Assembly: GCF_000092645.1 (NCBI RefSeq)
Contig: NC_014165.1
Coordinates: 1,984,001-2,048,000, forward strand
Direction of reading: 5' to 3'
DNA: 64,000 nt
DNA from: Thermobispora bispora DSM 43833
Lineage (GTDB): Bacteria > Actinomycetota > Actinomycetes > Streptosporangiales > Streptosporangiaceae
Below, in pieces: positions 1 to 64,000 of this stretch (positions are counted from its first letter, which is position 1; each line of letters starts with the position of its first letter). Both the position numbers and the translations under genes were made by a program. The notes under the pieces were generated by a model, which did no database searches, was not told the origin of the DNA, and saw only the letters and a list, made by a program, of their open reading frames with translations.

Positions 1-34
1 TCGTGAGGTCCGCGCGCCGGAGCCCAGGTCGGCG

Positions 35-57
35 CCCAGGCATGCCGTGCGCCTGGG
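35..57 (-). terminator. Hairpin after the CydDC-like operon
   Basis: A 7-bp perfect inverted repeat (CCCAGGC / GCCTGGG, arms 35-41 and 51-57, 9-nt loop) lies just beyond the stop codon of the minus-strand ABC gene. There is no clear T tract, so it is a stem-only terminator candidate. Confidence 0.4.
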
Positions 58-80
58 GGCGGCCTAGCGTGCCGTACGGA

Positions 81-1790
81 TCACCCTCCGGTGGGCCGGG
101 CCGCCCCGGCCCTGCCGCTCCGGGTCTCGGTGACGCGGCCGTCCTCGAGGACCACGACCTGGTCGGCGAGGTGGAGGGTCGCCGGGCGGTGGGTGATCCA
201 GACGGTGGTGCAACCGGCCAGCTCCGGGCGGAGCCGGTCGAGGAGGCGGGCCTCCGTCGCGGCGTCGAGCTGGCCGGTGACCTCGTCGCAGATCAGCAGG
301 GCGGGGCGCCGCAGCAGCGCCTGGGCGAGGGCGAGGCGCTGCAGCTGGCCGCCGGACAGGTTGGCGCCGCGCTCGGTGAGGCGGGTGTGCAGCCCGTCGG
401 GGAGCGCCCGGACGGTGTCGCCGAGCTCGACGGCGTCGATGACGTGCCACAGCTCGGCCTCGCCCGCGTCGGGCCGGGCGAGCCGGAGGTTCTCGGCGAT
501 GGTGCCCGAGAAGAAGAACGGCCGCTGGTCGACGAGCGCCACCCGGCGCCGCAGCTCGTCCTCGGGCAGGTCGCGCAGGTCGGCGCCGTCCACGGTGATC
601 GTGCCGGCCGTGGGGGAGAGGCAGCGGGCGAGCAGGTAGCCCAGCGTGGACTTGCCGCTGCCGGTCGCCCCGAGGATCGCCGTCGTGGAACCCGCGGGGA
701 GGTCGAGGTCGATGCCGTCGAGCACCGGCACGGCATGGCCGCCCGGGCCCGGGTACGCGAAGCGGACCCCGCGCAGCCGCACCTCCGCGCCCGCCGGGTT
801 CCGCGGCGGGGCGGCCGGGCACGGGTGCTCCGGCTCCGGTGCGGGCGCGGCGTCGACGATGGCGAAGAACCGCCGCGCGGCCGCCAACGTGGTGCCGAAC
901 TCGCTCGCGAACGCCTCCACCGCGGTGAGCGCGGGCTCCAGGGCGACGGCGATCGCGATCGCGACCCACCAGGCCTGCTGGTCGATCCGCCTGTCCCGCC
1001 ACAGGTGCGCCCCGGCGAGCGCCACGGCGCAGGCGGTCAGCGCGAGCACGGCCAGGTTGGCCGCGCGGCGGGCCGCGGTGCGCGCGGCCAGCGTGCGGGT
1101 GCACGAGCCCGCCTCGGCGTCGAGCTCGCCGAGGCGCCGCCGCCGGCGGTCGAGGGCGCGCAGCTGGATCAGCTCCCGCAGCCCGCCGATGGTGTCGGTG
1201 ATGTGCGCGGCGATCTGCCCGCGGACGTGCTGCCGCCGCCCCGCCACCTCCCGGAGCCGCCCGCGCCACAGCGCCGGTACGGCGAGGCCGGAGAGGGCGG
1301 CCCCGGCGAGCAGGATCGCCGCGAGCGCCGGATGGGCGGCCACCGCCAGGTACCCGGCCGCGCCGAGGGAGACCACCGCGGCGGCGATCGCCGGGGCGAC
1401 CGTGTGCGCGTAGAACACCTCGATCCGGTTGACGTCCTGGGTGGCCCGGGCGGTGAGGTCGCCGGAGCGGTGCCGGTGGAGCACGCCCGGCGGCTGCCGG
1501 GCGATTGCGTCGAAGAAGACGGTCCGCAGCCGGGCCAGCACGGTGAAGGCCACCCAGTGCCCGAGGTACTGCTCGCCGTAGCGCGCCGCGCCCTTCGCCG
1601 TGGCGAGCAGCAGGATGAGCCCGAGGACGGCCGCGGCGTCCGGCGCGTTCCCGCCGCGGGCCTGCGCGACCGCGTGCACGGCGAACGCGAGCAGGCCGAT
1701 CCCCAGGCCGAGGTGGACGACGCGCAGCGCGGTGGAGGCGGCGAGCGGGACCGCGAACGGCCGGGCGAACGCGGCGAGCCGGCGGATCAT
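81..1790 (-). CDS. ABC exporter half, fused permease/ATPase, CydC-like
   Basis: This 569-residue protein has an N-terminal six-helix exporter-type membrane domain (about residues 1-310) and a C-terminal ATPase. The ATPase carries a Walker A ILGATGSGKST near residue 375, signature LSGGQLQRLALAQ and a Walker B ending ALLICDE. It is the second half of a heterodimer: its ATG overlaps the stop of the preceding gene by four bases (ATGA), so the two are translationally coupled. The family includes CydDC thiol exporters, but also exporter-fold siderophore importers such as IrtAB and YbtPQ. No cytochrome bd genes are adjacent. The Zur-type palindrome upstream of the operon makes a metal or metallophore role worth testing. 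The substrate is not shown by the sequence. Confidence 0.85.
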   Translation of the reverse strand: MIRRLAAFARPFAVPLAASTALRVVHLGLGIGLLAFAVHAVAQARGGNAPDAAAVLGLILLLATAKGAARYGEQYLGHWVAFTVLARLRTVFFDAIARQPPGVLHRHRSGDLTARATQDVNRIEVFYAHTVAPAIAAAVVSLGAAGYLAVAAHPALAAILLAGAALSGLAVPALWRGRLREVAGRRQHVRGQIAAHITDTIGGLRELIQLRALDRRRRRLGELDAEAGSCTRTLAARTAARRAANLAVLALTACAVALAGAHLWRDRRIDQQAWWVAIAIAVALEPALTAVEAFASEFGTTLAAARRFFAIVDAAPAPEPEHPCPAAPPRNPAGAEVRLRGVRFAYPGPGGHAVPVLDGIDLDLPAGSTTAILGATGSGKSTLGYLLARCLSPTAGTITVDGADLRDLPEDELRRRVALVDQRPFFFSGTIAENLRLARPDAGEAELWHVIDAVELGDTVRALPDGLHTRLTERGANLSGGQLQRLALAQALLRRPALLICDEVTGQLDAATEARLLDRLRPELAGCTTVWITHRPATLHLADQVVVLEDGRVTETRSGRAGAARPTGG

Positions 1791-3430
1791 CGCGCCACCT
1801 CCCGTGCCGCGGCGAGCTCGACCACCCGGTCGGCGACCTCCATCACCGCCGCGGAGTGCGTGGCCACGAGGATGGTCCGCGTGCCGCGCAGCCGCCGCAG
1901 CGTGTCGATGATGAGCCGCTCGGAACGGCCGTCGATGTGGCCGGTCGGCTCGTCGAGCAGCAGCACGTCGGCGTCGGTGAGCAGCGCGCGGGCGAGCGCC
2001 AGCCGCTGCGCCTGCCCGCCGGAGAGCGTGAGCCCCTCCTCGCCGACGCGCGCGTCGAGCCCGCCCGGCATCGCCTCCACCTCCTCGGCCAGGTGCGCCT
2101 GCCGCAGCGCCCACCACATCCGCTCCTCGTCGGCGTCCGGGTCGGCGAGCCGCAGGTTGCCCGCCACGGTGCCGGTGAAGAGCCAGGCGCGCTGCGGGAC
2201 GAGCACGGCCCGCGCCGGCCCGCCGCCGGGCGCGGAGAGCCGGACCGTCCCCGCCCGGGGCGCGAGCTCCCCGGCGAGCACCGACAGCAGCGTTGACTTG
2301 CCCACCCCCGACGGGCCGACCAGCGCCACCATCTCCCCGTGCCCGACCCGCAGATCGACCCCGTCGAGCACGGCCGGGCCGTCACCGTACCCGGCGACGA
2401 CCCCTGCCAGCTCCACCGCGGCCTCGCCGTCGCCCGCCTCCGGCGGCGGTACGGCACGGCGCTCACCCGCGCCGGCGATGGCGTGGACCACCTGGCGTTC
2501 CGCCGCCCGGCCCGCCATGGCGATGTAGAAGAACCGGCCCACGACGCCGATCGGCTCGGTCAGCAGCAGCGAGATCAGCACGAGCGCGATCGCGGTGCCC
2601 AGGGAGATCGCGCCCGCGGCGTGCCGTACCAGCGCGACCGCGGTACCCGCCCCGATCAGCGCCCCGTAGAAGGCCACGTCGGTGACGAGCAGCACGACCT
2701 GGTTGCCCGCGAGCAGGCGCATCGTGGCCCGCCGGTGCCGCTCGCTCTCCTCCGCGAGCAGCCGGGACCGCCGCCCGGCCGCGCCGAGCAGGGTGAGGAG
2801 CCGGAGCCCTTGGATGGACTCGAGGAACTGCGCCGCCAGCCGCCGGGACTGGGCCTGGTAGCCGGCCGTGGAGGTGCGGAACAGCCGCTGAAACCCGCCG
2901 ATCACCAGCGGCACCGCGGCCACCACCGCGAGCAGCGCGGCCGCCGCGGCCGGGTCGGCGACCACCGCGACGACCGCCACCACGACGAGCGGGGTGGTGA
3001 CCGCCGCGATGAGCTCGCCGAGGAAGCCGCCGCGCCACGCCGCGACCTTGGCGGCGCCCTCGGTGGCGAGGGAGGCGAGCGATCCCGTGACCGGGCCACG
3101 GGCCGGCCTGGACCTGCCGAGCGGGCCGCGGGCGAGGATCGCCTCATGGATCCGCTCCCGCACCGCGATCTCGGCGGTGGCCTCGCCCGCCCCGCTCGCG
3201 TGTCCCCGGCCGAGCGCCCCGGCGACGGCGAGGGCGATCCCGGCCCCCATGAGCCCGGGCCCGCGCCACCCGATCGCGCCGCCCGCCGTCACAGCGTCGA
3301 TCAGGCCACCGATGCCCAGGTAGCACAGGCACAGCCCGGCCGCGCTCAGCCAGCCGCACACCACGGCGGCGAGGACGTGGCCGCGCACCGGGAGCGCCGG
3401 CCGCGGCGCGGACGGCACCGGCCCGCTCAT
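1787..3430 (-). CDS. ABC exporter half, fused permease/ATPase, CydD-like
   Basis: This 547-residue partner of the preceding CydC-like protein has a membrane domain over about residues 20-310. Its ATPase has Walker A LVGPSGVGKST near residue 370, signature LSGGQAQRLALARALL and Walker B VLLLDEPTGHID. The start is ATG at 3430 because a strong GGAGGTGG ribosome site lies just before it; an in-frame upstream ATG lacks one. The closest family resemblance is to CydD. Its start overlaps the stop of a possible 78-codon leader ORF whose own start follows a Zur-type box, which suggests zinc-dependent transcription of the whole unit (inference). Confidence 0.85.
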   Translation of the reverse strand: MSGPVPSAPRPALPVRGHVLAAVVCGWLSAAGLCLCYLGIGGLIDAVTAGGAIGWRGPGLMGAGIALAVAGALGRGHASGAGEATAEIAVRERIHEAILARGPLGRSRPARGPVTGSLASLATEGAAKVAAWRGGFLGELIAAVTTPLVVVAVVAVVADPAAAAALLAVVAAVPLVIGGFQRLFRTSTAGYQAQSRRLAAQFLESIQGLRLLTLLGAAGRRSRLLAEESERHRRATMRLLAGNQVVLLVTDVAFYGALIGAGTAVALVRHAAGAISLGTAIALVLISLLLTEPIGVVGRFFYIAMAGRAAERQVVHAIAGAGERRAVPPPEAGDGEAAVELAGVVAGYGDGPAVLDGVDLRVGHGEMVALVGPSGVGKSTLLSVLAGELAPRAGTVRLSAPGGGPARAVLVPQRAWLFTGTVAGNLRLADPDADEERMWWALRQAHLAEEVEAMPGGLDARVGEEGLTLSGGQAQRLALARALLTDADVLLLDEPTGHIDGRSERLIIDTLRRLRGTRTILVATHSAAVMEVADRVVELAAAREVAR

Positions 3431-3663
3431 CGCACCACCTCCGGGCGGATCCGGGCGATCTCCTCCGGCCCGCCGGCGAGGCGGGTCCCGCACGGCCCGG
3501 CCGCGCCCCGGCCCGGTGCCGCGGCCGCGATGCCGGCCGCCCGACGGCGGTGCCGTACCCGCGGCCTGGCAGGGAGATCGCCGGTTCCGGGGAGCCGGAC
3601 GGGCGGGGCCGGGAGCCCCGGCGCCACCGGTGTCGCTCGATCAGCGGGTGCTCGTGTGGACAT
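3427..3663 (-). CDS. Possible small ORF between Zur-type box and ABC genes
   Basis: A 78-codon ORF, rich in Arg, Pro and Ala, starts at an ATG about 22 bases past the Zur-type palindrome and ends in an ATGA overlap with the CydD-like gene. The spacing would suit a leaderless transcript. The protein matches no family I recognise and its composition is what random high-GC DNA gives, so it may simply be the 5' leader of the operon. The overlap and position are the only arguments for a real gene. Confidence 0.3.
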   Translation of the reverse strand: MSTRAPADRATPVAPGLPAPPVRLPGTGDLPARPRVRHRRRAAGIAAAAPGRGAAGPCGTRLAGGPEEIARIRPEVVR

Positions 3664-3685
3664 ATGGCCCATACCTTGGCATGAG

Positions 3686-3700
3686 TGAAAACGATTTTCA
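3686..3700. promoter_or_regulatory. Zur-type operator (Fur family 7-1-7 palindrome)
   Basis: TGAAAACGATTTTCA is one base away from the actinobacterial Zur consensus TGAAAATnATTTTCA. It overlaps a second perfect palindrome, GATTTTCAAAATC (3693-3705). It sits in an AT-rich patch of otherwise GC-rich intergenic DNA, about 256 bases before the CydD-like gene and just before the small ORF. Other Fur-family members bind similar sites, so the assignment to Zur is inference. Confidence 0.65.
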
Positions 3701-4153
3701 AAATCGCCCATTCGGCGGGGCCGGGCGGTCATCGGTGCGGACCGGCTCGCGGGGGACGAGCGATGTCCGTTCTGAGCCCCGGCCACGGCTCACCCTGAAT
3801 CGCGAGCGGCTCGTTCCGCGCGGCGCGGCCACGTCACCTCTGGCGGCGGGCGGGCGCGCCCGGTCAGGCTCGCCGCCTGCGGGCGGCCGGTCCGCCGCAC
3901 CCGGCTTCGGCCGGTTCGCCGCACCGGGTGCCCGCCCACGGTCTCGCCGTACGGCGGACGCTATACCTGATCTACAACGTAAAGGCGCTGGGTCGTGGCA
4001 CGCGATCCGGCCCTTCCATTCTCGCCTCAGCCCCACACACCGGCGACCGGCCAAGAGAACGCCTCAGGCAGCCCGGCACGGAGCCGGCCGGTCCGGCGGA
4101 GTGCGGTAGGCGCCGGGGATGGGGAGCGGTACCGGCCCGGATAATCTGCTCCC
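3701..4153. other. Intergenic region between Zur-type box and yigZ-like gene
   Basis: About 450 bases with no supported gene. It contains an AT-rich element at 3970-3987 (minus-strand reading CGCCTTTACGTTGTAGAT, followed by TATAGC) that matches 16 of 18 bases of a sequence in front of the tyrosine recombinase gene (18813-18830). The rest is GC-rich and featureless. Confidence 0.5.
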
Positions 4154-4774
4154 GTGGCCGCGACATACCGGACGATCAAGGACGTCGTCGAACACGAGAC
4201 GGTCATCCGACGGTCCAGGTTCATCTGCGCGCTCGCCCCGGCCGAGTCGGAGGAGGCGGCGCAGGCGTTCATCGCCGAGCGCAAGCGGCGCCACGCGGAC
4301 GCCACCCACAACTGCTCCGCCTACGTGATCGCGGGTGGGCCGCGCAGGTCCGACGATGACGGCGAGCCGGGCGGGACCGCGGGCACGCCCATGCTCGAGA
4401 TGCTCATCCGGCGCGGCTACGCGGACATCGTCGCCGTGGTCACCCGGTACTTCGGCGGCATCCTCCTCGGCGCCGGCGGGCTCGCCCGCGCGTACGGCGG
4501 GGCGGTCGGGGCCGCGCTCGACCGGGCCATGCCGGTGGAGATGGTCCCGGCCTCGCTCGTCACGGTGACCGTCGATCACGCCCAGGCCGGGCGCCTGGAG
4601 AACGACCTGCGCGCCTCGCCGTACCGGCTCAGGAGCGTCGACTACGGCGCCCGGGTGACCTTCGAGGTCGCGGTGGCCCGGCACCTGCTGCCGTCGTTCG
4701 AGGAGTGGCTCGCCACCGCGACCGCCGGGCGGGCCACGACCGCCCAGGGCGGCCTGGTCTACCTGCCCGGCTGA
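4154..4774 (+). CDS. YigZ/IMPACT family protein (UPF0029)
   Basis: This 206-residue protein has the N-terminal UPF0029 fold, including the signature region around GAGGLARAYGGAV, followed by a C-terminal DUF1949-like domain (about residues 130-200). The start is GTG at 4154, giving the usual beginning (MAATYRTIKD). The family is widespread; the eukaryotic homologue IMPACT acts on the GCN2 pathway, while the bacterial role is poorly defined. It is a single-gene unit convergent with the isochorismate synthase gene. Confidence 0.9.
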   Translation: MAATYRTIKDVVEHETVIRRSRFICALAPAESEEAAQAFIAERKRRHADATHNCSAYVIAGGPRRSDDDGEPGGTAGTPMLEMLIRRGYADIVAVVTRYFGGILLGAGGLARAYGGAVGAALDRAMPVEMVPASLVTVTVDHAQAGRLENDLRASPYRLRSVDYGARVTFEVAVARHLLPSFEEWLATATAGRATTAQGGLVYLPG

Positions 4775-4795
4775 GCCGCCGCACCGCCCGCCGGC

Positions 4796-6028
4796 TCAGC
4801 CCTCCAGCGCGTACTGCATGACCCGGAACTTCGCCTGCGCCTCGGCGAGCTCGGCGGCCGGGTCGGAGCCGCCCATGATGCCGCACCCGGCGAACAGCCG
4901 GGCCTCCCGCCCCGAGACCTCCGCGCAGCGCAGCGCGATGCCCCACTCGCCGTCGCCCCGGGAGTCGATCCAGCCGACCGGGCCCGCGTACCTGCCCCGG
5001 TCCATGCCCTCCAGCTCGCGGATCACCTCGATGGCGGCGTCCGTGGGCGTGCCGCCGACCGCGGCCGTGGGGTGCATGGCCGCCACCACGTCGAGCACGG
5101 AGGCGCCGTCGGAGAGCCGGCCGGTGATCCGGGTGGCGAGGTGCTGCACGTTCGGCAGCACGAGCAGGTCGGGCTCGTCCGGCACGTGCAGCTCGGCGCA
5201 GAGCGGGGCGAGGGCCTGCCGGACCGAGGCCACGGCGTAGCCGTGCTCCTCCCGGTCCTTGGCCGAGGCGTACAGCTCGGCGGCGCGCGCGGCGTCCTCG
5301 GCCGGCCCCGTGCCGCGGGAGACCGTGCCGGCGAGCACCAGCGACTCGATCGACCGGCCGATGTGCCGGACCAGCAGCTCGGGGGTGGCCCCGACCAGCC
5401 CGTCGACCGAGAACGTGTAGCACTCCGGGTACCGGTCGGCGAGCCGGGCGAGCAGCGCCCGCGGGTCGATCTCCCGCTCCGCCGTGGCGCGGAGGTCACG
5501 GGCGAGGACCACCTTGTCCAGCACGCCGGCCTTGATCTTCGCGACGGCCTGCGCCACCACGTGCTGCCACTCGGGCGCGCTCAGCGTGCCGTCGCCGTAC
5601 CGGATCCGGCCGGGCTCGGTCGCCGGGGCCACGGGGAGCGTCTCGGCCTCGCCGATGGTGGTCAGCCAGGCCTGGCCCTGCCGCCGGGCGAGCACGACCC
5701 GGGGCACGACCAGCACCGAGCCGGGCACGTCCCGGTCGAAGGTGAACGAGCCGAACGCGACCGGCCCCGACCCGGGGAGGCCGACCTGGTCATCGATCCG
5801 CGCCCCCTCGAACAGGGACGCCAGCCACTCCCGGGCCCAATCGAACCGGCCCGGCCCGGGGGGTACCTCGGCGCGGGCCGCCACTCCCCAGCCGACGAGG
5901 CCCTCACCGCGCCTGATCCAGGCGTACGGTGCGGTGCCGGGAAGGTGAGCGAGGAGATCGCGGGGATCTGTCACCGCGACCGTGCGGACCACTAGGGGAC
6001 GGATCAGGGCGATGCTCACCCGCATCAC
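4796..6028 (-). CDS. menF: Isochorismate synthase
   Basis: This 410-residue chorismate-binding enzyme converts chorismate to isochorismate. The C-terminal catalytic domain (about residues 150-405) contains KVVLARDL, the ASAKDREEH region, the AMHPTAAVGGTP motif and a final GCGIMGGSDP segment typical of the MenF/EntC/DhbC group. The start is GTG at 6028 or ATG at 6025. No other menaquinone gene is nearby, so the product could feed menaquinone or a salicylate/DHB-type metallophore; the Zur-type box 1.1 kb away makes the second possibility interesting. A decayed piece of a related gene lies at 37066-37154. Confidence 0.88.
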   Translation of the reverse strand: MMRVSIALIRPLVVRTVAVTDPRDLLAHLPGTAPYAWIRRGEGLVGWGVAARAEVPPGPGRFDWAREWLASLFEGARIDDQVGLPGSGPVAFGSFTFDRDVPGSVLVVPRVVLARRQGQAWLTTIGEAETLPVAPATEPGRIRYGDGTLSAPEWQHVVAQAVAKIKAGVLDKVVLARDLRATAEREIDPRALLARLADRYPECYTFSVDGLVGATPELLVRHIGRSIESLVLAGTVSRGTGPAEDAARAAELYASAKDREEHGYAVASVRQALAPLCAELHVPDEPDLLVLPNVQHLATRITGRLSDGASVLDVVAAMHPTAAVGGTPTDAAIEVIRELEGMDRGRYAGPVGWIDSRGDGEWGIALRCAEVSGREARLFAGCGIMGGSDPAAELAEAQAKFRVMQYALEG

Positions 6029-6193
6029 TTTACGCAGCCTCTGTCCATGTTCGGCACGCCCCCCTCGCCGGTAGGGCGCCGGGCCGCGGTGTCAAGCGCC
6101 GATAGCGACTCGGTCAGGGAACGGGGTGTCCGGCGCGGAAGAGCTGGAGCGCACCTCCCGGCGGTCCCTAGCGTGGTGCAGCCGGAGGTGCTG

Positions 6194-7006
6194 ATGCTGT
6201 CGAAGATCGTGCCGGTTCTGGTGGCGCCGTCGCTGCTCGCCCCGGCGGCGGCCGCGCCCGATGTTCCCACGGTCATGGCCGCACTCGGTGACTCGATCAG
6301 CGCGGGGGTGAACGCCTGCGGGTGGTTCGTGCCGTGCACCTCACGGTCCTGGTCCACGGGTGGCCACGCGTCGGTGAAGAGCCACTACGCCCGGCTGCTC
6401 CGCCTCTCCCCGCGGCTGAGAGGGCACAACCTGAACTTCGCGGTGCCGGGCGCGACCAGCGCCGACCTGCCCCGGCAGGCGCGCAAGGCGGCCGAGCGGG
6501 GGGCGGACTACGTCACGATCCTCATCGGCGCCCAGGACGCGTGCCGCTCGTCACCGGACCGGATGACGCCGGTCGCCACCTACCGGAGCCGGATCGACGA
6601 GGCGCTGCGCGTGCTCAAGCCCACCGGGGCGCGGGTGTTCATCGCCAGCATCCCGGACCTGAAGCGGCTGTGGCGGATCGGCAAGGACAACCGCTGGGCC
6701 CGGGGCTTCTGGACGCTCGGCAGGGTCTGCCCGTCGATGCTCGCCAAACCGACGTCCACCGCCAAGCAGGACCGGATCCGGCGCGACCAGGTCCGTGAGC
6801 GGGTGATGGCGTACAACGAGCAGCTCCGCCGGGCGTGCCAGGCGTACGGCCCGCGGTGCCGTTACGACGGCGGCGCCGTCTTCTCCTATCCGTTCACGCT
6901 GAAGCACGTGAGCAAGTGGGACTACTTCCACCCCAGCGCCGAGGGGCAGCGGGCCCTCGCCGCGGTGACCTATGCCGCGGGGTTCTTCGCCCGGAAGGAG
7001 CCCTGA
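6194..7006 (+). CDS. Secreted SGNH/GDSL hydrolase
   Basis: The protein is 270 residues when started at ATG 6194, which has GGAGGTG five bases upstream and yields a signal peptide ending near LLAPAAAAP. Block I is GDSIS (nucleophile Ser) and block V is DYFHPS (catalytic Asp/His). In block III the usual GxND is GAQDAC, so Gln replaces the expected oxyanion-hole Asn. Conserved Cys residues suggest disulfides in an exported lipase/esterase. It is divergent from the isochorismate synthase gene. A longer upstream reading frame exists but has no ribosome site. Confidence 0.85.
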   Translation: MLSKIVPVLVAPSLLAPAAAAPDVPTVMAALGDSISAGVNACGWFVPCTSRSWSTGGHASVKSHYARLLRLSPRLRGHNLNFAVPGATSADLPRQARKAAERGADYVTILIGAQDACRSSPDRMTPVATYRSRIDEALRVLKPTGARVFIASIPDLKRLWRIGKDNRWARGFWTLGRVCPSMLAKPTSTAKQDRIRRDQVRERVMAYNEQLRRACQAYGPRCRYDGGAVFSYPFTLKHVSKWDYFHPSAEGQRALAAVTYAAGFFARKEP

Positions 7007-7160
7007 CCCGGGGCACGCCGATGCCCAGAATGTCACCGCCGGCGCCGAGCGCGGGCGCTGCCGCATCCGGACCGGCCGCGCCCGGGTGGCCGCGGCACTC
7101 CCGGCGGAGGCCTGGGCGACGCCGGGTGCGCGCCCGGCTTCAGTGCGGACCGCGGGTGCG

Positions 7161-7227
7161 GGGACCCGGTGCGGACCGTGGCGTGCGGGACCCGGTGCGG
7201 ACCGCGGTGTGCCGGGACCCGGTGCGG
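7161..7227. repeat. 26-bp GC-rich tandem repeat
   Basis: Two and a half copies of a 26-27 bp unit beginning GGGACCCGGTGCGG occur at 7161, 7187 and 7214, with a decayed partial copy from about 7142. They lie in the 359-base gap (7007-7365) between the SGNH hydrolase and VOC genes, which otherwise shows no gene or promoter-like feature. Confidence 0.7.
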
Positions 7228-7365
7228 CCGGGCGCGGTCCCATGCGCTCACCGGGCACCGTGGTGGCCCCGGCGGCCCTTCGCGCCGGTGGCGCCCACCG
7301 GCGGGCCCGCGCCCCGGCGTCCCGGGAATCCGCGATCACCCGGTGTCACCGGCCGGTGATCGGCA

Positions 7366-7821
7366 ATGTCTTGTCGCATGGCCCTGCACTGGAAGCTCGT
7401 CGTCGACTGCGCCGATCCACACCGGCAGGCCGCCTTCTGGGCCGAGGCCCTTGGCTATGAGGTGGAGGACTGCCGGCCGCTGATCGAACGGCTGCTCCGC
7501 GAGGGCGTCATCGGCGAGGGCATGGTGACACCCGACCACAGGGCGTGGCGGCGGCTGTGCGCGGTGCGGCACCCCGGCGACCCGGTCGACCCGGACACCG
7601 GCATCGGGCTGGGACGGCGGATCCTCTTCCAGGCGGTTCCCGAGCCGAAGACCGGCAAGAACCGCCTCCACATCGATCTGCACGCCGGCCCGGAGCGGCT
7701 CGACGCCGAGGTGGCCCGGCTCGAGCGGCTCGGCGCCAGGGTGCTCCGGGTCGTGGAGGAACACGGGTTCCGCCACGTGACCATGGCCGACCCGGAGGGG
7801 AACGAGTTCGACGTCCAGTGA
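7366..7821 (+). CDS. VOC family (glyoxalase/bleomycin-resistance fold) protein
   Basis: This 151-residue protein has two beta-alpha-beta-beta-beta units. It begins near LHWKLVVDCADPHRQAAFW and ends with the actinobacterial VOC terminus MADPEGNEFDVQ, whose Glu is a usual metal ligand. ATG 7366 and ATG 7378 are both possible starts; neither has a strong ribosome site. The substrate cannot be predicted. It is a monocistronic unit convergent with the response regulator. Confidence 0.85.
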   Translation: MSCRMALHWKLVVDCADPHRQAAFWAEALGYEVEDCRPLIERLLREGVIGEGMVTPDHRAWRRLCAVRHPGDPVDPDTGIGLGRRILFQAVPEPKTGKNRLHIDLHAGPERLDAEVARLERLGARVLRVVEEHGFRHVTMADPEGNEFDVQ

Positions 7822-7825
7822 CCGT

Positions 7826-8431
7826 TCACAGCCAGCCGTTGTGGCGGGCCACCCGGGCCGCCTCTATCCGGTTGCGGGTACCGGTCTTGCCGATCGACGA
7901 GGACAGGTAGTTGCGGACCGTGCTCTCCGACAGGTGGAGCCGGGCCGCGATGTCGGCGACGGTGGCGCCATCGGCCGCGGCGGCGAGCACCTCGCGTTCC
8001 CGTTCGGTGAGCGGGTTCGGCCCGGCGCTGAGCGCGGCGGCCGCGAGCTCCGGGTCCACGACCAGCTCACCGCGGAGCACCCGGCGGATCGCGCCGGCCA
8101 GCTCCTCCACCGGGCCGTCCTTGACCAGGAACCCGCGGGCGCCCGCCTCCATCGCCCGGCGCAGGTACCCGGGCCGCCCGAAGGTCGTGAGGATCAGCAC
8201 CCTGCACGACGGGAGACGGTCCCGCAGCTCGGCCGCGACGTCGAGCCCGCTCCGGCCGGGCATCTCGATGTCGAGCAACGCCACGTCGGGCCGGGCCGCG
8301 AGCGCGGCGGGCACGACCTCGTCCCCGGAGGAGACCTGGGCGACGACCTCGATGTCCTCCTCCATCCCGAGGAGCAGGGCGAGCGCGCCCCGCATCATGC
8401 CCTGGTCCTCGGCGAGCAGCACGGTGATCAC
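7826..8431 (-). CDS. NarL/DesR-type response regulator
   Basis: The protein has 201 residues: a receiver domain (1-120) with acidic pocket ED, phospho-acceptor in LLDIEMPG and conserved Lys in LVKDG, then a LuxR-type HTH (about 138-200, LTEREREVL and STVRNYLSS). The start is GTG at 8431, overlapping the kinase stop by four bases (GTGA), so it is coupled to its cognate kinase. It probably controls the adjacent ABC exporter operon. Confidence 0.93.
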   Translation of the reverse strand: MITVLLAEDQGMMRGALALLLGMEEDIEVVAQVSSGDEVVPAALAARPDVALLDIEMPGRSGLDVAAELRDRLPSCRVLILTTFGRPGYLRRAMEAGARGFLVKDGPVEELAGAIRRVLRGELVVDPELAAAALSAGPNPLTEREREVLAAAADGATVADIAARLHLSESTVRNYLSSSIGKTGTRNRIEAARVARHNGWL

Positions 8432-9627
8432 GGGTGGTCATCCCCCTCGTACGGCACCGTCACGCGGAGCAGGAACCCGCCGCCGGCGAGCGGGCCCGCC
8501 TCCAGCGTGCCGCCCACGGCGGCGAGCCGCTCGCGCAGGCCGACCAGTCCATGGCCGCGGCGGGGTTCCGGGGCGCCGCCGCTCGTGCCACGCCGCCGGG
8601 CGGTGGGTGCTCCGGCGGTGGCGGCCGCACCGTTCCCCGAGCCGTCGTCGCGGATCTCCAGCGCCAGGCCCTCGTCCCCGGTGCGCAGCTCGATCTCGCA
8701 GCGGCGCGCGCCGCTGTGCCGGATCACGTTCGTCACGCCTTCCCGTACCGCCCAGCCGAGCAGCGCTCCGGCCTCCGGCGGGATCCGTACCTCCGCGACG
8801 CGGAGCACGGCGGTGATGCCGGCGTCGGCGAGCACCTTCCGGGCGGACGCGAGCTCGGCGGCGAAACCCTTCCCCCGGTATCCGGTGACGGCGGCGCGCA
8901 CCTCGGCGAGCGCCTTGCGGCCGATCTCCTCGATGTCCGCGGCCTGCCGTGCCGCCTCCTGGCCGTCGCGCGGGGCCAGGCGCCGTACCGCCTCCGCCTT
9001 CACCACCATGACGGAGAGCGTGTGCCCGAGCAGGTCGTGCAGGTCGCGGGCGAACCGGAGCCGCTCCTCGGCGACCGCGAGCTCGGCGAGCTCCTCCCGG
9101 GTGCGCTGCAGCTCCCGGATCGCCTCCCAGAGCCTGATGATCATCGCCGGGATGAGGGCCGCGGTGGCGACGCTCCACACCAGCACCAGCGACTCGCCGA
9201 CCGTCCCCCCGGTGGCGAACCTGACGGCGAACGTCACACCGCACAGCACGAGCCCGACGATCGGCAACCATCGCGTCGTGATCGCCGTGCCCACCGCGAT
9301 GGCGAGCATCACCTGCAGGTAGAACCAGTTCCCCTGGAATCCGATCACGGAGGGGAGCACGACGGCGGCGAGGAGGGGGAGCGCGTGCAGCTGGGCCCGC
9401 CTGCGGTCGGAGAAGGCGAGGTGAACGGTGACCAGGTAGCCGGCCGCCGCGGCGAGCACCGCCGGAACGGCGAGCCACACGGGGTGCGAGCGGCCGTGCG
9501 CGATGTCCCACACCGGGCCGGCGCTGAGGGCGGCCCACATGTACATGCCCTTCGCGTCCGGTCCCCGTTCGCCCTCGCGGAGCGGGTCGAGCCAATGGTT
9601 CGCCCCCATGAGCCGCGATGATGGCAT
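8428..9627 (-). CDS. DesK-type sensor histidine kinase
   Basis: The protein has about 399 residues when started at ATG 9627; ATG 9609 is also possible. Five or so membrane segments (about 25-175) are followed by the HisKA_3 box FARDLHDLLGHTLSVM and a HATPase_c domain with an N box (GVTNVIRHS) and G boxes. A Gly/Ala/Arg-rich insertion separates the ATPase subsegments, and it ends at VTVPYEG. There is no large extracellular domain, so it probably senses membrane state or a membrane-bound ligand. It sits between its regulator and an ABC exporter. Confidence 0.9.
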   Translation of the reverse strand: MPSSRLMGANHWLDPLREGERGPDAKGMYMWAALSAGPVWDIAHGRSHPVWLAVPAVLAAAAGYLVTVHLAFSDRRRAQLHALPLLAAVVLPSVIGFQGNWFYLQVMLAIAVGTAITTRWLPIVGLVLCGVTFAVRFATGGTVGESLVLVWSVATAALIPAMIIRLWEAIRELQRTREELAELAVAEERLRFARDLHDLLGHTLSVMVVKAEAVRRLAPRDGQEAARQAADIEEIGRKALAEVRAAVTGYRGKGFAAELASARKVLADAGITAVLRVAEVRIPPEAGALLGWAVREGVTNVIRHSGARRCEIELRTGDEGLALEIRDDGSGNGAAATAGAPTARRRGTSGGAPEPRRGHGLVGLRERLAAVGGTLEAGPLAGGGFLLRVTVPYEGDDHP

Positions 9628-9644
9628 GGCGCCGCCGAGATCCG

Positions 9645-10373
9645 TCAGACCGTGCGCCCGGCCCGGCGGTAGCCGTACCCGGCGAAGAGCCCGAACACCG
9701 CCAGCCACGCGAGGAGCACGGCGAGCTCGCGCAGCCCCGGGAGCTCGCCGAAGGCGGCCTGCCGGGCCAGGGACGCGTAACCGTACGACGGGGTCCACTC
9801 GGCGATCGCGCGGAGCCAGCCGGGGAACGTGCCGACGGGCACCCAGAGGCCCCCGATGATCGACAAGCCCAGCATGATCGCGGTGTTGGCCAGCGCGGTG
9901 GCCTGACCGGACAGCAGGTAGCCGTTCGCAAGCCCGAACAGGGCGAACGGGGCCGCCCCCGCCCACAGCAGCGCCACGAGGGCGAGCCACCGCCCGGCGG
10001 CGAGGCTGACGTCGTCGACCAGGGCACCGGTGAGGAGCACCGCCCCGATCGCGGGCACCGTGACGGCCATGCCGGCGGCGACCTTTCCCGCCACCACCTG
10101 GCGGGGGAGGAGCGGGGTGAGGCGAAGCTGGCGCAGCCACCCGGCCGCCCGGTCTTCGGCGAGGCCGCTGGCGTTGGTGAACGCGCTGCCCAGCGCGCCG
10201 TACGCGGCCATGTTCACCATGACGGCGATGACGGCGTCCCGCCGGTCACCGGGGACGAGACCGAGGCCGGTGAAGATCAGGTACATGATCACCGGCATGG
10301 CGACGCCGAAGATCACATAGCCGCCGTCCCGGGCGGTCCGGATGAGCTCGAGCCTGAGGTAGCCGATCATCAC
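9645..10373 (-). CDS. ABC-2 type permease
   Basis: A 242-residue integral membrane protein with six predicted helices, typical of DrrB/ABC-2 drug or lipid exporters. The start is GTG 10373 or ATG 10370; both overlap the stop of the ATPase gene, so the two are co-translated. It works with the ATPase of the preceding gene and is probably regulated by the following two-component system. Confidence 0.9.
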   Translation of the reverse strand: MMIGYLRLELIRTARDGGYVIFGVAMPVIMYLIFTGLGLVPGDRRDAVIAVMVNMAAYGALGSAFTNASGLAEDRAAGWLRQLRLTPLLPRQVVAGKVAAGMAVTVPAIGAVLLTGALVDDVSLAAGRWLALVALLWAGAAPFALFGLANGYLLSGQATALANTAIMLGLSIIGGLWVPVGTFPGWLRAIAEWTPSYGYASLARQAAFGELPGLRELAVLLAWLAVFGLFAGYGYRRAGRTV

Positions 10374-11257
10374 ACCGTCTCCTTCGCGGTGAGCGCGATG
10401 AACGCGTCCTCCAGGTCGGCGGGGGTCACCTCGATGTCCCGCACCGCTCCCGCCTGGGCGAGCGCCACCACGGTGGCGTCGGGGTCACTGCTGTGCAGGT
10501 GCACGCGGTCTCCCTGGACCTCCAGGTGGCGGACCCCGGGGAGCGTCCCGAGCCAGGCGACGTCGCCGCGCGCCGTCACCCGCACCGTGGTCAGCGCGGC
10601 CATCCGCTTGATCTCGGCGCTGGTGCCGTCCGCCACCAACCGGCCCCGGTCGATGACGACGATCCGGTCGGCGTGCTCGTCGGCCTCCTCGAGGTAGTGG
10701 GTGGAGAACAGGATCGTCTTGCCTTGGTCCGCCAGGTCCCGCATGCCGTGCCAGAACCGCCGTCTCGCCCCGGCGTCGAGCGCGGCGGTGGGCTCGTCGA
10801 GGACGATCAGGTCGGGATCGCCGATGACGGCCATCGCGAACCGCACCCGCTGGGCCTGGCCGCCGGAGAGCCGGTCCACCCGGCGGTCGCGGAGCTCGGT
10901 GATGCGGGCGAGGGCGAGCACGTGGTCGAGGGGGAGTGGCCTGGGGTAGGCGCCGGCCACGAAGGTCAGGAGCTCCCGCACGGTGACCCGGGAGATCAGG
11001 CCGCCCACCTGGGGCATGGCGCCGACGCGGCCCAGCCGTACGGCATGCTCGGGGGGACCGCCGAACAGGGTCACCTCGCCGCTGTCCGGGGGCAGGAGCC
11101 CGAGGAGCACGGCGATGGTGGTCGACTTGCCCGCCCCGTTCGGCCCGAGCAGGGCGACGGTCTGGCCCCGGGGAACGGTGAGCGTGAGGCCGTCCACCGC
11201 GCGCACGGAGCCGAAGCTCTTGGTCACCGAGGTGAGTGATAGCGCTGCGTCGTCCAT
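10370..11257 (-). CDS. ABC transporter ATPase, DrrA-like
   Basis: A 295-residue ATPase with Walker A LLGPNGAGKST, Q-loop, signature LSGGQAQRVRFAMA, Walker B LIVLDEPTAALD and H-loop STHYLEEADE, plus a C-terminal extension common in drug-export ATPases. The start is ATG 11257. It is first of a four-gene unit (ATPase, permease, kinase, regulator), the usual layout for actinobacterial stress-induced lipid or antibiotic exporters. The substrate is unknown. Confidence 0.92.
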   Translation of the reverse strand: MDDAALSLTSVTKSFGSVRAVDGLTLTVPRGQTVALLGPNGAGKSTTIAVLLGLLPPDSGEVTLFGGPPEHAVRLGRVGAMPQVGGLISRVTVRELLTFVAGAYPRPLPLDHVLALARITELRDRRVDRLSGGQAQRVRFAMAVIGDPDLIVLDEPTAALDAGARRRFWHGMRDLADQGKTILFSTHYLEEADEHADRIVVIDRGRLVADGTSAEIKRMAALTTVRVTARGDVAWLGTLPGVRHLEVQGDRVHLHSSDPDATVVALAQAGAVRDIEVTPADLEDAFIALTAKETV

Positions 11258-11391
11258 GCCGGACAGGCTAGGAATCGGCCTTCCGCCGCAGGTAGATCGG
11301 CCGATCCATGGTTGGGCAGGATATTTGTCCCAAGCCACCACGACCGGCGGGCTGAAGCGCACCGCCTCGGCTCCGGCCGCGGGGCGGCCGA

Positions 11392-12714
11392 TCAACCGGC
11401 CCCCGGCCGGAACGGCGCACCTCTCGCATCGGCCGCGCGAGGAGCCGTGCCCGGCCGCCGTGCCGCCGCGAGGCCGGTGAGGAGGCGGTCCCACTGCCGC
11501 CCGATCGAGCCGAGGTCGTAGCCCGCCGCGGTGCGCACGGCCCGGGCCCCCATCCGGCGCCGCAGCTCCTCGTCCTCGATGAGGGTGCAGATCGCGTCGG
11601 CCAGCCTGCGGACGTCTCCCATCTCGACCAGGAGCCCGTCGTGGCCGTGGGTGATCAGTTCGGCCGGCCCGGTCGGGCAGTCGAAGCTCACCACCGGCAC
11701 CCCTTTGCCCATGGCCTCCAGGATGACGAGCGGCATGCCCTCGCGCCGGGAGCTGAGCACGAAGATCGAGGCCTTCTCGAGCTCGGCGGCGACGTCGCGG
11801 ATGCGCCCGGCGAGCACCACCCGTCCGGTGAGGCCCATCGCGGCGATCGACTCCTGGAGCGGTTTGCGGCGCGGTCCGTCGCCGACGATGCGCAGGGTCC
11901 AGTCCGGGTGCCGGGCCGCGACGTGCGCCCACGCCTTGATCAGCATGTCGTGGCCCTTGGCGTGGGCGAGCCGGCCGATGGTGATCACCGTCTTCTCGGT
12001 GAGGGGAGAGGGGCCGCCGTCGAGCGGGGTCGCGGCGTTGGGGATCCGGGTGAGCACCCGCGGCCGAGGTCTACCGGAGCGTTCGAAGCCGCGCGTGTAC
12101 GTGCCCAGGTCGGCCGCGGTGAGGGTGACCACCGCGTCGTGCCTGCCGTACCAGAGCCCGATCTGCCGGCGGACCGAGGGCCGGTGGCTGGCGAGGTTCG
12201 CGTGCTCCTGGGCGACGGTGACGACCTCCGGCCGCGCGAACCGCGCCATGATCAGGTTCAGGCCGGGGCGGGTGCCGATGAGGATGCCGTCCCGTACGGA
12301 TCGGACGTACCGGGCCAGGGCGAGATCGGTGCGGAGCGTGAACCGGTGGTAGGCCGCCTCGTCCTTCGGCACCAGCGCGCTGGGCAGGCGGGACAGCAGC
12401 CCGTTGCGGCCGCCGAGCCGGTCGTCCAGGTAGCGGATGCGCACGCCGGGCGGCACGGGGAAGAAGGGCTCCGCGCTTTCCCGGATCACGCTCACGATCT
12501 CGACGTCCCGGGTCCGGGCGAGGTATCCGGCGAGGTGGAAGACCGCGCGGATCGTCCCGCCCATGCCGTTGGCGTGCAGCAGGAGGATGCGCACCCGGTC
12601 ACCGCCCGCCGGCGGCGCGGAGCGGGCACGACGCCCGCCCGGCGCGGTGAGCGCCCGCCAGAGCGCCTTGACGGCACGCTGGAGCGTCGACGTCGCCCGC
12701 CGTGCCACGCTCAC
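11392..12714 (-). CDS. GT4-family glycosyltransferase
   Basis: The protein has 440 residues when started at GTG 12714, which follows a GGGGGAA ribosome site. The N-terminal Rossmann domain starts VRILLLHANGMGGTIRA. The C-terminal donor-binding domain has TIGRLAHAKGHDMLIKAW and the GT4 motif SSRREGMPLVILEAM with its conserved Glu pair. It is cytoplasmic, uses a nucleotide-sugar donor and is probably involved in a surface glycan. The acceptor is unknown and no other glycan genes flank it. The first about 35 residues are basic and may be a membrane-association segment. Confidence 0.88.
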   Translation of the reverse strand: MSVARRATSTLQRAVKALWRALTAPGGRRARSAPPAGGDRVRILLLHANGMGGTIRAVFHLAGYLARTRDVEIVSVIRESAEPFFPVPPGVRIRYLDDRLGGRNGLLSRLPSALVPKDEAAYHRFTLRTDLALARYVRSVRDGILIGTRPGLNLIMARFARPEVVTVAQEHANLASHRPSVRRQIGLWYGRHDAVVTLTAADLGTYTRGFERSGRPRPRVLTRIPNAATPLDGGPSPLTEKTVITIGRLAHAKGHDMLIKAWAHVAARHPDWTLRIVGDGPRRKPLQESIAAMGLTGRVVLAGRIRDVAAELEKASIFVLSSRREGMPLVILEAMGKGVPVVSFDCPTGPAELITHGHDGLLVEMGDVRRLADAICTLIEDEELRRRMGARAVRTAAGYDLGSIGRQWDRLLTGLAAARRPGTAPRAADARGAPFRPGAG

Positions 12715-13076
12715 CCGGTTCCCCCGTCCGATGGTGATGGATCTTCTCTCTGTGTGACGGCGGATCCCGCGTCCGGGTTGTCCTGGATCGCGGGCATGCC
12801 GGGCGGCCTGCCGCGCGGTACGGCGGTGCCGCCGCTCCGGGCCGGGCCGCCGCGTGCCCGGGCCGTATCGCCGGCGGAGACGGATCGGCGGCGACGTCTC
12901 CCGGGAAGCGAGGCGCGGTGGCCGTGCCTGAGGCCAGGGGAGCGCGGAACCGGGAGCGCCGGACGCGGTCGTCCGCCGCCGGTCACGGCGCCGGACGGGT
13001 CGCCGCCGTGCTCCGGCGGCACGGCCGCGCGTGAGATCACACGGGCGCTCCAACCGACGGGTGCGCCACTCCGCGC
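12715..13076. other. Intergenic stretch without a supported gene
   Basis: About 360 bases of GC-rich DNA between the glycosyltransferase start and the radical SAM stop. It must hold the glycosyltransferase promoter. I see no conserved reading frame or structured element in it. Confidence 0.5.
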
Positions 13077-14126
13077 TCAGAGCAGGGAGAGCTGTTCCGG
13101 CTCGGTCGCACGGGGCACGGCCGCCGGGCCCGGTGGCGGCGGCGGGATGCGCCGGGCGGCGCGCGGGGTGGACCGGCCGATGCCGTACTCCTCGGCGAGC
13201 TCGGCCACCCGCTGGACGATCCGCTGCTGGTACGCCTTGGGGGCGTAGGCGCCCCGGCCGTACAGCTCGCGGTAGCGGGGGACGAGCCCCGGGTGCTCCC
13301 GGGACAGCCAGGTCATGAACCACTCGCGGGCGCCGGGCCTGAGGTGCAGCACGAGCGGCGTCACGGAGGTGGCCCCGGTCTCCGCGATCCGCCGGACGGT
13401 CTCCCGGAGCCGCCGCGGTGAGTCGGTCAGGTACGGGAGGATCGGGGCCATCAGCACGCCGGACGGGATGCCGTGCGCGTTGAGCGTGGCGCACACCTCC
13501 AGCCGGGTGCGCGGGCTGGGCGTTCCCGGCTCGACCGCGCGCCACAGGTCGTCGTCGCCGGTGAACCCGACCGACACGTTCGCGCTCACCCGAGTCACCT
13601 CGGCGGCCTGGGTCAGCAGGTCGAGGTCGCGGAGGATGAGCGAGCCCTTGGTCAGGATGGAGAACGGGTTCGCCGCGTCGCGGAGCGCGGTCAGGATGCC
13701 GCGCATCAGCCGGTAGCGGCCCTCCGCCCGCTGATAGCAGTCGACGTTGGTGCCCATGGCGATGTGCCCGCCGCTCCAGGACGGCGCGGCGAGCTCCTTG
13801 CGGAGCAGCTCGGCCGCGTTCACCTTGACGATGATCTTCGAGTCGAAGTCCGGCCCGGCGTTCAGATCCAGGTACTCGTGGGTCTTCCGGGCGAAGCAGT
13901 AAACACAGGCGTGGCTGCACCCGCGGTAGGGGTTGATGGTCCACTCGAACGGGACCCGGCTGCCGGCGGGGACGCGGTTGATGATCGAGCGTGCGTGGAT
14001 CTCGTAGAACGTGATGCCCCGGAACCCCGGTGTGTCGAAGGTCTGGGCCACGGCGCCGCGCGGCAGCAGCGGAATGGCGTCGCCGCCCGCCCCATCATCC
14101 GACACGCGGAGGTTCTCCCAGCGCAT
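13077..14126 (-). CDS. Rv2578c-family radical SAM protein
   Basis: This 349-residue radical SAM enzyme has the cluster motif CSHACVYCFAR near residue 72, preceded by INPYRG. The barrel continues with GTNVDCYQ, FSILTKGSLILRDLDLL and SVGFTGDDD, resembling spore photoproduct lyase-like and Rv2578c proteins. The start is ATG 14126. The C-terminal Pro-rich tail ends EQLSLL. The function of the family is unproven. A LexA-like palindrome lies just upstream and suggests DNA-damage induction (inference). A paralogue occurs at 54421-55503. Confidence 0.88.
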   Translation of the reverse strand: MRWENLRVSDDGAGGDAIPLLPRGAVAQTFDTPGFRGITFYEIHARSIINRVPAGSRVPFEWTINPYRGCSHACVYCFARKTHEYLDLNAGPDFDSKIIVKVNAAELLRKELAAPSWSGGHIAMGTNVDCYQRAEGRYRLMRGILTALRDAANPFSILTKGSLILRDLDLLTQAAEVTRVSANVSVGFTGDDDLWRAVEPGTPSPRTRLEVCATLNAHGIPSGVLMAPILPYLTDSPRRLRETVRRIAETGATSVTPLVLHLRPGAREWFMTWLSREHPGLVPRYRELYGRGAYAPKAYQQRIVQRVAELAEEYGIGRSTPRAARRIPPPPPGPAAVPRATEPEQLSLL

Positions 14127-14134
14127 GATGCGAT

Positions 14135-14150
14135 TAGAACAAACTTTCGA
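14135..14150. promoter_or_regulatory. LexA-like (SOS) box
   Basis: TAGAACAAACTTTCGA matches the actinobacterial SOS consensus TCGAACnnnnGTTCGA at 10 of 12 fixed positions. It lies 9 bases upstream of the radical SAM start, so bound LexA would block transcription. Confidence 0.45.
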
Positions 14151-14260
14151 TGAGATCGCAAGCGCGGCGATGATCGAAATGGCCGGGCAAACCAGGGCTA
14201 ATGATCTTGATCACAGGGCAAAAAGAGGGCACACCACGTTGCCTTCGGGAGAGTTGCGCC

Positions 14261-14524
14261 ATGGCCTGGTCGCAGGATGACGAGCGAATCCTCGCGATGA
14301 TCGAGCGGCACCTCACCGACGAGGACCCCGAGTTCGCCGCCAGGCTCGAGTCGTTCAGCGAGCGCGTGGCGCGCGGGCGGCGCCGGCGCCGTTGGTGGGC
14401 CGTCCGCGGCGGCCCGCGCAGATCCACCGTGATCATCGCGGTGAGCTGGCTGCTGATCGCGGTATTGCTCGCCGCGCTGCTGATCACGGCGTTCCACGTC
14501 GAGGCCGCCGCGCTCTCGGGGTGA
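14261..14524 (+). CDS. DUF3040 membrane protein
   Basis: This 87-residue actinobacterial DUF3040 protein has the family start MAWSQDDERILAMIERHL, a basic linker and one or two hydrophobic segments (VIIAVSWLLIAVLLAALLI). The start is ATG 14261 with GGAGAG eight bases upstream. The function is unknown; the family is confined to actinobacteria. It is divergent from the radical SAM gene and shares its promoter region. Confidence 0.85.
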   Translation: MAWSQDDERILAMIERHLTDEDPEFAARLESFSERVARGRRRRRWWAVRGGPRRSTVIIAVSWLLIAVLLAALLITAFHVEAAALSG

Positions 14525-14595
14525 CCGCCGGCCGGCCCGTGGTGCGGCCCGGGGACGCCCCGGCCCGGCGGGCGGCGGGCCGGGGAGGGGGCGGC

Positions 14596-16218
14596 CTAGC
14601 CGAGGGCCTTGAGGAACCTGGCGGCGATCGGGGCGGCGACCTTGCCGCCCATGCCGCCGCCTTCGACGACCACGGCGAAGGCGAGATCGCCCCGGTAGCC
14701 GATGAACCAGGCGTGCATGCCGAGCTCGGGGCCGGTGCCGAACTCGGCCGACCCGGTCTTGCCCGCCGTACCGGAGGGGAGCCCGGCCCCGCGAGCGGTG
14801 CCCTCGGTGACCACGGCCCGCATCATCGCCCGCAAGTGCGCGACCACCTCGTCCGGCAGCTTCTTGGGGGTCGCCTTCTGCTTCAGGGACCGCACCAGGG
14901 TGGGCGGCCGCCACGTGCCATCGGCCACGGCGGCGGCGACCGACGCCATCACGAGCGGGCTCGCGGTGATGCGCGCCTGCCCGAACGACTCGGCGGCGAG
15001 CTCGGCGTCGCTCTCCGCCCTGGGCATGCTCCCGGAGACCGCGGGCACCCCGATGTTCAGCGGCTGGTTGAACCCGAACGAGCCGGCGAGCTCGTGCAGC
15101 TTCTTCGCACCGAGCCGGGAGGCGGCGAGCGGGGCGAACGTGGTGTTGCACGAGTGCGCGAACGCCTCACGGAGGCTGACCGAGCCGAACGACTCGTAAT
15201 CGGAGTTGCGGATCCGCAGGCCGCCGACGATGACCGTCTTGGGGCAGGTGACCCGCGAGGACGGGGTGAGGCCCGTGCCGAGCAGCCCGGCCGCGGTGAT
15301 CGCCTTGAACGTCGACCCGGGCGGGTAGCGGCCCTCCAGCGCCCGGTTGAACCCCCCGCGGTTGTTGGCGACCGCGAGGATCTCCCCGGTCGAGGGGCGG
15401 ACCGCGACCAGCGCGGCCGGCTCCTCGACGTTCCGCACCGCGTCGGCCGCCGCCCGTTGCACGCGGAGGTCGAGCGTGGTCCGCAGCTCCTCGCCGGGCG
15501 TCCCTTCGAACCGGTGCAGGGTCTCCGTCGAGGAGCCGACCGCCTGGATCTCGATGGTGGGGGTGCCCGCGAGCCGCCGTTCGAAGGTCGCCTGGAGCCC
15601 GGCCCGGCCCACCAGGTCGCGCACCCGGTACGGCGGGCCGAGCCGCTTCACGTCCTTGGCGGTCGCCTTGTCGAGGTAGCCGACGAGCTGCTGAACGGAT
15701 CCGCCGACGTCACCGCCGTCGATCCGCCGCCCGTTCGCGTCGGTGATCGCCGCCCTTGGGGGCCAGGTGACCTTGATCCGCAGCTTGGTGGCGCCGTCGA
15801 GCGCGGGGTGGACGGCGGACGGGGACCAGTCGACCTTCCAGTGCCGGTCCTTGACGGTGAGCGCGAGCCGGCCCTGGTAGGTCCACTCGCCGATGCCCTT
15901 GAGCTTCGCGGTGGCGGTGTAGGTGGCGGTGGCCTTGCCGTCGGCGGGCTCGCTCACCCGCAGGCCGGAGATGGAGACATTTGTGACGCCGAGGTTCTCG
16001 GTGAGCTGGGCGTAGGCGGCGTCGAAGCCGGGCGCGGGCGCGGCGAGCTCGGCCTTCATCGCCGCGTGATCGCCGCGCGCCCATGCGGCGGTGAACCGTT
16101 GCGCGGTCTCCAGCGGGGATCCCCGGGTGTGCAGCACGTAGTAGGCGCCGCCGCCTATCCCCGCCGCCGCCACGACGGCGACGGCTGAAACGATCGCGAC
16201 CGTGCGTCCTCGTGGCAC
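14596..16218 (-). CDS. Class B penicillin-binding protein with MecA-N-like domain
   Basis: This 540-residue peptidoglycan D,D-transpeptidase has an uncleaved N-terminal membrane anchor (about 6-28). An NTF2-like MecA_N domain (about 35-150), a dimer/hinge domain and a transpeptidase domain follow. Active-site motifs are PPGSTFK (nucleophile Ser302), the SCN triad in AHSCNTTF, and KTG in AGKTGSAE. The start is GTG 16218. It is a single gene away from division genes, so it is probably an accessory or lineage-specific PBP; the MecA-like N domain is associated elsewhere with low beta-lactam affinity, which is not proven here. Confidence 0.92.
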   Translation of the reverse strand: MPRGRTVAIVSAVAVVAAAGIGGGAYYVLHTRGSPLETAQRFTAAWARGDHAAMKAELAAPAPGFDAAYAQLTENLGVTNVSISGLRVSEPADGKATATYTATAKLKGIGEWTYQGRLALTVKDRHWKVDWSPSAVHPALDGATKLRIKVTWPPRAAITDANGRRIDGGDVGGSVQQLVGYLDKATAKDVKRLGPPYRVRDLVGRAGLQATFERRLAGTPTIEIQAVGSSTETLHRFEGTPGEELRTTLDLRVQRAAADAVRNVEEPAALVAVRPSTGEILAVANNRGGFNRALEGRYPPGSTFKAITAAGLLGTGLTPSSRVTCPKTVIVGGLRIRNSDYESFGSVSLREAFAHSCNTTFAPLAASRLGAKKLHELAGSFGFNQPLNIGVPAVSGSMPRAESDAELAAESFGQARITASPLVMASVAAAVADGTWRPPTLVRSLKQKATPKKLPDEVVAHLRAMMRAVVTEGTARGAGLPSGTAGKTGSAEFGTGPELGMHAWFIGYRGDLAFAVVVEGGGMGGKVAAPIAARFLKALG

Positions 16219-16291
16219 CGCGCGTACCCCCAGTCTGATCGGGATGGGCCTAAGAGCCTAACGTCGCCGCCCGCGCGCGAGGACGGCGCCT

Positions 16292-16954
16292 TCACCGGGA
16301 GGCGGCCTTCACGCTCGCCGCGTACCTGGGCACGTACTCCTGGCCGGACAGGCGCTGGATCGCCGCCATGACCTCGTCGGTGACCGACCTGCGGTCGCGG
16401 GCCGAGCCCGGGTCGCCGGTGAAGGTCATCGGAGGGCCGATGCGCACGCCGACCCGGACCGGCCGGGGCACCCGGCTCCCGGGTGGGAGCGCCCGGTCGG
16501 TGTTGAGCATCGCCACGGGGATCACCGGCGCCCCGGTGGTGAGCGCCAGCCAGGCCACCCCGATCTTGCCGCGGTAGAGCCGGCCGTCGGGGGAGCGGGT
16601 GCCCTCGGGGTAGATCCCGAACAGCTCACCCGCCTTGAGCACGTCCACGGCCGCCTCGAGCACGGAGCGGGCGGCCGACACGTTCTCCCGGTCGACGGCC
16701 ACGGTCCCGAAGCTGCGCATCCACAGCGCGACCAGAGGGTTGCCGGTGAAGTACTCGTTCTTGGCGACGAAGCGGACCGGGCGGGGGAGCAGGGCGGGGA
16801 GGATGAACGAGTCGATCGCGGAGAGGTGGTTGGAGGCGAGGATCGCCGGCCCCTGCTCCGGCACGTGGGCGCGCCCCTCGATGGACGGCCGCCACAGCAT
16901 GCGCATGGCGGGCAGGGCGACCAGCTTGGCGGCGCGGTACAGCATCGGCGGCAC
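16292..16954 (-). CDS. 1-acyl-sn-glycerol-3-phosphate acyltransferase (PlsC family)
   Basis: The protein has 220 residues when started at GTG 16954, which has a strong GGAGGAG site; a longer frame begins at 16984. It contains the acyltransferase box NHLSAID and the substrate-binding box EGTRSPDG, with an N-terminal hydrophobic segment for membrane attachment. It acylates lysophosphatidate to phosphatidate at the inner membrane. It follows the PBP gene in the same direction with a 73-base gap, so co-transcription is possible. Confidence 0.92.
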   Translation of the reverse strand: MPPMLYRAAKLVALPAMRMLWRPSIEGRAHVPEQGPAILASNHLSAIDSFILPALLPRPVRFVAKNEYFTGNPLVALWMRSFGTVAVDRENVSAARSVLEAAVDVLKAGELFGIYPEGTRSPDGRLYRGKIGVAWLALTTGAPVIPVAMLNTDRALPPGSRVPRPVRVGVRIGPPMTFTGDPGSARDRRSVTDEVMAAIQRLSGQEYVPRYAASVKAASR

Positions 16955-17109
16955 GGCTCTCCTCCCTCGGGTGTCGGGACACACCCTAGCGGGCGGCGCC
17001 GCGCACGCCGATCACCGGCGGCCACCCGCCGCACCGCCGGCCGGGACGCGGGTACCGCGGGACCGGCCGGGGGAGAGACCTTAAGAGAAGCGCAAAGGGC
17101 GGGAAATAC

Positions 17110-17148
17110 GTGTACGTCCCGTGAGACGGCGTCTCACGGGACGTACAC
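17110..17148. repeat. Perfect 39-bp palindrome
   Basis: Two 19-base arms (17110-17128 and 17130-17148) are perfect reverse complements with a single-base centre. Each arm ends in GTGTACGTCCC when read inward. It lies in a divergent intergenic region (16955-17479), so it is not a terminator for either neighbour. The remainder of this 525-base gap holds only the promoter and ribosome site of the following small gene. Confidence 0.9.
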
Positions 17149-17479
17149 AACCAGCCGATGTGGCGGTCGCCTCCTCGGCGAATGGCACAACACGGCTCCA
17201 GCCGAACGGTATTCCGTGAAGGCGAAAGGGTGAGGCCCGGGGGACACGGACCACATCGACCAGTCACCGACTCTAACCCACTCTGCGGGGTTGTTATTCC
17301 AGCGCGCGGGTGATGTGCCTGAAATGAGCGGAAAACTGAGGTGGATCGCGGCGGGAACCGCGGCCCGCCGGAGCGCCGGAACCGCCCGTGGCCACGGGGT
17401 CGCCCGCCGTGTGAGCCGGAACCCCGCCGATCAGTTGAGCGTTGCTACGTGAGACGGGTCACAGCGAAGGAGGACGGCC

Positions 17480-17746
17480 ATGGAGATCACCGGGATCATC
17501 TCCGCGATCATCGTCGGCATCGTGATCGGCGCGCTCGGCCGGTTAGTCCTGCCGGGCAAGCAGCGCATCTCGATCTGGCTGACCATGCTGATCGGCATCA
17601 TCGCCGCGCTGCTCGGCACGGCGATCGCCGGGGCGCTCGGCGTCGCGGACACCCGGGGCATCGACTGGATCGAGCTCGCGATCCAGGTCGCGCTGGCGGC
17701 GGGCGGGGTGGCGCTGGTCACCCGCGCCTCCGGACGCGGGAAGTAG
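17480..17746 (+). CDS. GlsB/YeaQ/YmgE family membrane protein
   Basis: An 88-residue protein with three predicted membrane helices and the family pattern of an N-terminal GIISAIIVGIVIGALGRL, a central WLTMLIGIIAALLGT and a C-terminal helix. The ribosome site GGAGGA lies just before ATG 17480. These transglycosylase-associated small proteins are stress-linked in other bacteria; the molecular role is unknown. Confidence 0.88.
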   Translation: MEITGIISAIIVGIVIGALGRLVLPGKQRISIWLTMLIGIIAALLGTAIAGALGVADTRGIDWIELAIQVALAAGGVALVTRASGRGK

Positions 17747-17768
17747 CCCATGACCGGGCCGGGTGGGA

Positions 17769-17790
17769 CCGGGCGCGGCGGGGCGCCCGG
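17769..17790. terminator. Bidirectional hairpin terminator candidate
   Basis: A perfect 8-bp stem (CCGGGCGC / GCGCCCGG) with a 6-nt loop lies between the converging glsB-like gene and the recombinase gene. It has no T tract. Confidence 0.45.
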
Positions 17791-17838
17791 CCGGCCGTGG
17801 CATGGCCGAGCCCGCGGGACGTCCCGGGGGCCTGGCGG

Positions 17839-18792
17839 TCAGCGCCGGGGGCCGGGGATGGTGAGCCGGTCGACGGCGTCCCGGCGGCGCCGCTCCGGCC
17901 GCCGGTCGTACCGCGCGGTGGTGGCGGGTGAGGCGTGGCCGACGAGGGCCTGGGCGGTCGCGAGGTCGACCCCGGCGTCGAGGAGCTCGCCGATGAACGT
18001 GCGCCGGAAGTCGTGCGGGGTCCGCTTCGCCGCGCCGGCCGCGGTGAGGCGGCGGGTGACGATGTCGGCGATCGCCTGCCCGGTCATGTGGGCGAGCCGC
18101 AGCCGCCCCGCCTTGTTGATGGGGCAGAACAGCGGCCCGTCCGCGCGCCCGCGTACGGCCAGCCACCGGTCGAGGCGTTCGGCGGCGGCCACGGTGAGGT
18201 ACACGAAGCGCTCCTTGTCGCCCTTGCCGCGAACCCGGAGCGATCTGTCCCACGGGTCGAAGTCGGCGAGGGTGAGGGCGGCGACCTCCGCCCTCCGGCA
18301 GCCGGTCGAGTAGAGCAGGGCGAGCAGCGCGCCGTCCCGCCGGCCGGCCGGGGACTCGTCGGCGTCGCACACGCGGAGCGCGGCCGCGAGCATCTCCGGC
18401 TCGACGTGCCGCCCGGCCGGGAGCCGGGTGTGGCGGTAGGGCGGCAGGTCGGTGGCCCGCTGGTAGTCCTCACCGGACATCAGGCCGAGCCGCCAGGCCT
18501 CCTTGAGCACGCGCCGCAGGGCCACGAGGTGCTTGTTCACGTGGGCCGGCGACCATCCCTGCTCGCGCATGAGGGAGCGCAGCCGTACCGTGTGCTCGTA
18601 CCGCAGCCGCTCCCACGGCTGGCCCGCGCCGGTCGCGCGGGGGTCACCGGTGATGAGGCGGGCGATCCGGTCGAGGCAGCCCTTCATGGTGCGCCGGGAC
18701 TCGGGGCTCTGCAGGCTGTCGAGATAGGCCTGGTACGGATCGCGGAGCGGCCGGGCCGGGGTGTTCCGCTCAGGTACGGCGGGGACGTTCAT
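17839..18792 (-). CDS. Tyrosine recombinase/integrase
   Basis: The protein has 317 residues from ATG 18792; a TTG two codons earlier is also in frame. An N-terminal SAM-like core-binding domain (about 15-120) precedes a catalytic domain with the Arg in STGCRRAEV, Lys in GKGDKER, HDFRR and GHASPATTARYDRR, the last holding the nucleophilic Tyr. All residues of the R-K-HxxR-H-Y set are present, so it looks active. No phage, plasmid or cassette genes flank it, nor a tRNA attachment site. It is a stand-alone recombinase, possibly the remnant of a mobile element or a domesticated enzyme. Confidence 0.9.
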   Translation of the reverse strand: MNVPAVPERNTPARPLRDPYQAYLDSLQSPESRRTMKGCLDRIARLITGDPRATGAGQPWERLRYEHTVRLRSLMREQGWSPAHVNKHLVALRRVLKEAWRLGLMSGEDYQRATDLPPYRHTRLPAGRHVEPEMLAAALRVCDADESPAGRRDGALLALLYSTGCRRAEVAALTLADFDPWDRSLRVRGKGDKERFVYLTVAAAERLDRWLAVRGRADGPLFCPINKAGRLRLAHMTGQAIADIVTRRLTAAGAAKRTPHDFRRTFIGELLDAGVDLATAQALVGHASPATTARYDRRPERRRRDAVDRLTIPGPRR

Positions 18793-18800
18793 CGCCAAGG

Positions 18801-18830
18801 ATCATATTACGAATCTACAATGTAAAGCCG
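18801..18830 (-). promoter_or_regulatory. Recombinase promoter with repeated upstream element
   Basis: On the minus strand a TATGAT -10 box (18801-18806) lies 8 bases before ATG 18792, fitting leaderless transcription. Upstream is CGGCTTTACATTGTAGAT (18813-18830), containing the small dyad TACATTGTA and matching 16 of 18 bases of the element at 3970-3987. The patch is strikingly AT-rich. Confidence 0.5.
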
Positions 18831-19225
18831 ACTGCTTGCTTAGTTAACCCTTATCACCTCATCGCCTTTCACCGCACCACTGACAAACATCAACGACGAC
18901 CAAGGCCGCGAGCGGTGCGGTGTACCGCGGCGTAGGCGCGGACTGCCGCCCGGTGGACACCTTCCCGGGTACGGGGAACGCGGCCTACGCCGCCGGCCCG
19001 GAAGGCGGGCCCACCGCGGCCGGCCGGCGTCGCCGCCGGAGTGTGATCGATCCCATGGCCGGCCGGGGGAGCGGGCCTCGGTACGGCGGCGCGGCGAGGG
19101 CTCGGCCGGGGTGCTCGCGCGAGGCTTCGGCGGGCCGGCGAAAGTTTCGGCAACGGCCGCGGCCCGCTCGCCTCCGGTATCGGCCATGTCCGGCGAGCCC
19201 GGCCTGCGGCGCGGTCGGCAGCCAC
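18831..19225. other. Intergenic stretch without a supported gene
   Basis: About 395 bases. The first 70 are AT-rich and promoter-like; the rest is GC-rich with no recognisable protein in any frame. Confidence 0.45.
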
Positions 19226-19260
19226 CCCGAAAATCGGTCCGCACCATCCCGAAATTCGGG
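19226..19260. promoter_or_regulatory. Pair of operator-like palindromes upstream of EamA gene
   Basis: CCCGAAATTCGGG (19248-19260) is a perfect 13-bp palindrome, and CCCGAAAATCGGT (19226-19238) is an imperfect copy 22 bases upstream, two helical turns away. A TATCAT -10 box (19280-19285) follows, 8 bases before GTG 19294. The binding protein is unknown. Confidence 0.45.
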
Positions 19261-19293
19261 CATGTTGGAACAGGGTGGCTATCATTGCCCGCC

Positions 19294-20433
19294 GTGGCTC
19301 GCCTTGCAAGATCTCCGCTCAACGGTGACAGCCGGCGGGTCAGCCGGTCCGGCCTCGCCCGGATGGCGGCTCTGGCGCTGCTGTGGGGGTCCGGCTTCCT
19401 GTGGGTCAAGCTGGCGCTGCGGGGCTTCTCCGCGGTTCAGATCGTCTTCATCCGGTTGCTGCTGGCCTTCCTCGTCCTCGCGCCGATGGTCCTGGCGCGC
19501 GGCCTGCCCTGGCCCCGGGGCCGGCGGATCTGGGCGCACCTCTTCGTCGTGGCGCTGGTGTCGAACGCGGTGCCGTTCGTGCTGATCGGCATGGCCGAGG
19601 AGACCATCGGGTCGAACGTGGCCGGTGTGCTCAACGCGACCACCCCGATCTGGACGCTGCTGGTGGCGTTCGCGGCCGGGGTCGATCGGCACGTCACCCT
19701 GCCGAAGGCCGCGGGGCTGACGCTCGGCTTCCTGGGGGCGGTCGTCCTCTTCGCGCCGTGGCAGGCCGCGAACGAGATCGCGAGCCCTGGCGGGCTCGCC
19801 GGCCTGACCGCGGCGGCCTGCTACGGGTTCGGCTTCGTCTACACCGGCCGGTTCCTCGCCGGCCGCGGGATCAGCCCGCTGGTGCTGTCGGCCTCCCAGC
19901 TCGGCGCGGCCACCGTGCAGCTCGCCGTGGTGATGCCCTTCGCCGGGCTGACCCCGCCCACGTGGCGGGTGGATGCGGTGGCGAGCCTGCTCATCCTCAG
20001 TGTGCTCGGCACCGGCCTGGCGTTCGTGATCAACTTCCGGGTCATCGAGGAGGACGGTCCGACGATCGCGTCCACCGTCACCTATCTGGTACCCGTCGTC
20101 GCCGTGCTCCTCGGCTGGCTCGTCCTCGGCGAGAGCGTCACCGCGACCATGCTGGCCGGGATCGTCCTGATCCTCGGCGGGGTCGCCCTCACCCGGCGGC
20201 ATCCGGCCGAGCTGGCCGGACGCCGGGACCGTCACGGCGGACGGTCAGGCGTCGGCGGCGAGCGCCAGCACCCAGTCGCTGTCGAGGCCGACCTCGCCCA
20301 CCGCGATGAACTCGCCCTCGGCCGTCCGGGGAACCTTCCGCAGCCGGGACCCGACCAGCCAGCGGGAGGTGTTCGCCGCGATGACCCGCCCTTCGGATCC
20401 GATCAGCACCGCATCGTGGGTGGCGCCTCTTAA
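19294..20433 (+). CDS. EamA/DMT superfamily transporter
   Basis: A ten-helix drug/metabolite transporter with two EamA repeats (about residues 22-155 and 165-300). Typical sequences are ALLWGSGFLWVKLALRGFS, NVAGVLNATTPIW and STVTYLVPVVAVLLGWL. GTG 19294 is chosen because a -10 box lies 8 bases upstream; there is no ribosome site. The family part ends near GGVALTRRHP, but the frame runs on for about 75 further polar codons to a stop at 20433. That tail is antisense to the last 189 bases of the Cache-domain gene, so it is probably not functional. The substrate is unknown. Confidence 0.85.
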   Translation: MARLARSPLNGDSRRVSRSGLARMAALALLWGSGFLWVKLALRGFSAVQIVFIRLLLAFLVLAPMVLARGLPWPRGRRIWAHLFVVALVSNAVPFVLIGMAEETIGSNVAGVLNATTPIWTLLVAFAAGVDRHVTLPKAAGLTLGFLGAVVLFAPWQAANEIASPGGLAGLTAAACYGFGFVYTGRFLAGRGISPLVLSASQLGAATVQLAVVMPFAGLTPPTWRVDAVASLLILSVLGTGLAFVINFRVIEEDGPTIASTVTYLVPVVAVLLGWLVLGESVTATMLAGIVLILGGVALTRRHPAELAGRRDRHGGRSGVGGERQHPVAVEADLAHRDELALGRPGNLPQPGPDQPAGGVRRDDPPFGSDQHRIVGGAS

Positions 20434-21000
20434 GGCGTTCAGCAGGAGGGGCTCGAACCGGCTCACCTGCAGGTCGGCCCCGGCCACGCCGAGGAAGGTC
20501 TCATCGATCGCCGGGTAGGTCACCGTGAAGACGTACCGGTCGGCGCCGAAGTAGTCCACGTACGGTCCGAAGACGGCTCGCCGGCCGTGGTCCCGCCCGG
20601 CGACGAACCACTCCATCTCGAAGTACTCGTACACGTCGACGCTCGACGGGTCGAGGTTGAGCCGGAGCGGCGCGAACCCCGTGCCGGTGCGCTGCCACCA
20701 CTCGATGTGCCGGTCGCGGTCCGGCAGCACGCCCGCCGCCACCAGGAAGCCGAACCCGTCCGCGGCCGGCTGGGCGGTGGCCTGCTCGATCACCGTCGGT
20801 TTGATGCGGGCCAGATCGGCCACCGTGAACACCCCGCGTTCGGCCAGCGCCGCGCGCCGCAGGGCGATGACCTCGGACGCCACCACCTCCAGACGGCCGA
20901 ACACCTCCCTGAGCGGCGCCCGTACCCGCTCGAGCAGGATTTCCAGCTCGTCACGGGCCCGCGCCGCTCCACCTACCGCCGTGGCGTTATCAGGACACAT
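20245..21000 (-). CDS. Soluble Cache-domain sensory protein
   Basis: A 251-residue protein with a helical N-terminal region (about 10-75) and a Cache/PDC-like sensor fold (about 80-245), seen in MEWFVAGRDHGRRAVFGPYV, VFTVTYPAI and GVAGADLQ. Normally this fold is extracellular, but I see no signal peptide or membrane helix, so the protein should be cytosolic. An AGGGAGG site precedes ATG 21000, and the start overlaps the 3' end of the GntR gene by 11 bases, so they form an operon. It may bind the pathway substrate and help the regulator (inference). Confidence 0.75.
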   Translation of the reverse strand: MCPDNATAVGGAARARDELEILLERVRAPLREVFGRLEVVASEVIALRRAALAERGVFTVADLARIKPTVIEQATAQPAADGFGFLVAAGVLPDRDRHIEWWQRTGTGFAPLRLNLDPSSVDVYEYFEMEWFVAGRDHGRRAVFGPYVDYFGADRYVFTVTYPAIDETFLGVAGADLQVSRFEPLLLNALRGATHDAVLIGSEGRVIAANTSRWLVGSRLRKVPRTAEGEFIAVGEVGLDSDWVLALAADA

Positions 21001-21739
21001 CAGATCCCTCCCTACCTAATCCCCCCGTAACCCCCAGATGCATCTCCACAATCCGCCGCAGGTTGCGCTCGACGTGGCGCTCGGCCAGATTTCTCGCCCG
21101 CTCGCCGTCCTCTTCGGCGATGGCCACCGCGATCGCGTGATGCTCGGCGACGACGTCCTCCAGCACGGGCTGGGGCTCGAGGGGGAGCCAGAGGAGCGCC
21201 GTGAGCTCGGCCTGGAGCGACACCTCCAGCCGGGTGAGGCGCTCGGATTGGGACGCCATCGCGACTTCGAGGTGGAAGCGGCTGTCCGCCCTGATCCGGG
21301 CTCCGACGCCTTTCGCGGCGGCGAGCTGCTCGACCAGGTGGAGCAGGCGCCGCACGTTGGCGGCCGAGGCGCGCTCGGCGGCGAGCCGGGCGGCGGTGCC
21401 CGACACGGCGAGCTGCTCGTCGGCCAGGTCGCGGAGCTCGGAGACCGTGGTGGAGCGCAGCCGCTCCTCCAGGGGAGCGAGCGGAGGGTCCTCGGGTCGC
21501 CGGACGAAGGAGCCGCCGTTGCGGCCGCGGAGGGTCTCCACCAGCCCTTGCTGCCGCAGGATCGCCAGCGCCTCCCGGAGCGTCATGGGGGAGACGCCGA
21601 GCTGGTCGGCGAACTCCGCCTCCGTGGGGAGCTGTTCCCCGTCGACGAGCAGGCCGAGCAGGATGGCTCTGCTGATGCGCTCGACGACCTCCTCAGCCCG
21701 TCCTCTGGCGTTCAGCGGGGAGATCAGCGCCGCGCGCAT
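20990..21739 (-). CDS. GntR-family (FadR/FCD type) regulator
   Basis: The protein has 249 residues from ATG 21739, which has GGAGGAGG upstream; a longer frame is ignored. The winged HTH spans about 10-80 (LPTEAEFADQLGVSPMTLREAL) and the FCD effector domain about 95-225, with metal/ligand His residues in FHLEVA and the C-terminal RNLAERHVERNLRR. It is divergent from an APC permease and the P450 operon, so it probably represses them and itself. In Mycobacterium smegmatis the GntR regulator PipR controls the piperidine P450; this looks like the counterpart. Confidence 0.9.
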   Translation of the reverse strand: MRAALISPLNARGRAEEVVERISRAILLGLLVDGEQLPTEAEFADQLGVSPMTLREALAILRQQGLVETLRGRNGGSFVRRPEDPPLAPLEERLRSTTVSELRDLADEQLAVSGTAARLAAERASAANVRRLLHLVEQLAAAKGVGARIRADSRFHLEVAMASQSERLTRLEVSLQAELTALLWLPLEPQPVLEDVVAEHHAIAVAIAEEDGERARNLAERHVERNLRRIVEMHLGVTGGLGREGSDVS

Positions 21740-21800
21740 CACCGATACGCCTCCTCCCTCGGCGGCCACCTGCCCTCCTTCTCCCTCGTCGGCGGCGGGC

Positions 21801-21855
21801 TCTTGTGCGATAACCCATGACGTTGTAGTTTTCCTCACACCTTGATGGCGAAGCA
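21801..21855. repeat. Duplicated control element, copy 1
   Basis: This 55-bp segment begins TCTTGTGCGATAAC and matches the copy at 22163-22217 with about seven mismatches. It lies in front of the GntR gene. It contains GTTGT and CACA half-sites of the sort bound by FadR-type regulators. Confidence 0.7.
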
Positions 21856-21990
21856 TAGTAGGGCCACCCGCACCCGATGCTTCAACCTTTCGGCCGGAAG
21901 AGCTCTCCGCGTTGGCTCGGTGACCACCGGTCACCGCGGTCTCACCTCCCTACCGCCGTATCCCCCGTCGTGGATCGACCAGGAGCCTGA

Positions 21991-22105
21991 GTGATCGCCT
22001 CCCCGTCAGCGAGCCGGCCGAGCAGACCCCCTCTGCCGGCGCGCCCGGCGGCCTCTCCGTCCCGTCCTCTGGCATCCCTCCCCGGGCAGATCGCCGCCGC
22101 GCGCG
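21991..22105. pseudogene. Decayed remnants of permease start and GntR start
   Basis: AGGAGCCTGA followed by GTG at 21991 resembles the ribosome site and first codons of the APC permease (AGGAGCTCGA, GTG at 22381). On the minus strand, about 22000-22105 still reads like the first 33 residues of the GntR protein (RAA-I-P--ARGR), with the start codon lost. The remnant implies a former second divergent regulator/permease pair or a 0.37-kb tandem duplication. Confidence 0.55.
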
Positions 22106-22162
22106 TCCGGAAGGCTCCGGCGGCCGCCGCCGGCCGAGTTCATCATCTCGTTGCAAATAGAG

Positions 22163-22217
22163 TCTTGTGCGATAACACATGATGTTGTAGTTTTTCTCAC
22201 AACGTGATTGCGAGGCA
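22163..22217. repeat. Duplicated control element, copy 2
   Basis: Second copy of the 55-bp element, upstream of the APC permease. Here the inner inverted repeat GTTGT-N10-ACAAC is perfect, making it the better operator candidate for the GntR regulator. Similarity continues weakly for about 100 bases downstream. Confidence 0.7.
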
Positions 22218-22380
22218 CATTTCGGGACATCCCCGTACATTGCCTCGTAAATCCGGCCGGAGAGCTCTTCTCGTCCATGGGTGACACCGCCGTCACCCCA
22301 CATTCATCCACATTCACCCGCATTCACCCTTCACCACCTACCGCTGTCCCTCCCTTTCTCATGAAATCGCAGGAGCTCGA

Positions 22381-23901
22381 GTGACCACCTCCGCAGACGC
22401 CGTATCCAGCAAAACCGCGCAGGACAGCGATGCGGCACAGCTCGCATCACTCGGGTACACCTCGGAGTTCAAGCGGGACATGAGCATCTGGGCGAATTTC
22501 TCGCTCGGATTCACCTACTTGTCTCCCGTGGTGGCCGTTTACACCATGTTCGCCTACGGCCTGGCCACCGCCGGCCCGCCGATGATCTGGTCCCTGGTGA
22601 TCGCGGGCGTGGGCCAGCTGCTGGTCGCGCTGGTCTTCAGCGAGGTCGTCGCGCAGTATCCGGTCGCGGGCGGGGTCTACCCGTGGGCCCGCCGCCTCTG
22701 GGGCCGCAAGTACGCCTGGCTGACCGGCTGGATCTACATGTGGGCGCTCTTCGTGACCATCGCCAGCGTGGCCTCCGGCGCGGGCCCGTACATCGCCTCG
22801 CTGTTCGGCTTCGAGGCCACGGTGGACACGGTCATCCTCTGCTCCCTGGGCATCCTGGTGCTGGCCACATTCATCAACTACCTGGGCACCAAGGCCCTGG
22901 CACAGGCCGCGATCATCGGCTTCGCCGCCGAGCTCACCGGCGCCATCGTGGTCGGCATCTGGCTGATCGCCACGGAGCGCCACCACAACCTGGGGATCCT
23001 CTTCGACAGCTTCGGCGCGGGCGACGGCACCAACTACCTGTGGGCGTTCGCCGCCGCGGCCCTGGTCGGCATCTACAACTACTACGGCTTCGAGGCCTGC
23101 GGTGACGTGGCCGAGGAGGTGCGCGACCCGGGCCGGACCATCCCCAAGGCCATGCGCCGCACCATCTACGTGGGCGGCGCCGCGGCCACCTTCGTCGCGG
23201 TGGCGCTCGCGCTCGCGGTCGCCGACATCCCGGCGGTCATCTCCGGGGAGGACCCCGACCCCGTCTCCAGGGTGCTCGAGCAGGCCTTCGGCACGTTCGG
23301 GTCCAAGGCCGTCCTGGTGATCGTCCTGATCTCGTTCCTGTCCTGCACGATCAGCCTGCAGGCGGCGGCCGGCCGGCTCGCGTACAGCTACGCCCGGGAC
23401 GACATGATCGTGGGCAGCCGCCTGCTGCGGAAGTTCTCGCAGTCGCGGCACGTCCCCCCGTACGCCGTGCTGCTCGCGGGCCTCGTGCCCGGCGCCGTGA
23501 TCCTGCTGTCGAAGTTCTCCGAGGACGCGCTCACCAAGATCGTCAGCTTCGCCTCGCTCGGCATCTACCTCGGCTTCTTCATGGTCGTGGTCGCCGCGTT
23601 CCGGGCCCGGCTGCTCGGCTGGCGGCCGAGCGGCAAGTACCGCCTCGGCGCGTGGGGCATGCCGGTGAACATCGCCGCCATGCTCTACCAGATCGTCGCG
23701 ATGGTCACCCTGGCCTGGCCGCGCACGCCGGAGGCCCCCTGGTACGACAACTACATCGTGCTGCTCTCCGGGGCGGTGGTCGTCGGCGGCGGCCTGCTGT
23801 ACATGGCACTGCATCGAACGTACGGGCGCAGCGAGGCCCCGTACGGCGACGCGATTCCCAAGCGGGATGACCCGGCGAGGGAACGGGTCGGCACCGCCTG
23901 A
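22381..23901 (+). CDS. APC-superfamily amine/amino acid permease
   Basis: A 506-residue, twelve-helix permease of the GABA/polyamine (BAT1/UGA4-like) branch. The N-terminal helix-1 region reads FSLGFTYLSPVVAVYTMFAYG, with the conserved PVAGGVYPWARRL and the helix-6 region YNYYGFEACGDVAEEVRDP. The start is GTG 22381 with AGGAG upstream. It is the first gene on the plus side of the divergent control region and is closed by a hairpin. It is expected to import the amine or amino acid consumed by the downstream enzymes (inference from context). Confidence 0.92.
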   Translation: MTTSADAVSSKTAQDSDAAQLASLGYTSEFKRDMSIWANFSLGFTYLSPVVAVYTMFAYGLATAGPPMIWSLVIAGVGQLLVALVFSEVVAQYPVAGGVYPWARRLWGRKYAWLTGWIYMWALFVTIASVASGAGPYIASLFGFEATVDTVILCSLGILVLATFINYLGTKALAQAAIIGFAAELTGAIVVGIWLIATERHHNLGILFDSFGAGDGTNYLWAFAAAALVGIYNYYGFEACGDVAEEVRDPGRTIPKAMRRTIYVGGAAATFVAVALALAVADIPAVISGEDPDPVSRVLEQAFGTFGSKAVLVIVLISFLSCTISLQAAAGRLAYSYARDDMIVGSRLLRKFSQSRHVPPYAVLLAGLVPGAVILLSKFSEDALTKIVSFASLGIYLGFFMVVVAAFRARLLGWRPSGKYRLGAWGMPVNIAAMLYQIVAMVTLAWPRTPEAPWYDNYIVLLSGAVVVGGGLLYMALHRTYGRSEAPYGDAIPKRDDPARERVGTA

Positions 23902-23906
23902 CGGAA

Positions 23907-23936
23907 GCAACCGGCGCCGGGCGGGGCGCCGGTTGC
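23907..23936 (+). terminator. Hairpin terminator after the permease gene
   Basis: A perfect 12-bp stem (GCAACCGGCGCC / GGCGCCGGTTGC) with a 6-nt loop begins six bases after the stop. It has no T tract, as often seen in actinobacteria. Confidence 0.7.
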
Positions 23937-24137
23937 GCATGTGTTCGCGGAAAATCGCTCACCCGCATTCTCCCGCGGCGTATGCCGCACCACAGGCGCG
24001 GAGTTCGTGCCAGGCGAGCCGGAATTTCCACCCGATTCCCGGCGCGCTCCGGGCGCCTCGGGCCGCTATTGCCCAGGACGCCCATGCCCGTGCCGGATAT
24101 CCGAACGGTCAACTCGAGGAGAACCCCGGCCAACCTC

Positions 24138-24166
24138 TTGACATACAAACTCTAGGTTTAGATGAT
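24138..24166 (+). promoter_or_regulatory. Promoter of the P450 operon
   Basis: A consensus -35 TTGACA (24138-24143) is followed by a 17-base spacer and GATGAT (24161-24166). The spacer contains the small dyad TCTAGGTTTAGA, a possible operator. The stretch is AT-rich against its surroundings and lies 45-70 bases before the P450 start. The upstream bases back to 23937 show no gene. Confidence 0.6.
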
Positions 24167-24210
24167 TTCTGGCAACCGCGAGCCCGCCTGACTGTCTTTG
24201 GAGAATCGCG

Positions 24211-25416
24211 ATGACGGGCACGACCCTGGACACCACCGTCCCCTACCTGAACATCGCCGACCCGAGCTTCTCGATCACCTCGGACGTCGTCCACGAGGCC
24301 CGAGAGCGCAGCTGGTACGCACGGACCAACTACGGCATCGCCGTACTGCGCTACGACGAGGTCAGCAAGCTGCTCAAGCACCCGAAGGTCCGCCAGGGGA
24401 GCATCGCCTGGCCCGCCCACAACGGCATCACCGAGGGCCCGTTCGTCGACTGGTGGAACAGCTGGATCCTCAACAAGGAGGGGGAGGAGCACCACCGGCT
24501 CCGCCGGCTGATGAACCCGGCGTTCTCCCCCAAGCTGATCGCCCGCATGGTGCCGCGCTTCCAGGCCCTCGCCACCGAGCTCATCGACAACTTCGCCGAG
24601 CCGGACCGCTGCGAGTTCGTCTCCGAGTTCGCCGAGCCGTACGCGGCCCGGGTCATCGCCATCCTGCTCGGCCTGCCCGAGTCCGAGTGGCCCATCATCG
24701 CCCGGGAGTCGGCCACCCTCGGCCTCGCCATGGGCGTGACCTTCCGCCAGGAGCTGCCCAAGATCGAGCAGGCGCTGTTCACGCTCTACGACTACGTCGA
24801 CGAGCTGATCGCCGACCGCCGCCGCAACGAGCGCGACGACTTCGTCACCCGCCTCGTCCAGGCCAGCCGGGACACCGACAAGCTCAGCGAGCAGGAGCTG
24901 CGCGACGGGCTGGTGCTGCTGATCTTCGGCGGCTTCGACACCACCCGCAACCAGCTCGGCCTGGCCATGCAGACCTTCACCCGGCATCCGGACCAGTGGC
25001 GGCTGCTCGCCGAGCGGCCCGAGCTCGGCCGGAACGCGGTCGAGGAGGTCATGCGGGTCAACCCGACCGTCCGCTGGGTCACCCGCGAGGCCGTGGAGGA
25101 CTTCACCTTCCAGGACCTGGAGATCAAGGCCGGCACCACGATCCACCTGTTCAACGAGTCGGCCGGCACCGACCCGCGGGTGTTCGGCGAGCCGTCGTTC
25201 GACATCACCGCCCAGCGCCCGCCCCACTTCGGCTTCGGCGGCGGGGCGCACCACTGCCTCGGGCACTTCGTGGCCCGCACCGACATGTCCGAGGCGCTGC
25301 CGCTGCTCGCCAAGCGCCTCCGCGACCCGCGCATCCTCGAGGGCGCCGAGTGGCTGCCCGACTCGGGCAACACCGGCCCCGTCCGGCTGCCCATCGGCTT
25401 CACCCCGGGATCCTGA
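24211..25416 (+). CDS. Cytochrome P450, CYP151-like (PipA/MorA type)
   Basis: A 401-residue soluble bacterial P450 with I-helix GGFDTTRN (about 240-247), ExxR in EEVMRVNP, and heme loop FGFGGGAHHCLGHF with axial Cys349. The start is ATG 24211 behind GGAGA. The N-terminal and substrate-recognition text (LRRLMNPAFSPKLI, YAARVIAILLGLPESEWP) resembles, from memory, the CYP151 enzymes that open piperidine, pyrrolidine and morpholine rings in mycobacteria. It is followed directly by its ferredoxin and reductase and then by a glutamine-synthetase-like gene, the same order as the pip/mor loci. Expected reaction: hydroxylation next to the ring nitrogen, giving a hemiaminal that opens to an amino-aldehyde. 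Confidence 0.9.
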   Translation: MTGTTLDTTVPYLNIADPSFSITSDVVHEARERSWYARTNYGIAVLRYDEVSKLLKHPKVRQGSIAWPAHNGITEGPFVDWWNSWILNKEGEEHHRLRRLMNPAFSPKLIARMVPRFQALATELIDNFAEPDRCEFVSEFAEPYAARVIAILLGLPESEWPIIARESATLGLAMGVTFRQELPKIEQALFTLYDYVDELIADRRRNERDDFVTRLVQASRDTDKLSEQELRDGLVLLIFGGFDTTRNQLGLAMQTFTRHPDQWRLLAERPELGRNAVEEVMRVNPTVRWVTREAVEDFTFQDLEIKAGTTIHLFNESAGTDPRVFGEPSFDITAQRPPHFGFGGGAHHCLGHFVARTDMSEALPLLAKRLRDPRILEGAEWLPDSGNTGPVRLPIGFTPGS

Positions 25417-25451
25417 ACGGCCCCAGCCCTACGAGTCGAGAGGAACAGGCA

Positions 25452-25640
25452 ATGAAGATCACCGTCGACATGTCCCTCTGCCAGGACCACGGCCAGTGCG
25501 CCATCGCCGCTCCGGCGGTCTTCCAGATGAACGAGGAGGGCAAGCTCGTCTACGAGGCCAACCCCGACGACTCCCTGCGCGAGGAGGTCGAGCAGGCGGC
25601 CGACGTCTGCCCCGTCCAGGCCATCTTCATCGAGGACTGA
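25452..25640 (+). CDS. [3Fe-4S] ferredoxin
   Basis: A 62-residue ferredoxin with three cluster cysteines at 10, 16 and 53 (CQDHGQC ... DVCP). His13 stands where a fourth Cys would be, the hallmark of single [3Fe-4S] ferredoxins serving bacterial P450s. It is the electron donor to the P450 just upstream; a GAGAGGAA ribosome site precedes ATG 25452. Confidence 0.93.
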   Translation: MKITVDMSLCQDHGQCAIAAPAVFQMNEEGKLVYEANPDDSLREEVEQAADVCPVQAIFIED

Positions 25641-25674
25641 GGGGCGATAGAGAACGGGTTGGGGAACGGCTGAG

Positions 25675-26880
25675 ATGACCGCGCACATCGCCGTCGTCGG
25701 GGCCTCGCTCGCCGGTCTGCGGACCGCCGAGCAGCTCCGTGCCGCCGGGCACACCGGTCCGATCACCATCATCGGCGACGAACGCTACGCGCCGTACAAC
25801 CGGCCGCCGCTGTCGAAGGAGCTGCTGTCCGAGCCGGGCGACCTGGGGCCGCAGGAGCTGCACGCCAAGGTTGCCTTCCGCCGCCGCGCCTCGCTGGCCG
25901 ACGCCGACTTCCGGCTCGGTCTGCCCGTGGTCGAGGCGGACCTCGACCGGGGCCGGCTCACCCTGGAGGACGGCTCGGCAATCTCCTTCGACGGGCTGGT
26001 CGCCGCCACCGGGCTGCGGCCGCGCCGGCTCGCCGTGCCCGGGCCGGTGGCCGGCCGCCACGTCCTCCGCACTCTCGATGACTGCGTGGGGCTGCGCGGG
26101 GAGCTGCGCGAGGGCGCCAAGGTGGTGGTGGTCGGCGCGGGCTTCATCGGCTGCGAGGCGGCCGCGACCGCGCTGCGGCTGGGATGCCGGGTCACGGTCG
26201 TGGAGCCCACCGGCGCGCCGATGAACCGCGTGCTCGGCACCGAGCTCGCCGAGGCGGTGCAGCGGTACCACGAGGCGGCGGGGATCGAGTTCGTCACCCG
26301 CCGCGGCGTGACCGGCTTCACCGGCGGTGACCGCGTCACCGGCGTGGAGCTCGACGACGGCGGTGTGCTCGAGGCCGACGTGGTCATCGAGGCCATCGGC
26401 TCGCTGCCGAACGTGGAGTGGCTCGCGGGCAACGGCGCCCTCGACCTCCGCGACGGCATCCTCTGCGACAACCGGCTCTCGGCCGCGGAACGCGTCGTCG
26501 CCGTCGGCGACGTGGCCCGCTTCCCGAACCCGCTGTTCGACGAGGTCCCCCGGCGCGTCGAGCACTGGTCCATCGCGGGCGACACCGCCAAGCGCGCGGC
26601 CGCGACGCTCGTGGCGGAGCTCGGCGGCCGGGAGCCGGACCCCACCCCGTTCACGCCGATCCCCTCGTTCTGGAGCGACCAGCTCGACCTGCGCTTCCAG
26701 AGCTTCGGGCTCCCCGCCCTCGGCGACGAGGCGCGCCTCGAAGAGGGCGATTACGACAAGCTGACGGACGGCCTGCTCGTCCGTTATTTCCGGCGGTCCG
26801 TGCACGTCGGCACGATCGCCATCAACCTTCCCCCCACTCGCTATCGCGAATTCCGCGAAGCCTTCACCACCCCTGCCTGA
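25675..26880 (+). CDS. NAD(P)H-dependent ferredoxin reductase (FAD)
   Basis: A 401-residue flavoprotein of the putidaredoxin-reductase type. It has an N-terminal FAD motif VVGASLAGLRTAEQL, an NAD(P) motif VVVVGAGFIGCEAA near residue 150, a second FAD motif VVAVGDVARFP and the family C-terminal domain. It transfers electrons from NAD(P)H to the adjacent ferredoxin, completing a class I three-component P450 system. Confidence 0.93.
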   Translation: MTAHIAVVGASLAGLRTAEQLRAAGHTGPITIIGDERYAPYNRPPLSKELLSEPGDLGPQELHAKVAFRRRASLADADFRLGLPVVEADLDRGRLTLEDGSAISFDGLVAATGLRPRRLAVPGPVAGRHVLRTLDDCVGLRGELREGAKVVVVGAGFIGCEAAATALRLGCRVTVVEPTGAPMNRVLGTELAEAVQRYHEAAGIEFVTRRGVTGFTGGDRVTGVELDDGGVLEADVVIEAIGSLPNVEWLAGNGALDLRDGILCDNRLSAAERVVAVGDVARFPNPLFDEVPRRVEHWSIAGDTAKRAAATLVAELGGREPDPTPFTPIPSFWSDQLDLRFQSFGLPALGDEARLEEGDYDKLTDGLLVRYFRRSVHVGTIAINLPPTRYREFREAFTTPA

Positions 26881-26904
26881 ACCCCCCAACGAAAGCGGGT
26901 CCAG

Positions 26905-28296
26905 ATGACGAACTCCACCACTGCGACCGCGCTCGACCAGCACCGCGAGCGCAACGCGGACCTTGCGACCCTCGAGGCCCTGGAGAAGCGCATCGCCGAC
27001 GCGGGCGTGCAGTACATCTACTACCAGGCCATAACCGTCACCGGCCGGGCCGTCGGGAAGGTGGTACCCGCCGACCAGCTCCGCCGCAACGCCGAGAAGG
27101 GCGTGCAGATGCACCGGACCGTGGTCGCCGACTTCCAGGCCACCCGGGACGGCACCCTCCTCGGCGGCGGTGTGGAGGCCGCCGAGATCACCGCGATCCC
27201 GGACCTGGACACCTTCACGGTGCTCCCCTGGGACCCCAGCGTCGGCCGCTTCTTCTGCCGGATGTACGAGCCCGACCACCGCCCGGAGGTGGGCGGGCAG
27301 CCCTTCGAGATCGACGTGCGCGGCAACCTCATCCGCCGCCACGAGGAGTTCACCCAGCGCACCGGGCTCGAGCTGCGCACCGGCTGCGAGCCCGAGATGA
27401 CCTGGACGGGGCCGGGCCTGGAGGTCAGCACCCGTCCCGACTCCAGCACGGCCTACCGGGTCGAGTTCCTCGAGCGCTACCGCCCGATCTACCAGAAGGT
27501 CATGACCTACGCCAAGGCCATGGGCTTCACCATGATCGAGGGAGACTACGAGGACCCCGGCCAGGTCGAGCTCAACTGGCTGTTCGACACCGCCACCGCC
27601 ACCGCCGACCGGGTCATCGCCTACCGGCAGATCTGCCGCCAGGTCGCCCGGGAGCTCGGCGTCAAGGCGAGCTTCATGCCCAAGCCCGCCACCGGGAAGA
27701 TGGGCAACGGCTGCCACCACAACCTCAGCCTGTGGCGCGGCGACGAGAACGTCCTCGCCGAGCCCGGCCGCCGGGAGATGCACCTGACCGAGATCGGCAA
27801 GCACGCCCTCGGCGGCATCCTCACCCACGCCGCCGCGTCCATGGCCGTCATGGCGCCGACGGTCAACTCCTACAAGCGGTACTGGGACGCGGGACAGTTC
27901 GCCCCGGCGCAGATCAACTGGGGCATGGACAACAAGACCTGCACCGTCCGGCTCTCCGCCAACGGCCGGCTGGAGCTCAAGCTCCCGGACGCCATGGTCA
28001 ACCCGTACCTGTCCCACACCGTCCTGCTCGCCGCCATCGAGGACGGGATCAAGAACCAGATCGACCCGGGCCCGCCGCACCAGGGCTCCAGCTACGAGGG
28101 CGAGAGCCGGTTCACCAAGCTGCCGCTCAACCTCGGTGAGGCCCTCGACGTGTTCGCCGCGGACGAGGTCCTCCGCAACGCGATCGGCAACGAGACCGTG
28201 GAGCTGTACCTCGCCTACAAGCGGGACGAGTGGGCGCGGTTCTGCAGCCACGTCACCGACTGGGAGTTCATGATGTACGCGGAGGACATCCCGTGA
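26905..28296 (+). CDS. Glutamine-synthetase-like gamma-glutamyl-amine ligase
   Basis: A 463-residue GlnA-fold ligase. It keeps the ATP/glutamate site (EPEMTW, MPKPATGKMGNGCHHNLSLW, NWGMDNKTCTVRL) but has VVADFQATRDG where true glutamine synthetases carry the ammonium-binding DGSS loop. It ends without the adenylylation Tyr motif. These traits fit PuuA/GlnA3-type enzymes that join glutamate to an amine rather than ammonia. In this operon it would cap the ring-opened amine and stop it re-cyclising (inference). An orf1 glutamine synthetase is likewise reported beside pipA in mycobacteria, as I recall. Confidence 0.88.
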   Translation: MTNSTTATALDQHRERNADLATLEALEKRIADAGVQYIYYQAITVTGRAVGKVVPADQLRRNAEKGVQMHRTVVADFQATRDGTLLGGGVEAAEITAIPDLDTFTVLPWDPSVGRFFCRMYEPDHRPEVGGQPFEIDVRGNLIRRHEEFTQRTGLELRTGCEPEMTWTGPGLEVSTRPDSSTAYRVEFLERYRPIYQKVMTYAKAMGFTMIEGDYEDPGQVELNWLFDTATATADRVIAYRQICRQVARELGVKASFMPKPATGKMGNGCHHNLSLWRGDENVLAEPGRREMHLTEIGKHALGGILTHAAASMAVMAPTVNSYKRYWDAGQFAPAQINWGMDNKTCTVRLSANGRLELKLPDAMVNPYLSHTVLLAAIEDGIKNQIDPGPPHQGSSYEGESRFTKLPLNLGEALDVFAADEVLRNAIGNETVELYLAYKRDEWARFCSHVTDWEFMMYAEDIP

Positions 28297-29018
28297 CCGA
28301 GCCGCTGCGTTTCGCCTGCATCGACTCGGACGCGCCGCCCCTGTTCCTCCGCGCCGACCCGGTGAAGGGGCGGCGGGGCTACGAACCCGCCGTCGGCGAG
28401 CTGATCGCCGCCGAGCTCGGCCGGCCCCTGGAGTGGGTGTACCTGCCGTGGGCCGAGATGATCCCCGCCGCGCAGAGCCACAAGGTGGACGCCGTGCTCT
28501 GCGGGCAGGGGATCACCGAGGCCCGGCTCCGCCTGGTGGACTTCACCCGGCCGTACGCGATCTTCCACGAGTCGGTGCTCGTCCGCCGGGGCGACCCGGT
28601 CCGCTCGCCGGAGGACCTGCGCGGCAGGAAGGTCGCGGCCATCGCGGGCAGCACCAACATGGCCCTGGCCGAGACCTTCGAGGGCGCGATCATCGTGCCC
28701 TTCGGCGGGGACACCGACGACGTGTTCGGCGACATGCTCAACGCGCTGAAGGCCGGTGAGGTCGACGCGGTCGTCGACGACGACGTCGTCTTCGTCCCCC
28801 TCGGCGAGCACCCGGACTTCGAGCTCGCGTTCACCGTCAAGACCGGCAACCGCTGGGGCATCGGGGTCGCCAAGGACCGGCCCGATGTGCTGGCGGAGCT
28901 GGACGGCGCGCTCGCCCGGGTCATCGCCGACGGCCGGCTGGCCGCGGCCTGGGCCGAGTGGATCCCCACCCTGGAGTACCCCTTCGCGGACGCCACCCGG
29001 CCGGAGGGAGGCGCGTGA
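28293..29018 (+). CDS. Solute-binding-protein-like (SBP family 3) protein without signal peptide
   Basis: A 241-residue protein with the full two-lobe family 3 fold: a first lobe RFACIDSDAPPLFLR, then CGQGITEARLRLVDFTRPYAIF and the hinge LRGRKVAAIAGSTNMALAE. There is no signal peptide, lipobox or membrane segment, and no ABC permease or ATPase in the cluster. The start is GTG 28293 with GGAGG upstream, overlapping the ligase stop (GTGA). It may be a cytosolic amine or amino acid binder or a chaperone-like factor; the role is unknown. Confidence 0.8.
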   Translation: MTEPLRFACIDSDAPPLFLRADPVKGRRGYEPAVGELIAAELGRPLEWVYLPWAEMIPAAQSHKVDAVLCGQGITEARLRLVDFTRPYAIFHESVLVRRGDPVRSPEDLRGRKVAAIAGSTNMALAETFEGAIIVPFGGDTDDVFGDMLNALKAGEVDAVVDDDVVFVPLGEHPDFELAFTVKTGNRWGIGVAKDRPDVLAELDGALARVIADGRLAAAWAEWIPTLEYPFADATRPEGGA

Positions 29019-29740
29019 CCGACCGGCCCGCCATCGCGGTGATCGGCCGCCGCGCCCGGTCCGCCTCCGGCCTGCGGTTCAGCGCCACCGTCGCCGCCGA
29101 GGCGCTGTGCGACGCGGTGTTCGAGGCCGGCGGTGAGCCGGTGGTGCTGCACGGCGGCCCGCGGCGCGCGCTCGGCGAGCTGCCGCGCCGGCTGTCCGCG
29201 TTCGCAGGGGTCGTGATGCCCGGCGGGTCGGACCTCGGTCCGGCCCGCTACGGGCAGCCGCCGCACCCGGAGACCAAGCCGGACGACGACGACCAGGACG
29301 AGCTCGACCTGGCCGTGGCGCGTGCGGTGATCTCCCTGCGCATCCCGACCCTGGCCATCTGCCGCGGCATGCAGGTGGTCAACGTCGCCTGCGGGGGCAC
29401 CCTGATCCAGCACCTGCCGGACGGCCCGGTCGAGCACCTGGACGCCCACCACGAGGTCACGGTCGAGCCCGGTTCGCGCCTGGAGTCGGTGGTCGGCCCC
29501 GGGCCGTTCACCGTCTCCTCCTACCACCATCAGGCCGTCGACCGGCTCGGCCGGAACCTGCGGGTGGTGGCCCGCGCGGCCGACGGCTGCATCGAGGCGC
29601 TGGAGCACACCACCGCCGACCTGCTCGCCGTGCAATGGCATCCGGAGGACCTGGCCGGCACGTCCGCGCAGGACGGCGCACTGTTCAAGGACCTCATCGA
29701 CCGCGCCAGAGCCGTAAAGGAAAAGGAAACCCCAGCATGA
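29015..29740 (+). CDS. PuuD-like gamma-glutamyl hydrolase (class I amidotransferase fold), first copy
   Basis: A 241-residue peptidase C26 protein: nucleophile Cys116 in AICRGMQVVNVACGGTL and catalytic His/Glu in VQWHPED. The start is GTG 29015, overlapping the previous stop. By analogy with PuuD (gamma-glutamyl-GABA hydrolase) it should release glutamate from a gamma-glutamylated amino acid such as gamma-glutamyl-5-aminovalerate (inference). Confidence 0.87.
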   Translation: MTDRPAIAVIGRRARSASGLRFSATVAAEALCDAVFEAGGEPVVLHGGPRRALGELPRRLSAFAGVVMPGGSDLGPARYGQPPHPETKPDDDDQDELDLAVARAVISLRIPTLAICRGMQVVNVACGGTLIQHLPDGPVEHLDAHHEVTVEPGSRLESVVGPGPFTVSSYHHQAVDRLGRNLRVVARAADGCIEALEHTTADLLAVQWHPEDLAGTSAQDGALFKDLIDRARAVKEKETPA

Positions 29741-31251
29741 CCGTCATACCGGAAGCCGAGGCGCGCGCCAGGCGGGAGGAGCTCGAGAAGCGCTTCGCCG
29801 GCCTGTCCTTCCCCACCCGGCTGTTCATCGACGGCCGGTACGTGGACGCGGCGAGCGGCGCCACGCTCGACCGGATCTCCCCCCGGAACGGCAAGCTGAT
29901 CGCCAAGGTCGCCGCCGGGGACGAGGAGGACATCGACCGGGCTGTCGCCGCCGCCCGGCGCGCCTTCGAGAGCGGCCGGTGGTCCGGACTGCACCCGCGC
30001 GAGCGGCGCAAGGTGCTCCAGCGGCTGGCCCGCCTCGTCGAGGAGCACGCCGAGGAGCTGGCGCTGCTCGAGAGCGTCGACATGGGCAAGCCGTTCACCG
30101 ACGCGCTCGCGGTCGACATCCGGGTGACCGTGCAGTGCCTCGACTTCTACGCCGAGGCGGTGGACAAGCTGTACGACGAGGTGGCCCCCACCGGCCCGGA
30201 CGTCCTGGCCACCATCACCCGGGAGCCGGTCGGCGTGGTCGGCGCCGTGGTGCCGTGGAACTTCCCGCTGATGCTCGCCACCTGGAAGATCGCACCGGCG
30301 CTGGCGACCGGCAACGCGGTGGTGGTCAAGCCGGCGGAGCAGTCCCCGCTCACCGCGCTGCGCTTCGCCGAGCTGGCCGCCGAGGCGGGGGTGCCCGACG
30401 GCATCCTCAACGTCGTCCCCGGGTTCGGCCCGACCGCGGGCGCGGCCCTGGGCCGCCACCCGGACGTGGACGTGCTCACCTTCACCGGCTCCGGCGAGGT
30501 CGGCCGCCTGTTCATGCGGTACTCGGCCGAGTCCAACCTCAAGCAGGTCTCCCTGGAGCTCGGCGGCAAGTCCCCGCAGGTGGTGCTGCCCGACGCCCCC
30601 GACCTCAAGGTGGTCGCCAAGGCGATCGCCACCGGCATCTACTTCAACCAGGGCGAGGTGTGCTCGGCCGGATCCCGGCTGCTCGTCCACCGCGACATCA
30701 AGGACGAGCTGCTCGAGCTCGTCCTGGAGGAGAGCCGCCGCATCGTGGTCGGCGACCCGCTCGACCCGCGGACCGGCGTCGGCGCGCTGGTGGAGGAGAA
30801 GCACCTCGACCGGGTCCTCGGGTACGTGCACGGCGCGATCGAGGAAGGCGCCGAGAGGCTGCTCGGCGGCAACCGGATCCTGGAGGAGACCGGCGGCTAC
30901 TACATGGAGCCGACCGTCTTCGACCGGGTCACCCCGGGGATGCGGATCGCCCGCGAGGAGGTGTTCGGCCCCGTGCTCGCGGTGCTCACCTTCGACGACC
31001 TCGACGAGGCCGTGCGCATCGCCAACGGCACCGACTACGGGCTCGCCGCGGCGGTGTGGACGCGGGACCTGTCGACCGCGCACCGCATGGCCCGGGCGAT
31101 CAGGGCCGGCACGGTCTGGGTGAACTGCTACGACGACAGCGACATCACCGTGCCGTTCGGCGGCTACGCCCAGTCCGGGTTCGGCCGGGACAAGTCCCTG
31201 CACGCCCTGGAGAAGTACACCCAGCTCAAGTCGACATGGATCAAGCTGTGA
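29737..31251 (+). CDS. Aldehyde dehydrogenase, PuuC-like
   Basis: A 504-residue NAD(P)-dependent aldehyde dehydrogenase with VVPWNFPL, FTGSGEVGR, general base Glu274 in LELGGKSP and nucleophile Cys309 in NQGEVCSAGSR. The start is ATG 29737, overlapping the PuuD-like stop by four bases. It resembles PuuC (gamma-glutamyl-aminobutyraldehyde dehydrogenase). Here it would oxidise the gamma-glutamylated amino-aldehyde made after P450 ring opening. Confidence 0.92.
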   Translation: MTVIPEAEARARREELEKRFAGLSFPTRLFIDGRYVDAASGATLDRISPRNGKLIAKVAAGDEEDIDRAVAAARRAFESGRWSGLHPRERRKVLQRLARLVEEHAEELALLESVDMGKPFTDALAVDIRVTVQCLDFYAEAVDKLYDEVAPTGPDVLATITREPVGVVGAVVPWNFPLMLATWKIAPALATGNAVVVKPAEQSPLTALRFAELAAEAGVPDGILNVVPGFGPTAGAALGRHPDVDVLTFTGSGEVGRLFMRYSAESNLKQVSLELGGKSPQVVLPDAPDLKVVAKAIATGIYFNQGEVCSAGSRLLVHRDIKDELLELVLEESRRIVVGDPLDPRTGVGALVEEKHLDRVLGYVHGAIEEGAERLLGGNRILEETGGYYMEPTVFDRVTPGMRIAREEVFGPVLAVLTFDDLDEAVRIANGTDYGLAAAVWTRDLSTAHRMARAIRAGTVWVNCYDDSDITVPFGGYAQSGFGRDKSLHALEKYTQLKSTWIKL

Positions 31252-31260
31252 GGTTGATCG

Positions 31261-32055
31261 TTGACAGGCGGTAGTGTCGTCCACCGGCATGAGGTGGAAC
31301 CGGAAGGCGGCGGCTCGGGGGGCGATCCGCGGGTCGCGCTCCTGGTGTCCCTCAACTTCCCGGACATGACCGAGCACGTGGCCGACCTGGTCCGCCGGTT
31401 CACCCGCACCGCGACGACGACGCTGCGGGACCTGGGCGCGGGCTACGAGCTGTACGACACCTCCGATGTCGCGGCGCTGCCCGACCCGGCGTCGGTGACC
31501 GGGTTCGACGGCCTGCTCCTGCTCGGCGGCGGGGACATCGACCCCGAGCTGTACGGCCACCGCGGCGAGGTGCCCAACTCCTACGGCGTGGACCGCAGGG
31601 CAGACGAGTACTCGATCGCCGCGATCCGCGCCGCGGAAGAGGCCGGGCGCCCCGTGTTCGGCATCTGCCGCGGCTCGCAGCTGATCAACGTGGCGTACGG
31701 CGGCACCATCGTGCCCGACATCGAGGACTACCGGCTGCACCGGGGCGGGCCCGGCAAGCCGATGTTCCTCGATGAGAAGGTCACCATCGTGGAGGGCACC
31801 CGGGTGGCCGCCATGGCGGGCGAGCGCCGGGTCACGGTCCGGTCCGGGCACCACCAGGCCGTCGCCGAACCCGGGGAGGGCCTGGTCGTGGCGGCGCTCG
31901 CCGACGACGGCGTGATCGAGGCGGTGGAGCACCCCGAGAGATGGGTGGTCGGGGTGCAGTGGCACCCTGAGGATCCGGACGGGTCCGCCGAGCATCGGAT
32001 CCGGCTGTTCGCCGCCTTCCTGGCGGCCTGCCGCGACCACCGGGCTCCCCGCTGA
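31261..32055 (+). CDS. PuuD-like gamma-glutamyl hydrolase, second copy
   Basis: A second peptidase C26 protein of about 264 residues: Cys136 in FGICRGSQLINVAYGGTI, His in RSGHHQAV and WHPEDPD. It is only distantly similar to the first copy, so the two arose separately or diverged long ago. The start is uncertain: TTG 31261 or GTG 31294; conserved sequence begins at DPRVALLVSLNFP. Two hydrolases may handle different gamma-glutamyl intermediates. Confidence 0.82.
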   Translation: MTGGSVVHRHEVEPEGGGSGGDPRVALLVSLNFPDMTEHVADLVRRFTRTATTTLRDLGAGYELYDTSDVAALPDPASVTGFDGLLLLGGGDIDPELYGHRGEVPNSYGVDRRADEYSIAAIRAAEEAGRPVFGICRGSQLINVAYGGTIVPDIEDYRLHRGGPGKPMFLDEKVTIVEGTRVAAMAGERRVTVRSGHHQAVAEPGEGLVVAALADDGVIEAVEHPERWVVGVQWHPEDPDGSAEHRIRLFAAFLAACRDHRAPR

Positions 32056-32144
32056 GCCGTACGCCACCACCGGACGGCGGCCGCCGCACGGCGGCGAACC
32101 TCGACGACCAAGGCGACCGCGATGTGAGCACACGAGGAGTGAAC

Positions 32145-33653
32145 ATGTCCGTCCAGAGCCGAGACCCGCGCACCGGGCAGGTGAACGGGGAGGTGCCCGA
32201 CAGCCCGCCCGAGGCGGTCGACGCGGCGGTGTCGGCGGCGGCGGCCGCCGCCCCCCGGCTCGCCGCGGTGGCCCCCGGCGTACGGGCCGGGTGGCTGCGG
32301 GCCCTGGCCGACGCGCTGGAAGAGAACCGGCAGCGCCTGGCTACGCTGGCCGACCGGGAGACCGCGCTCGGCGAGGAGCGCCTGGGAGGGGAGGTGACCC
32401 GGACCGCGAACCAGCTGCGGCATTACGCGGCGGTCGCGGAGGAGGGCTCCTACCTCGAGGCGACGATCGACCACGGCGGTGAGGGCTCGCCGGACCTGCG
32501 GCGGGTCAACGTGCCGCTCGGCCCGGTCGCGGTGTTCGGGGCCAGCAACTTCCCGTTCGCCTTCGGGGTGCTCGGCAACGACACCGCGTCCGCGCTCGCG
32601 GCCGGCTGCCCGGTGGTGGCGAAGGCGCACCCGGCGCACCCGCTGCTCTGCACGGAGCTGCGCGATCTGGCCGTGGCCGCGCTGACCGGGGCGGGCGCGC
32701 CGGAGGGCACCTACGAGGTCGTCCACGGCTTCGCCGCCGGGGAGCGGCTGGTGCTCCACCCGGCGATCAGCGCGGTGGCGTTCACCGGGTCGCAGTCCGG
32801 TGGGCTGGCGCTGTGGCGGCTCGCCGCGAGCCGGGACGTGGTGATCCCGGTGTACGCGGAGATGGGCACGGTCAACCCGCTGGTGGTCACCCCGGGGGCC
32901 GCGCGCAAGCGCGGCGCGGAGATCGCCTCGGGGTTCGTCTCCTCGTACACGCTGGGCATGGGGCAGTTCTGCACCAAGCCCGGGCTGTTCCTCGCCCCGG
33001 CCGGCGCCGGGCTGGTGGAGGCGGTGGCCGGCGCCCTGCGGTCCGCCGCGCCGCGGGGCTGGCTGCTGACCGAGGCCATCGCGGAGGCGTACGCGTCGGG
33101 GGTGGAGCGGCTGGCCGCCGCCGGTGCCCGGGTCGTCGCCCGGGTCGACGCGCCCGAGGCCGGGTGGGCCGCCGCCCCGGCGTTGCTGTCGGTGACCGTC
33201 GCGGACCTGACGGGCAAGCCCGAGCTCCTCACCGAGTGCTTCGGCCCGGTCGCGCTCGCCTGCGAGTACGCCGACCTCGACGAGCTGCGCGCGGTGCTCG
33301 CCGTGCTGCCGGGGTCCCTGGCCGCCGCGGTCCACGCCGAGCTCGAGGAGGAGGAGCTGTTCACCGAGCTGGTGTCCACGCTGTCCCGCACCGCGGGGCG
33401 GGTCGTGGTGGACGGCTACCCGACCGGGGTCGTGGTCGGCTGGGCGCAGCAGCACGGCGGCCCCTGGCCGGCGACGACCATGCCGCAGACCACCTCGGTG
33501 GGGGCCCACGCCCTCGACCGGTTCGTCCGCCCGGTCGCCTACCAGAACGCCCCGGACCAGGTGCTGCCGCCGCCGCTGCGCGACGGCAACCCCTGGCGGC
33601 TGCCCCGGCGGGTGAACGGCCGGCTCGTCCCCGCAGCAGAGGGGGAGCGGTGA
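32145..33653 (+). CDS. Aldehyde dehydrogenase, alpha-ketoglutaric semialdehyde dehydrogenase type
   Basis: The protein has 502 residues from ATG 32145 (CGAGGAG upstream). It is of the KGSADH/2,5-dioxovalerate branch, shown by VAVFGASNFPFAFGVLG, AFTGSQSGGLAL, AEMGTVNP and nucleophile Cys276 in GMGQFCTKPG. The usual substrate is a five-carbon semialdehyde. With glutarate-handling genes immediately downstream, glutarate semialdehyde is the likely substrate here (inference). Confidence 0.88.
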   Translation: MSVQSRDPRTGQVNGEVPDSPPEAVDAAVSAAAAAAPRLAAVAPGVRAGWLRALADALEENRQRLATLADRETALGEERLGGEVTRTANQLRHYAAVAEEGSYLEATIDHGGEGSPDLRRVNVPLGPVAVFGASNFPFAFGVLGNDTASALAAGCPVVAKAHPAHPLLCTELRDLAVAALTGAGAPEGTYEVVHGFAAGERLVLHPAISAVAFTGSQSGGLALWRLAASRDVVIPVYAEMGTVNPLVVTPGAARKRGAEIASGFVSSYTLGMGQFCTKPGLFLAPAGAGLVEAVAGALRSAAPRGWLLTEAIAEAYASGVERLAAAGARVVARVDAPEAGWAAAPALLSVTVADLTGKPELLTECFGPVALACEYADLDELRAVLAVLPGSLAAAVHAELEEEELFTELVSTLSRTAGRVVVDGYPTGVVVGWAQQHGGPWPATTMPQTTSVGAHALDRFVRPVAYQNAPDQVLPPPLRDGNPWRLPRRVNGRLVPAAEGER

Positions 33654-34858
33654 GCCGCCGGCTGCCGCTGGAAGGGGTGCTGGTCGCCGACTTCAGCCGG
33701 GTGCTCGCCGGCCCGCTCGCCACGATGACCCTGGCCGACCTCGGCGCCACCGTGATCAAGGTGGAGCGGCCGGGCTCCGGGGACGACACCCGGGCCTGGG
33801 GCCCGCCGTGGACCACCCACGCCAGCTCGTACTTCGAGTGCGTGAACCGCTCCAAGCGCAGCGTCGTGCTCGACCTGGCCGACCCCGATGACCGGGCCAA
33901 GGCGCAGGAGCTCGCCAGACGGGCCGACGTGGTGGTGGAGAACTTCCGCCCCGGTGTGCTCGGCAAGTACGGCCTCGACTACGAGTCGGTCCGGGCCGCC
34001 AACCCCGGCGTGATCTACTGCTCGATCACCGGGTTCGGCCGGGAGGGCGGCGCCCACCTGACCGGGTACGACTTCGTCGTGCAGGCCGTGGGCGGGCTGA
34101 TGCACATCACCGGCCACCCGGACGGGGAGCCGACCAAGGTAGGCGTGGCGCTCGTGGACGTGCTCACCGGCAAGGACGCCGTCATCGGGATCCTCGCGGC
34201 GCTGCGCCACCGCGAGCGCACCGGCGAGGGCCAGCGCGTCGAGGTCGACCTCTTCTCCAGCTGCCTGGGCGCCCTGGTCAACCAGGCCGCCGGGTACCTG
34301 GCCACCGGGCGCAGCCCCGGCCGGCTGGGCAACCAGCACCCGAGCATCGCGCCGTACCAGACGCTGCGCTGCGCGGACGGGCTGCTCGCGGTCGCCGTCG
34401 GGAACGACGCCCAGTTCCGGGTGTTCACCCGGATCCTGGGACGGCCCGAGCTGGCCGACGACCCGCGGTTCGCCACCAACCCGGCCCGGGTGGAGCACCG
34501 CGACGAGCTCGCCGCCGCCCTGGAGGCCGCGCTCGCCGCCCGCCGGGTGGCCGAGTGGGAGGCCGACCTGCGCGCCGCCGGGATCCCGTGCGGCCAAGTG
34601 AACGACATCGGCCAGGCGATCGCCTTCGCCACCGAGCTGGGCCTGGAGCCGGTGCACGACCTCGGTGAGGAGTACCTGCCGCAGGTGCGCAACCCGGTCC
34701 GCCTGTCGGCCACCCCGCCGGCCGCGCCCGCCCCGCCGCCACGGCTGGGGGAGCACACCGACGAGGTGCTCGCCTGGCTGTCCACGCCCGATGGCCCGCT
34801 TCCGCCCCCGCTCCGCGCCGCCGCCGGCGGCGCCGCTCGCCAGGAGAACGACGAATGA
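33650..34858 (+). CDS. Class III (CaiB/BaiF) CoA transferase, probably glutarate-specific
   Basis: A 402-residue family III CoA transferase with the N-terminal VLVADFSRVLAGP, VVVENFRPGVL and the catalytic Asp170 in ALVDVLTGKDA. The start is GTG 33650 (GGGGGAG upstream), overlapping the preceding stop by four bases, and its own stop overlaps the glutaryl-CoA dehydrogenase start. The pairing with that gene, as in the SugCT/GCDH route, suggests CoA transfer to glutarate. Confidence 0.88.
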   Translation: MSRRLPLEGVLVADFSRVLAGPLATMTLADLGATVIKVERPGSGDDTRAWGPPWTTHASSYFECVNRSKRSVVLDLADPDDRAKAQELARRADVVVENFRPGVLGKYGLDYESVRAANPGVIYCSITGFGREGGAHLTGYDFVVQAVGGLMHITGHPDGEPTKVGVALVDVLTGKDAVIGILAALRHRERTGEGQRVEVDLFSSCLGALVNQAAGYLATGRSPGRLGNQHPSIAPYQTLRCADGLLAVAVGNDAQFRVFTRILGRPELADDPRFATNPARVEHRDELAAALEAALAARRVAEWEADLRAAGIPCGQVNDIGQAIAFATELGLEPVHDLGEEYLPQVRNPVRLSATPPAAPAPPPRLGEHTDEVLAWLSTPDGPLPPPLRAAAGGAARQENDE

Positions 34859-36036
34859 CGACCACCGCCACCTTCAACCCCGCCGACCCGCTCGACATCG
34901 ACGCCCTGCTCAGCGAAGAGGAGATCGCCGTCCGCGACACCGTGCGCAAGTTCTGCGCCGACCGGGTCGAACCGCACATCGCGACCTGGTTCGAGGAGGG
35001 ATCGCTTCCCGCGGCGCGGGAGCTCGCCCGCGAGCTCGGCCGGATCGGCGTCCTCGGCATGCACCTGGAGGGCTACGGCTGCGCCGGTATGAGCGCCGTC
35101 AGCTACGGGCTGGCCTGCCTGGAGCTGGAGGCCTGCGACTCCGGCCTCCGCTCCCTGGTCTCGGTGCAGGGCTCGCTGGCGATGTACGCGATCTGGGCGT
35201 ACGGCAGCGAGGAACAGAAGAACCACTGGCTGCCCCGCATGGCCGCGGGTGAGGCCATCGGCTGCTTCGGGCTGACCGAGCCCGACCACGGCTCCGACCC
35301 GGGCTCGATGATCACGACCGCGCGCCGGGACGGGTCCGACTGGATCCTCAACGGCCGCAAGATGTGGATCACCAACGGGTCCATCGCCGACGTGGCCGTG
35401 GTCTGGGCCCGCACCGAGGAGGGCATCCGCGGCTTCCTCGTCCCGGCCGGGACCCCGGGGTTCTCCGCGCCGGAGATCAAGCACAAGCTGTCGCTGCGGG
35501 CCTCGGTGACCAGCGAGCTGGTCCTCGACGACGTGCGGCTGCCCGCCGACGCGATCCTGCCGAAGGCCGAGGGCCTGCGCGCGCCGCTGTCCTGCCTGAG
35601 CGAGGCCCGGTACGGCATCGTGTGGGGCGCGATGGGCGCGGCCCGGTCGGCGTTCGAGGCGGCCCTGGAGTACTCCAAGACGCGGACGCAGTTCGGCCGC
35701 CCGATCGCCGGGTTCCAGCTCACCCAGGCCAAGCTGGCCGACATGGCCCTGGAGCTGCACAAGGGCCTGCTGCTCGCGCTGCACCTGGGCCGGCGCAAGG
35801 ACGCCCACGGGCTGCACCCGGCGCAGGTGAGCTTCGGCAAGCTCAACAACGTGCGGGAGGCGCTGCAGATCTGCCGCACCGCCCGCACGATCCTCGGCGC
35901 GAACGGGATCTCGCTGGAGTACCCGGTCATCCGGCACATGACGAACCTGGAGTCGGTGCTCACCTACGAGGGCACCTCCGAGATCCACGCGCTGGTGCTC
36001 GGCCGGGCGCTCACCGGGATCGCCGCGTTCCAGTGA
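34855..36036 (+). CDS. gcdH: Glutaryl-CoA dehydrogenase
   Basis: A 393-residue acyl-CoA dehydrogenase of the glutaryl-CoA class: FAD-binding CFGLTEPDHGSDPGSM and WITNGSIADVAVVWA, the Arg-containing substrate loop and catalytic base Glu372 in LTYEGTSEIHALV. It oxidises and decarboxylates glutaryl-CoA to crotonyl-CoA and CO2. The ATG overlaps the CoA transferase stop. It is the last gene of the catabolic run and is followed by a strong terminator. Confidence 0.93.
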   Translation: MTTTATFNPADPLDIDALLSEEEIAVRDTVRKFCADRVEPHIATWFEEGSLPAARELARELGRIGVLGMHLEGYGCAGMSAVSYGLACLELEACDSGLRSLVSVQGSLAMYAIWAYGSEEQKNHWLPRMAAGEAIGCFGLTEPDHGSDPGSMITTARRDGSDWILNGRKMWITNGSIADVAVVWARTEEGIRGFLVPAGTPGFSAPEIKHKLSLRASVTSELVLDDVRLPADAILPKAEGLRAPLSCLSEARYGIVWGAMGAARSAFEAALEYSKTRTQFGRPIAGFQLTQAKLADMALELHKGLLLALHLGRRKDAHGLHPAQVSFGKLNNVREALQICRTARTILGANGISLEYPVIRHMTNLESVLTYEGTSEIHALVLGRALTGIAAFQ

Positions 36037-36068
36037 CCGCCGCAGCAGGCGTGCGTTGACGGGTTGCG

Positions 36069-36118
36069 CGGGCGCCGCCTCGCCGAGATCAGCGAACCGG
36101 GCGAGGCGGCGCCCGTTT
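36069..36118 (+). terminator. Intrinsic terminator of the amine-catabolic operon
   Basis: A 16-bp perfect stem (36069-36084 with 36100-36115), a 15-nt loop and a short GTTTGTGT tail, 33 bases after the glutaryl-CoA dehydrogenase stop. It marks the operon end. Confidence 0.8.
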
Positions 36119-36666
36119 GTGTGCGACCGTGTCAGGGGGCGGGTGCGGCCGGTTCGGCTCGCCCGGCATCGCGGCGGCCGGGCCGCCGCGATGCCGGGCG
36201 CACCGGATGCGGGAACCGGATGCCCGCCCGCGGTGTGGACGATTATCGTGACCCTGTGTATTCATCCGGCGACGCACCGTCCACAGCCCGCCTCCCTGGC
36301 TGGGGACCTGCTCCGACCGGACGCGCCGCCGCTGTGGAGCCGCCCTGGCACGCGGCCACGCCGGGCCAGCGGCCCGGCCGACCTCCTAGAGAAGGGGAGA
36401 ACTCCCTAGAGAAGAGGGAGAGGTGTGCCCGCAAGGCCATCCGGGCACCGGTGGGTGGAGCGGCGACCTCGGCGTCCACACCATGGATGAGACCGAGGAG
36501 CCGTGCGACGCGCAGGCCACCGGCGGCACCATCGGCGCGGCCGTTCGTTGCCGGGCCGGCGGCCGCGGTGACCGCGCCCACTCGTGCCGGATGACCCACG
36601 TTCCCGCGCAGAAGGAGACGACGACCGGGCGCCGGACCGCGCGCAGGCGCCGCGCCGCGGGGCGTG

Positions 36667-36758
36667 CCGCCGTCGTCCGCGACGGGCTCGGCACCGAAGC
36701 GCTCGCCCTGCTCGTGCATGTTGTCCATGAGCTCCGGGCCCATGATCCCGTCCGCGCA
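36667..36758 (-). pseudogene. Thioredoxin reductase fragment
   Basis: On the minus strand about 30 codons read GIMGPELMDNM, EQ, ERFGAE and VADD in order. This is the segment just after the first Rossmann motif in actinobacterial TrxB (GI-GPELM--MR-QAERFGAE). Nothing else of the gene is visible on either side, so this is an isolated remnant. Confidence 0.65.
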
Positions 36759-37065
36759 CATCACCGCGAGCCGCTCCTCGCGTTGCGCTCCGCCGGCTCC
36801 GGTACCGCCGTACGGAACGCCGGCGTCTCCATGCGGTCGGCGTACCCGGTAGGACGAGGGAGCCCGCTCGGGTTCGGCCGGGAGCCGGGCTCGGATCGAC
36901 GCCGGAGAGGAGAGCGGCGAGCGCCCACGGGGGCGTCGCGAACACGAGGAGACGACGGCCGTCCAGCGCGACCTGCCCTGACGACCGGCGACACGTTCGC
37001 CGGCCGGGCTCGGGGATGACGGCCTCGTTGCACGCCGTGGAGCTGCCGCATCCGGCGGTTCGTCG

Positions 37066-37154
37066 TGCGGCGTCATGGGCGGCTCCGGCCCGGCCGCCGA
37101 GCTCGTCAAGGCGCAGGCGAAGTTCCGGGTCATGCGGTCCGCGCCGGAGGGCTG
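37066..37154 (+). pseudogene. Isochorismate synthase C-terminal fragment
   Basis: About 89 bases encode CGVMGGSGPAAEL, VKAQAKFRVM and SAPEG, matching the C-terminus of the intact isochorismate synthase (4796-6028) at about 85 percent at the DNA level. The homologous stop codon is lost and no upstream part of the gene remains. Confidence 0.8.
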
Positions 37155-37350
37155 CGCCGGCGAGCGGTGGGGGCGGCTCAGGTGGGCACGTTCTGGGCCC
37201 GGATCCGATGGATGAGGACCGGTCACGGGCTGATAACTTGCGGGAATTGCACTTCTTCCAAGTGATGCATCACCTCACGTTCGCTCACCGTCCTGCAATG
37301 GATCCTATTTTTTGAATTTCTGTTTCTGGAAAATCGATAAAATCACGGGC

Positions 37351-38538
37351 ATGACCGCCCGCGCACCGGTGAGGACGTGCCGGCACTGCGGTGCCGTGAT
37401 CGAGGAGCAGCCGCGGCGCGGCCGGCCGCGGGAGTACTGCCCGGACAAGCGCTGCCAGGCGGCGGCGAAACGGGAACGCGAGCTGCGCCGGTCCGCGCCG
37501 GGCCTGGAGGGCGCCCTGGCCAGGGCGGAAGAGCTGTACGAGCGCATGGAGAAGGGCCTGGCGGCCGCGATCGAGCCGCTCGCCCAGGTGCTCGCGCAGG
37601 AGCTGAGCCCGGCGGGCGTGGAGGCGAAGATCAGCGCGATCCAGGCCGAGGCGCACACCCGCATCGCCATCGCCCGGGCCGAGCGCGAGCAGGCCATGGA
37701 GCAGGTGCGGCTGGCCCGGGAGGCCGCCGAGGCGGCCCGGCGGGACGCGGAGGAGGCGCGCCGCCAGGCCGAGGAGGCCTTCGCCGAGCGGGACACCGCG
37801 TTCGCCGACGCGGAGACCGCGCGGGAGCAGGCGCTCGCCGCGCTGCGGGAGGCGGCGAGCATCGAGCGCCGGGTACGGCAGGAGGCGGCCGAGGCCCAGC
37901 GGCGGGCCGAGCTCGCCGAGGCCGCCCGCCAGCAGGCGGTGCAGGAGCTCGCCGAACGGGTCGACCGCGCCGCGGCCGAGGTACGGCAGGCCCGGGCCGA
38001 GGCCGAGGAGGCGCTCCGGGAGCGTGACGAGGCCCGGGCGGAGGCCGCCGCCGCGCGGACCGAGGCCGAGGTCGCCCAGCGGGCCCGCCGGGAGGCCGAG
38101 CAGGCGACGGCGGCCGCGATCGCCCGCGCCCAGGCGGCGGAGGCGGAGCGCGACCGGGCGGTGGCCCGGGCCGAGGCGGAACGCGATCGGGCCGTCGCGC
38201 TCGCCCAGGAGGAGCGGGACCGGGCGCTCGCCCGGGCGGAGGCCGCCGAGGCGGCGCGCGCGCAGGCCATGGCCGAGGCCGCGAAGGCGACGGCGGAGGC
38301 GGCGCAGGCCGAGGCGCGGCGTCAAGCGGCGGAGGAGCAGGCCGCCCGCGCCATCGAGGAGGCCCGGGCGGCCGCGGCGGAGCGCGACCGGCTGCAGGCC
38401 GAGCTCACCCTGGAGCGGGCCCGGCTCGCCGATCTGCGCGTCCAGCTCGAGGTGGCCCGGCAGGAGGCGGCCGAGCTGCGGGAACGCGCGGTCGCCGCCG
38501 AGCTGCGCCTGCGCGACCGCGGCCACGACGACACCTGA
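37351..38538 (+). CDS. Zinc-finger plus long coiled-coil protein
   Basis: A 395-residue protein. The N-terminus has a C-x2-C ... C-x4-C zinc-finger-like module (CRHCGAVIEEQPRRGRPREYC, 7-35 or so). Residues about 45-390 are one uninterrupted, charged Ala/Glu/Arg coiled coil with internal repeats such as RDRAVARAEAERDRAVALA. The start is ATG 37351 with TAAAAT at -10 distance. The layout recalls KfrA-type DNA-binding filament proteins, but the finger differs and the function is unknown. Upstream and downstream genes are unrelated. Confidence 0.8.
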   Translation: MTARAPVRTCRHCGAVIEEQPRRGRPREYCPDKRCQAAAKRERELRRSAPGLEGALARAEELYERMEKGLAAAIEPLAQVLAQELSPAGVEAKISAIQAEAHTRIAIARAEREQAMEQVRLAREAAEAARRDAEEARRQAEEAFAERDTAFADAETAREQALAALREAASIERRVRQEAAEAQRRAELAEAARQQAVQELAERVDRAAAEVRQARAEAEEALRERDEARAEAAAARTEAEVAQRARREAEQATAAAIARAQAAEAERDRAVARAEAERDRAVALAQEERDRALARAEAAEAARAQAMAEAAKATAEAAQAEARRQAAEEQAARAIEEARAAAAERDRLQAELTLERARLADLRVQLEVARQEAAELRERAVAAELRLRDRGHDDT

Positions 38539-38712
38539 TCGGCCCTGCGATCAAGCCCCGCGGGCGCCGGCATCGCCGGTAACGCGACATGGACAGGCCG
38601 TTAATCGGGTCTTACGCTGAGCGCACACCGGCTCCCCACCCGATCCGGGCTCCTGTGCCGGCGCCCGCACCACGGCGTGAACCTCGGCGCAATGACGCGG
38701 GGAGGTGGAACC

Positions 38713-39456
38713 GTGGCCTCAGGCCCCACCCTCATCGCATCGGTGCAGCGCGCGCTCCATCTGCTGGACGCGGTGGCCTCCGGCGAGCGCCCGGCGACGG
38801 CGAAGGAACTGGCCCGCGCGGTCGGGCTGCCGCTCCCGACCACGTACCACCTGCTGCGCACCCTGGTCCACGAGGGGTACCTGCGCAAGCTCGAGGACGG
38901 CTACACCCTGGGCGAGCGGCTCACCGCCCTCACCCAGCGGGGGTCGATGCTCACCGTGCTCTCCCGCGTCCGCCCGATCATGCGGGCCGTGCGGGACGAG
39001 CTGCGCGGCGCGTGCTACCTGTCGCTGTACTCCCACGGCGAGATCAAGCTGGTCGACATCGTCGACAGCCCGGAGGCGCCCCGCGTCGACCTGTGGGTGG
39101 GCGTGCACGAGGCGGCCCACGCCACCGCCTTCGGCAAGTGCATCCTGTCCGGGCTGGACGCCGAGGCCCGGCGCGACTACCTGTCCCGGCACCGGCTCAC
39201 CGACCTCACCCCGTACACGATCACCGATGTGCGGGTGCTCGAGCAGCGGCTGGCGCCCGGCCGGGACGTCTTCGACGACCGGGAGGAGTACCTGCTCGGC
39301 ACCGCGTGCGTGGCCAGCCCGATCCGGGCGCCGGGCCTGATCGGCGCGATCGCGGTCTCGATCCCGGCACGGCGGTACGCCTCCGTCGCCGCGGACCCCA
39401 CCCCGTTGCACCGGGCGGCCCGGCGGATCGCCCGGGCCTTCGCGATCGGCTCCTGA
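38713..39456 (+). CDS. IclR-family transcriptional regulator
   Basis: The protein has 247 residues from GTG 38713 (GGGGAGG six bases upstream). The winged HTH spans about 8-68 (TAKELARAVGLPLPTTYHLLRTL) and the IclR effector domain about 80-245 (HATAFGKCILSGL, GTACVASPI). It precedes the E1-alpha/E1-beta/lipoyl genes by 94 bases and an inverted repeat lies in that gap, so it probably controls them. Confidence 0.93.
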   Translation: MASGPTLIASVQRALHLLDAVASGERPATAKELARAVGLPLPTTYHLLRTLVHEGYLRKLEDGYTLGERLTALTQRGSMLTVLSRVRPIMRAVRDELRGACYLSLYSHGEIKLVDIVDSPEAPRVDLWVGVHEAAHATAFGKCILSGLDAEARRDYLSRHRLTDLTPYTITDVRVLEQRLAPGRDVFDDREEYLLGTACVASPIRAPGLIGAIAVSIPARRYASVAADPTPLHRAARRIARAFAIGS

Positions 39457-39467
39457 GCCGCGGACCG

Positions 39468-39493
39468 GCGGATTATCACCATCTGAAATCCGC
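39468..39493. promoter_or_regulatory. Inverted repeat in the IclR/E1 intergenic gap
   Basis: GCGGATT and AATCCGC (39468-39474, 39487-39493) form a perfect 7-12-7 inverted repeat 58 bases before the E1-alpha start. It is a candidate operator for the IclR regulator. Confidence 0.4.
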
Positions 39494-39550
39494 ACCGTTG
39501 TCCCGCGCCCGCGACCGGCGGACAGTGGCTTCCACAGGCAGGGAGGTCAC

Positions 39551-40525
39551 ATGGAGCCGCAGGTCAGGCTGGAACTGTATCGGACGATGGTGCTGATCCG
39601 CACCTTCGAGGAGGCCATCCGCCGCGAGTACCACGCGGACAAGAAGCCGGTCTTCGACATCGCGGCCGGGCTGATCCCCGGGGAGATGCACCTGGCCGCG
39701 GGGCAGGAACCGGTCGCGGCCGGGGTGTGCGCCCACCTGACCGCCGACGACGCCGTCACCGCCACCCACCGTCCCCACCACTTCGCGATCGCCCACGGGG
39801 TGAACCTGAACAGGCTGGCGGCCGAGATCTTCGGCCGGGTCGACGGCCTGGGCAAGGGCCGGGGCGGTCACATGCACCTGTTCGACCCGGAGACCCACTT
39901 CTCCTGCTCCGGCATCATCGCCGAGGGGTACCCGCCCGCCCTCGGCCAGGCGCTCGCCTTCAAACGGCGGGGGACCGACCGCATCGCGGTGGCCGTGACC
40001 GGGGAGGGGGCGGCGAACCAGGGCGCCTTCCACGAGTCGCTCAACCTGGCCGCGCTCTGGAAGCTGCCCGTCGTGTTCATCGTCGAGGACAACGACTGGG
40101 GCATCTCGGTGCCGCGGTCCGCGTCCACGAGCGTGCCCTCCAACGCCGTCCGCGCCGCCGCGTACGGGATCCCCGGCGAGCGGGTGGAGGACAACTCCGT
40201 CGAGGCCGTCTACCGGGTGGCGGGTGAGGCGATCGCCCGGGCCCGCGCGGGTGAAGGCCCCAGCCTCATCGAGGTGCACACCGTCCGCCTGTGGGGCCAC
40301 TTCGAGGGCGACGCCCAGGGCTACCGCCCCGACCTGGCCGAGGTGGCCGAACGGGATCCGCTGCCGATCTACGAGGCCGAGCTCCGCCGCGCCGGGGTGC
40401 TCGACGACGACACGGTCAAGGCCATCGCGGCCGAGGCCTCCGAACGGGTGGAGGCCGCGATCGCGTTCGCCAAGAACAGCCCGGAACCCGACCCCGCGAC
40501 CGCGCTCGACCACGTGTTCGCCTGA
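39551..40525 (+). CDS. Thiamine-diphosphate dehydrogenase E1 alpha subunit (acetoin/2-oxoacid type)
   Basis: A 324-residue E1-alpha protein with the ThDP motif from GEGAANQGAFHESLN to VEDN near residue 150 and the active-site HRPHHFAIAHG region. An AGGGAGG site precedes ATG 39551. It forms an alpha2beta2 enzyme with the next gene. The sequence resembles acetoin dehydrogenase AcoA more than pyruvate or branched-chain E1, but substrate assignment is tentative. Confidence 0.88.
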   Translation: MEPQVRLELYRTMVLIRTFEEAIRREYHADKKPVFDIAAGLIPGEMHLAAGQEPVAAGVCAHLTADDAVTATHRPHHFAIAHGVNLNRLAAEIFGRVDGLGKGRGGHMHLFDPETHFSCSGIIAEGYPPALGQALAFKRRGTDRIAVAVTGEGAANQGAFHESLNLAALWKLPVVFIVEDNDWGISVPRSASTSVPSNAVRAAAYGIPGERVEDNSVEAVYRVAGEAIARARAGEGPSLIEVHTVRLWGHFEGDAQGYRPDLAEVAERDPLPIYEAELRRAGVLDDDTVKAIAAEASERVEAAIAFAKNSPEPDPATALDHVFA

Positions 40526-40543
40526 GCCCGGCAAGGAGAGAAC

Positions 40544-41590
40544 ATGACCGTCACCGGCACCGCAGCGCCCTCAACGGCCCAGGTCCAGCGCAGGCTGACC
40601 ACCGCCAAGGCCATGGTCGAGGCCATCGCCCTGGAGATGGAACGGGACGAGAACGTCATCGTCCTCGGTGAAGACGTCGGCGCCTACGGCGGCATCTTCA
40701 GCTCCACCGCCGGCCTGCTGGAGCGGTTCGGCCCGGAGCGCGTCATCGACACCCCGATCTCGGAGACCGCGTTCATCGGGGCCGCCATCGGCGCCGCGGT
40801 CGAGGGCATGCGCCCGATCGCGGAGCTGATGTTCGTCGACTTCTTCGGCGTCTGCATGGACCAGATCTACAACCACATGGCCAAGATCCACTTCGAGTCG
40901 GGCGGCAACGTGAAGGTGCCCATGGTGCTGACCGCGGCGGTGGGCGGCGGCTACTCGGACGGCGCCCAGCACTCGCAGTGCCTGTGGGGCACGTTCGCGC
41001 ACCTGCCCGGCATGAAGGTCGTGGTCCCCAGCACCCCCGCGGACGCCAAGGGGCTGATGATCTCGGCGATCCGCGACGACAACCCGGTGGTCTACCTGTT
41101 CCACAAGGGCGTGCTGGGCCTGCCGTGGATGGCCAAGAGCCGGCGCGCGGTCGGGCCCGTGCCGGAGGGGGACTACCAGGTGCCCATCGGCAAGGCGGCG
41201 ATCGCCCGGCCGGGGACGGACGTGACCATCGTGACGCTGGCGCTCTCGGTGCACCACGCGCTCGACGTCGCCGAGGAGCTGGCGGAGGAGGGGATCAGCT
41301 GCGAGGTGATCGACCTGCGCAGCCTGGTGCCGCTGGACACCGAGACGATCCTGGAGTCCGTCGCCCGCACCGGCCGGCTGCTGGTGGTCGACGAGGACTA
41401 CCTCTCCTACGGGGTGTCCGGGGAGGTCATCGCCCGCGTCGCCGAGCACGACCCGACCCTGCTGCGCGCCCCGGCCGCCCGGGTGTGCGTGCCCGATGTC
41501 CCGATCCCGTATGCCCGGTCCCTGGAGCAGGCGGTCCTGCCGACCCCGGACCGGATCCGCGACGCGGTGCGCCGGCTGGTGAGCGCATGA
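40544..41590 (+). CDS. Thiamine-diphosphate dehydrogenase E1 beta subunit
   Basis: A 348-residue transketolase-like beta subunit (EDVGAYGGIFSSTAGL, FIGAAIGAAVEGMRPIAELM, VPLDTETILESV, PDVPIPYA). It follows the alpha gene by 18 bases and overlaps the lipoyl gene start by four. It is the partner of the AcoA-like alpha chain. Confidence 0.92.
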   Translation: MTVTGTAAPSTAQVQRRLTTAKAMVEAIALEMERDENVIVLGEDVGAYGGIFSSTAGLLERFGPERVIDTPISETAFIGAAIGAAVEGMRPIAELMFVDFFGVCMDQIYNHMAKIHFESGGNVKVPMVLTAAVGGGYSDGAQHSQCLWGTFAHLPGMKVVVPSTPADAKGLMISAIRDDNPVVYLFHKGVLGLPWMAKSRRAVGPVPEGDYQVPIGKAAIARPGTDVTIVTLALSVHHALDVAEELAEEGISCEVIDLRSLVPLDTETILESVARTGRLLVVDEDYLSYGVSGEVIARVAEHDPTLLRAPAARVCVPDVPIPYARSLEQAVLPTPDRIRDAVRRLVSA

Positions 41591-41820
41591 CCGACGTGCC
41601 GTTCCCCGTCATCTCCGAGAACGACCCCCGGGCCGAAGGGGTGGTCTCCACCTGGTTCGCCTCGGACGGGCAGCCGGTCCGGGAGGGCGACCTGATCGCC
41701 GAGGTCGCCGTGGACAAGGTCGACGTGGAGGTGCCCGCCCCTGCCTCGGGGGTGATCCGTCTGCTGGTCGAGGAGGGCACCGTGGTACGGCAGGGCGATG
41801 TGATCGCCCGGATCGAGTAG
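41587..41820 (+). CDS. Free-standing lipoyl (biotinyl-lipoyl-like) domain protein
   Basis: A 77-residue single lipoyl domain with the modification site Lys44 in AVDKVDVEVPAP. There is no peripheral subunit-binding domain and no acyltransferase core; the gene stops right after the domain. An E2 core and E3 are absent from the window. It may serve as a carrier like GcvH or work with a distant E2. Confidence 0.9.
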   Translation: MTDVPFPVISENDPRAEGVVSTWFASDGQPVREGDLIAEVAVDKVDVEVPAPASGVIRLLVEEGTVVRQGDVIARIE

Positions 41821-41839
41821 CCGGGCCGGGCGGGAGGCC

Positions 41840-41860
41840 GATCCCGGGATGCCCGGGATC
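41840..41860. terminator. Hairpin between converging operons
   Basis: GATCCCGGG / CCCGGGATC, a perfect 9-bp stem with a 3-nt loop, lies 20 bases after the lipoyl gene and before the antiporter gene stop on the other strand. Confidence 0.55.
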
Positions 41861-42003
41861 CCGTGCACCGGCGGGCTCACCGGGAGCGGTGGCCCGGCTC
41901 CCCGCCTGGTCCGGCCGCCACCGGGCGTTCGATGGCGCGCGATGGCGGGCGGACCGGATCCCCGGCCGTCCCAGGGCTCCCCGGTGGGGCGGCCGGTGGA
42001 CCG

Positions 42004-43233
42004 TCACACCGGTGCGGACTGCGACTCCTCCCGGACCGCGCCGGTGGCCGAGCCGTCGCTCGGACCGGGCGTGCCGCCACCGGCGCGCTTGGTGAGCCAC
42101 CGGCCCAGCGGCTCCGCCGTACGGGCGAGGAGCGGGCCGGCGACGGCGAGGATGAGCACATAGGCGGCGGCCAGCGGGCCGAGCTGCGGGTGGGCGCTGC
42201 CCGCGGTGGCCGCGAGACCGGCGATGACGATGTTGAACTCGCCCCGGGGGACGAGCGCGGCGCCGGCGCGCAGCCGGCCCTTGATCGAGACACCGGCGCG
42301 CTTGGCGGCGAACCACCCGGTGGCCGCCTTGGTGAGCACGCCGAGGACGGCGAGCAGGGCCGCGGCGCCGAGGACCGGGGGAAGCTGGGTCGGGTCGGTG
42401 TGGAGGCCGAAGAAGACGAAGAACACCGCGGCGAACAGGTCGCGCAGGGGGGTGAGCAGCTGGCGGGCCTGGTGCGCCAGCGGACCGGACAGGGCGATGC
42501 CGACGAGGAACGCGCCCACCGCGGCGGAGACCTGGAGGGCCTGCGCCAGCCCGGCCACCAGCAGGGTGAGGCCGAACACCTTCAGCAGCAGCACCTCATC
42601 CGACGGGCTGGCGATGAACCGCTCGACCTTGTGGCCGTGCCGGAGCGCGACGTAGAGGATCACGGTGATCGTGATGGCCGCCACGGCGAGGCTGACCGCG
42701 CCCTTGACGAGCCCGGCGCCGGCGAGCAGCGCGGTGACGATCGGCAGGTAGACGGCCATGGTGAGGTCCTCGAACACGAGGATCGAGAGCACCGCGGGGG
42801 TCTCCCGGTTGCCCAGCCAGCCCAGGTCGCCCAGCACCTTGGCCGTGATGCCGGATGACGTGACGTAGGTGACGCCGCCCAGGACGACGGCCATGACCGG
42901 CCCCCAGCCGAGCAGCAACGCGATGATGACGCCGGGGGCGGCGTTCAGGACGAGGTCGAGCAACCCCACCGGGGCCGAGGTGCGCAATGTGCCGACCAGC
43001 TCGTCGGCGGTGTATTCGAGGCCGAGGGTGAAGAGCAGCAGGATCACGCCCACCTCGGCGCCGATCTCGATGAACTCCTCGCTCGTGGTGAGGGGGAGGA
43101 TCCCGCCGGTGCCGAACGCGAGCCCGGCGAGCAGGTACAGCGGGATGGCCGACACGGAGAACCTGACCGCGAGCGCGCCGATCAGGCCCAGGACGAGAAC
43201 GATGGCCCCTAGTTCGATCAGCTTGACTGCCAT
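42004..43233 (-). CDS. CPA2 cation:proton antiporter (KhtU-like)
   Basis: A 409-residue, about twelve-helix sodium/hydrogen exchanger-family protein. Features include GVILLLFTLGLEYTADEL, the CPA2 helix-5 region TSSGITAKVLGDL, FEDLTMAVYLP and RAGAALVPRGEFNIVIAG. It lacks a TrkA-N domain of its own. A separate RCK_C-type subunit is encoded 6 bases upstream, as in the KhtTU potassium/proton antiporter. Potassium export is the likely role. Confidence 0.9.
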   Translation of the reverse strand: MAVKLIELGAIVLVLGLIGALAVRFSVSAIPLYLLAGLAFGTGGILPLTTSEEFIEIGAEVGVILLLFTLGLEYTADELVGTLRTSAPVGLLDLVLNAAPGVIIALLLGWGPVMAVVLGGVTYVTSSGITAKVLGDLGWLGNRETPAVLSILVFEDLTMAVYLPIVTALLAGAGLVKGAVSLAVAAITITVILYVALRHGHKVERFIASPSDEVLLLKVFGLTLLVAGLAQALQVSAAVGAFLVGIALSGPLAHQARQLLTPLRDLFAAVFFVFFGLHTDPTQLPPVLGAAALLAVLGVLTKAATGWFAAKRAGVSIKGRLRAGAALVPRGEFNIVIAGLAATAGSAHPQLGPLAAAYVLILAVAGPLLARTAEPLGRWLTKRAGGGTPGPSDGSATGAVREESQSAPV

Positions 43234-43239
43234 GCGTGG

Positions 43240-43722
43240 TCACCCGGTTTGCAAGATCTCGGCCGCGGCTGAGGTTCCCTCCTCGGTGCCGACGACGACC
43301 ACGACGTCACCGGCTTGGAGGAGGAAGTCGGGGCGCGGGCTGGCGATCACTTCGTGCCTGCGGACGACGGCGACGATGGACGCGCCGGTCCGGGAGCGGG
43401 TGCGGGTGTCGCCGAGCGAACGGCCGTCGTAGGGTGACCCCGCCTCTATGGGGATCTTCCGGGTGACCAGGCCTTCTACCTGCCGGTGCAGCTCGTTGAG
43501 GCGCTCCACGATCCGGCCGGTGCCGAGGAGCTCGGCGAGCACGTTGGCCTCTTCGGGGGTGAGGACCACCGTGGCGAGGGTGGTGTCCGGGTCGTCCTTG
43601 TCGAAGATCACCAGATCGCGGCGGCCGGTGTGGTGGGAGATCACGCCGATCTGGCGTCCGCGCTCGGTGGTGAGCACGTGCTGAAGCCCGATGCCCGGCA
43701 GCCCAGTCCGATCGAGGTCCAC
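43240..43722 (-). CDS. RCK_C (TrkA-C) regulatory subunit, KhtT-like
   Basis: The protein has 160 residues from GTG 43722 (AGGAGGG just upstream; ATG 43737 is also possible). The N-terminal domain resembles KhtT. The C-terminal RCK_C domain (about 75-158: SPYDGRSLGDTRTRSRTGAS, LLQAGDVVVVVGTEEG) binds ligands in homologues; KhtT of Bacillus is reported to bind c-di-AMP. It gates the antiporter encoded next. A c-di-AMP riboswitch lies about 1.1 kb away. Confidence 0.85.
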   Translation of the reverse strand: MDLDRTGLPGIGLQHVLTTERGRQIGVISHHTGRRDLVIFDKDDPDTTLATVVLTPEEANVLAELLGTGRIVERLNELHRQVEGLVTRKIPIEAGSPYDGRSLGDTRTRSRTGASIVAVVRRHEVIASPRPDFLLQAGDVVVVVGTEEGTSAAAEILQTG

Positions 43723-44022
43723 GGTCCCTCCTGACATCCTCAAGTGCCGCGCCGAACCCGCCGGCACCGCCCGCCGCGAGGCGGGGACGAGCGGTGGGCG
43801 GCGCCCGGCGATGTGTGTCGTGGTTTGCGCCGTCACGACGATAGCGATGCCGGGCCACTGCTCCGTCCCGGGTCCGGGCGTGCGCGGGGGCGGTGCTCGC
43901 AGACGGTACGGCACGGCGCGGCCGGGCGGAAAGCGGGCATCCGCCGGTGGAACGGTGGAATGTCGTGTCCGAGCCGCCGGGTGGCCGGGGTCATCCGGCC
44001 CGGGGACCGCGTCGTGGTGCGG

Positions 44023-44075
44023 AAAAGGCGCGCGCCCCGGCCCGTGGGAGGAGGATGCCCGGGCCGGGGCGCGCG
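44023..44075 (-). terminator. Intrinsic terminator of the CHAP amidase gene
   Basis: A perfect 16-bp stem (44029-44044 with 44060-44075, 15-nt loop) is followed on the minus strand by CCTTTTCC. It starts about 16 bases past the CHAP gene stop. Confidence 0.85.
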
Positions 44076-44091
44076 ATCATCCCGGGAGGGT

Positions 44092-44778
44092 CTACGGGGC
44101 GGTGTAGTACGGGTAGCCGTAGCCCACCACCTGCCAGGTGGGCCGGATCCGCTTCTCGACCGCGCCGGCGTCGGTGTTGCCCTCGATCGTGGTGATCGTG
44201 CCGTTGCCGTTGTCCGCGACGACGAAGCCGACGTGGTCGATGCCGTCGATGGTCTTCTTGCCGCTCCAGTCGAAGAACACCACGGCGCCCGGCTTGGGCT
44301 CGGTTCCCCACCGGCCGTGGCGCTCGAACCACTTGGCGTGCTCGACCGTGTAGGCGTCGGCGCCCATGACGGGCCGGATGCCGAGCTGGTCGCCGACCCA
44401 GGAGACGAACATGTCGCACCAGGGGGCGTTCGCGTAGTGGTGGATGGCGCCGCCGTCGCGGGCGACGGTCTCCCGGGCGCGGTCGGTCGACATGTACCAT
44501 TCGTGGAACTTGGTCCCGCCGCCCAGGCTGTTCTCCCGGATGCCGATCTGGCTCTCGGCGAGCTTGAGGACGTCGGACGGTCCGACCTTGGGCAGGGTGC
44601 GGGCGATCTCCGCCAGGGACTGGGCGCGCGTCGCGTCGCTGTCCTCGGCCTGGACCGTTCTCACCTGCTCTGCCGAGGTCGCCTCGCTGACCTTGGCGTG
44701 CACGGGAACGGAGAGGGCGCCGGTGATGAGGGCACCACCGAGCAGGACGGCACTCAGGCGGATCTTGCGGGAATGCAT
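44092..44778 (-). CDS. Secreted CHAP-domain peptidoglycan amidase/endopeptidase
   Basis: A 228-residue exported protein with a signal peptide (about 1-28, cleaved after VPVHA). The CHAP domain (about 70-225) has nucleophile Cys121 in APWCDMFVSW and catalytic His in IDHVGFVV. It hydrolyses peptide bonds in cell wall. A long 5' leader with a c-di-AMP riboswitch precedes ATG 44778 (GGGAGAA site). Confidence 0.9.
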   Translation of the reverse strand: MHSRKIRLSAVLLGGALITGALSVPVHAKVSEATSAEQVRTVQAEDSDATRAQSLAEIARTLPKVGPSDVLKLAESQIGIRENSLGGGTKFHEWYMSTDRARETVARDGGAIHHYANAPWCDMFVSWVGDQLGIRPVMGADAYTVEHAKWFERHGRWGTEPKPGAVVFFDWSGKKTIDGIDHVGFVVADNGNGTITTIEGNTDAGAVEKRIRPTWQVVGYGYPYYTAP

Positions 44779-44794
44779 GATCAGGGTCGTTCTC

Positions 44795-44947
44795 CCTTGC
44801 TTCCATGCCGCCGACCGGGTGGGGGCGGGCTGGGAGTTCGCCCTACGGCCTCATGCCGATTCGCCCCGGGATCGGTGGGGTCCCCGGCTCCGCCGGGAGG
44901 CGGATGCGGCGGCTGACGGACGGCCCTTGTCGGGCGCCTGCCGTGGT
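44795..44947 (-). ncRNA. c-di-AMP riboswitch (ydaO/yuaA class)
   Basis: In the leader of the CHAP gene, minus-strand landmarks occur in the right order: GGACCCC (44877-44883), GGGGCGAATCGGC (44855-44867), GTAGGGCGAACTCCCAGCC (44828-44846) and ACCCGGTCGGCGG (44808-44820). They match the conserved cores of ydaO RNAs, which in actinobacteria commonly precede cell-wall hydrolase genes. Ends are approximate. Ligand binding is expected to switch the gene off (family knowledge). Confidence 0.85.
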
Positions 44948-45005
44948 CCCAAGTGGATGTACTCCGATGACCAAGAAACGGTCAGTCATGCACTTAGTTG
45001 TCTCG

Positions 45006-45034
45006 AAGGTATTAGATGGGTACAAACCGGTCAA
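45006..45034 (-). promoter_or_regulatory. Promoter of the riboswitch/CHAP transcript
   Basis: On the minus strand, TTGACC (45029-45034), a 17-base spacer and TACCTT (45006-45011) form a good vegetative promoter about 55 bases before the riboswitch core. The rest of 45035-45206 shows nothing supported. Confidence 0.6.
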
Positions 45035-45206
45035 GTGATGACAAGTAGGGTTTTGTCTGACCGGTTGGTGGTAGGGCGGCGCGATGACCCGCGACCACCG
45101 GCGATCCGCGGGCCGTACCGGGCCGCCATGAGACCTGCGTCACATTCCGGCGGCCCGGCGTACGGCGCGGCACCCGCGTCCGGGATCTACCAGGCCGAGG
45201 CGTTGG

Positions 45207-46559
45207 TCACCGCCAGCCCAAAGGGTCGACTCCGCCGGGTATGGGGGCGGACGGGTCGTACGGCTCGCGGCTGAAGATGAACGTATTGAGCTCCAGATGC
45301 ACTCCCTTGGGAGAGCGGACCACCCGGAGCGTCTCGCCCGCGTAGTAGCCGTCCAGGCCGAGCCAGGTGCCGTCCGGCTGGGGGACGAACCGCGACGCCC
45401 GGCCCTGGCCGCTCAGCGGGGTGAGCGACAGCCCGCGGCCCGGCAGGGCGCGCAGCACGTACGCGGCCGGGCCCCAGTACCACTGGCCGGTCAGCTCCAG
45501 CACATCGGGGTCGACCTGGACGGGCTCCCACTCGGCGGGGAGCGGCGGCTCGTGCTCGGCGAGGATGTCGAGCAGGTCCGTCGCGAGCGACGCGCGCACG
45601 CCCGAGGTGGTGTTGGCGAGCCAGACCACGGCGACGCCGTCGGACGGGTCCGTCCACAGCGAGGCGAGGAACCCCGGCATCGAACCGCCGTGCCCGGACA
45701 GCCGGCGGGCGCCCTGCGGCCCGCGGTGCCGGATGAGCTGCAGCCCGAGGCCGTACCCGGTGGTCCAGGCGTCACCGTCCTCGACCGTGACCGGCTCCCG
45801 CATCTCGGCGAGCGTCTCCGGCTTCAGCACACCCCGGGTGTCGCCGAGCAGGAACGCCGCCCACCGCGCCAGGTCGCCCGCGGTGGACCAGAGCTGACCG
45901 GCCGGGGCCATGCCCGCGTGGTCGTGCTCCGGCTCGGGCAGCAGCACGTCCGCCCACGGGTGGACCGCGTACCCGGTCGCGTGCGGAGGCCGCGGCCGTG
46001 GCGTGGTGTCCCGCATCCCGAGCGGTTCGAGGATCTCCTCCCGGATGACCTGCTCCCAGGGCGCCGACCGCTTGCGGGCCACGACCTCGCCGAGCAGGGC
46101 GTAGCCGAGGTTGGAGTAGTGGTACCGGCGGCCGGGGCGGTGCCGGGCCGTCTCCGGCCCGAGCGACGCGAGCAGGTCGGAGACGGGCACCCCGGGCGTG
46201 CGCTCCCACCACTCACCGGGCGGCTCCGCGGTCAGCCCGCCGGTGTGGGAGAGGAGCTGCGCGATCGTCACCTCGCCGACCGGCGTGCCCGGCACGTGCT
46301 TGTCCAGGGGGTCGAGCAGGTCGATCAGGCCCTCATCGCGCAGGCGCAGCACGGCGACGGCGATGAAGGTCTTGGTGATCGAGCCGATCCGGTACTGGGT
46401 GTCCTGGCCCGGCCGTTCGCCGCCGGCCCGCCCCCGGGCGCCGAACCAGGCGATCTCCCCGTCCCGGACGATCGCCGCCACCAGGGACGGGACCCGCGAC
46501 CGGGCCTGCTCCTCGGCCAGCCTGCGCAGCAGCGCGCGAGCCGTGCTCTCCAGAACCAT
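45207..46559 (-). CDS. Serine hydrolase, beta-lactamase/D-aminopeptidase fold (class C type)
   Basis: A 450-residue cytosolic-looking protein (no signal peptide). Its catalytic domain (about 1-330) has SxxK in GSITKTFIA, YxN in YHYSNLGYAL and HGGSMPG as the third motif. A beta-barrel extension follows (about 365-445). The family includes esterases, D-amino acid peptidases and beta-lactamase relatives; the substrate is unknown. It is a single-gene unit. Confidence 0.88.
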   Translation of the reverse strand: MVLESTARALLRRLAEEQARSRVPSLVAAIVRDGEIAWFGARGRAGGERPGQDTQYRIGSITKTFIAVAVLRLRDEGLIDLLDPLDKHVPGTPVGEVTIAQLLSHTGGLTAEPPGEWWERTPGVPVSDLLASLGPETARHRPGRRYHYSNLGYALLGEVVARKRSAPWEQVIREEILEPLGMRDTTPRPRPPHATGYAVHPWADVLLPEPEHDHAGMAPAGQLWSTAGDLARWAAFLLGDTRGVLKPETLAEMREPVTVEDGDAWTTGYGLGLQLIRHRGPQGARRLSGHGGSMPGFLASLWTDPSDGVAVVWLANTTSGVRASLATDLLDILAEHEPPLPAEWEPVQVDPDVLELTGQWYWGPAAYVLRALPGRGLSLTPLSGQGRASRFVPQPDGTWLGLDGYYAGETLRVVRSPKGVHLELNTFIFSREPYDPSAPIPGGVDPLGWR

Positions 46560-47048
46560 GCAGGCAACCTCCCGTGTGACGATCGCACCAGGCTAGCGCC
46601 GGGGCACGGCGCTCCGGGGCGATCGCCCCGGGCCGCGGGGAATTCCGTTGACAGCGGTTCGCCGCCCTCCGTAGGTTCCGGGAAGGCCTGACCGCAGGCC
46701 ATCACCGGGGTGCGGGGATCGGTGCCCCCTCGCATACGGCGGCCTGCCGGGAACGTCCGCGGACGTCCGGTGCGACGCGCCGGAGGCTCCGCGGCCGGGG
46801 GGAACGGCCGGATCCGGGTCGCCCAGTACCGGCCCGCATCCGGAATCCAGATCCGCCATCCCCGCGGGGGACCGCTGGTGTGGCGACCTGCAGGCGGGAC
46901 AGGTTCGGTCATGGGTCGTACCTCCGAGGCCCGAATGACACGGCCATGCCGATTCGGTGACGTAGCGTGGTCGCGACACGACGTACTGTCACACCCATGA
47001 GACGGTAGGGCCGGCACCCCGCCCCGGCGTTGCGTGACGGAAACCTTG
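46560..47048. other. Intergenic region with a decayed small gene
   Basis: About 490 bases. On the minus strand 46814-46861 reads GWRIWIPDAGRYWATR, resembling the signature of a small actinobacterial protein often found with XRE/TPR regulators. A following piece continues only in another frame and no intact gene is present. Confidence 0.35.
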
Positions 47049-48257
47049 TCAGATCACACCCATCCGATGGGCCAGGCCCCGCAGCTCCCGGCCGCCCGCA
47101 TCACGGCGCGCCCGCTCCAGCTGCGCGGACACCAGTTCGCGGACCAGCGGGTTGTGGTACACGCGCATGGGCGAAAGCCGCTCCGCGATGCGCAGCTCCG
47201 CAACGCACTCCCTGGTGTGCCCGAGCATGGCATGCGCCCGAGCCAGCTCTATGTGCAGGGAGGACTCCCGCCCGCGGCTGGCCAGCGCTTTCGGATTCAC
47301 GCTCGCGCCGAACTGGAGCGCCTGCTCCGGCCGGCCCGCCTCGACGGCCAGCAGACACCGCCAGGTGCCCACGTTCGAAGGGCCGAACCACTGCCAGGCG
47401 CCGACGCGGTCGCCAAGGCGATCAGCGACTTCCTGTGCCTCGTCGGCATGCGCGCGGGCCGTGGCATGGTCGCCATCGATCGTGGCCGCCAACGCGGCCG
47501 ACAGGCGGAGCATGCCGTACACCTCATGAGCCGTCCGATCATCACCCAGGTGAGGCTGCACGGCATCCGCGGCAGCTGCGACAAGGCGGAACGCACGGTA
47601 CCGCGCGACCGAAGGACGGGCGTGCGCCTGGGCGAAGCACGCGGCGCCGATCCACACCGGATCACCCAGAATGGCCGCGGCCTGGGCAGCCCGGTCCGCG
47701 GCGATCCACGCGAGATCGATCTGCCCGTTGTGGCGGAGCAGGAAGGCCGTAGCGCTGCAGACATCGACCAGCAGCCGCAGCGCCGTCGTCTTGTCGCGCT
47801 CATCGCCCGCGGCCACGTGCACGTGCAGCTCGGCGATCACGTCCGGCAGCACCCGGCACAGGGTGGCGTGGTCGGACTTCTGCCGGGCGGTGAAGATGGG
47901 GCCTTCCCAGTCCGCGGCCAGCTGCGCCACCGGCCGGGCCGGTACGTCCAGCGGGGAGGTGAGGGAGGAGTCGAGCAGTACCTCCCTGATGCGCATGACG
48001 TCGCCGTGATGCCGCACCCTGGGGATTGCCGTGGTGGCCTCGCCGAGAAGATCGTCCGTGGAGACCTGCAGCGCGTCCGCGATCCGCGCGATGTCGATCC
48101 TCTTCTCCAGCGGGATGAGCCCGTTCTCCACCCGGGAGAGCCAGCTCTTGGATCGGCCGATGAGCCCGGCAAGCTCCTCCAGGCTCTTGCCCCGATAACG
48201 CCGCGCGCGCCGGATGTTCTCGCCGATGCGCCTGTAGTCCGTGCTGGCCTCGGGCAT
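47049..48257 (-). CDS. XRE-family regulator with TPR-like repeats
   Basis: The protein has 402 residues from ATG 48257; a TTG 36 bases earlier is in frame. The N-terminal Cro/C1 HTH spans about 8-68 (KSLEELAGLIGRSKSWLSRVENG). A long helical region of TPR-like repeats (about 120-395) is typical of streptomycete-type signalling-peptide or Rap-like regulators. A perfect 7-10-7 inverted repeat lies just upstream and may be its own operator. Confidence 0.87.
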   Translation of the reverse strand: MPEASTDYRRIGENIRRARRYRGKSLEELAGLIGRSKSWLSRVENGLIPLEKRIDIARIADALQVSTDDLLGEATTAIPRVRHHGDVMRIREVLLDSSLTSPLDVPARPVAQLAADWEGPIFTARQKSDHATLCRVLPDVIAELHVHVAAGDERDKTTALRLLVDVCSATAFLLRHNGQIDLAWIAADRAAQAAAILGDPVWIGAACFAQAHARPSVARYRAFRLVAAAADAVQPHLGDDRTAHEVYGMLRLSAALAATIDGDHATARAHADEAQEVADRLGDRVGAWQWFGPSNVGTWRCLLAVEAGRPEQALQFGASVNPKALASRGRESSLHIELARAHAMLGHTRECVAELRIAERLSPMRVYHNPLVRELVSAQLERARRDAGGRELRGLAHRMGVI

Positions 48258-48277
48258 GAGGGAAGCCCTGATTCTCA

Positions 48278-48301
48278 CCTGAAGTCCTGACAACCTTCAG
48301 G
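48278..48301. promoter_or_regulatory. Inverted repeat upstream of the XRE regulator
   Basis: CCTGAAG-N10-CTTCAGG, perfect in both arms, lies 21 bases before the regulator start. It is a candidate autoregulatory site. Confidence 0.45.
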
Positions 48302-48727
48302 CTAAGTACGAGGCCTTTCTCATCCATGAATCGCGATGAACTTCTGTCCCTCACCCTGGGCCTCCGGCTTCACAATCCGGTCGGATCGGCCGGACAGGCG
48401 GCCAACGACCCGGGGCGGCCTACATGAGCGGCCGCTCATCACCCTGCGTATCGCAACCCCGGCATTGCGCAACCCGATCACGATCGTGCAGACCGCGCCA
48501 TGACCCGGCTCGACCGGGATCTCTTCTTGCCACGGCTCCTGCGCACAGGCGCGCGGACCGCGACCGGCGACGCGATGCACCAGCTCCCGCGGAGGGGCAG
48601 GCAGCGTTCCCCGGCGCCACCAAGGGGATCGGGCGTGTCGGTGATGGATTTATTGTGTAAAGCTACGCGGATGTAAGAGCTGATCAGACTTGCATCGCGG
48701 TTGGGCCGAGCCGCTTGCGGGGTGGGT
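48302..48727. other. Divergent intergenic region
   Basis: About 425 bases between the XRE gene and the helicase gene. I see no supported gene. The last 80 bases before the helicase are AT-richer and probably hold its promoter. Confidence 0.4.
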
Positions 48728-50962
48728 GTGGGATTGGAGGGTTCCGAGAGGAACAAACCGAACGGCGTCACGTTGAAAGGGACCCTCGAACGGATCACGT
48801 ACGTCAACGAGGAGACCGGTTACACGATCGCCCGGCTCGCCACCGAGCGCTCGGACAAGGAGCTGCTCACCGTCGTCGGGCCGCTCCTCGGCGCCCAGGT
48901 CGGCGAATCGCTGCTGCTGACCGGGCGGTGGACCACCCACCCGCGGTACGGCCGGCAGTTCGAGGTGTGGTCGTACACGACCCTGCTGCCGGCGACCATC
49001 CAGGGCATCCAGCGCTACCTCGGCTCCGGCCTGATCAAGGGCATCGGCCCGAAGATGGCCGAGCGGATCGTCAACCACTTCGGCACCGACACGCTGCGGG
49101 TGATCGAGGAGGAGCCCGAGCGGCTCACCGAGGTCCCCGGGCTCGGCCCCAAGCGGATGAAGATGATCGCCGACGCCTGGGAGGAGCAGAAGATCATCAA
49201 GGAGGTGATGGTCTTCCTCCAGGGCGTGGGCGTGTCCACCTCGATCGCGGTCCGCATCTTCAAGCAGTACGGCGAGGCGTCGATCAACGTGGTGCGCAAT
49301 GAGCCGTACCGGCTCGCGGACGAGGTGTGGGGCATCGGGTTCAAGACCGCCGACGCGATCGCCCGGTCGATCGGGATCCCGCACGACAGCCCGGGCCGGG
49401 TCAAGGCCGGCCTGCGCTACACGCTCTCCCAGGCGGCCGACAACGGCCACTGCTACCTGCCGGCCCCGAACCTGATCGCCGAGGCGGTCAAGATCCTCGA
49501 CGTGCCGCAGGACCTGGCCGCGAAGTGCCTGGAGGAGCTGATCGCCGAGGAGGGCGTGATCCGCGAGGACATCCCGGCCGGGGAGAACGGGGAGAGCGCC
49601 ATCCCCGCCATCTACCTGGTGCCGTTCCACCGGGCGGAGCAGTCCCTGGCCGCCACCTTGCGCGGGCTCCTCACCGCCGATCGCGACCGGCTCGCGGCGT
49701 TCGCGAACGTCGACTGGGACGCGGCGTTCGACTGGCTCCACGCCCGGACCGGCGGCGCCCGGCTCGCCCCCGAGCAGGCCGAGGCCGTACGGCTCGCGCT
49801 CACCGAGAAGGTCGCGATCCTCACCGGCGGGCCGGGGTGCGGCAAGAGCTTCACCGTCCGGTCAATCGTCATGCTGGCGCGGGCCAAACGGGCCAAGGTC
49901 GTGCTCGCCGCCCCCACCGGGCGGGCGGCGAAGCGGCTCGCCGAGCTCACCGGGCACGAGGCCACCACCGTGCACCGCCTGCTCCAGCTCAGGCCCGGCG
50001 GGGACGCCTCCTTCGACCGGGACAACCCGCTCGACGCCGACCTCGTCGTGGTCGACGAGGCCTCCATGCTCGACCTGCTGCTCGCCAACAAGCTCGCCAA
50101 GGCCGTGCCGAAGGGGGCCCACCTGCTGTTCGTCGGCGACGTGGACCAGCTCCCCTCGGTCGGCGCGGGCGAGGTGCTGCGGGACCTGCTCGCCGCCCCG
50201 GAGATCCCCCGGGTACGGCTGACGCGGATCTTCCGCCAGGCCCAGGAGTCCGGGGTGGTGGTCAACGCGCACCGGGTGAACTCCGGCAAGCCGCCCCTGG
50301 TGCGGGAGTTCCCGGACTTCTTCCTGTTCCCGGCCGAGGACCCCGAGGAGATCGCCAGGCTCACCGTCGACGTTGTGGCCCGGCGCATCCCGGCCAGGTT
50401 CGGGCTCGACCCGCGGCGGGACGTGCAGGTGCTCGTCCCGATGCACCGGGGCGTCGCCGGGGCCGCCGCGCTCAACGTCGCCCTGCAGGAGGCGCTCACC
50501 CCGTACCGGGAGGGCGTCCCCGAGCGCCGGTACGGCGGGCGGGTGTTCCGCGTGGGCGACAAGGTCACCCAGCTCCGCAACAACTACGACAAGGGCGCGG
50601 CCGGGGTGTTCAACGGCACGGTCGGCGTGGTCACCGACATCTCCCTGGAGGAGAGCACGCTCACCGTCCGCACCGACGAGGACGAGAGCGTGGACTACTC
50701 CTTCGACGAGCTGGACGAGCTGGCCCACGCGTACGCGGTGAGCATCCACCGCTCACAGGGGAGCGAGTATCCGGCGGTGGTGATCCCGCTGGCGACCAGC
50801 GCGTGGATGATGCTGCAGCGCAACCTGCTCTACACCGCGATCACCCGGGCGAAGCGGCTCGTGGTCATCGTGGGGTCGAGACGGGCGATCTGGCAGGCGG
50901 TGCGGACCAAGGGGGCGGGCCGCCGCTACACCGGGCTCACCCACCGGTTGCGCGCCCGATGA
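48728..50962 (+). CDS. RecD2-like ATP-dependent DNA helicase
   Basis: An SF1B helicase of about 744 residues with the RecD2 layout: an N-terminal OB/UPF-like region (GTLERITYVNEETGYTIAR), tandem helix-hairpin-helix motifs (IKGIGPKMAERI, VPGLGPKRM), Walker A GGPGCGKS, Walker B VVVDEASMLD, GDVDQLPSVG, and C-terminal motif VI AITRAKRLVVIVG. It is a 5'-3' helicase independent of RecBC, tied to recombination and repair. The start is uncertain among TTG 48701, GTG 48722 and GTG 48728; none has a strong ribosome site. Confidence 0.92.
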   Translation: MGLEGSERNKPNGVTLKGTLERITYVNEETGYTIARLATERSDKELLTVVGPLLGAQVGESLLLTGRWTTHPRYGRQFEVWSYTTLLPATIQGIQRYLGSGLIKGIGPKMAERIVNHFGTDTLRVIEEEPERLTEVPGLGPKRMKMIADAWEEQKIIKEVMVFLQGVGVSTSIAVRIFKQYGEASINVVRNEPYRLADEVWGIGFKTADAIARSIGIPHDSPGRVKAGLRYTLSQAADNGHCYLPAPNLIAEAVKILDVPQDLAAKCLEELIAEEGVIREDIPAGENGESAIPAIYLVPFHRAEQSLAATLRGLLTADRDRLAAFANVDWDAAFDWLHARTGGARLAPEQAEAVRLALTEKVAILTGGPGCGKSFTVRSIVMLARAKRAKVVLAAPTGRAAKRLAELTGHEATTVHRLLQLRPGGDASFDRDNPLDADLVVVDEASMLDLLLANKLAKAVPKGAHLLFVGDVDQLPSVGAGEVLRDLLAAPEIPRVRLTRIFRQAQESGVVVNAHRVNSGKPPLVREFPDFFLFPAEDPEEIARLTVDVVARRIPARFGLDPRRDVQVLVPMHRGVAGAAALNVALQEALTPYREGVPERRYGGRVFRVGDKVTQLRNNYDKGAAGVFNGTVGVVTDISLEESTLTVRTDEDESVDYSFDELDELAHAYAVSIHRSQGSEYPAVVIPLATSAWMMLQRNLLYTAITRAKRLVVIVGSRRAIWQAVRTKGAGRRYTGLTHRLRAR

Positions 50963-51465
50963 CGGGCGGCGTACGGTGGCACCTCGCCGATGTCGCGGGG
51001 CAGCACCGGGCGCGGCGCGCAGCGCCGGGTGCCGTGGCCGTTGATGCCGGGGCCTTCGCGGTGCCGCCGTCGTGGGGCCGGGCCGATTCGAGAGGAGCGT
51101 CACCGCCCCGGCCGGCCCGGGCGGGCGCCCGGCGGCGCGGTGTCGCCGGACCGTCGCCCGGATCGGCACCTGCGCCGGCACCATGCTTGCCACCGTCGGG
51201 ACGGCGTCCACCGGGGTGGTGGCCACCCCGGGTGGTATTCGCGTGATCGTTCCGGATTCCGCCCGGCCGTCTCCCGGAACCCTGCCGGGCGGGGCCGTAC
51301 CGCCCGGCGTGACCTGGTCACTCGATCGTCATTCAGCCTCTGTACAGTGATCTTCTACCGTATGGCGATACAACTGTGACCAGGTCAAGGGATGAATGCC
51401 CGCAATAATCGGCATTCCCCAATAGAGTTTTGATTAGCGCTTTGCGCGCCCATGAGGAGAGAGCG
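50963..51465. other. Intergenic region with paired palindromes
   Basis: About 500 bases before the L,D-transpeptidase gene. No gene is supported. GTGACCTGGTCAC (51309-51321) and TGACCAGGTCA (51377-51387) are copies of one 11-bp palindrome, 67 bases apart centre to centre. A further GAATGCC/GGCATTC inverted repeat spans 51394-51417. Confidence 0.5.
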
Positions 51466-52668
51466 GTGAACCCTGTCACTCGTTTGAGGCTGCCGATCGC
51501 GGGGGTGGCCGTGGCCATGGTCACGGCGCTGTCGGCATGCTCCAACGGGTCGAGCGGAGAGGCGCGGAACGCCGGCGGTGAACCCCCCAAGCCGACGCCA
51601 CTGATCAAGATCAGCCCGGCCAAGGGGACCGAGGTCCGCCCGGACCGCAAGGTCGTCGTCACCGCGGCGAACGGCTCGCTCGAGCAGGTCACCGTGCAGA
51701 GCGGGGGCAAGATCGTCAAGGGTGCCTTCAACCGGGCCCGTACGACCTGGGTCTCCAAGGAGCCGCTCAAGCCGGGCAGCACGTACACGGTCTCGGCCAC
51801 GGCCCGCGGTGAGGGCGGCCCCGCCACGGTCACCAGCCAGTTCAACACGCTCAAGCCCAAGTACGAGCTCTACGTGGCCGATGTGACCCCGAACATCAAG
51901 GGCGAGGTCGTCGGGGTCGGCATGCCGATCATGGTCACGTTCAACCGGCCCGTGGTCGACAAGGCCGCGGTCGAACGCGCCCTCAAGGTCACCGCGGAGA
52001 AGCCCGTCCGGGGCGCCTGGCGGTGGATCAACGACCGGCTCGTCATCTACCGGCCGGAGAAGTTCTGGCCCGCCCACCAGAAGGTGAAGTTCACCGCGAA
52101 CCTCGTCGGCGTCCGCGGCGGGCCGGGCATGTACGGGGTCAAGAACACCACCACGACCATCAACATCGGGGCCGCGTGGATCAGCACGGTCAACGTCAAG
52201 ACCCACACCATGGTCGTCAAGCGGGACGGCAAGGTGATGCGGGTCATGAAGATCAGCGCGGGTAAGGCGACCACCCGCGAGTACACGACCACCAGCGGGA
52301 TCCACCTGACCATGGAACGCGGCAACCCGGTCACCATGATCTCCCCGAACCGGAAGCCCGGCGATCCCGACTACTACAAGATGGAGGTCAACCACGCCGT
52401 CCGCATCTCCAACAGCGGCGAGTACGTCCACGCCGCGCCGTGGTCGGTGTGGGCGCAGGGGCGGGCCAACGTGAGCCACGGCTGCATCAACGCCCACCCC
52501 GACGACGCCAAGTGGTTCTACGACAACTTCCACCGGGGCGACGTGGTGAAGATCGTGGGCACGGACCGGCAGCTGGAGTGGAACAACGGCTGGGGCTTCT
52601 GGCAGCTGTCGTTCAACGAGTGGCGGAAGGGCAGCGCCCTGTACCGCGCTGCCGCGTCCCGCGCCTGA
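51466..52668 (+). CDS. L,D-transpeptidase lipoprotein with Ig-like domains
   Basis: The protein has 400 residues from GTG 51466 (GAGGAGAGA upstream). A lipoprotein signal with lipobox LSAC (Cys25) anchors it outside the membrane. Two Ig-like domains (about 45-240) precede a YkuD catalytic domain (about 245-370) with HAAPWSVWAQGRANVSHGC and the nucleophile Cys340. It makes 3-3 peptidoglycan cross-links and resists most beta-lactams. The architecture matches mycobacterial LdtMt2. Confidence 0.94.
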   Translation: MNPVTRLRLPIAGVAVAMVTALSACSNGSSGEARNAGGEPPKPTPLIKISPAKGTEVRPDRKVVVTAANGSLEQVTVQSGGKIVKGAFNRARTTWVSKEPLKPGSTYTVSATARGEGGPATVTSQFNTLKPKYELYVADVTPNIKGEVVGVGMPIMVTFNRPVVDKAAVERALKVTAEKPVRGAWRWINDRLVIYRPEKFWPAHQKVKFTANLVGVRGGPGMYGVKNTTTTINIGAAWISTVNVKTHTMVVKRDGKVMRVMKISAGKATTREYTTTSGIHLTMERGNPVTMISPNRKPGDPDYYKMEVNHAVRISNSGEYVHAAPWSVWAQGRANVSHGCINAHPDDAKWFYDNFHRGDVVKIVGTDRQLEWNNGWGFWQLSFNEWRKGSALYRAAASRA

Positions 52669-52887
52669 CCACCGGGCCCGCCGGCTGAGGCCGAGCCGGA
52701 GATCGCGCCCGATCGGAGGACCGCTCGCGGCCACGGCGCCGCGGTTGACGGCCCTTCCGCCCACGCGCCCCTCGCTCCGCGGGCCGGGCCATGTCCCGGG
52801 GCGAGGTCGTCCTGTCTCGCCGTAGCGGGCGGGGGCGCGGGGCCGCGATGCGCGCCGGGGGAGCGGACGGTCCGGTGACGGCCCGCG

Positions 52888-53487
52888 TCAGCCCTGCGTG
52901 TCGCGGAGCACCCCACCGATGATCGAGTCCACCATCGCGCGGACGGCCTCCGCCTCCGGCGGGGTCCCGGTCCGGTCGGCGAACATCAGGTGCGCGGTCC
53001 CGATCAGCATCGGGGCGAGCGCCTCGACGTCGGCCTCGGGGGCGATGCGGCCCAGGTCGCGCTCTGCGGCGAGGTAGGAGGCGATCATGGTGCACGCCTC
53101 CGTCAGCACGGGGACGCCGGCCGGCCATGCCGTGCGCAGGCGGGCCCGCAGCTCATCCCGGTAGGTGACGAGCGGGACGATCGCCACGGCGACGGAGCGG
53201 AACAGCGCCGTCAGCGCGTCGGTGAGGTTGCCCGCCACGGTGCCGGTCCCGGCGGCGTGCCGCAGGGCCGCGGCCTGCTCGTCCATGCGCTGCGCGCGGT
53301 CGAGCACGAACTCCGCCAGGAAGGCGTCGAAGTCGGGGAAGTGCCGGTGCAGGACGCCCTTGGCACAGCCCGCCTCGGTGGTGACCGCGCGGCTGGTCAG
53401 CCCGCTCGGCCCGTCCCTGAGCAGCACGCGCTCTGCCGCGTCGAACAACAGCTTCCGCACCTCGCGGAGCGCCACCCCGGTCGGCAC
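52888..53487 (-). CDS. TetR-family regulator
   Basis: The protein has 199 residues from GTG 53487. The HTH spans about 12-58 (LTSRAVTTEAGCAKGVLHRHFPDFDAFL) and the helical ligand domain fills the rest. It is divergent from a methyltransferase gene; two palindromes in the 73-base gap are presumably its operators. The ligand is unknown. Confidence 0.9.
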   Translation of the reverse strand: MPTGVALREVRKLLFDAAERVLLRDGPSGLTSRAVTTEAGCAKGVLHRHFPDFDAFLAEFVLDRAQRMDEQAAALRHAAGTGTVAGNLTDALTALFRSVAVAIVPLVTYRDELRARLRTAWPAGVPVLTEACTMIASYLAAERDLGRIAPEADVEALAPMLIGTAHLMFADRTGTPPEAEAVRAMVDSIIGGVLRDTQG

Positions 53488-53531
53488 CCTGCGTGTCCTC
53501 CCTTTCTCCTCTGGGCGAAACCGCGGCTGGG

Positions 53532-53569
53532 AGTGGGCGAGCGCCCACTAGAGTGGGCGCATGCCCACT
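53532..53569. promoter_or_regulatory. Tandem TetR-type operators
   Basis: AGTGGGCGAGCGCCCACT (53532-53549) is a perfect 8-2-8 palindrome. AGTGGGCGCATGCCCACT (53552-53569) is a second copy 20 bases on. The second contains the ATG of the methyltransferase gene. Confidence 0.75.
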
Positions 53570-54388
53570 TCCCCGCGCGAGCCATCGTTTCCCTCCTCTA
53601 ACGATCCTCACACGGCCCGGCAGGTGGCGGAGTCGTTCGGGGTGGACCCCGAGCGCTACGACCGGGCCCGCCCCCGCTACCCCGACGCCCTGGTGGAGCG
53701 GATCGTCGCCGCCAGCCCCGGCCCCGACGTCCTGGACGTCGGCTGCGGCACCGGCATCGCGGCCCGGCAGTTCCGGGCGGCCGGCTGCACGGTGCTGGGC
53801 GTCGACCCCGACGCGCGGATGGCCGGCCACGCCCGGCGCACGGGGATCGAGGTCGAGGTGGCGACGTTCGAGTCCTGGGACCCCGCCGGCCGGACCTTCG
53901 ACGCGGTCATCGCGGCCCAGGCCTGGCACTGGGTCGACCCGGTCGCCGGAGCGGCCAAGGCCGCCCGCGTGCTGCGCCCCGGCGGCCTGCTCGCGATCTT
54001 CGCGCACGTCTTCGACCTGCCGCCCGCCGTCGGGGAGGCCTTCACGTCGGCCTACCGGCGGGTGGTGCCCGACGCGCCGGTCACCCTTCCCCCGCCGGGC
54101 CAGGCCATGGACATCGCGGCCCGGCTGTTCGACCGGTTCGCCGAGGGGATCCGCCGCGCCGGCGCGTTCGGTGAGCCCCAGCGGTGGCGGTTCGACCGGG
54201 AGCAGACCCACACCCGCGACGAGTTGCTGGACCTCCTGCCCACCACCGGCCTGCTCACCCGGCTCCCGGCGGACCGCCTGGCGCAGGTGCTCGCCGAGGT
54301 CGGGGCCGCCATCGACACGCTGGGCGGCGCCGTGACGATGCCGTACCGCACCGTGGCGCTCGTCGCGAAGCGGACCGGCGACTCCTGA
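53561..54388 (+). CDS. Class I SAM-dependent methyltransferase
   Basis: A 275-residue methyltransferase with SAM motif I VLDVGCGTGIAARQF, the acidic VLGVDPD and post-motif AQAWHWVDP (UbiE/Methyltransf_11 type). ATG 53561 lies inside the second operator and has no ribosome site, so the mRNA is probably leaderless and shut off directly by the TetR protein. The substrate is unknown. Confidence 0.88.
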   Translation: MPTSPREPSFPSSNDPHTARQVAESFGVDPERYDRARPRYPDALVERIVAASPGPDVLDVGCGTGIAARQFRAAGCTVLGVDPDARMAGHARRTGIEVEVATFESWDPAGRTFDAVIAAQAWHWVDPVAGAAKAARVLRPGGLLAIFAHVFDLPPAVGEAFTSAYRRVVPDAPVTLPPPGQAMDIAARLFDRFAEGIRRAGAFGEPQRWRFDREQTHTRDELLDLLPTTGLLTRLPADRLAQVLAEVGAAIDTLGGAVTMPYRTVALVAKRTGDS

Positions 54389-54420
54389 GCCCTGCCGCCA
54401 CGGGACGGCCTGCGACCGGC

Positions 54421-55503
54421 CTACACCAGGGCGAGCTGCCGGGCCGGGGAGCGGCGGCGCCGCCAGCGGCGCGCCGACCGGCCGATGCCGTACATCTCGG
54501 CGAGCGCCCGCACGTGCGCGGCCACCCGCTCCCGGTAGGCGGCGTCGGCGAGCGGCCCGTGCGCGTACAGCGCGCGGTAACGGGGCAGCAGGCCGGGGTG
54601 CTCCCGCTCCAGCCAGCCCAGGTACCACTCGCGGACCGGCGTGGGCAGGCGCAGCACCACCGGGATGACACTGACCGCGCCCGCCTCCGCTGCCCGGCGG
54701 ACGGTGGCCTGCAGGTGGTCGGTCGAGTCGGTGATGAGCGGCAGGATCGGCGTCATCACCACGCCGCAGGGGATCCCCGCCTCGTTGAGCGCGGCGCACA
54801 CCTCCAGCCGCCGCTGCGGCGTGACCGCCCCGGGCTCGACCACCCGGCGGATGCGATCGTCCACGAACCCCACCGACACCAAGACCTCGACCCGGGTCAC
54901 CTGGGCCGCCTCGCGCAGCAGGTCGAGATCACGCAGCACCAGCGGGCTCTTCGTCAGCACCGTGAACGGGTTCCCGGCGTCGGCGAACGCCCGGATGACC
55001 CGCGGCATCAGCCGGTAGGCCTCCTCCACCGGCTGGTAGCAGTCACCGGTGATCCCCACCGCCACCGCCTCCCCCTGCCACCGCGGCGCGGCGAGCTCCC
55101 GCCGCAGCCGGTCGGCGACGTCGGTCTTCACCACCACGTGGGTGGCGAACTCCCGCATCGGGTCGAGCCCGAGGTGGCGGTGGCCGGGCCGGGCCGCGCA
55201 GTGGGCGCAGCCGATCGCGCACCCGCGGTACGGGCTCACCCCCCAGCGATAGGGGAGACCCTCCGCCTCCGGCACCCGGTCGATCGCGGTACGGGCCCGC
55301 ACCTCGAGGCACGTGACGCCATCGACCGGGACCGCACGCCGCCCGGCCAAGGGCCGGGGCACATGCCGTTCCGCTCCGCACCCGGGGGCGCCGGCACCGG
55401 CGGGAGCGTCCGGGCCGAGAAGCGACGGCTGCACCGGCGCGCGCTCGGCGGGCAGCCTCACCCCGGCGGCCTTGGGGGAGCCGGAAGAGGCTTCGCTGCG
55501 CAT
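54421..55503 (-). CDS. Rv2578c-like radical SAM protein, second paralogue
   Basis: About 360 residues from ATG 55503; ATG 55524 and ATG 55572 are also in frame. The cluster motif is CAIGCAHCAAR after VSPYRG, followed by GITGDCYQPVEE, FTVLTKSPLVLRDLDLL and SVGFVDD. It is collinear with the protein at 13077-14126 through the C-terminal REHPGLLPRYRALY segment but lacks the YCF variant of the motif. The function is unproven; no LexA-like box is seen here. Confidence 0.85.
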   Translation of the reverse strand: MRSEASSGSPKAAGVRLPAERAPVQPSLLGPDAPAGAGAPGCGAERHVPRPLAGRRAVPVDGVTCLEVRARTAIDRVPEAEGLPYRWGVSPYRGCAIGCAHCAARPGHRHLGLDPMREFATHVVVKTDVADRLRRELAAPRWQGEAVAVGITGDCYQPVEEAYRLMPRVIRAFADAGNPFTVLTKSPLVLRDLDLLREAAQVTRVEVLVSVGFVDDRIRRVVEPGAVTPQRRLEVCAALNEAGIPCGVVMTPILPLITDSTDHLQATVRRAAEAGAVSVIPVVLRLPTPVREWYLGWLEREHPGLLPRYRALYAHGPLADAAYRERVAAHVRALAEMYGIGRSARRWRRRRSPARQLALV

Positions 55504-55640
55504 AGAGATCAGTAGAACACGCATTCGACCGCTGCGCCAAGGGAACGCCGAACCGTCCCGCCGGCGCGACAAGGGTGGCCCCGTGGCGGCACGCCACCGG
55601 GTAAATTAGGACACCCGTCCCACTTTCCGGAAGGTCGTCG

Positions 55641-55967
55641 ATGCTCGCTTGGCTGTTGCTCGCCGGTGCGATCGCCTCGGAGGTGGTCGCCACCTCCGCG
55701 CTGAAGCTGAGCAACGGGTTCAGCCGCCCGGGGTGGACCCTGGTCGTGGTCGCCGGGTACGTCGCCGCCTTCGCCATGCTCGGCTGGGCGCTGAAGCTGA
55801 AGATGCCCGTGGGGGTCGCCTACGCGGTCTGGTCGGGGGTCGGCACGGCCGCGATCGCCGCGATCGGCACCCTCTTCTTAGGGGAGACGATGAACCTCCT
55901 CAAGGCCCTGGGCATCACCCTGATCATCGGTGGTGTGGTGATCCTGAACGTCGCCGGAACGCACTGA
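55641..55967 (+). CDS. Small multidrug resistance (SMR) transporter
   Basis: A 108-residue, four-helix protein with the essential Glu14 in AIASEVVATSALK and the helix-3 pattern VAYAVWSGVGTA, typical of EmrE/QacE-type pumps. GGAAGG precedes ATG 55641. It exchanges protons for cationic drugs or guanidinium. A TetR gene follows 75 bases later on the same strand and may control it. Confidence 0.93.
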   Translation: MLAWLLLAGAIASEVVATSALKLSNGFSRPGWTLVVVAGYVAAFAMLGWALKLKMPVGVAYAVWSGVGTAAIAAIGTLFLGETMNLLKALGITLIIGGVVILNVAGTH

Positions 55968-56042
55968 CCGGCCGATCGTTGATCCTGGTCGGAGAGGGCG
56001 CCTGCGGCGGCTCACGGACCCACCGCGGCCCACGGGACGCCC

Positions 56043-56708
56043 ATGGAACCGAGCGCAGCGGAGGACGACGCGACCGTGCCCGAACAGGATCATCGGCCCG
56101 CCGAGCGGCCGCCGACCGGCCACCGGAGAACCGAACCGCGCCGGCGGCAGGAGCGGGCGATCCTCCGCCGCGAACGCCTGCTCGAGGCCGCCGTCGAGCT
56201 GCTCGAGGAGGGCGGCTTCACCGCGGTGACGCACCGGGCGGTCGCCAGGCGGGCCGGGGTGCCGCTCGCCGCCACCTCGTACTACTTCACCTGCCGCGCC
56301 GCGCTGCTCGCCGAGGCGTTCACCCTGCTGGTCGAACGGGAGCTGGCCGCGATCCGCGCCCACCTGGAGGCGGTCCCCGCCGACCCGCCGGACGCGCTCG
56401 CCGAAGCGCTCGTGCAGATCCTCAACCACGACCGGCAGCGGCGGCTCGGCCTGTGGGAGCTGTACCTGCAGGCCGGCCGCGACCCGGACCTGCAGCGGAT
56501 CGCCCGGGCGTGGACCGACGGCTGCGATGAGATCGTCTCCTGGGTGCTCCACCGCAGCGGCCACCACGCCCGGCCGTCCCAGGTGCGTTTCGTCACCACC
56601 GTCCTGTCCGGGCTCTGGGTGGAGGGCATCGTCGAGGACCGGCTGGACGCCCGGCGGCGGATCCGCGAGGTGCTCACCCACACGCTCGCCGCCCTCCGGG
56701 CGCCCTGA
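56043..56708 (+). CDS. TetR-family regulator
   Basis: A 221-residue protein with a disordered Arg-rich start (1-38) and HTH about 40-90 (FTAVTHRAVARRAGVPLAATSYYFT), of the TetR_C DesT/AcrR-like type. It sits downstream of the SMR pump gene, so local control of that pump is likely. Confidence 0.88.
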   Translation: MEPSAAEDDATVPEQDHRPAERPPTGHRRTEPRRRQERAILRRERLLEAAVELLEEGGFTAVTHRAVARRAGVPLAATSYYFTCRAALLAEAFTLLVERELAAIRAHLEAVPADPPDALAEALVQILNHDRQRRLGLWELYLQAGRDPDLQRIARAWTDGCDEIVSWVLHRSGHHARPSQVRFVTTVLSGLWVEGIVEDRLDARRRIREVLTHTLAALRAP

Positions 56709-56725
56709 CACCGGGCCCCGCCGCG

Positions 56726-57544
56726 TCACACCAGCAACCGCTTCTCCAGCCGCCGGGCGGCGATCCAGATCCCGGCGGCCGTCAGGGCGACCAGGTAGGC
56801 GACATGCCCGATCAGCGCCACCCCGCCACCGCCCAGGCACAGCCCGCGCAGCAGCTCGACCCCATGCCACAACGGGGCGATCTGGATCACGATCTGCACC
56901 CCGGACGGGTAGTCCTCGATCGGGGCGAACGTCCCGGAGAACAGGAACAGGGCGAACTGGCCGACGGCGATCAGGTCGAAGTCCTGCCAGCCGCGCAGGA
57001 ACGCGCTCACCGCCATGCCGAGCGCCCCGAACGCGACCCCGACCAGCACGGCCGCGGGGAACGCGGCGAGCGCCCGGCCCGGGGTGGCCATCCCCATCAC
57101 CACCATCACGGCGAGGAAGACCGCCGAGTAGAACGCGCCGCGCACGGTCGCCCAGGCGAGCTCCCCGAGCGCGATCTCGATGGGCCGGGTCGGGGTGGCG
57201 AGCACCGCGTCGAACGTCTTGGCGTACTTCAGCTTGTGGAAGAAGTTGAACGTCGTCTCCGACAGGGCGCCCGACATCGCCGACGAGGCGAGCATCGCCG
57301 GGCCGACGAACCAGGCGTACGGCATGGCCCGGCCGTCCACGGTGATCTCCCCGATGAGCGCGCCCACCCCGACGCCGATCGACAGCAGGTACAGCAAGGG
57401 CTCGACGACGCCCGAGAGCAGCACCAGCCAGTAGGCCGCGCCGGAGCGCAGCACGGTCGTGTTGCGGTTCATCACCGCGGTCACCCGGCCGATGGAGACC
57501 GGGCGCGCGGACACCATGGATCGGGTCACGAAGGTGGTCAGCAT
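56726..57544 (-). CDS. ABC-2 permease, NodJ-like
   Basis: A 272-residue six-helix permease of the lipooligosaccharide/drug exporter type (YAWFVGPAMLASSAMSGALSE, YPSGVQIVIQIAPLWHGVELLRG). It starts at ATG 57544 with an ATGA overlap with the preceding permease. It is the second membrane subunit of an ATPase-permease-permease set. Confidence 0.9.
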   Translation of the reverse strand: MLTTFVTRSMVSARPVSIGRVTAVMNRNTTVLRSGAAYWLVLLSGVVEPLLYLLSIGVGVGALIGEITVDGRAMPYAWFVGPAMLASSAMSGALSETTFNFFHKLKYAKTFDAVLATPTRPIEIALGELAWATVRGAFYSAVFLAVMVVMGMATPGRALAAFPAAVLVGVAFGALGMAVSAFLRGWQDFDLIAVGQFALFLFSGTFAPIEDYPSGVQIVIQIAPLWHGVELLRGLCLGGGGVALIGHVAYLVALTAAGIWIAARRLEKRLLV

Positions 57545-58314
57545 CAGCGCTCCAGCCTCCGGCGATACGCCCGCACCGACAGGACGGTCCCGACGGCGGC
57601 GAACACCACGAGGACGCCCACATGCACCGCCAGCGGCCATGGGGTGTCCCGGCCCAGCGTGGCCGCCCGGCACATCTCGACCGCGTGCCACAGCGGAGAC
57701 GCGTACGCGAACGGCCGCAGCACCTCGGGAAGCTGCGTCACCGGGAAGAACACCCCGGCCAGCAGCGTCGCGGGGATCTGCACGAAGCGGAACACCACCG
57801 TGAAGTAGTTGTCGTTCTCGATGCTCGCGGAGAACGCGGTCACCGGCGCGGCCGTCGCCACGGCGAGCAGCGCGCTCACCAGCGGGGTGGCCAGCGCCCA
57901 CGGCGAGCGGAGCCCGCCGAAGAACGCCACGACCAGCAGGAAGACCACGGTCGCCACCTCCGCCCGGAACACCATGTAGAGCAGGTGCCCGTAGACCATG
58001 TGGGAGGGGCCGACCGGCGCGGCCCGCATCGCGTGGTAGGCCCGGACCCACTTGAAGTCGCCGAAGACCGGGTAGGTCGACTCGCCGAGCGCCAGGGAGA
58101 AGACCGTGGACGCGAGCACGCCGGGCACGATCCACGCCAGGTAGTCGACGCCCTCGATCGAGCCGACGTAGCCGCCGACGCCGACGCCGATGCTGAGCAG
58201 GAACAGCAGCGGGAGCACGAACGACGAGAAGACCGACGCCTGCCACAGCCGCCGGTACAGCACGAGGTGCCGTTCGAACACGGCGAGCGTGGGGGACACG
58301 GTTCCGGATGCCAT
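57544..58314 (-). CDS. ABC-2 permease, NodJ-like
   Basis: A 256-residue six-helix permease similar to its downstream neighbour (IVPGVLASTVFSLALGES, LPEVLRPFAYASPLWHAVE). It starts at ATG 58314, two bases after the ATPase stop. The two related permeases probably form a heterodimeric channel. Confidence 0.9.
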   Translation of the reverse strand: MASGTVSPTLAVFERHLVLYRRLWQASVFSSFVLPLLFLLSIGVGVGGYVGSIEGVDYLAWIVPGVLASTVFSLALGESTYPVFGDFKWVRAYHAMRAAPVGPSHMVYGHLLYMVFRAEVATVVFLLVVAFFGGLRSPWALATPLVSALLAVATAAPVTAFSASIENDNYFTVVFRFVQIPATLLAGVFFPVTQLPEVLRPFAYASPLWHAVEMCRAATLGRDTPWPLAVHVGVLVVFAAVGTVLSVRAYRRRLER

Positions 58315-58316
58315 GG

Positions 58317-59252
58317 TCAGTCCACCAACGTCCGGCCGGTCAGGCGGAGGAACACGTCTTCGAGCGTGGCGCGCCGGATCAGCACCCCCGACGGGGTGAG
58401 GCCCCGCCGGTGCACCTCGGCGAGCGCGGCGTCCCCGTCGTCGGCGTAGACGAGCACCCGGTCGGGCAGCGGGTCGATGTGCTCGCCCACCCCGTCGAGC
58501 TTGGCCGCGTACGCGGCGGTCGAGTCGAGCCCGTCGGGGAAGCGCAGCTCGAGCACCTCGGCCGTGACGTACCGCTCGATGAGCGACCGCGGCGACCCCT
58601 CCGCGATGATCTTCCCGCCGTCCATGACGACCAGCCGGTCGCAGAGCTGCTCGGCCTCGTCCATGTAGTGCGTGGTGAGCACCAGCGTGATGCCGCGCTG
58701 CTTGAGCCGGAACAGCCGCTCCCACACCAGGTGGCGCGCCTGCGGGTCCAGCCCGGTCGTCGGCTCGTCGAGCAGCACGATGTCGGGGTCGTTCACCAGC
58801 GCCCGGGCGATGGTGAGCCGGCGCTTCATCCCGCCCGACAGCGGCTCGACCTTGTGGTCCGCCCGGTCCGACAGCTGCACGAACCGCAGGAGCTCATCGG
58901 CCCGTCTCCGGCTCTCCGCCCGGGAGATCCCGAAGTACCGGGCGTAGGTGGTGAGGTTGTCGCGGACGGTCAGATCGAGGTCGAGGGTGTCGAGCTGAGG
59001 GCAGACCCCGAGCCGTGCCCGGATCTTCGTGCCGTCCCGCACCGGGTCCATGCCGAGGATGCGCAGCTCCCCCGCGGTCGGGGTGGAGACGCACCCGATC
59101 ATCCGCATGGTCGAGGACTTGCCGGCGCCGTTGGGACCGAGGAAGCCGAACGCCTCACCCCGCCCGACCTCGAGATCGATTCCGTCGACGGCGGTGAAGT
59201 CACCGAAGCGTTTCACCAGGCCACGGGCGAAGATCAACGGTTCATCCGTCAC
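58317..59252 (-). CDS. ABC ATPase, NodI/DrrA-like
   Basis: A 311-residue ATPase with Walker A FLGPNGAGKSS, signature LSGGMKRRLTIARAL, Walker B IVLLDEPTTGLD, H-loop TTHYMDEAEQLCDR and a C-terminal regulatory extension. The start is GTG 59252. The family exports lipid-linked sugars or drugs. It heads the three-gene operon. Confidence 0.92.
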   Translation of the reverse strand: MTDEPLIFARGLVKRFGDFTAVDGIDLEVGRGEAFGFLGPNGAGKSSTMRMIGCVSTPTAGELRILGMDPVRDGTKIRARLGVCPQLDTLDLDLTVRDNLTTYARYFGISRAESRRRADELLRFVQLSDRADHKVEPLSGGMKRRLTIARALVNDPDIVLLDEPTTGLDPQARHLVWERLFRLKQRGITLVLTTHYMDEAEQLCDRLVVMDGGKIIAEGSPRSLIERYVTAEVLELRFPDGLDSTAAYAAKLDGVGEHIDPLPDRVLVYADDGDAALAEVHRRGLTPSGVLIRRATLEDVFLRLTGRTLVD

Positions 59253-59362
59253 GGGGTGACCCTAACCAACGGCACCGACATTCCTGCAACCGGTTTATTC
59301 CCGGCCCACCCCGGTGGAGGATTCCCCGCCCGGCCGCGCACCCCCGGGCCTACGCTTGCGGC

Positions 59363-59812
59363 ATGAGCACGTTCGAGCTCGGCACGGATGGGCCCCGGGT
59401 GATCCTCGTGGGCGTCGACGGCTCGGAGACCTCCCTGCGCGCGGCCGCCTACGCCTGGGGGATGGCCCGCCGGCAGGGCTCGAAGGTGGTCATGGTCCAC
59501 GTGACCGATCCCGGGCAGATGTCCGCGCTGGTGCCGCTGGCCTGGGCGTCGGCGATCGAGGCGGGGGAACAGGTGGTCGCCCGGCTCCGCGAGGAGATCG
59601 AGACGCTCGCCGCCTGCACCGGGGTCCGCATCCCCTACGTGCTGCGCTCGGAGGTCGGCGACCCTGCCGGGGTGCTCGCCCGGGTGGCCGACGAGATCAA
59701 GGCGGACGCCGTCGTGGTGGGCGCCTCGACCCGGGCCGGGCACCGGTTCGTCGGGTCGGTGGCGATCCGCCTGGTCCGCGCCGGACGCTGGCCGGTCACC
59801 GTGGTCCCCTGA
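59363..59812 (+). CDS. Universal stress protein (UspA family)
   Basis: A 149-residue single-domain protein with the ATP-binding pattern: an N-terminal VGVDGSETSLRA, then VVVGASTRAGHRFVGSVA (G-x2-G-x9-G-S). It is probably an ATP-binding stress protein and stands alone between divergent promoters. Confidence 0.92.
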   Translation: MSTFELGTDGPRVILVGVDGSETSLRAAAYAWGMARRQGSKVVMVHVTDPGQMSALVPLAWASAIEAGEQVVARLREEIETLAACTGVRIPYVLRSEVGDPAGVLARVADEIKADAVVVGASTRAGHRFVGSVAIRLVRAGRWPVTVVP

Positions 59813-60049
59813 GCGGGCCGCGCGGCCGGCGCCCCGGCCCGGCCGCGGCGTGAGCCGTACCCGCCGGCGGAACCCCGCCCGCGGTGCCCAGAACGAGCGC
59901 CGGGGCCCGCGGGGGACGGCGGGCCCCGGGACGGTGATCCGGGTCAGCCGGTCGCCGCGGACACCGGCTCGCGCGCCGCCGGTCGCGGCTCGGACGCGCC
60001 GTGGTCGTCCACGAAGGTCTGCTCGTCGAACGGCAGCCGCCCCACCGCC
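59813..60049. other. Intergenic region, possible deletion scar
   Basis: About 240 bases. On the minus strand, 59944 to about 60049 reads like the C-terminal tail of a former protein (GRLPFDEQTFVDDHG) that runs into the truncated kinase gene. No intact gene is present. Confidence 0.35.
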
Positions 60050-61560
60050 GTGGCGATCGGCATGGCCGCGTCCCCCGCGGTCCTCGACGCCCTCGACGAC
60101 CCCGACCCCACGGCCGTGCTCCAGCCGTACGCCGAGCGGGTCCGCCGGGAGGCGGGCCTCGACTTCATCACGATCATGAACACGGACGGCCGCAGGTACA
60201 CCCACCCCAACCCCCGGCAGATCGGCGGGTACTTCCTCGGCCACATCGGCCCGGCCCTGGCCGGCCGTACCTTCACCGAGACCTACACCGGCACCCTGGG
60301 GCCGTCCGTGCGGGCGGTCACGCCCGTGCGCGACGCCACCGGCCGGATCCGCGCGCTGGTCAGCGCCGGCATCACCGTGGAGAAGATCAGCGCCCAGATG
60401 CGCCGCCAGCTCGCCACCACCACCCTCACCGGAGCGATCGGCCTGATCACCGGCACCGTCGGCACCTACCTGGTGAGCACCCGCCTGCGCAGGCAGACGC
60501 ACGGGCTGCGCTCGGCCGAGCTCCGCCGCATGTACGAGTACCACCAGGCGATCCTCCACGCGGTGCGGGAGGGCCTGCTCCTCGTCGACGAGCACGGGCG
60601 GCTCACCCTCGCCAACGACGCGCCCGCGACCTGCTCGGCCTGCCCGCGGACGCGGAGGGCCGGCACGTGACCGAGCTGGGGCTGCCGCCGTCCCTCACCG
60701 ACCTGCTCGCCTCCGGGGAGACCCGATCCGACGAGATCCACCTCACCGGTGACCGGGTCCTCCTGGTCAGCTCGGCCAAGGTCCAGTCCGGGGCACGGGC
60801 GCACGGCACCGTGGTGACCCTGCGCGACCACACCGAGCTGCAGGCGCTCACCGGCCAGCTCGACGCGGAACGCCGCTTCGCCGAATCGCTCCGCTCCGCG
60901 GCGCACGAGGCCGCCAACCGGTTGCACACCGTCGTCGCCCTGGTCGAGCTCGGCCGTACCGAGGAGGCGGTGGCCTTCGCCACCGCGGAGCTGAAGACCG
61001 TGCAGCAGCTGACCGACCTGGTGGTCGGCGCGGTGCGCGAGCCCATCGTCGCCGCCCTGCTCCTCGGCAAGAGCGCCGAGGCCGCCGAGCGCGGGGTGGA
61101 GCTGACCATCGCCCCCGACAGCGAGCTGGACGACGTGCCGCTCCCCAGCCGGGAGGTGGTGACCATCCTCGGCAACCTCATCGACAACGCGCTGGAGGCG
61201 GCCATGCAGGGCGGCGACCCGGGCCGGGTCCTGGTGCGGGTGCGCACCGACGGCGGCCGGTTCGTCGTCCAGGTCGCCGACAACGGGCCGGGCCTGCCCC
61301 CGGACGCGGCCCGCGACGCGTTCCAGCGCGGGTGGACCACCAAGGGCGAGGGGCGGGGGATCGGCCTCGCCCTCGTCGGCCAGGCGGTCGCCCGCCTCGG
61401 CGGGACCATCGAGGTCGGCGCGGCCGATCTCGGCGGCGCCCTGTTCACGGTACGGCTGCCGCTCCCGGACCACGGCGCGGACGACCGCCGCCGGGACACC
61501 ACCGGCGCCGAGGCGGCGGGGCCCGGGGAGCACGGACCGGAGGGACGGGCGAGACCGTGA
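60050..61560 (+). pseudogene. DcuS/CitA-type sensor kinase, N-truncated and frameshifted
   Basis: The first frame (60050-60670) begins in the middle of the periplasmic sensor domain (MAASPAVLDALDDPDPT), lacking the N-terminal membrane helix. It then gives the second helix and half of a PAS domain. Near 60625, in a CCC run, the homology moves to the other frame and continues to 61560 with DLLGLPADAEG, the kinase box SAAHEAANRLHTVVALVELG, ILGNLIDNALEAA and a complete HATPase. One missing base explains the shift. Either the strain has lost the sensor or there is a sequencing error; the missing N-terminus argues for real decay. The regulator gene downstream is intact and overlaps the stop. Confidence 0.8.
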
Positions 61561-62228
61561 TCACGGTGTTGGTCGTCGACGACGAGCCGCTCACCGCGGA
61601 GGCGAACCGGCTCTACGTGGAACGGGTGCCCGGGTTCCAGGTGGCGGGCGTGGCCCACTCGGCCGCCGCGGCCCTGCGGTTCCTGCGCGACCGGCAGGTC
61701 GACCTCGTGCTCCTCGACCTCTACCTGCCGGACATGCACGGGCTCGACGTGTGCCGGTCGCTGCGCGCGGCCGGGGTGCTCGGCGACGTCATCGCGGTCA
61801 CCTCCGCCCGCGACCTGTCCGTGGTCCGGTCCGCCGTCGCCGTGGGGGTCGTGCAGTACCTGATCAAACCGTTCACCTTCGCGACGCTGCGGGAGAAGCT
61901 GCTGCGGTACGCCGAGTTCCGCTCGTCCACCCGGGGCTCCGGCGAGGCCGTCTGCCAGCGGGAGGTGGACCGGGTGCTGTCCACCCTGCGGGGGACCGCG
62001 CAGGGGACCCTGCCGAAGGGGATGAGCGAGGCCACCATGGAGGCGGTGGCGCGGGTGCTCCGCGACTACCCGGCGGGCATGTCGGCCCAGGCGGTCGCGG
62101 CCGCGATCGGCGTGTCCCGGGTGACCGCGCGCCGTTACCTGGAGCACCTCGTCGAGAACGGGATCGCCCGCCGGGTGCCGCAGTACGGCGGGCCGGGCCG
62201 CCCGGAGCTGATCTACCGGCTCGGCTGA
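61557..62228 (+). CDS. CitB/DcuR-type response regulator
   Basis: A 223-residue regulator: a receiver domain with VVDDEP, phospho-acceptor in VLLDLYLPDMHG and LIKPFTF, and a C-terminal HTH of the CitT/DcuR class (AQAVAAAIGVSRVTARRYLEHL). The start is GTG 61557, overlapping the kinase stop (GTGA). Such pairs control di- and tricarboxylate uptake; the MHS-family transporter encoded next, on the other strand, is a plausible target. Confidence 0.92.
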   Translation: MITVLVVDDEPLTAEANRLYVERVPGFQVAGVAHSAAAALRFLRDRQVDLVLLDLYLPDMHGLDVCRSLRAAGVLGDVIAVTSARDLSVVRSAVAVGVVQYLIKPFTFATLREKLLRYAEFRSSTRGSGEAVCQREVDRVLSTLRGTAQGTLPKGMSEATMEAVARVLRDYPAGMSAQAVAAAIGVSRVTARRYLEHLVENGIARRVPQYGGPGRPELIYRLG

Positions 62229-62290
62229 CCGCCCCTTGGCCCGTAGCCCTCGGCGGCACGCGGCCCCGGCGGCCCCGTCGGACAGGGGCG

Positions 62291-63592
62291 TCAGCGGAGC
62301 GGCTGGTCCTTGGTCTCCCGCAGCGCGAACACGTAGACCAGCGTGGAGACCAGCGCGAGCGCCGACATGTACCAGGGGAACAGCCCGGGGTTGCCGGCGT
62401 CCTTCATGGCCGTGCCGATGAACGGCGCGGTCCCGCCGAAGATCGCCACGGTGAGCGAGTACGGCAGCCCCGCGCCCGCCGCGCGCACCCGGGTGGGGAA
62501 CAGCTCGGCGTTGACCGCGGCCGAGATCGAGGTGAAGCAGCCGAGGAACACCATGCCGGTGCACTGGATGACCAGCAGGCTGGCGAAGGAGTCGGTCAGC
62601 AGGCCGAGCAGCGGCACGGGCAGCAGCGTGAAGGCCACCCCGAAGGTGATCAGCATCGGCTTGCGGCCGACGCGGTCGGAGAGCATGCCGAGCACGGGCT
62701 GGAGCACCATGAAGAACAGCAGGGCGATGGTGCCCACGGTGAGCGCCGTCCCGGGGTCGAAGCCGGCGTTCTGCTGCGCGTACGTGGGCAGGAACGTCGT
62801 CCACGTGTAGTAGGCCACGGTGCCCGCCACCGTGATGCCGACGATCAGCGCGGACTGCGCCGGGTACCGGACGAGGAACTCGAACATCCTCGGCTTCTCG
62901 GCCCGGCCCTGGCGGATCTCCTCGGCGAGCGTGGTGGTCTCGTCGGCGCCCCGGCGGATCCACAGGCCGACCAGGCCGAGCAGCGCGCCGACCAGGAACG
63001 GCACCCGCCACCCCCAGGCGTGCATGGCGTCCTCGGGCAGGAGGGCGGCGAGCGCGGCGGCCAGGCCGGAGGCGAGGAGCTGGCCGAGGGTGGTGCTCAC
63101 GTACTGGAAGCTGGAGAACAGGCCGCGGCGCCCTGGCGGGGCCGACTCCACGAGGAAGGTGGTCGCCGCGGCGAACTCGCCTCCCACCGACAGGCCCTGG
63201 ATCAGCCTCGCCGCGGTGAGGGTGATCGGGGCGAGCACGCCCACGGCGGCGTAGGTCGGGGTGACCCCGAGCAGCAGCGAGCCGCCGCTCATCAGGGCGA
63301 TGGTGAACGTCATGGCCGCGCGGCGGCCGAACCGGTCCGCGAACACGCCGACCAGCAGCCCGCCGAGCGGGCGCATGAAGAACCCCACGGCGAAGACCGC
63401 GAAGGAGCTGAGCACCGGCACCAGCGGGTCGTCGCTCGCGGGGAAGATCTGCCCGGCGAAGTACACCGTCAGGAACGAGTAGGTGTACCAGTCGAACCAT
63501 TCGACGATGTTGCCGATGTTCGCCGCGACCAGCTGGCGTGCCCGGCTGCGCGGGACGCCGATCGGTGAGCGATCACGGGTGGGCGCCGTCAC
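62291..63592 (-). CDS. MHS-family MFS transporter (KgtP/ProP-like)
   Basis: A 433-residue, twelve-helix major facilitator of the metabolite:H+ symporter family: NIGNIVEWFDWYTYSF at helix 1, ADRFGRR in loop 2-3, RLIQGLSVGGEF in helix 4-5 and SDRVGRKP in loop 8-9. Likely substrates are organic acids or betaines; the adjacent citrate/dicarboxylate-type regulator favours an organic acid (inference). Confidence 0.92.
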   Translation of the reverse strand: MTAPTRDRSPIGVPRSRARQLVAANIGNIVEWFDWYTYSFLTVYFAGQIFPASDDPLVPVLSSFAVFAVGFFMRPLGGLLVGVFADRFGRRAAMTFTIALMSGGSLLLGVTPTYAAVGVLAPITLTAARLIQGLSVGGEFAAATTFLVESAPPGRRGLFSSFQYVSTTLGQLLASGLAAALAALLPEDAMHAWGWRVPFLVGALLGLVGLWIRRGADETTTLAEEIRQGRAEKPRMFEFLVRYPAQSALIVGITVAGTVAYYTWTTFLPTYAQQNAGFDPGTALTVGTIALLFFMVLQPVLGMLSDRVGRKPMLITFGVAFTLLPVPLLGLLTDSFASLLVIQCTGMVFLGCFTSISAAVNAELFPTRVRAAGAGLPYSLTVAIFGGTAPFIGTAMKDAGNPGLFPWYMSALALVSTLVYVFALRETKDQPLR

Positions 63593-63745
63593 TCGGGCTC
63601 CTTCCGGTCAGGGGGCATGCGGTTGCGCCTGGCGGTCGGCGCGGGCCGGGCGGTGGGACGGCCGCCGTGGCCGGCCCGGCGGGGCGGCGGCGCCGGCGGT
63701 GCGGGCCGCCGTACGCCGCGGGGAGCGGTGCGGGGCGTGGGCGCT

Positions 63746-64000
63746 TCATGTGCGGTCGCGCACCAGCCCGTGCCGCATGGCGATCACGGCCGCCTGGGTC
63801 CGGTTGGGGCAGTTCAGCTTGAGCAGGATGTTGCCCACCAGGCGCTTGGCGCCGTGCACCGAGATGTAGAGGCGCTGGGCGATCTCCTTGTTGCTCAGCC
63901 CGTCGGCGAGCAGCTGCAGGGCCTCCCGCTCCCGGGCGGACAGCTCCACGTACCGGGGATGGGTGCCCCTGCGCAGCATGCGGTCGGCGGAGTCGAACAG
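63746..64000 (-). CDS. LuxR-type regulator, C-terminal part (runs off the window)
   Basis: The last 84 residues of a regulator with a GerE/LuxR HTH (LSAREREALQLLADGLSNKEIAQRL). The reading frame is open to base 64000 and continues beyond it (LFDSADRM...), so the start and any receiver domain are outside the window. The 153 bases between this gene and the transporter start (63593-63745) show nothing supported. Confidence 0.85.
   Translation of the reverse strand: MFDSADRMLRRGTHPRYVELSAREREALQLLADGLSNKEIAQRLYISVHGAKRLVGNILLKLNCPNRTQAAVIAMRHGLVRDRT

Follow-up and report, generated by a model that had tools for sequence, protein, structure and literature searches.

The locus raises the question of what two ABC transporter genes resembling cydD and cydC may do downstream of a Zur-type box, within the window (the whole stretch of DNA analysed, 64,000 nucleotides of Thermobispora bispora DSM 43833). 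A preliminary description had proposed a zinc-linked transporter, possibly a metallophore importer of the IrtAB/YbtPQ style, rather than a factor for cytochrome bd assembly. The two genes are:

81 to 1790, minus strand: P0001, the CydC-like half, 569 aa, with Walker A at 374, LSGGQ at 478 and Walker B at 498, ATGA-coupled to P0002.
1787 to 3430, minus strand: P0002, the CydD-like half, 547 aa, with Walker A at 372, LSGGQ at 469 and Walker B at 490; its Tyr302 corresponds to E. coli CydD His312.

The CydDC-like pair is real, given that the best NCBIfam matches are CydD and CydC, both under the curated cut-offs (278.2 against 435 for CydD and, as a narrow miss, 327.1 against 329.05 for CydC), and it forms an ABC heterodimer of the type IV exporter fold. 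By sequence, it branches off within the CydDC family and is not a member of IrtAB/YbtPQ: using transmembrane domain (TMD) profiles built from 5 and 4 rows, the nearest solved proteins were CydD (1.1e-14) and CydC (1.8e-23), while 6p6i, presumably YbtPQ, was matched weakly (4.5e-6) and by the C half only. The structure models (mean pLDDT of 81 and 76) resemble type IV exporters in general, and the fold therefore does not separate CydDC from other exporters. IrtB chains ranked first, with low TM-scores, in the Foldseek search of the P0002 model, PDB searches with whole ABC chains returned mostly eukaryotic transporters among the best 60 matches listed, and names missing from these structure-match lists carry no weight.

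In the trees, the pair falls in a clade separate from the cydAB-linked CydDC and E. coli CydDC (support of 100/99 for the cydAB-linked CydD with E. coli CydD, and of 100/100 for the window D clade), on alignments that include several truncated rows and seven rows of unusual composition, with a midpoint root and a warning of long-branch attraction. The heme pocket is altered in the same clade. The CydC heme ligand His85 (His78 of P0001) is retained in 17/17 aligned rows, the propionate-binding Arg81 is replaced by Gln (Gln74 in P0001; His in locus L065), Arg136 by His (His129), and the second axial ligand, CydD His312, by Tyr in 7/7 clade members. A survey of 57 loci included 26 that are cydAB-linked, and all 24 of these that were readable (two were not) have both His85 and Arg136; at the same places, the other 31 loci presented His/His in 15 cases, His/Arg in 10, which may be cydAB-linked further off, and other readings in six, some of them fused proteins and unreliable. 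In a phylum-wide search, 26 of 296 genomes passed 1e-50, mostly with loci at 30-37% identity, and six of the 27 new loci lay beside cydA/B within the stretch examined. Among the four best, L143 is inside the window clade, L144 and L146 adjoin it, and L145 is without placement. L143, from another actinobacterial family, lies between hemF and hemA in a heme-biosynthesis operon, which suggests a link to heme or porphyrins.

A role of the pair as the CydDC of cytochrome bd assembly, to which the best NCBIfam names point, is rejected, because the genome has a Zur homologue and a complete cydA-cydB-D-C cluster elsewhere, at 3.216-3.222 Mb. No cydA homologue was found near the pair; CydA is matched three times in the genome, at 0.817 and 3.22 Mb. 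Given also the missed cut-offs, the position outside the cydAB-linked clade and the replacement of Arg136 and His312, this role is barely conceivable, so that the preliminary description was right to set it aside, and the cydAB operon just beyond the left edge that would have spoken for it is not there. Among titles and abstract starts in the open-licence PMC literature, no report of a Zur-regulated CydDC was found.

The evidence for zinc control comes from the region upstream of the pair:

3686 to 3700, no strand assigned: putative Zur box TGAAAACGATTTTCA, a 7-1-7 palindrome with the start codon of a 78-codon reading frame 22 nt downstream.
3692 to 3706, no strand assigned: a second perfect palindrome, CGATTTTCAAAATCG, with 7-bp arms, which overlaps the box.

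The box is present exactly as first described, is the single exact copy of TGAAAACGATTTTCA in a scan of the whole 4.19-Mb genome, and has one mismatch to TGAAAATNATTTTCA. With at most one mismatch, TGAAAATNATTTTCA occurs at two places genome-wide, the box itself and 417794, where the start of a ZnuA gene lies 66 nt downstream; with at most three mismatches, no second copy of the box was found in the 64-kb window (shuffling expectation of 0.07). From the box to the first ABC start codon (P0002) there are 255 nt, with the 78-codon frame in between. The second palindrome is equally real, was not found in the boxes of the four relatives L061, L062, L063 and L065, and is probably incidental; it was dropped as a second Zur site. 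The box also fits exactly the core of the actinobacterial znuA/Zur motif in print, taaTGaNAANNNTTNtCANta, as given in the available part of its source (PMC5472717).

A looser motif, TGANAAYSRTTNTCA, whose central letters were picked after the relatives' boxes had been viewed, was scanned in the window's genome and four relatives, and was present with at most one mismatch at 3, 7, 14, 9 and 8 places (41 in total), against none in each of the five genomes for the reversed control. Downstream of these places lie znuA, ribosomal-protein, zur-like, CobW and NRPS genes, as well as exporter-fold ABC pairs. The 13 exact places precede ZnuA genes (five), exporter-fold ABC operons (three), a FUR-family gene, an SBP_bac_5 gene, a CooC-like ATPase gene and two unclear neighbours. 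Surroundings were examined for 38 of the 41 places; among the 28 with one mismatch, 15 are at metal-type genes or ABC operons (read by eye and partly Pfam-checked), two at a shared "NucS shadow ORF" (Pfam), eight at nothing metal-like, and three are outside the examined set. Under the looser motif, a box stands at the start of the homologous operon in all four five-gene operons of the relatives (L061, L062, L063 and L065), against 0/4 under the stricter TGAAAATNATTTTCA, which had no site at up to two mismatches in the loci L061-L070. As an independent match, these boxes have 0 (L065), 1 (L061 and L063) and 2 (L062) mismatches to the published looser motif. No box was seen in the 16 kb examined of L064 (G117), a clade member without importer genes, nor in 24 cydAB-linked loci (22 distinct), for 20 of which the region upstream of the operon lies mostly beyond the stretch examined.

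Three Fur-family proteins are encoded in the genome, for the paralogues of which NCBIfam gave no name. The protein of L006 is a Zur homologue (9e-45 to 3mwm, which, like 7vo0, we take to be S. coelicolor Zur, and 4e-41 to M. tuberculosis FurB, 2o03), one other gene (L008) is near a catalase gene (PF00199), and the third (L007) has a different context. This number of regulators, the two overlapping palindromes and the eight of 41 motif places without an adjoining metal gene (by eye) would allow the box to belong to another Fur-family protein (iron Fur, FurA) or to be a chance AT-rich palindrome. Such an origin is nevertheless very improbable in view of the ZnuA genes behind five of the 13 exact places, the zinc-type character of most other recurring neighbours, the fit to the published motif (PMC5472717, in the part available), the empty control and the surroundings of the other two Fur genes. 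Because the looser motif precedes zinc-type genes and is missing from the control, the box is predicted to be, very probably, a Zur box, which would make the unit zinc-linked, as originally proposed.

The structure of the unit was clarified by comparison with the relatives, in which the ABC pair closes a five-gene operon ordered box-fecCD-fecE-SBP-abcD-abcC (SBP, substrate-binding protein; L061, L062, L063 and L065). Two further features are recognized in the window:

3427 to 3663, minus strand: a 78-codon scar ORF, in which a FecCD permease N-terminus runs into the final residues of a Peripla_BP_2 binding protein.
3483 to 3545, minus strand: the deletion junction zone, where the matching blocks are separated by about 2,727 nt in L061 and by 62 nt here.

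One blastn block shared with L061 spans 158 columns at 76.6% identity (E 7e-27) and the other 77 columns at 80.5% (E 6e-15), and the net loss of about 2.67 kb comprises the remainder of fecCD, fecE and most of the SBP gene, a deletion between box and pair that the preliminary description had missed. The scar ORF was rejected as a genuine small gene on the basis of its alignments to FecCD and the SBP (local scores of 106 and 58, neither reached in 1000 shuffles). The ORF ends in an ATGA that also holds the start codon of the CydD-like gene, so the reading frames and the coupling are preserved across the scar, which would keep the pair coupled to the Zur-box promoter. An SBP moved elsewhere in the genome was not found, only a 30% paralogue, and an SBP-alignment scan of the named genomes matched at least 589 stretches, with three loci confirmed. 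By sequence comparison, then, the ABC pair is the remainder of a larger operon after the deletion of its Fec-type importer genes. Since the importer half was lost here, and in two Microbacterium genomes a box precedes a binding-protein gene with no ABC pair, it is suggested that the two halves of the Zur operon can work apart, each being testable alone.

The loss of three of five operon genes, together with the in-frame stop in the SBP gene of L062, could mean that the pair is a dying remnant, functionless since the importer was lost and still to be degraded. Against this quite unlikely outcome, neither ABC gene is truncated, the ATPase motifs of both are intact, frames and coupling were retained, and the proteins have changed no faster than in the intact relative, the unique amino-acid changes being 24 versus 25 (D half) and 24 versus 35 (C half) in comparison with L061, at a moderate dN/dS of 0.30 and 0.40. 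The protein change of the pair was not accelerated after the deletion, and a recent deletion would leave too little time for relaxed selection to show.

The suggestion of an importer in the IrtAB/YbtPQ style holds only as an analogy, a reasonable one because Zur-controlled exporter-fold pairs are known experimentally (mptABC, cdtPQ), whereas kinship in the TMD sequence and biosynthesis genes alongside were both missing. Synthesis of a zincophore left of base 1, where the preliminary description had proposed to look for it, was dropped as an explanation: no such genes were seen in 14 kb (read by eye), a domain search found no NRPS condensation domain in the genome, and the nearest genes are of the Peripla_BP_4 and BPD_transp_2 types, to which reading by eye adds a GntR regulator and MenD. 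Fec-type importer genes adjoin the pair in the relatives only. Nothing to the point on IrtAB histidines and zinc was found in the open-licence PMC literature.

It could still be, though we regard it as doubtful, that the pair alone is an inward metallophore transporter, as are IrtAB, YbtPQ and MptABC, and pirates the zinc ligands of neighbours, so that the loss of the Fec-type importer would be tolerable. The missing condensation domain and the persistence of the pair without its partner, at a rate of change no higher than in the intact relative, agree with this, as may the IrtB ranking of the P0002 model; Zur control is experimental for the IrtAB-like mptABC of M. avium ssp. paratuberculosis and the YbtPQ-like cdtPQ of C. 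diphtheriae (available parts of PMC4298942 and PMC6711530). However, the TMD sequence is nearest CydC/CydD, and a second importer would be redundant in relatives where the Fec-type importer already performs uptake.

On the other hand, the pair may be an exporter of heme, porphyrins or thiols, as in CydDC, induced when zinc shortage or an imbalance of zinc-protoporphyrin and heme calls for it. This rather unlikely alternative draws on the CydDC kinship, the invariant His85, the hem operon of L143 and the Zur-regulated, zinc-repressed heme exporter hrtBA of C. diphtheriae (PMC6711530, in the part available), but conflicts with the replacement of His312, Arg81 and Arg136 in the clade and with the relatives' Fec-type partner genes, which point to the uptake of an extracellular chelate. 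The literature, as far as available, disputes whether CydDC carries thiols or heme.

Overall, the pair is quite probably a zinc-starvation-induced, Zur-repressed transporter of a CydDC side branch, the half of a Zur operon that has survived, and moves a metal-chelate-type molecule. From the ancestral order, an internal deletion removed the Fec-type importer and left the Zur promoter, the first fecCD codons and the last SBP codons as one frame, which overlaps abcD, as abcD overlaps abcC. With enough zinc in the cell, Zur in its zinc-loaded form would occupy the 15-bp box immediately before the start and prevent transcription, and when zinc falls the coupled pair would be made. The heterodimer, both ATPase sites of which have complete motifs, would most likely move a metallophore or tetrapyrrole-like chelate, in a pocket that keeps the axial-ligand histidine of CydC, with His and Tyr in place of the Arg and His of heme-handling CydDC. 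A metal chelate is the favoured candidate substrate, heme or a thiol being possible. Only tentatively can it be proposed that this is a Zur branch of the CydDC family with its heme pocket re-tuned (His-Arg-His to His-His-Tyr) for a zinc chelate or another metal-tetrapyrrole, a partner of the Fec-type importer in zinc-starved actinobacteria that became free-standing here. A zinc-regulated sister branch with an altered pocket offers a natural comparison for residue roles in CydDC, and warns that genes named cydD and cydC may be zinc genes where cydAB lies at a distance.

Among known systems, the available part of PMC4298942 describes mptABC as IrtAB-like, zinc- and FurB/Zur-regulated, and induced by zinc but not iron starvation; it likewise has ABC genes of the exporter fold preceded by a Zur box, the printed box having the half AACGATTTTC in common, but belongs to a 90-kb zinc island, with a siderophore synthesis cluster nearby, while the window pair is CydDC-like and stands alone after the deletion in a genome without condensation domain. 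In C. diphtheriae, cdtPQ-sidBA (dip2162-2165) is YbtPQ-like and also iron/DtxR-regulated (PMC6711530, in the part available), and resembles the relatives' operon in its Zur-repressed ABC pair beside a separate importer dependent on a substrate-binding protein; that locus, however, has NRPS/PKS genes and a NikA/OppA-type importer, against the FecCD/Peripla_BP_2 type of the relatives. The Zur-repressed coelibactin zincophore cluster of S. coelicolor (PMC5472717, in the part available) has the same 15-bp Zur box type but also biosynthetic genes, whereas the window genome has no condensation domain. E. coli CydDC, a heme transporter for cytochrome bd assembly according to the available part of PMC10374445, is the nearest solved kin by TMD profile, likewise a heterodimer from adjacent genes with a conserved His85, whereas the window pair is not cydAB-linked, has a Zur box and carries the changes Arg136 to His, Arg81 to Gln and CydD His312 to Tyr. 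Zur-controlled exporter-fold pairs were already known from mptABC and cdtPQ, but the substrate pocket of this CydDC-like branch is unusual.

The box that the preliminary description had placed in front of the ABC pair lies at 3686-3700, within one mismatch of the consensus TGAAAATNATTTTCA, and has a single exact copy in the genome, which is a single contig of 4,189,976 bases with the window at 1984001-2048000; the second, overlapping palindrome described with it is also real. The layout is as follows:

3700-3686, read on the minus strand: the box, TGAAAACGATTTTCA, 22 nt ahead of the ATG of the scar ORF
3692-3706: second palindrome, CGATTTTCAAAATCG, overlapping the box
3663 (ATG) to 3427 (end), minus strand: scar ORF of 78 codons
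3430-1787, minus strand: CydD-like gene (protein P0002, the D half), in ATGA overlap with the scar ORF
1790-81, minus strand: CydC-like gene (protein P0001, the C half), in ATGA overlap with the CydD-like gene

The divergent gene to the right of the box (4154-4774) encodes a YigZ/IMPACT-family protein (TIGR00257, just over the cut-off) and, at 453 nt from the box, is probably unrelated to it.

When up to three mismatches are allowed, the box is the only match on both strands of the window, where shuffling predicts 0.07, and 60 windows simulated with a first-order Markov model contained no match to the motif. Throughout the genome, TGAAAATNATTTTCA occurs with at most one mismatch in two places, namely at the box and at a site 66 nt upstream of a gene for a ZnuA protein (PF01297, 1.4e-89). 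Choi et al. 2017 (PMC5472717) give the Zur motif of S. coelicolor as tGaNNatSatNNtCa and the actinobacterial znuA motif as taaTGaNAANNNTTNtCANta, to the core of which the box is an exact fit. T. bispora encodes three Fur paralogues; the Zur candidate among them (L006, gene at about 1341260-1341688, minus strand) has matches to 3mwm (9e-45), 7vo0 (2e-44), and FurB of M. tuberculosis (2o03, 4e-41).

The genome search for further boxes proposed in the preliminary description was extended to T. bispora and four relatives holding the ABC pair, using the motif TGANAAYSRTTNTCA with at most one mismatch, which found 3, 7, 14, 9, and 8 places (41 in total), including sites before ZnuA genes, while the reversed control pattern had no matches in any of the five genomes. 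Thirteen places are exact, five of them before ZnuA genes (L009, L082, L083, L085, L088) and three before exporter-fold ABC operons (the window, L065/L081, L090/L093), which are not independent matches because the central letters of the motif were picked after the relatives' boxes had been viewed, the other neighbours being independent. The remaining exact places precede a FUR-family gene (L095), an SBP_bac_5 gene (L086), and a CooC-like ATPase gene named by eye (L012), or have no clear neighbour (L080, L084). One-mismatch places number 28, of which 25 were read by us: 15 at metal-type genes or ABC operons, two at a 'NucS shadow' gene, and eight at nothing metal-like. Such places are found, for example, at the genes for ribosomal protein L31 (L098), a CobW_C protein (L099), a protein 72% identical to the T. 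bispora Zur (L102), a Peripla_BP_2 protein (L106), and a TubC/Condensation/AMP-binding NRPS (L107). It is very probable, as judged from these motifs, that the box and the pair are under zinc control.

Some of these boxes adjoin other genes. Those found just before a CooC/ParA-like ATPase gene (named by eye) in three genera (T. bispora, G000:C1:4108007-4108021, i.e., L012 1501-1515; L101 1810; L105 1795) possibly mark an undescribed Zur target, the T. bispora copy of which has no Pfam match at 1e-5. In T. tengchongensis, the one-mismatch box at L107 1833, between the NRPS gene (TubC_N, Condensation, AMP-binding) and an AMP-ligase-like gene (by eye), marks a candidate zincophore cluster. The one-mismatch boxes at L108 1903 and L110 1730 adjoin the same gene in two genera (proteins 64% identical, Pfam 'NucS shadow ORF'), which may reflect chance or a link to nucS.

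Close orthologues of P0002 were found in 4 of 149 other genomes of the family (90, 88, 80, and about 70% identity), with weaker ones at 44 and 43%; the locus of the 90% orthologue (L066) begins inside the gene and gives no information on the upstream operon. In four relatives' loci (L061, L062, L063, L065), the pair closes an operon in which the box is followed by genes for a FecCD permease, a Fec-type ATPase, a Peripla_BP_2 substrate-binding protein, D, and C (Pfam-checked in L061). In L061 and L062, 20-21 nt separate the box from the codon at which fecCD probably starts; in L063 and L065, the box stands where the operon begins. The stricter consensus, at up to two mismatches, has no match in these four operons. 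By blastn, window 3699-3545 corresponds to the promoter and fecCD start of L061 (76.6%, E 7e-27) and 3483-3410 to its binding-protein end and D start (80.5%, E 6e-15), the two blocks being separated by about 2,727 nt in L061 versus 62 nt in the window. The scar ORF protein has a FecCD-like beginning (score 106) and a binding-protein-like end (score 58), neither of which was attained in 1000 shuffles, and the search for a relocated binding-protein gene in the T. bispora genome returned a 30% paralogue at 1.397 Mb as its single match, with no relocated copy. The importer half has almost certainly been deleted from the operon in T. bispora. The converse arrangement is found in two Microbacterium genomes (L113 1057, L114 5471), where a perfect box, TGATAACGATTATCA, precedes a binding-protein gene whose product is 43-44% identical to that of the operon, but no ABC pair comes next.

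In the full operon of Thermocatellispora tengchongensis, an in-frame stop interrupts the Peripla_BP_2 gene (L062 9054-10043, on a contig shared with L112) at codon 145, while the ABC genes that follow are intact; the importer half is possibly decaying in this species as well, or the stop is a sequencing error.

The ATPase motifs (Walker A, LSGGQ, Walker B, and H-loop) are present in both proteins of the T. bispora pair. The pairwise dN/dS between the window and L061 (simple Nei-Gojobori count) is 0.30 for D and 0.40 for C, inside the range between intact relatives (0.26-0.44). With L062 as the outgroup, the window has 24 unique changes in D and 24 in C, against 25 and 35 in L061; with L063, the counts are 25 (D) and 19 (C) for the window and 21 (D) and 38 (C) for L061. 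Given these counts and ratios, protein change in the pair has not sped up since the loss of the importer, although the deletion may be recent, leaving little time for acceleration to show.

The preliminary description had also pointed out that exporter-fold heterodimers under zinc control can be metallophore importers in the style of IrtAB/YbtPQ. A Foldseek search with single-chain models does not discriminate here: IrtB chains came top for P0002, whereas for P0001 the first places went to other type IV exporters. Whole-chain profiles placed the pair nearest to CydD and CydC, both below the cut-offs (CydC narrowly), and profiles built from its transmembrane parts ranked E. coli CydD (1.1e-14) and CydC (1.8e-23) first among solved proteins, with a weak match to 6p6i (YbtPQ) for the C half alone (4.5e-6). 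A tree of 35 rows, among them E. coli CydDC, separates three groups: the proteins linked to cydAB (D 100/99, C 100/99), the window together with L061-L063, L065, L064, and L143 (D 100/100, C 99/99), and the Zur-boxed pairs of L092-L094 (D 100/98, C 99/98); Zur-type boxes therefore precede two distinct branches of the superfamily. In L093 (4436, 4462) and L094 (4921, 4947), two such boxes 26 bp apart sit between divergent binding-protein/FecCD genes and this second, different exporter-fold ABC lineage. Away from its cydABDC operon, T. bispora has a second cydA-like gene (G000:C1:817298-818389), with a family match in two pieces.

In the CydDC study (PMC10374445), CydC His85 is the axial heme ligand, CydC Arg81 and Arg136 contact the heme propionates, and CydD His312 is the second ligand. 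His85 is kept in all 17 C rows; position 136 is Arg in 5/5 cydAB-linked rows and His in the 12 others; where CydD has His312, all seven members of the window's group carry Tyr and the 10 remaining rows His. In the T. bispora pair, the residues concerned are His78 (at the place of His85) and His129 (Arg136) of P0001 and Tyr302 (His312) of P0002. In a pocket survey of 57 loci, with cydAB linkage judged within the available stretch, His85 and Arg136 were found together in 24/24 readable cydAB-linked loci and His/His in none, while the 31 loci not so linked comprised 15 His/His, 10 His/Arg, and 6 other. As these residues shift while His85 is kept, the substrate site is altered with its key histidine retained. 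Export of heme or a porphyrin is a possible alternative to metallophore uptake, in keeping with the CydDC kinship, the kept His85, and the same-clade pair of L143 (5587-14722), which lies within hemH-hemF-D-C-hemA-hemC-...-hemB (ferrochelatase, coproporphyrinogen oxidase, GlutR, porphobilinogen deaminase, and ALAD). Another metal link is provided by L064, which adjoins an ArsR-family gene and a Cation_efflux gene.

From the motif and from precedent, zinc-loaded Zur would occupy the box abutting the promoter and repress the operon, and zinc shortage would lift this repression, so that the coupled heterodimer would be made and would transport a ligand of the metal-chelate type. Transport of some kind of metal chelate is likely; that it runs inwards, with a metallophore, is a tentative reading. 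Taking up a metallophore that other organisms produce would agree with the lack of a condensation domain in the genome and with the lost Fec-type importer genes. Cooperation between a Fec-type binding protein and an exporter-fold importer has a precedent in mycobacteria, where FecB co-purifies with IrtB (PMC10553834).

Finally, Zur control of exporter-fold pairs is already established for the mptABC genes, described as IrtAB-like, of M. avium ssp. paratuberculosis, with mutation of box 3 and deletion of furB in an M. smegmatis host (PMC4298942), and for cdtPQ of C. diphtheriae (PMC6711530). The T. bispora pair resembles both, with its control predicted from the motif, and a search of an open-licence library turned up no published Zur-controlled pair of the CydDC branch. 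To these known systems, the T. bispora locus adds the evolutionary twist of a deleted importer half, and the altered pocket of a Zur-boxed CydDC branch offers a biochemically testable point.
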